Shown: piece by piece, positions 1-13,025 of the stretch
How positions within the stretch are numbered: the first letter of the stretch is position 1
Layout of the letters: each line of letters begins with the position of its first letter
Assembly: GCA_029259935.1 (NCBI GenBank)
Contig: JAJDEH010000015.1
Location: 1 to 13,025 of the forward strand
Length of the DNA: 13,025 nt
Source: Planctomycetota bacterium
GTDB lineage: Bacteria; Planctomycetota; Planctomycetia; Pirellulales; Pirellulaceae
Direction: 5' to 3'
The notes under the pieces: generated by a model
The model's database searches: none
What the model saw: the letters and a program-made list of their open reading frames with translations, nothing else
What the model was told of the DNA's origin: nothing
Position numbers and translations under genes: made by a program

Positions 1-322
1 CGGTGAAGAATGTCCATTTCAAGTCGCCGGTTTCGGCATCCAACGCGTACACCTTGCCGTCCACGGAACTGCCAAAGAACAGAGTGTCGTACGAAACCAC
101 GACCTGGAATGCGCGATCGAACGTCATGCGATCGTCGCGGGGCCAAGCTGATTGAGGACGATGAGCGGGATGCCACGACCAGCGAAGCGACATCTTTGCC
201 GGCAGCGCGTCCGCCGTGTAACCACTGCGCGCGGCGTCGCCACGCCAGGTAGGCCAATCGGAGGCGCGGACGGATCCTAGCGAGCCTACCAATACGAGTA
301 ACAGCGGAATGACTCTCTGCAT
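1..322 (-). CDS. Secreted PQQ-like beta-propeller protein, N-terminal part (cut by window edge)
   Basis: Reading the minus strand from an ATG at 322-320 gives 107 uninterrupted codons running off the left edge. The first 20 residues (MQRVIPLLLVLVGSLGSVRA) are a clear signal peptide with an A-x-A-like end (VRA|SDW). Just after it comes WPTWRG, the motif that opens many planctomycete PQQ-repeat proteins. Near residues 80-107 there is one blade-type repeat, with FGSSVDGKVYALDAETGDLKW matching the G-x-V-[YF]-A-L-[DN]-x-x-T-G-x-x-x-W consensus of BamB/quinoprotein-like propellers. A Shine-Dalgarno AAGGA lies 6 bases before the ATG, which supports this start. The protein is probably exported to the periplasm or cell surface, where such propellers act as binding or scaffold domains or as PQQ-dependent dehydrogenases. 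The enzyme residues lie outside the window, so an enzymatic role cannot be judged. It is transcribed divergently from the transporter gene at 689. Confidence 0.85.
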   Translation of the reverse strand, partial: MQRVIPLLLVLVGSLGSVRASDWPTWRGDAARSGYTADALPAKMSLRWSWHPAHRPQSAWPRDDRMTFDRAFQVVVSYDTLFFGSSVDGKVYALDAETGDLKWTFFT

Positions 323-476
323 GATATATCCTTGGCGGAATCGTGAATTGTTTGCGGTTGGCGAATTCAACACGTGACCAATGTTGTAGCATGATTGGAT
401 CAACAAGGAAAATCTAGCGAGACATCTTCTCGGTTGTCCAATAGCGATCGTCACTATTGCCGCGCATGACCTCTAT

Positions 477-602
477 TGGCCAAAGGCCATACTCACCGTA
501 GCCTAGGGCAACGCCCTAGGAACTTTGTGCAAACCAACTTTGTTTGGCTGAAGGCCAAAGTCACCGTCCTCGGTGAAGATGGCCTTGGGCCAACGCGGAC
601 CA
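477..602. repeat. REP-like hairpin repeat, two diverged units
   Basis: Two related units lie in tandem. A 23-base segment at 477-499 recurs at 545-567 with 19 of 23 identities. Each unit is rich in short perfect stems: TGGCC-AAA-GGCCA (477-489), CCTAGGGC-AAC-GCCCTAGG (502-520), TTTGGC-TGAAG-GCCAAA (543-559) and TCACCG-TCCT-CGGTGA (561-576). The end of unit two (about 584-602) looks like a decayed copy of the 502-520 hairpin. Position between genes, small GC-rich palindromes and paired diverged copies fit REP/BIME-type dispersed repeats. Whether the unit recurs elsewhere in the genome cannot be seen here. Confidence 0.6.
502..520. repeat. Perfect 8-bp hairpin CCTAGGGC-AAC-GCCCTAGG
   Basis: This is the strongest stem in the intergenic repeat: eight uninterrupted base pairs closing a three-base loop. 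No T-run follows it on the plus strand, so it is not a typical intrinsic terminator. It could be a REP-type palindrome or a protein-binding site. Confidence 0.65.
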
Positions 603-688
603 GCGTCACTTGTCATGCTCCCCTACCATTGCATCGCGGCCACCGATGGTTCATTCTGTGGAAGTTTTATTCCTAATGTTGAGTTGAC

Positions 689-2056
689 ATGTCTGACCCG
701 AATTCACCTTCTTCAGATAACCCGTATACGCCCCCAACGCACTCGGACCCGACTCCCGTACGTCCATCCGCGAATTCGGCAATCGCAGGAGAGAACACTC
801 TGTTGTGGACCGTGTGGTTTACATACGGTGCGTTTTACTTTTGTCGGACCAATATTTCGGCGGCCGTGCCGGGACTGAAAGAGTCGGTCGAGGCGGGCGG
901 CCTCGGGCTGACCGCGACTCAGGTTGGCTACATACTTGGGGCGACGAAAATCGCCTACGCCACTGGTCAACTTCTAAATGGCCAGCTTTCCGAACAACTT
1001 TCGCCGCGCAAATTGCTGGCGATTGGCATGCTGGGCACCGCGGCTTTGAATGTCGCGTTTGGATTCGGCACGTCGCTCTACTTCTTGATTTTCATTTGGG
1101 CTTGTAACGGCTACAGCCAGTCGCTGGGCTGGACGCCCTGCGTCCGCGTGCTGGCCAATTGGTTTCCTGTTTGGCGGCGGGGAAAGGTGATCGGCTTGGT
1201 CGGCACCGGGTATCAAGCCACGGCCGTCGTAACGTTTCTCGTTTCCGGATTTGCTGCCGAGTATTTCGGCTGGCGCGGCGTCATGTGGGCCGCGGCGGGA
1301 CTGATGGTGGCCGCCTCGTTGGTCATGTTCTTCCTGCTGGAGGAAAAGCCGGCGACCTCGGACGAAAAACCGAAAGGCGATGCTCCCAAGCCGTCGAACA
1401 AGCCCGCCTTGTCGAACGACCCGCGCAATTCCGTGCTGAATAATTTTTTGTTGACGATTTCGAACCCAAGTCTGTGGCTGCTGGGCATTTCGTTGGGGTT
1501 GCTCAACGCATCGCGGTATGGCTTTTTGGATTGGGGATTGACCCACTTGAAGGAAGTTCAGGGCACCGGAGTGGGAAGGGCGGCCCTCAAGTACGCAGTG
1601 TTGCCAGTCGGAGCGATTGCCGGCTCGTATTGGGCCGGCTGGGCAACGGACCGGTACTTCGGAAGTCGCCGCGCTCCGGTGACATGTATCCTGCTGGTTG
1701 GGCTGGGGCTGTTGAGCCTCGCGTATGACTCGGTGGCACGCACCAGCAGCGTGGCTACTCTGGGACTTCTAGTCGTGATTGGGTTTTGTATCTACGGCCC
1801 GCAGGTCTTGCTGGTTGGAACCGCGCCGGCCGACTTGGCGCGAAAGGGAACCTCCGCGGCGGCCGCCGGTTTCGTGAACTGCATGGGTTACGTGGGAGCC
1901 GCGTCGGGCGACTTTTTCACCGGACGTTCGCTGGACGCCTTCGGTTGGCAGAGGACGATCTACCTGTGGGCGTTTTGGGCATTCGGTGCAGCGCTGGCCG
2001 CGGGAATTCTATGGAATGCGCGGTCGCCGGACCATAATGAGAAAGACAAATCATAA
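689..2056 (+). CDS. MFS transporter, organophosphate:phosphate antiporter (GlpT/UhpT-like) family
   Basis: This 455-residue integral membrane protein has about 12 predicted helices and fits the usual MFS length. After a proline- and serine-rich cytoplasmic tail (1-35), helix 1 carries YFCRTNISAAVPGL (50-63). R53 aligns by motif with the substrate-binding arginine of GlpT (R45). Residues 84-105 (GATKIAYATGQLLNGQLSE) form the loop 2-3 region typical of this family. The central hydrophilic loop (217-250) is rich in Lys, Pro and Asp. The second half opens with SRYGFLDWGLTHL (275-287), whose R276 matches the second key arginine of GlpT (R269). Family members exchange glycerol-3-phosphate, hexose-6-phosphate, phosphoglycerate or phosphonate-type organophosphates for phosphate; the actual substrate here is unknown. 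The ribosome site before the ATG is weak (GAG 5 bases upstream). The next gene starts 13 bases after its stop, so co-transcription is likely, and that gene hints at a phospho-compound substrate. Confidence 0.9.
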   Translation: MSDPNSPSSDNPYTPPTHSDPTPVRPSANSAIAGENTLLWTVWFTYGAFYFCRTNISAAVPGLKESVEAGGLGLTATQVGYILGATKIAYATGQLLNGQLSEQLSPRKLLAIGMLGTAALNVAFGFGTSLYFLIFIWACNGYSQSLGWTPCVRVLANWFPVWRRGKVIGLVGTGYQATAVVTFLVSGFAAEYFGWRGVMWAAAGLMVAASLVMFFLLEEKPATSDEKPKGDAPKPSNKPALSNDPRNSVLNNFLLTISNPSLWLLGISLGLLNASRYGFLDWGLTHLKEVQGTGVGRAALKYAVLPVGAIAGSYWAGWATDRYFGSRRAPVTCILLVGLGLLSLAYDSVARTSSVATLGLLVVIGFCIYGPQVLLVGTAPADLARKGTSAAAAGFVNCMGYVGAASGDFFTGRSLDAFGWQRTIYLWAFWAFGAALAAGILWNARSPDHNEKDKS

Positions 2057-2069
2057 TGACGAGGACGCG

Positions 2070-2837
2070 ATGAGAGCAATCATTATTGGCGCCGGACGCG
2101 GAAGCCGGCTGATGCCGCACACGGCGGACACGCCCAAGTGCTTCGCCGAAGTCGAAGGCCAGCGGATTCTAGATTGGACCGTCGAAGCCTTCCGCCAGAA
2201 CAACGTCGACGAAATCACGTTTATCGGCGGCTATCGCATTGAGACGGTGCGCGACGCGTACCCCGAATTCACTTTTCGCCACAATTCCGACTGGCCGAAC
2301 AACAACATCCTGGGCTCGTTGTTTTATGCCGAGGACCTCATGGACGAACCGTTCATGTGCTGCTATTCGGACATTCTCTTTACCAAGAAGATTGTCCGGG
2401 ACGTGATAGACAGCCAGGCGGATATTTCGCTGGCCGTCGACTCCGAGTGGCTCGTGCGGTACGAACACCGCAGCGAGCATCCCAGCGACGACGCGGAAAA
2501 GGTCACGGTTGAAAACGGCCAAGTCACGCGGGTCGACCGACAAATCGAGGAATCGGACGCCCACGGCGAGTACATCGGCTTGGCAAAGTTTTCCGCCGCC
2601 GGTGCCGCCGCGTTGCGGCAAGCCTATCACGAACGTCGACAAGAATTCGCGGGCCGCCCGTTTCGCGAGGCCAAAGTTTTTGAAAAGGCCTATTTGATTC
2701 ACTTGATGCAAGACATGATCGAAGCCGGCCAGTCCATGGCGCACGTCGACACGCCGGGCGGTTATATCGAAGTCGATACCCAGCAAGATTTTGAATACGC
2801 GCGCGAGCATTGGACGTCGCGCCATTTGCATAAATAG
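2070..2837 (+). CDS. Sugar-/choline-phosphate nucleotidyltransferase-like protein (LicC/RmlA-like)
   Basis: This 255-residue single-domain nucleotidyltransferase has a Rossmann-like fold. The N-terminus shows the NTP-binding signature (IIIGAGRGSRLMPHTADTPKC, 4-23), with R13 and K23 as the expected phosphate-contacting residues. CYSDILF (98-104) gives the metal-binding aspartate D101. HGEYIGLAKFS (165-175) and a terminal EVDTQQDFEYA (234-244) match the family's 'E-x-x-G' and 'D-V-D-T-x-x-D' elements. Size and these motifs resemble LicC phosphocholine cytidylyltransferase and the nucleotidyltransferase domains linked to phosphonate pathways more than long glucose-1-phosphate enzymes. The start at 2070 is preferred because GAGGA sits 5 bases upstream and the glycine-rich loop is then N-terminal; an upstream frame extension to 1986 lies inside the transporter gene. 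The likely reaction is NTP plus a small phosphomonoester to give a nucleotide diphosphate-linked product. The transporter 13 bases upstream may supply that substrate (inference). Confidence 0.85.
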   Translation: MRAIIIGAGRGSRLMPHTADTPKCFAEVEGQRILDWTVEAFRQNNVDEITFIGGYRIETVRDAYPEFTFRHNSDWPNNNILGSLFYAEDLMDEPFMCCYSDILFTKKIVRDVIDSQADISLAVDSEWLVRYEHRSEHPSDDAEKVTVENGQVTRVDRQIEESDAHGEYIGLAKFSAAGAAALRQAYHERRQEFAGRPFREAKVFEKAYLIHLMQDMIEAGQSMAHVDTPGGYIEVDTQQDFEYAREHWTSRHLHK

Positions 2838-2885
2838 CCGCATTCGGCAAGTCATTCGTACAACTGCAGCGAAGGAAACATAACG

Positions 2886-3953
2886 ATGGCAGATCGACTT
2901 CTGTTCCCGGCATCGATCATTGGCTCGATGCCGCGTCCCGACTTTGTCAAGGATTTGATCGCGGACGATTGTCCATTTCCGGAGGATGAATACCGGCGTT
3001 TGATGAGCGCGGCGATTCGATCGGTCGTTGCTTTGCAAGAGGCCGCAGGGCTGGACGTCGTTTCCGATGGCGAATGGTGGCGCAAGTCGTACATTGGCGT
3101 GATCGCCGAACTGGCACACGGTTTTGAGCTGAGCCTCAACCCGGCGGACGGACGGCCCTGGACGATCGTGGTCGACCGGCTGGCCCCCAAGAATCCCGGC
3201 TTCATCGCTCAGGAAGTTGCCTATCTGAAGAAGCTGACCAATCGGCAAATCAAAGCCACGCTGCCCGCGCCCGCTCTGTTGGGCGAGCGGATGTGGGACC
3301 CCGAGGCGTCCTCGAAGGCGTATCCCACTCGTGAAGATTTCGTGCGTGACTGCGTGCCGATTCTAAGGCGTGAAGTTGAACTGTTGAGTGATGAAGGCGT
3401 TTCCATTATCCAGGTCGACGATCCGCACCTGTGCCTGTTTGTCGATCCGGACGTTCGCGCCGGCTACGCCAATCCGGATCAAGCCGCCGACTTTGCCGTC
3501 GACATGGACAATCAACTGGTCGCCGACTTCGATGATGTCCGCTTGGCGGTCCATCTTTGCCGACGTAGCGGTGCACGCGTTCGAGGCGAGGCTCAATTCG
3601 ATGGCGGCTACGACCCGATCATGGCGCAACTCCGCCGGCTGGCGGTCGGCCACATCACGATGGAATTCACAACGCCCGGCTCGGGCGAAATGTCGGTCCT
3701 TCAAGAACTTTCGGAAGATGTCGAAATCGGCTTGGGCTGCGTGAGTTGTCTGCCGGGCGAAGTCGATTCCGTCGACACGATCGTTCAGCGCGTCGAACAG
3801 GCACTGCAATACGTCGCGCCCCAACGGATCACATTGAATCCGGAATGCGGCTTCGCCCCTGGCTCGGCGGCCAAGGTGAGCATCGACGAGGTCTACACCA
3901 AACTGAAAAACGAAGTCGCCGCGGCAAAGCTATTGCGTGAGAAGTACGCCTAG
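2886..3953 (+). CDS. Cobalamin-independent methionine synthase-type zinc methyltransferase (MetE C-domain-like)
   Basis: This 355-residue protein corresponds to the catalytic C-terminal barrel of MetE, without the N-terminal duplicate found in the roughly 750-residue classical enzyme. It opens with ASIIGSMPRP (9-18), then QEAAGLDVVSDGE (51-63), both typical of the family. A zinc site is readable: H223 and C225 in HLCRR, E260 in ITMEF, and C321 in NPECGF, matching the His-Cys-Glu-Cys set of E. coli MetE. QVDDPHL (176-182) supplies the acidic residues that bind the amine of the thiol substrate in MetE. Stand-alone forms include core-type methionine synthases, methylcobalamin:homocysteine enzymes and epoxyalkane:coenzyme M transferase, so the substrate is uncertain. 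AAGGAA lies 8 bases before the ATG. The gene follows the nucleotidyltransferase after 48 bases and is probably in the same operon. Its stop overlaps that of the convergent HD gene by four bases. Confidence 0.87.
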   Translation: MADRLLFPASIIGSMPRPDFVKDLIADDCPFPEDEYRRLMSAAIRSVVALQEAAGLDVVSDGEWWRKSYIGVIAELAHGFELSLNPADGRPWTIVVDRLAPKNPGFIAQEVAYLKKLTNRQIKATLPAPALLGERMWDPEASSKAYPTREDFVRDCVPILRREVELLSDEGVSIIQVDDPHLCLFVDPDVRAGYANPDQAADFAVDMDNQLVADFDDVRLAVHLCRRSGARVRGEAQFDGGYDPIMAQLRRLAVGHITMEFTTPGSGEMSVLQELSEDVEIGLGCVSCLPGEVDSVDTIVQRVEQALQYVAPQRITLNPECGFAPGSAAKVSIDEVYTKLKNEVAAAKLLREKYA

Positions 3954-5311
3954 CCTCCGTCCGTTGATTCACGCGTCGAATCACCGGTTTGATCGACGGC
4001 TACTTTCAACAAGGCCGGAATGTTCGGCAGCGATCGCGCTCGTTCGATCAAACGTGGATGGACAAAGATGCGAACTCGCTTGACATAGTCGTCAAACTGC
4101 CGAAGAGCCAGTGCCTGAACCGCTGGTGAAATGTCGCCCAACTGGCGAAAGCAGTCTTCTTTTGGAAAAAAGACTTCCACGTTGAATTCGACTTCGCGTC
4201 CTTGCGGCGGTGCGTCGAACAACACTTCATACGCAGAAATCGCGGTTCGCAATTCATTGGACAACAGTTCGGAGAATCTCTCCGCGCACTGGACAAGCCA
4301 CGGATAGGGCCGTCGAGCCAGTTGCTGATACGTTTCCACTTCTTGATAGAAACTGAATTCCGCCAGGCGCTTGTACAACTGTCGCTTGGCACCGAACAGC
4401 CCTTCCAGCAGGCTCTCGGCACGGGTCCCCGTGGCCGCGCTTTGCAACCGCAAGATCAGCGGCTGTTCGGTAAGCCGAAACAGGTTTTCCAATTCCAGTG
4501 ACTGGCGCAACGCGTAAAAGCCGCGCTGCAACATCGCCGTTGCCGAGCGAACGGCATGATGCCAATACACCTCGCTGAACATCACATACCGGGAAAAGAC
4601 CATCATTTCCGAAGCGGTGCGCCCCTTGTTCGTGATGGCGATGCCGTCGCCCGCCGCGTTCAGGCACAGGCTGCCGATCAAGCGTTGCTCGTCAAAATTT
4701 CGGCCATAAGGCACGCCCGCGTGCAGGCTGTCCCGTGCCAGATAGTCCATCTTGTCGATGTCAATGGGGCCGGACAACAACGACTTCAGAATACGCATCG
4801 CGCTCGTTTCGACGCGACCGGCAAGCAGGTCCGTGACTTCCGCCGGCTCAATGCCCCAGTCTTCCCGCAGTAGGGTGGCAATGGCCGAGTCGTGAATGAA
4901 CGACGTCGCGAATGATTCGTGCTGGGGAACGGCCGGCAGCCGGATGTCTTCGATCGGGTGGCAAAAAGGCCAATGGCCGATATCGTGCAATAGTGCCGCG
5001 ACGATCAGCCTCTCGGCGTCATGGCCGCTCACCGCCGCGGAGAATCGTCCATCGTGTGCAAGCTGTTTCAAAAACCGCAGTCCCATGCGGTACACGCCCA
5101 ACGAGTGTTCGAAACGCGTATGGTGGGCCGCCGGATAGACGAGCGACACAAGACCGAGCTGACTGATTTGAGAAAGTCGTCGAAACTCGGCCGTGTCGAT
5201 GATGCGGCGGACGCGCGGCGTGACGGGCACGTCGACTTCGACAGGAATCCGAATCAGTTGACGCCGCGCGTCGAGCGCCTGTATTTCGGGAATGTCTTGG
5301 ATGCGCGGCAT
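3950..5311 (-). CDS. HD-domain phosphohydrolase (SAMHD1/dNTPase-like)
   Basis: This 453-residue protein has a complete HD metal site. H69 lies in HTRFEHSLGV (64-73), H109-D110 in ALLHDIGHWPFCH (106-118), and the distal aspartates in GPIDIDKMDYLARD (181-194). The last motif closely resembles the D-x-D-K-x-D-Y-x-x-R-D element of SAMHD1 and related deoxynucleotide triphosphohydrolases. The rest (about 210-453) is the helical C-terminal part seen in long members of this class. Family members hydrolyse dNTPs to deoxynucleosides and triphosphate, or act on other nucleotides; the substrate here is not shown. The protein has no signal peptide and is presumably cytoplasmic. A GAGGAG ribosome site lies 12 bases before the ATG, slightly far. 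The zinc-ribbon membrane gene ends 26 bases upstream, so the two are probably one operon. SAMHD1-like dNTPases can have antiphage roles, but nothing here proves that. Confidence 0.9.
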   Translation of the reverse strand: MPRIQDIPEIQALDARRQLIRIPVEVDVPVTPRVRRIIDTAEFRRLSQISQLGLVSLVYPAAHHTRFEHSLGVYRMGLRFLKQLAHDGRFSAAVSGHDAERLIVAALLHDIGHWPFCHPIEDIRLPAVPQHESFATSFIHDSAIATLLREDWGIEPAEVTDLLAGRVETSAMRILKSLLSGPIDIDKMDYLARDSLHAGVPYGRNFDEQRLIGSLCLNAAGDGIAITNKGRTASEMMVFSRYVMFSEVYWHHAVRSATAMLQRGFYALRQSLELENLFRLTEQPLILRLQSAATGTRAESLLEGLFGAKRQLYKRLAEFSFYQEVETYQQLARRPYPWLVQCAERFSELLSNELRTAISAYEVLFDAPPQGREVEFNVEVFFPKEDCFRQLGDISPAVQALALRQFDDYVKRVRIFVHPRLIERARSLPNIPALLKVAVDQTGDSTRESTDGG

Positions 5312-5337
5312 ACTGAATCAAGACTCCTCATGGCTTG

Positions 5338-6030
5338 CTATTCCGCCAGCGGAAAGGCGGATATTCCAACAAGCAACCGCATCAGGACGGTAACGATCAA
5401 ATACAGTCCGTAATGAACCAAGCCACTAAAAAACTCCAAGTCGAGACTGGCGAACGCCACGCCGCCGCCCGCGAGTATCATCAGCGGAATCAACACCGCC
5501 AGCATCGGGATGCTAAAGCCTTCGCTGTCAAAGACGTAAGAATTGACGAATGCCACGAGGGCCCAAATCAATGCATAAACGACGGTGCAGATCCCAATGC
5601 GGGCCAATAGCGACAGGCCTTTGTGAGGCGCGATATCGTCGCCCCGCAGAGCCGCATAACCGCCAAAAACGGCGGGCGGGCCGATCAACAATGCACCCAG
5701 TGCGAGAATACCCATCGGAAACTGCGATTTGTCTTCCACCGACCAGCGGACGGCCAATCCGATAAGCACAATAAGAATGGCCCCCAAGCCGACTCCGACC
5801 GCCATTACCGCCGAAAACTTCGCGTCTTCCCGCGCGATCGGCTTGAGAACCGCCTGCCCCTTGGCGTCCTTGGGGCCAAAGTTCTCGGGCGCGTGGACAA
5901 CCACCTCTTCCATTTTCTCGGGGATGGTGATAACCGCCTTGCACTTCGGGCACGGCCCCTTTTTACCGGCGAATTTCTCACTGACCTTGAACTGCTTTTT
6001 GCATCCCGAACAAATGACATTAATGGGCAT
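5338..6030 (-). CDS. Zinc-ribbon multi-pass membrane protein
   Basis: This 230-residue protein of unknown function starts with a zinc ribbon: C7 and C10 (CSGC), then C27 and C30 (CPKC), followed by a basic and acidic linker (31-72). About five hydrophobic helices follow, near 73-95, 106-127, 141-165, 174-196 and 202-222. The ribbon is therefore expected at the cytoplasmic face. Proteins with this 'MPI..C..C...CP.C' opening followed by membrane helices are frequent in planctomycetes and are usually left as hypothetical. The start at 6030 is chosen because the ribbon is N-terminal in relatives; the open frame continues upstream to 6285, but that extension looks non-coding. No strong ribosome site precedes the ATG. 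It is the first gene of a likely two-gene operon with the HD phosphohydrolase. Confidence 0.8.
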   Translation of the reverse strand: MPINVICSGCKKQFKVSEKFAGKKGPCPKCKAVITIPEKMEEVVVHAPENFGPKDAKGQAVLKPIAREDAKFSAVMAVGVGLGAILIVLIGLAVRWSVEDKSQFPMGILALGALLIGPPAVFGGYAALRGDDIAPHKGLSLLARIGICTVVYALIWALVAFVNSYVFDSEGFSIPMLAVLIPLMILAGGGVAFASLDLEFFSGLVHYGLYLIVTVLMRLLVGISAFPLAE

Positions 6031-6402
6031 ACGGCTTGGCGATTCGGCGAACTCGAAAAGGGGGAAAAGAATAGATGCCTCTAGTTTGTCAGACTCGCCG
6101 CCAAGGTCAACAGTAGGGGGCCGGCCGTTGGTCGGAGAGTCCTGGCAGGGGCTACGACTTGGCAAAAACTCGGCGCTCGCGGAGTCGGTCGATCCAATGG
6201 AAAAGGCATTCATCTGAGGGGATCGGCAGCTTTTCGGTGAATCGCTCGAATTTGCCGAAGCGACATTGCCCGCTTTCGGTAGCACGGATCAGACAGCCAC
6301 CAGAGCATGCCGGCCCGCACACGATGGGTGCGTCATGGAAAGGCGGCGGGAATTCACGTAAAATGCTGCCTCATTTCTTGGCCACCTTTGAAAGAAAGCA
6401 AA
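6031..6402. other. Non-coding divergent intergenic region
   Basis: About 372 bases separate the divergent zinc-ribbon gene and molybdenum hydroxylase operon. No gene is supported here. A TAAAAT at 6359-6364 could be a -10 element for the hydroxylase operon, but the matching -35 is poor. On the minus strand TTGACC (about 6107-6112) could be a -35 for the zinc-ribbon gene, with no good -10 beside it. I see no clear operator palindrome or riboswitch. Confidence 0.5.
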
Positions 6403-7275
6403 TTGAACGACTTTGAATACCTCGCGCCGACCAGCCTCGATCAAGCCGTGAAAATCCTCGCCGAGCGCGGGCAGGAGTCACAACTGCTGGCGGGCGGCAC
6501 CGACATGATCGTGCAACTGCGGGAAGGGCTGCGAGACGCCAAGCTGGTCATCGACATCAAGAAGATCCCGGACCTGATGCAGTTGGAATACTCGCCGGAT
6601 GCCGGCTTGCGGCTGGGCGCTGGCGTTCCCTGTTATCGGATTTACGAACATCCCGAAGTTTCGGCCGCCTATCCGGCGCTGGCCGATGCGACGCGGATCA
6701 TCGGCGGCTGGCAAATCCAGAGCCGCGCGAGTGTCGGCGGCAACTTGTGTAATTCTTCGCCGGCCGCGGATAGCATTCCGCCGCTGATTGCCTACGGGGC
6801 CGTGTGCCATATTGCCGGACCCAACGGACGCCGCGCCGTGCCCGCTCAAGAATTCTGCACCGGGCCTGGCCGTAATGTGCTTAGCGCGGATGAGCTGCTG
6901 GTCGCCTTGACTTTCTCGCCCTCGCCGCCGAATTCAGGGGCCGCCTACCAGCGGTTCATTCCGCGAAATGAAATGGATATTGCCGTGGCGGGTGCCGCGT
7001 CTTGGATTCAGCTTGACGAAAGCCAACAGAACATCCAACGAGCCCGGATTGCTCTGGCCGCGGTGGGTCCGACGCCCGCCTTCGCCGCCGAAGCGAGCGA
7101 CTGGCTAGCAGGCAAGCCGGCCACGACCGAATCGTTCGCCGAAGCGGGAGAACTGGCCAAGAGCGCCGCCTCGCCCATCGACGACATGCGCGGCACGGCC
7201 GAATATCGAACGCACCTCGTCGGTGTGTTAACCAAACGAACGTTGGCTCTGGCCCTCGAACGAGCGACCGCATAG
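6403..7275 (+). CDS. Molybdenum hydroxylase FAD-binding subunit (CoxM/XdhB-like)
   Basis: This 290-residue flavoprotein subunit carries electrons from the iron-sulfur subunit to its FAD and on to an acceptor. FAD contacts are visible as LLAGGTDM (28-35) and ASVGGNLCNSSPAAD (109-123). MDIAVAGAA (191-199) begins the conserved C-terminal CO-dehydrogenase flavoprotein domain. Length matches the family (about 280-300), and no insertion like the 4Fe-4S loop of 4-hydroxybenzoyl-CoA reductase is seen. The start is taken as TTG at 6403, giving NDFEYLAPTSLDQAV, which matches how these proteins normally begin. The frame stays open to an ATG at 6307, but those 32 residues look non-coding. The ribosome site is only a weak purine run (GAAAGAAAG). 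It is the first gene of the three-subunit operon. Confidence 0.9.
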   Translation: MNDFEYLAPTSLDQAVKILAERGQESQLLAGGTDMIVQLREGLRDAKLVIDIKKIPDLMQLEYSPDAGLRLGAGVPCYRIYEHPEVSAAYPALADATRIIGGWQIQSRASVGGNLCNSSPAADSIPPLIAYGAVCHIAGPNGRRAVPAQEFCTGPGRNVLSADELLVALTFSPSPPNSGAAYQRFIPRNEMDIAVAGAASWIQLDESQQNIQRARIALAAVGPTPAFAAEASDWLAGKPATTESFAEAGELAKSAASPIDDMRGTAEYRTHLVGVLTKRTLALALERATA

Positions 7276-7278
7276 TCG

Positions 7279-7297
7279 TTGTTCGCTCCGCGAACAA
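7279..7297 (+). repeat. Perfect hairpin TTGTTCGC-TCC-GCGAACAA
   Basis: This eight-base-pair stem with a three-base loop begins three bases after the FAD-subunit stop codon. No T-tract follows, so it is not a classical terminator. Inside an operon such a stem may protect the upstream 3' end, cause partial termination or set subunit ratios. A second hairpin of the same design follows 13 bases later. Confidence 0.65.
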
Positions 7298-7310
7298 AAC
7301 GAGAACGGCA

Positions 7311-7327
7311 TGATCGCCCCGCGATCA
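7311..7327 (+). repeat. Perfect hairpin TGATCGC-CCC-GCGATCA
   Basis: This is a seven-base-pair stem with a CCC loop. Like the hairpin at 7279-7297 it closes with GC around a pyrimidine-rich three-base loop. Together the pair fills most of the 87-base gap between the FAD and iron-sulfur subunit genes. Its function is unknown. Confidence 0.6.
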
Positions 7328-7362
7328 GCGACTTTTCGACCTAGAAATAAACAGGACATCAA

Positions 7363-7845
7363 GTGAGCAACAAAATACACGTTACTTGCAACATCAACGG
7401 CGAAACGGCTGAGTTCCTCTGCCAGCCGCGCCAGAGTTTATTGGAAGTACTCCGCGACGAACTGCGGCTAACCGGTGCCAAGGAAGGCTGCAACAACGGC
7501 AATTGCGGCGCGTGCACGGTGATGCTGAACGGCCTGCCGGTCGATAGCTGTTTGGTGCTCGCGGTCGAAGCCGAAGGGGCCGAAATCACCACGATCGAGG
7601 GCATTGCCGATCACGGACACTTGCACGATGTGCAGCAATGTTTCCTGGAAGGCGCGGCGTTGCAATGCGGCATTTGCACTCCCGGATTTATCGTCGCGGC
7701 CAAGGCGCTGTTGGATAAAGAGCCTCAGCCCACCGAAGAGCAAATCCGTTTCAACTTGGCAGGCAACCTATGTCGCTGCACGGGCTACGACAAGATCATT
7801 CGATCCGTCCAACAAGCTGCCCACAAGATGCAGGAGTCCAACTAA
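7363..7845 (+). CDS. Molybdenum hydroxylase [2Fe-2S] subunit (CoxS/XdhC-small-subunit-like)
   Basis: This 160-residue subunit carries two [2Fe-2S] clusters linking the Mo site to FAD. The plant-ferredoxin-type cluster ligands are C43, C48, C51 and C63 (EGCNNGNCGACTV and DSC). The second, four-helix-bundle cluster has C102, C105, C137 and C139 (LQCGICTPGF and NLCRCTGY). All eight cysteines are present and the length is typical. The start is GTG at 7363, with AGGA 6 bases upstream. The stop TAA shares its last A with the ATG of the Mo subunit, which implies translational coupling and equal expression of the two. Confidence 0.95.
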   Translation: MSNKIHVTCNINGETAEFLCQPRQSLLEVLRDELRLTGAKEGCNNGNCGACTVMLNGLPVDSCLVLAVEAEGAEITTIEGIADHGHLHDVQQCFLEGAALQCGICTPGFIVAAKALLDKEPQPTEEQIRFNLAGNLCRCTGYDKIIRSVQQAAHKMQESN

Positions 7846-10142
7846 TGAACGACAAAACATCCAACGGCAACACATCCAACGGCAACATCGTCCTCTCGAA
7901 TCCGGAAGAGAAGTACAAAGTCATTGGCACGCGTCCCGTGCGCCACGACGGCGCGGACAAAGTGACCGGCAAGGCGGTCTACACCGCCGACCTGCAATTG
8001 CCGAACCTTGTACACGCGAAGATGTTGCGCAGTCCCCATGCCCATGCGCGGATCAAGTCGATCGACACTTCGAAAGCGGAACAGCTCGCCGGCGTTCTGG
8101 CCGTCGCCACGGCGGCCGACATTCCCGACCCCGAGGACAAGATCGCCCATCTGGGCGAAGGCAATGTCAACCTCACGCATCTGGCTTCCAACGTGCTGGC
8201 ACGCGGCAAAGTGCTTTACAAGGGCCACGCCGTTGCCGCCGTCGCCGCGCGAGACCTACACACCGCCGAGCAAGCCGTGAAGCTGATTGAAGTCGAATAC
8301 GAGCCGCTTCCCGCCGTCGTCGATATTCGCGACGCGATGAAAGACGACGCTCCCTTGCTGCACGAGAACGTGCATACCGATTCGCTGGGAAAGCTGTCGA
8401 AAAAGCCAAGCAACATCGATCGGCATCTGCACTTTGCAAAGGGCCAACTCGAGCAAGGTTTGGCCGAAGCCGACGTCGTGGTCGAAAGGGAATTCCACAC
8501 CGCCAGCGTTCATCAGGGCTACATCGAACCGCACGCCGCCGTGGCTGATTGGAATGAAGACGGACGGCTGCGCATTTGGACCGCGACCCAAGGCTCGTTC
8601 ACCTGCCGCCAGCAAACGGCCGAACTCCTAAAAATCCCGCTCTCCAGCGTCCTGGTAACTCCCTGCGAAATTGGCGGCGGCTTCGGCGGCAAGATCGCGG
8701 TTTATCTACAGCCGGTCGCCGCCGTGCTGAGCCGCAAATGTGGCCACCCGGTGAAGCTTACCATGCAGCGCGACGAAGTCTTCGAAGGGACGGGGCCGAC
8801 GCCCGGTTCCTACATGCGGGTCAAGATCGGCGCGACCAAGGACGGCCGGATCACGGCGGGCGAAGCTTACATCGCATTCGAGGCGGGCGCGTTTCCAGGC
8901 GGTCCGATCGGCCCCGGCTGCATGTGCGTTTTTAGCTGCTACGAATTTCCGCACGCGAAAGTCGACGGCTACAACGTCTGTGTGAACAAGCCAAAAACGC
9001 AGGCCTATCGCGCCCCCGGCTCGACACAAGCGGCGTTCGCCTGCGAAAGCGTGATCGACGAATTGGCTCATGAACTGAACATCGATCCCCTCGAGTTCCG
9101 TTTGAAGAACGCGGCGAAAGAGGGCACGCGCCGTGTCGACGGCCCGGCCTATCCCAGGGTCGGTTGCATCGAAACGCTACGGGCCGCGAAGGAAAGTGAT
9201 CATTGGAATTCGTCCCTCGAAGGCCCGCACCGGGGACGTGGCATCGCCACCGGTTTCTGGTTCAACGCCGGACTCAAGTCGAGCGTCACCGCCAACGTCA
9301 ACGCGGACGGCACGGTCAATTTGTTGGAAGGCTCGACCGACATCGGCGGTTCGCGTACGTCGATCGCCATGCAACTGGCCGAGACACTTGGCATCACCGC
9401 CGAAGAGGTGAACCCGCAAGTCATGGACACCGACAGCGTGGGTTACACCGACGTCACGGGCGGCAGCCGGGTCACGTTCGCCACGGGACTGGCCGCCTAT
9501 GAAGCGGCGCTCGACATCGAGCGGCAAATGAAAGAACTCGCCGCCAAAGTCTGGCGATGCGATTCGGAAGATGTATCCGTGCAAGACGGCGTTTATCAGC
9601 AGAATGGCAATTCGGCAACCTTCAAGGAATTGGCGGCTCAAATGCTGCCCACGGGCCAGGGCATCACGGGCCGTGCGTCGGTCTCTCCGGAAAGCTCGAC
9701 CAACGGCTTTGGCACGCATATCGTGGATGTCGAAGTCGACGTGGAAACCGGCAAGGTCGCGATCTTGCGATACACCGCAATTCAAGACGCCGGCAAAGCG
9801 ATCCATCCCAGCTATGTCGAAGGCCAGATGCAAGGCGGCGCGGTCCAAGGAATCGGCTGGGCATTGAATGAAGAGTACTTTTTCGACGACGCCGGCCAAA
9901 TGAAAAATGCCAGCTTCCTCGACTACCGCATGCCGACGGCCTACGACTTGCCGATGATCGAGACGATTATCGTCGAAGTGCCTAATCCCGATCATCCGTA
10001 CGGCGTGCGAGGAGTCGGCGAGACTCCGATCGTGCCACCGCCGGCCGCCATCGCCAACGCCATCCGCAACGCCGTCGGCCTCCGCATGTGCGACCTGCCC
10101 ATCTCGCCCCCGCGCCTTTGGAAAGCGCTGGCAACGAGTTAA
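7845..10142 (+). CDS. Molybdenum hydroxylase catalytic (molybdopterin-binding) subunit
   Basis: This 765-residue catalytic subunit belongs to the xanthine dehydrogenase/aldehyde oxidase/CO dehydrogenase superfamily. The N-terminal domain begins RPVRHDGADKVTGKAVYTAD (30-49). Molybdopterin-contacting motifs are GGGFGGK (277-283) and AYRAPGSTQAAFA (387-399). QGIGWALNEEYFFD (668-681) and GVGET (723-727) follow; E726 is in the position of the catalytic glutamate that activates Mo-OH/water. The CoxL-specific loop with Cys (VAYRCSFR) is absent, so this is not a form I CO dehydrogenase; the substrate is probably an N-heterocycle, aldehyde or aromatic compound. No Tat signal is seen, so it is presumably cytoplasmic. 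The start at 7845 has AGGAG 8 bases upstream and overlaps the previous stop by one base. Residues 5-14 are a duplicated TSNGN. No maturation factor (XdhC/CoxD-F type) lies in the window. Confidence 0.95.
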   Translation: MNDKTSNGNTSNGNIVLSNPEEKYKVIGTRPVRHDGADKVTGKAVYTADLQLPNLVHAKMLRSPHAHARIKSIDTSKAEQLAGVLAVATAADIPDPEDKIAHLGEGNVNLTHLASNVLARGKVLYKGHAVAAVAARDLHTAEQAVKLIEVEYEPLPAVVDIRDAMKDDAPLLHENVHTDSLGKLSKKPSNIDRHLHFAKGQLEQGLAEADVVVEREFHTASVHQGYIEPHAAVADWNEDGRLRIWTATQGSFTCRQQTAELLKIPLSSVLVTPCEIGGGFGGKIAVYLQPVAAVLSRKCGHPVKLTMQRDEVFEGTGPTPGSYMRVKIGATKDGRITAGEAYIAFEAGAFPGGPIGPGCMCVFSCYEFPHAKVDGYNVCVNKPKTQAYRAPGSTQAAFACESVIDELAHELNIDPLEFRLKNAAKEGTRRVDGPAYPRVGCIETLRAAKESDHWNSSLEGPHRGRGIATGFWFNAGLKSSVTANVNADGTVNLLEGSTDIGGSRTSIAMQLAETLGITAEEVNPQVMDTDSVGYTDVTGGSRVTFATGLAAYEAALDIERQMKELAAKVWRCDSEDVSVQDGVYQQNGNSATFKELAAQMLPTGQGITGRASVSPESSTNGFGTHIVDVEVDVETGKVAILRYTAIQDAGKAIHPSYVEGQMQGGAVQGIGWALNEEYFFDDAGQMKNASFLDYRMPTAYDLPMIETIIVEVPNPDHPYGVRGVGETPIVPPPAAIANAIRNAVGLRMCDLPISPPRLWKALATS
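7857..7886 (+). repeat. Perfect 15-bp tandem duplication inside the Mo-subunit gene
   Basis: The 15-mer ACATCCAACGGCAAC occurs twice head to tail. It encodes TSNGN-TSNGN at residues 5-14 of the Mo subunit, in the poorly conserved N-terminal tail ahead of the first domain. It keeps the frame and is probably a recent slippage duplication. Confidence 0.85.
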
Positions 10143-10171
10143 TCTGAAGAAGCAAGGTAATCTGACGACGC

Positions 10172-10185
10172 AGTAGCTAGCTACT
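10172..10185. repeat. Perfect 14-bp palindrome AGTAGCTAGCTACT
   Basis: This uninterrupted palindrome lies 30 bases after the Mo-subunit stop and is followed by CATCATTTTTC. As RNA it would give only a 5-bp stem with a CTAG loop before a short T-run, so any terminator would be weak. As DNA it could be an operator half-site pair just upstream of the promoter-like sequence at 10200. Confidence 0.5.
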
Positions 10186-10199
10186 CATCATTTTTCGAG

Positions 10200-10228
10200 T
10201 TGACGTGGCGTTCATCATTTCAGATTAT
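10200..10228 (+). promoter_or_regulatory. Sigma70-like promoter for the kinase cassette
   Basis: TTGACG (10200-10205) and GATTAT (10223-10228) are separated by exactly 17 bases. The -35 matches consensus at 5 of 6 positions and the -10 at 4 of 6. It would start transcription about 35 bases before the first small gene and gives the cassette its own promoter, separate from the hydroxylase operon. Confidence 0.45.
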
Positions 10229-10268
10229 TCACCACTTACCACATGCCAGAATTAGCCAGGAGGCACCC

Positions 10269-10508
10269 ATGTTGTCCACGGATCGAGAACATCCCGCGTG
10301 TCGACTCAGCGTTGACGGATATCGAACACTTAATGAAGTAAACGATACGTTCCGTCGACTTTTGAAGGCCGCCGCGCTAGAATCTAATGATCCGGCAGGC
10401 GGGCCCGCCGGGACCGAAACCGTACTCAAAGCCGCCAAACAGGTCTGCGAATCAGGCTGGTTAGGACACTTCGAGGCATGCGATGAGCGACCCAAAGAAG
10501 CTGCGTGA
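10269..10508 (+). CDS. Small unknown protein, first gene of the kinase cassette (candidate antitoxin)
   Basis: This 79-residue protein is not recognised. The start at 10269 is strongly supported by a full AGGAGG 5 bases upstream; the longer frame from 10200 overlaps the putative promoter. The protein is soluble, with no signal peptide or membrane helix. It has a predicted helical stretch (about 21-37, LNEVNDTFRRLLKAAAL), a Gly/Pro turn (GGPAG) and a second helix (about 50-65). No clear helix-turn-helix or ribbon-helix-helix motif is visible. Its last 26 bases overlap the next gene, whose start lies in another frame, so the two are translationally coupled. Size, strong ribosome site and position upstream of a zeta-like kinase suggest an antitoxin or regulatory partner, but this is inference from context. 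Confidence 0.7.
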   Translation: MLSTDREHPACRLSVDGYRTLNEVNDTFRRLLKAAALESNDPAGGPAGTETVLKAAKQVCESGWLGHFEACDERPKEAA

Positions 10509-10953
10509 GAATCGAGAATCGGACGGCGCGGCGGGTGAATGGGACGAATTCCCGTTTCATGAAGAGCTAGACGAATTCGTCGGCCACCTGCGGGGGCATT
10601 TATTCGAAGGACTTCGCGACAGGCAACTGTCTATCGCGGCCGACGATGAGGTCGTTCAGATGCTGGCGTGGTTGACATCGGACTTTGCAGGCCAAGTGCG
10701 GCGGCTTGCCCCGGAGACCGAAAACTGGCAACAGCTACTCCAACGAATCAAGATTCCGGAGTCCGTGGGCGATTGTCTGGCGGCGATCCAAACCGAAACG
10801 GGCGCGACTCGACTTCACGAGCACTTGACTCAGCTGCCATTTCCTCATTTCGAAGTTAGTCCCGACGACCCGAACATTCTCATTCGGATCAGCCAAGATG
10901 GTACTCGGACGATCGGCCGATTTGTCGATAGAGAGTTCAAGCCGGCAGGGTGA
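10483..10953 (+). CDS. Unknown 156-residue acidic protein, middle gene of the kinase cassette
   Basis: Not recognised as a named family. The ATG at 10483 has GAGG 6 bases upstream. The N-terminal half is strongly acidic (EWDEFPFHEELDEF, 19-32), which resembles antitoxins that occupy a basic toxin surface. A helical middle follows (about 55-105). The C-terminal end, FEVSPDDPNILIRISQDG and then TRTIGRFVDREFKPAG (123-156), looks like a small beta-rich module ending in a basic segment. No signal peptide or membrane segment is present. Its start lies inside the first gene (26-base overlap), and its TGA overlaps the ATG of the kinase gene (TGATG). Such tight coupling on both sides argues that the three proteins work together, perhaps with this one as the direct neutraliser of the kinase. 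Confidence 0.75.
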   Translation: MSDPKKLRENRESDGAAGEWDEFPFHEELDEFVGHLRGHLFEGLRDRQLSIAADDEVVQMLAWLTSDFAGQVRRLAPETENWQQLLQRIKIPESVGDCLAAIQTETGATRLHEHLTQLPFPHFEVSPDDPNILIRISQDGTRTIGRFVDREFKPAG

Positions 10954-11534
10954 TGGACTACACCATTCTCGACCAGCGCCCGGTTGTTGTTGCGATTGCC
11001 GGTCCAAACGGTGCCGGCAAGTCGACATTCTTTCACGCATTCCTCGAGTACGCCGGCCTTCCATTTGTTAACGCCGACATTCTTGCCAAGCTTCACCATT
11101 TAGACCCCTACATCGCTGCGGACGCCGCCGGAGTGTTGAGGCGTGACTTTGTCGGCAGGTCCGAGAGCTTCATTTTTGAAACAGTGTTTTCGGATCCAGT
11201 GGGCGATAAGCTGGGATTTCTAAAGGAAACGGCGCAAGCCAGCTTTAATGTTGTTCTGTGCTTCATTGGCGTTGCCAGCGCCGACGTGTCCGAGCAACGG
11301 GTTTGCATGCGGGTTCAACAGGGAGGGCACGATGTCCCAACGGAAAAACTCCGCTCACGTTTCGAGCGAACGATGAACAATCTGCGCAACTCACTCCTCG
11401 TCCTACCGCACGTCCTGGTGTACGACAATGACGACTTGTCGCGACCATTTCGGCAAGTTGCCTATTATCAGAACGGCAAGCCAGTGCAGTTGTCTGATGA
11501 TCTGCCCCCGTGGCTGGCTGGAATTCTTCCGTAA
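10953..11534 (+). CDS. Zeta-toxin-like P-loop kinase
   Basis: This 193-residue kinase of the zeta toxin/predicted ABC-type ATPase class (COG4185-like) has a Walker A GPNGAGKST at 17-25 (K23, S24). FVNADIL (38-44) places D42 where zeta toxins have the catalytic aspartate. FETVFS (75-80) and RVQQGGHDVPTEKLRSRF (120-137) are the substrate- and phosphate-binding 'R-V-x-x-G-G-H-x-V-P' signature. Zeta toxins phosphorylate UDP-N-acetylglucosamine and block cell-wall synthesis; others in this class have different or unknown substrates. The ATG at 10953 overlaps the preceding TGA by one base; a GTG at 10950 would add one residue. No separate ribosome site is well placed, so translation probably depends on the upstream gene. 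The length is normal and the C-terminus (PPWLAGILP) looks intact, so the insertion sequence downstream did not truncate it. Confidence 0.88.
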   Translation: MDYTILDQRPVVVAIAGPNGAGKSTFFHAFLEYAGLPFVNADILAKLHHLDPYIAADAAGVLRRDFVGRSESFIFETVFSDPVGDKLGFLKETAQASFNVVLCFIGVASADVSEQRVCMRVQQGGHDVPTEKLRSRFERTMNNLRNSLLVLPHVLVYDNDDLSRPFRQVAYYQNGKPVQLSDDLPPWLAGILP

Positions 11535-11592
11535 GGGCGAAGCCTCCTAAATTCCTGTTTTGCACTTTTCGTGACTGGTATTGGCGCGAAAA

Positions 11593-11657
11593 AGGCGGCC
11601 CGTGACAATTGAAATTGACCATCTTACCTTTCAATTTCTCTGGCACGGAAGCCGCCT
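11593..11657 (+). promoter_or_regulatory. Nested inverted repeats in the transposase leader
   Basis: An outer pair AGGCGGC (11593-11599) and GCCGCCT (11651-11657) encloses an inner perfect pair GAAATTGA (11611-11618) and TCAATTTC (11631-11638). The outer 3' arm begins at the last base of the likely ribosome site GGAAG (11647-11651) and ends three bases before the transposase ATG. In RNA this fold could hide the start region. Many insertion sequences limit transposase translation with such structures, especially on read-through transcripts (inference). Confidence 0.5.
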
Positions 11658-11660
11658 ACG

Positions 11661-13025
11661 ATGGAACTTACCAGTTCGTTCGAGTCTTTGCTACTGACGT
11701 TCTCGCCGGTGTTCACCACACCCAGTTTTCAAACCTTTCGGTTGCTGATGACGGGCTGGATTCTGTCGGTGCGGCACCGTTACGTCACCGATCTGATTCT
11801 CTCCAGCGATTCGGTCGGCAATGGACACTTCAGCGATTACCACCGCTTCTTCTCTCAAGCGGTCTGGGAAATCGACCACCTTTGGAAGGTGCTGGCGAAG
11901 CTCATCGTGTCCTCTCTAATCGGTCCAGACGCCACGATCGTGCTGGCCGGAGATGACACGCTCTGCCGCAAACGCGGACTGGGCATCTTCGGCACCGGCA
12001 TGCACCACGATGCGCTCAGTTCATCGAAGTCCAAAAAGATCTGCCACTGGGGGCACGACTGGGTCGATTTGTGCATCGTCATCAGCAACCCGTGGTGGGC
12101 GCCGAGCAAGGTCTTCTCGCTGCCCATTTGCATGCGGCTGTACCGCAACAAGCAAGGACTCACCAAAGGCAAAGGCAAACGCAAGAAGAAGCTCACGGCA
12201 AGCCAGGTTCGCGCCGCATCGAAACAAGCCAAACGCGCCGCGGCGGCGAAGAAGAAATCCGCTGCCAATGCCAAGAGGAATCACAAAGTGGACGCAAAAG
12301 CCCATCGAACACGGCCCGAATTGATGGCCCAGATGATCGCTTTGATTGCCGCCTGGTTCCCCGATCGCCGGTTCGTCCTCGTGGTCGACAGCCTCTACAG
12401 TGGCAAAAGCGTGCTGTCGAAGCTGCCAGATAATTTTGATTTGATCGGCCCGGTGCATGCCCAGGCGGCCCTTTATGCGCCGGCACCCAAGCAGACGAAA
12501 GTCCGTCGCGGCCCGCGATGCAAAAAGGGCGATCGACTGAAGAGCGCCGAGGCTTGGGAGCAAGACCGCACCCGCTGGAAGACGCTGCACTTCGATCAGT
12601 ACGGCTTGCATGGTTCGCTGCGCGTGAAGACGCGAACCGGGCTGTACTACAAAGCAGGCAAGGATCGGTTGCTGCGTTTTGTGCTTTCGCAAGACACCGT
12701 GGGCAGTCGGCCAACGCGGATCTTTTACAGCACCGATGTGAGCTTGGAGCCGCGCGAGATCCTTTCTAAATTCTCGCTGCGTTGGTCGATCGAGGTGACG
12801 CACTATGATTGCAAGCAGCACCTTGGTCTGGAAGACCCGGCGAACCGAACTCCGTTGGCGGTGCAACGAACCGCGCCGATGGCGATGTTCCTGTACAGCC
12901 TCACGATCGTGTGGTTCGCGACCGAAGGGCATGCCGATCTGCAGTTCCCCGATCGACCGTGGTACTACTGGAAATCACAGCCGAGTTTCGCCGACATGTT
13001 AACGACATTACGCCGAAATAGCTGG
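11661..13025 (+). CDS. DDE transposase (IS4/IS701-like), 3' end cut by window edge
   Basis: 455 uninterrupted codons run to the last base of the window; the stop lies beyond. The probable catalytic triad is D98 or D99 (VLAGDDTLCRK), D243 (LVVDSLYSGKSV) and E378 (RWSIEVTHYDCKQHLG). The E-x6-K spacing to K385 is the signature of IS4-type RNase H-fold transposases. Between the first two aspartates lies a highly basic stretch (about 165-216) dominated by Lys, Arg and Ala, probably a DNA-binding or flexible insertion. The start is ATG 11661, with GGAAG 9 bases upstream and a leader of nested inverted repeats. The reading frame is intact, so the element may still be active. An antisense open frame of about 300 codons across it is a shadow. 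Confidence 0.88.
   Translation, partial: MELTSSFESLLLTFSPVFTTPSFQTFRLLMTGWILSVRHRYVTDLILSSDSVGNGHFSDYHRFFSQAVWEIDHLWKVLAKLIVSSLIGPDATIVLAGDDTLCRKRGLGIFGTGMHHDALSSSKSKKICHWGHDWVDLCIVISNPWWAPSKVFSLPICMRLYRNKQGLTKGKGKRKKKLTASQVRAASKQAKRAAAAKKKSAANAKRNHKVDAKAHRTRPELMAQMIALIAAWFPDRRFVLVVDSLYSGKSVLSKLPDNFDLIGPVHAQAALYAPAPKQTKVRRGPRCKKGDRLKSAEAWEQDRTRWKTLHFDQYGLHGSLRVKTRTGLYYKAGKDRLLRFVLSQDTVGSRPTRIFYSTDVSLEPREILSKFSLRWSIEVTHYDCKQHLGLEDPANRTPLAVQRTAPMAMFLYSLTIVWFATEGHADLQFPDRPWYYWKSQPSFADMLTTLRRNSW

Follow-up and report, generated by a model that had tools for sequence, protein, structure and literature searches.

The combination of a ParD_like antitoxin with a Zeta_toxin kinase was named by TASmania as one that could be a new toxin-antitoxin (TA) family, and the Mycobacterium tuberculosis pair Rv0367c-Rv0366c is filed there (PMC6504116, in excerpt). 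According to excerpts of PMC6362051, this pair is bacteriostatic and rescuable, and its kinase is described as being without the UNAG site, with a substrate other than UNAG predicted by the authors. The same authors put aside the ParD-like assignment of the antitoxin and termed the pair PezAT-like, and for a similar mycobacterial pair the homology of the antitoxin to ParD was denied by its authors (excerpt of PMC5728571). Omega-epsilon-zeta has a zeta-family toxin and the gene order regulator-antitoxin-toxin (excerpt of PMC4803016), and PezAT has a zeta-family toxin with the antitoxin upstream (excerpts of PMC4803016 and PMC6362051). In PaaR-PaaA-ParE, a separate regulator and a different antitoxin stand in place of the usual ParD (excerpt of PMC4803016).

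We analysed a 13,025-nucleotide stretch of a Planctomycetota contig (the window), in which a preliminary description had noted a cassette of three genes, here called g1, g2 and the kinase, and had set it in the frame of epsilon/zeta and PezAT. The zeta-type nature of the module held, but the closest described system is the ParD_like (PF11903)/Zeta_toxin pair rather than epsilon/zeta or PezAT, a link that the preliminary description had overlooked. The locus resembles this pair in having a zeta-type kinase with an antitoxin gene directly upstream. The C-terminal tail of g2 is common to the 36 relatives found here; the mycobacterial pair is likened to them by description only. The pair has two genes and an RHH start on the antitoxin, whereas the window has no RHH and an extra gene, g1, in first position, and instead of the two-gene, antitoxin-first layout we found three overlapping genes in five genomes. 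In comparison with omega-epsilon-zeta, whose toxin family and gene order the proposed module would share, no sequence link was found between g1 and omega or between g2 and epsilon, and the window g2 has a ParD_like-type tail. PezA is a single protein with an HTH start, whereas g1 and g2 gave no HTH match. By analogy of design, PaaR-PaaA-ParE is the nearest precedent, although its toxin is ParE and its other proteins are different. Our preferred reading of the locus, to which we give a probability of about 0.6, is a chromosomal tripartite TA module with a zeta toxin, in which g2 would act as antitoxin through its tail and g1, perhaps together with the g2 N-terminus, would serve for the RHH control.

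Gene layout and neighbourhood

The three overlapping genes of the preliminary description were confirmed as real by the ORF calls and by the window sequence. The first gene, g1 (10269..10508, + strand), codes for 79 aa of no known family (74 aa in the homologues of L098, L110, L114, and L115) and is a candidate regulator or co-antitoxin. An AGGAGG ribosome-binding site, read from the sequence, lies 5 nt ahead of its ATG (10258..10263, + strand). The middle gene, g2 (ORF of 156 aa, 10483..10953, + strand), overlaps g1 by 26 bp (10483..10508, + strand), and the length of this overlap was identical in 5/5 complete cassettes. Residues 1-92 of g2 (10483..10758, + strand) form the N-terminal region where the RHH would stand and showed no match to the ParD_like N-terminus, and residues 93-156 (10759..10950, + strand) form the C-terminal tail, which is ParD_like-type by profile homology and is the putative kinase-binding part. 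The gene of the zeta-type kinase, a candidate toxin of 193 aa (10953..11534, + strand), starts with the ATG at 10953, which shares 1 base with the g2 stop (TGATG).

The promoter-like TTGACG-17-GATTAT that had been proposed ahead of g1 is present (10200..10228, + strand, 9/12 matches). Sites of this type were found 2 times in 1.6 kb, versus 0.9 ± 0.9 in shuffles, so that the site taken on its own is at chance level. However, TTGA stands at a similar distance in other g1 loci, 72-73 bases 5' of the g1 start in 7/7 compared, with 69 bases in the window.

The insertion sequence reported next door was likewise found. It carries a DDE_5 transposase (E 2e-20), which extends over 11661..13025 (+ strand), runs past the window end and stands outside the module. 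On the 5' side of g1 lies a xanthine-dehydrogenase-type (XDH) gene cluster, with two small subunits assigned by Pfam and the large one (7845-10142) by eye. The large protein was matched at E <= 1e-150 in 36/392 Planctomycetota genomes, with a best identity of 71%. In 12/12 of the relatives' loci fetched, with ~0.7-1.5 kb downstream covered, none of g1, tail, RHH and kinase was near the XDH gene, which is consistent with an accessory insertion of the window module. Further upstream, 5341-6285 (- strand) codes for a 315-aa protein showing a zinc-ribbon-like CxxC stretch by eye and no Pfam match at E 1e-5.

The kinase and the antitoxin tail

The window kinase matched Zeta_toxin (PF06414) with an E-value of 2e-8, past the Pfam cutoff, in agreement with the zeta-like kinase first described. 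We aligned 52 kinases, counting that of the window and omitting 3 Bacteroidota rows. All 52 keep the Walker lysine K23 together with G124, G125, and H126 of the GGH motif, and 51 keep D42. A search by sequence for a relative of solved structure found none at E <= 0.01. By homology, the kinase is a putative zeta-family toxin.

A scan of genome contigs gave kinase relatives at 41 named-genome loci. At 36 of the 41, a tail gene with an RHH N-terminus stood just 5' of the kinase, and neither feature was found at the other five. In two of these (L035 and L036) the kinase lies at the edge of its contig; the other three (L038, L039, and L041) are Bacteroidota loci with a different small upstream gene. 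All representative upstream antitoxins scanned (22/22) matched PF11903 ParD_like. The Bacteroidota gene that precedes the distant family kinase codes for 56-76 aa (L038:4808-5005, L039:4775-5005, and L041:4825-4995); the two tested, those of L038 and L041, had no Pfam family, and these genes are candidates for another antitoxin type.

A profile of the 22 ParD_like antitoxins matched g2 at residues 86-155 only (70 bits, E 1.3e-23), with nothing in the N-terminal part. The match is confined to the tail, so g2 retains the shared antitoxin part without the DNA-binding start. Comparison of g2 with the 36 genes upstream of kinase relatives gave blastp E-values from 8e-21 to 7e-12, and the tail alignment, with g2 included, showed nine invariant columns (residues L115, P119, P121, H122, G140, G145, R146, R150, and F152). 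The structure model of g2 was confident for the tail, with a block of pLDDT 84-96 from residue 101, and was helical with low confidence for residues 1-92.

Searches of Pfam, NCBIfam and PADLOC up to E 1 gave nothing for g2 beyond two sub-threshold Pfam rows. The RHH N-terminus of PF11903 was not matched by g2, versus 22/22 of the ParD_like relatives scanned. Searches of the five g2 proteins against Pfam at E <= 10 gave no HTH family, from which remote similarity could still escape, and the epsilon family was absent among the Pfam matches of g2, where a remote N-terminal similarity could also be missed. Between the N-terminus of the window g2 and its counterparts in the other four cassettes, no homology could be detected. 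With its ParD_like-type tail and no recognisable RHH, g2 very probably serves as the antitoxin. Homology links its tail to that of the ParD_like antitoxins, and this tail would bind the kinase. The role of toxin blocker given earlier to the middle protein stands by virtue of this tail, whereas the acidic N-terminus, from which the role had been argued, is not the evidence for it.

The profile of the C-terminal tail matched 2760 proteins. Among the 120 of them listed, 116 carried PF11903 and the other four were pieces of 73-78 aa. Since g2 was absent among the 120 matches listed, further g2-type proteins may stand lower among the 2760. The tail recognises an antitoxin that Pfam misses.

Recurrence of the cassette and exclusion of RHH

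We surveyed 241 genomes of the family of genome G211 for g2 matches at E <= 0.01. This set includes Aporhodopirellula aestuarii (L021, G003) and Stieleria sedimenti (L024, G004), both of genera that NCBI puts in Pirellulaceae. Matches were found at 47 places in 41/241 genomes, and 46 places were examined; the one omitted was weak (E 0.009), and L021 was read for G003. Among the 46 places, 31 had tail, RHH, and kinase, 4 had tail and kinase without RHH, 2 had tail and RHH without kinase, 6 had the tail alone, and 3 had none of these. The tail was absent from L103, L104, and L105, and the match at L103 was dropped as ParE-like by eye.

Such a patchy occurrence within one family argues against a kinase that is non-toxic, acts on small molecules and has two regulatory subunits, a reading that we consider quite improbable. 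The kinase does weakly resemble P-loop kinases of many functions, but Zeta_toxin is its best family and the g2 tail is of the ParD_like antitoxin type. Moreover, the pair filed elsewhere as ParD_like/zeta is bacteriostatic and rescuable in the excerpted parts of PMC6362051 and PMC6504116.

The four tail and kinase places without RHH (L098, L110, L114, and L115) were exactly the four with a g1 homologue upstream. In all four the g1/g2 overlap was exactly 26 bp, the same as in the window, and the g2/kinase overlap was 11 bp, compared with the window's 1 bp. Two of the four, L114 and L115, are near-copies, and with the window included five complete cassettes are known. The g1-g2-kinase arrangement thus recurs in four more genomes. 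A zeta-type module of three parts with a new set of partners, as suggested in the preliminary description, is supported. Among the loci examined, g1 was present at 5/5 RHH-less tail and kinase loci (two of them near-copies) and at none of the RHH loci. The mutual exclusion of g1 and RHH points to g1, with or without the g2 N-terminus, as the replacement of RHH.

In an evenly drawn set from the phylum, g2 matches were found in 11/392 genomes. Nine of the 11 places had tail, RHH, and kinase, one had tail and RHH, and one had the tail alone, with g1 in none. A draw of 296 genomes from the order gave g1 in 4 genomes, all of which were already in the family set. The L098 cassette is flanked by direct copies (L098:379-642 and L098:2497-2760, 264 bp, 94% identical). 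By eye, these copies correspond to the end of a hydrolase-like gene, and the arrangement looks as if the cassette had been inserted with duplication.

For the window g1, Pfam, NCBIfam and PADLOC gave no family match at a limit of E 1, and the five g1 proteins had no match in Pfam at E <= 10, the RHH repressor omega included. A family, a fold, and a DNA-binding motif were sought for g1 and none was found. A low-confidence, single-sequence structure model of g1 showed helices and no strand, and the protein is not notably basic by eye. Single-sequence searches over 5.8 billion proteins with g1 and with g2 returned self-matches only; the family links of both came to light through gene neighbours and profile searches. 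When g1 was first searched in 392 Planctomycetota genomes, 165 had a match at E <= 1, with a best per-genome E-value of 0.003, which is chance level, and no cassette was visible by eye at L053, L059, and L060 from this search. A profile of six other g1 rows recovered the window g1 at E 9e-8 (13,194 ORFs in 133 sequences), and among the loci fetched it matched zero RHH loci at E <= 0.1. This recovery, together with the same 26-bp overlap in four other genomes, argues that g1 and its cassette are not due to chance.

The g1 proteins of the four cassettes showed 36-39% identity to the window g1. The selection measure omega for g1 was 0.18-0.29 among L098, L110, and L114, and 0.16-0.29 with the orphan copies included, and the next-frame reading of the g1 DNA gave an omega of ~2. 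Between L098, L110, and L114, g2 gave an omega of 0.32-0.43 and the kinase one of 0.09-0.13. By these ratios, purifying selection is acting on g1. The weak codon-usage signal of the window g1, together with the lack of a homologue in the single-sequence protein search, would suit a plain ParD_like/zeta pair of two genes whose antitoxin has diverged, with g1 as a passenger reading frame. We regard this as highly unlikely in view of the presence of g1 at every RHH-less tail and kinase locus, its constant overlap, and its low omega.

In 241 genomes, g1 loci at E <= 1e-8 numbered eight, and four of these were complete cassettes. In L127, g1 is accompanied by fragments of g2 and a weak remnant of the kinase. 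In L120 and L121, g2 is reduced to its first codons and the kinase is missing, and L129, where g1 is less alike, has neither tail nor kinase. Small proteins standing mostly apart from such kinases, which the first description had named as evidence against the module, were not seen among the eight g1 loci of the 241 genomes. The g1 copies in L120, L121, and L127 each adjoin a similar gene, whose L120 version has a weak match to a ParB HTH domain. A recombinase zinc-ribbon domain is also present in L120, and L121 has an ORF like it, with Pfam run on L120 only. Weak g1 matches in G464, G426, and G540 (L130-L132, E 8e-4 to 0.01) had no tail, RHH or kinase and were taken as chance; the L130 match is antisense to a 545-aa ORF.

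Rather than repressing transcription, g1 could work as a sensor, as a chaperone or as a second antitoxin. A serious rival, although one that we hold to be less probable than our preferred reading by some distance, is that g1 stabilises g2, assists it as a chaperone or acts as a second antitoxin, with regulation elsewhere or in g2. g1 has no recognisable DNA-binding domain, and being translated just ahead of g2, over a fixed overlap, would be fitting for a partner of g2. Third components of the PasC kind are known, and PasC is proposed to augment PasA (excerpt of PMC4803016). However, g1 is present exactly where RHH is absent, which points to a replaced RHH function, and at least three loci have g1 but neither an intact g2 nor an intact kinase.

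Another reading, in which the module would serve phage defence or stress sensing and the kinase would be released once g1 or the N-terminus of g2 senses a trigger, appears unlikely. The variable N-terminus on a constant tail, the accessory site beside an insertion sequence, and the recombinase domain adjoining the orphan g1 copy of L120 are all in its favour, but g1 and g2 were without a PADLOC match and one viral-contig scan found no relative of g1.

Proposed working and origin of the module

In our preferred reading of a tripartite TA module, the kinase would be a zeta-family toxin by homology and g2 the antitoxin that grips it through the ParD_like-type C-terminal tail. The regulatory role would have shifted from RHH to g1, which is small, probably helical, translated first, and coupled to g2 via the fixed overlap, and which probably works jointly with the new g2 N-terminus. 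g1, or a complex of g1, g2, and kinase, would bind the operon promoter and repress it. When the labile small proteins are lost, the kinase would be freed to phosphorylate a substrate, and growth would stop.

The kinase tree placed the window with the ParD_like-paired kinases L075, L076, and L078 (support 96/84), and the other cassettes formed a separate clade. A single clade for the three-gene kinases was not rejected (AU p = 0.17). Because its kinase groups with ParD_like-paired kinases, the window cassette is maybe not an intact descendant of the line of the other cassettes, and the control part may have been either transferred between kinases or lost in lineages. We propose, tentatively and with the odds somewhat against it, that g1 founds an undescribed family of TA control, and that g1 and the variable g2 N-terminus form an exchangeable unit that replaced RHH on at least two zeta-kinase lineages while the tail was kept.

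These results suggest that the ParD_like/zeta antitoxin is modular, with the putative kinase-binding tail kept and the control domain swapped for a two-protein arrangement. g1, g2, and the kinase make a small testable set for the rewiring of TA regulation. In L095, L100, and L113, and in the fragment L107, the tail shares a reading frame with an RlaP-type nucleotidyltransferase, with no RHH and no kinase nearby. For L095 the assignment comes from a match of the stretch to PF10127 (E 2e-49); by eye, L100 and L113 are similar, and L107 ends early. The tail in these loci is possibly a reuse of the antitoxin tail.
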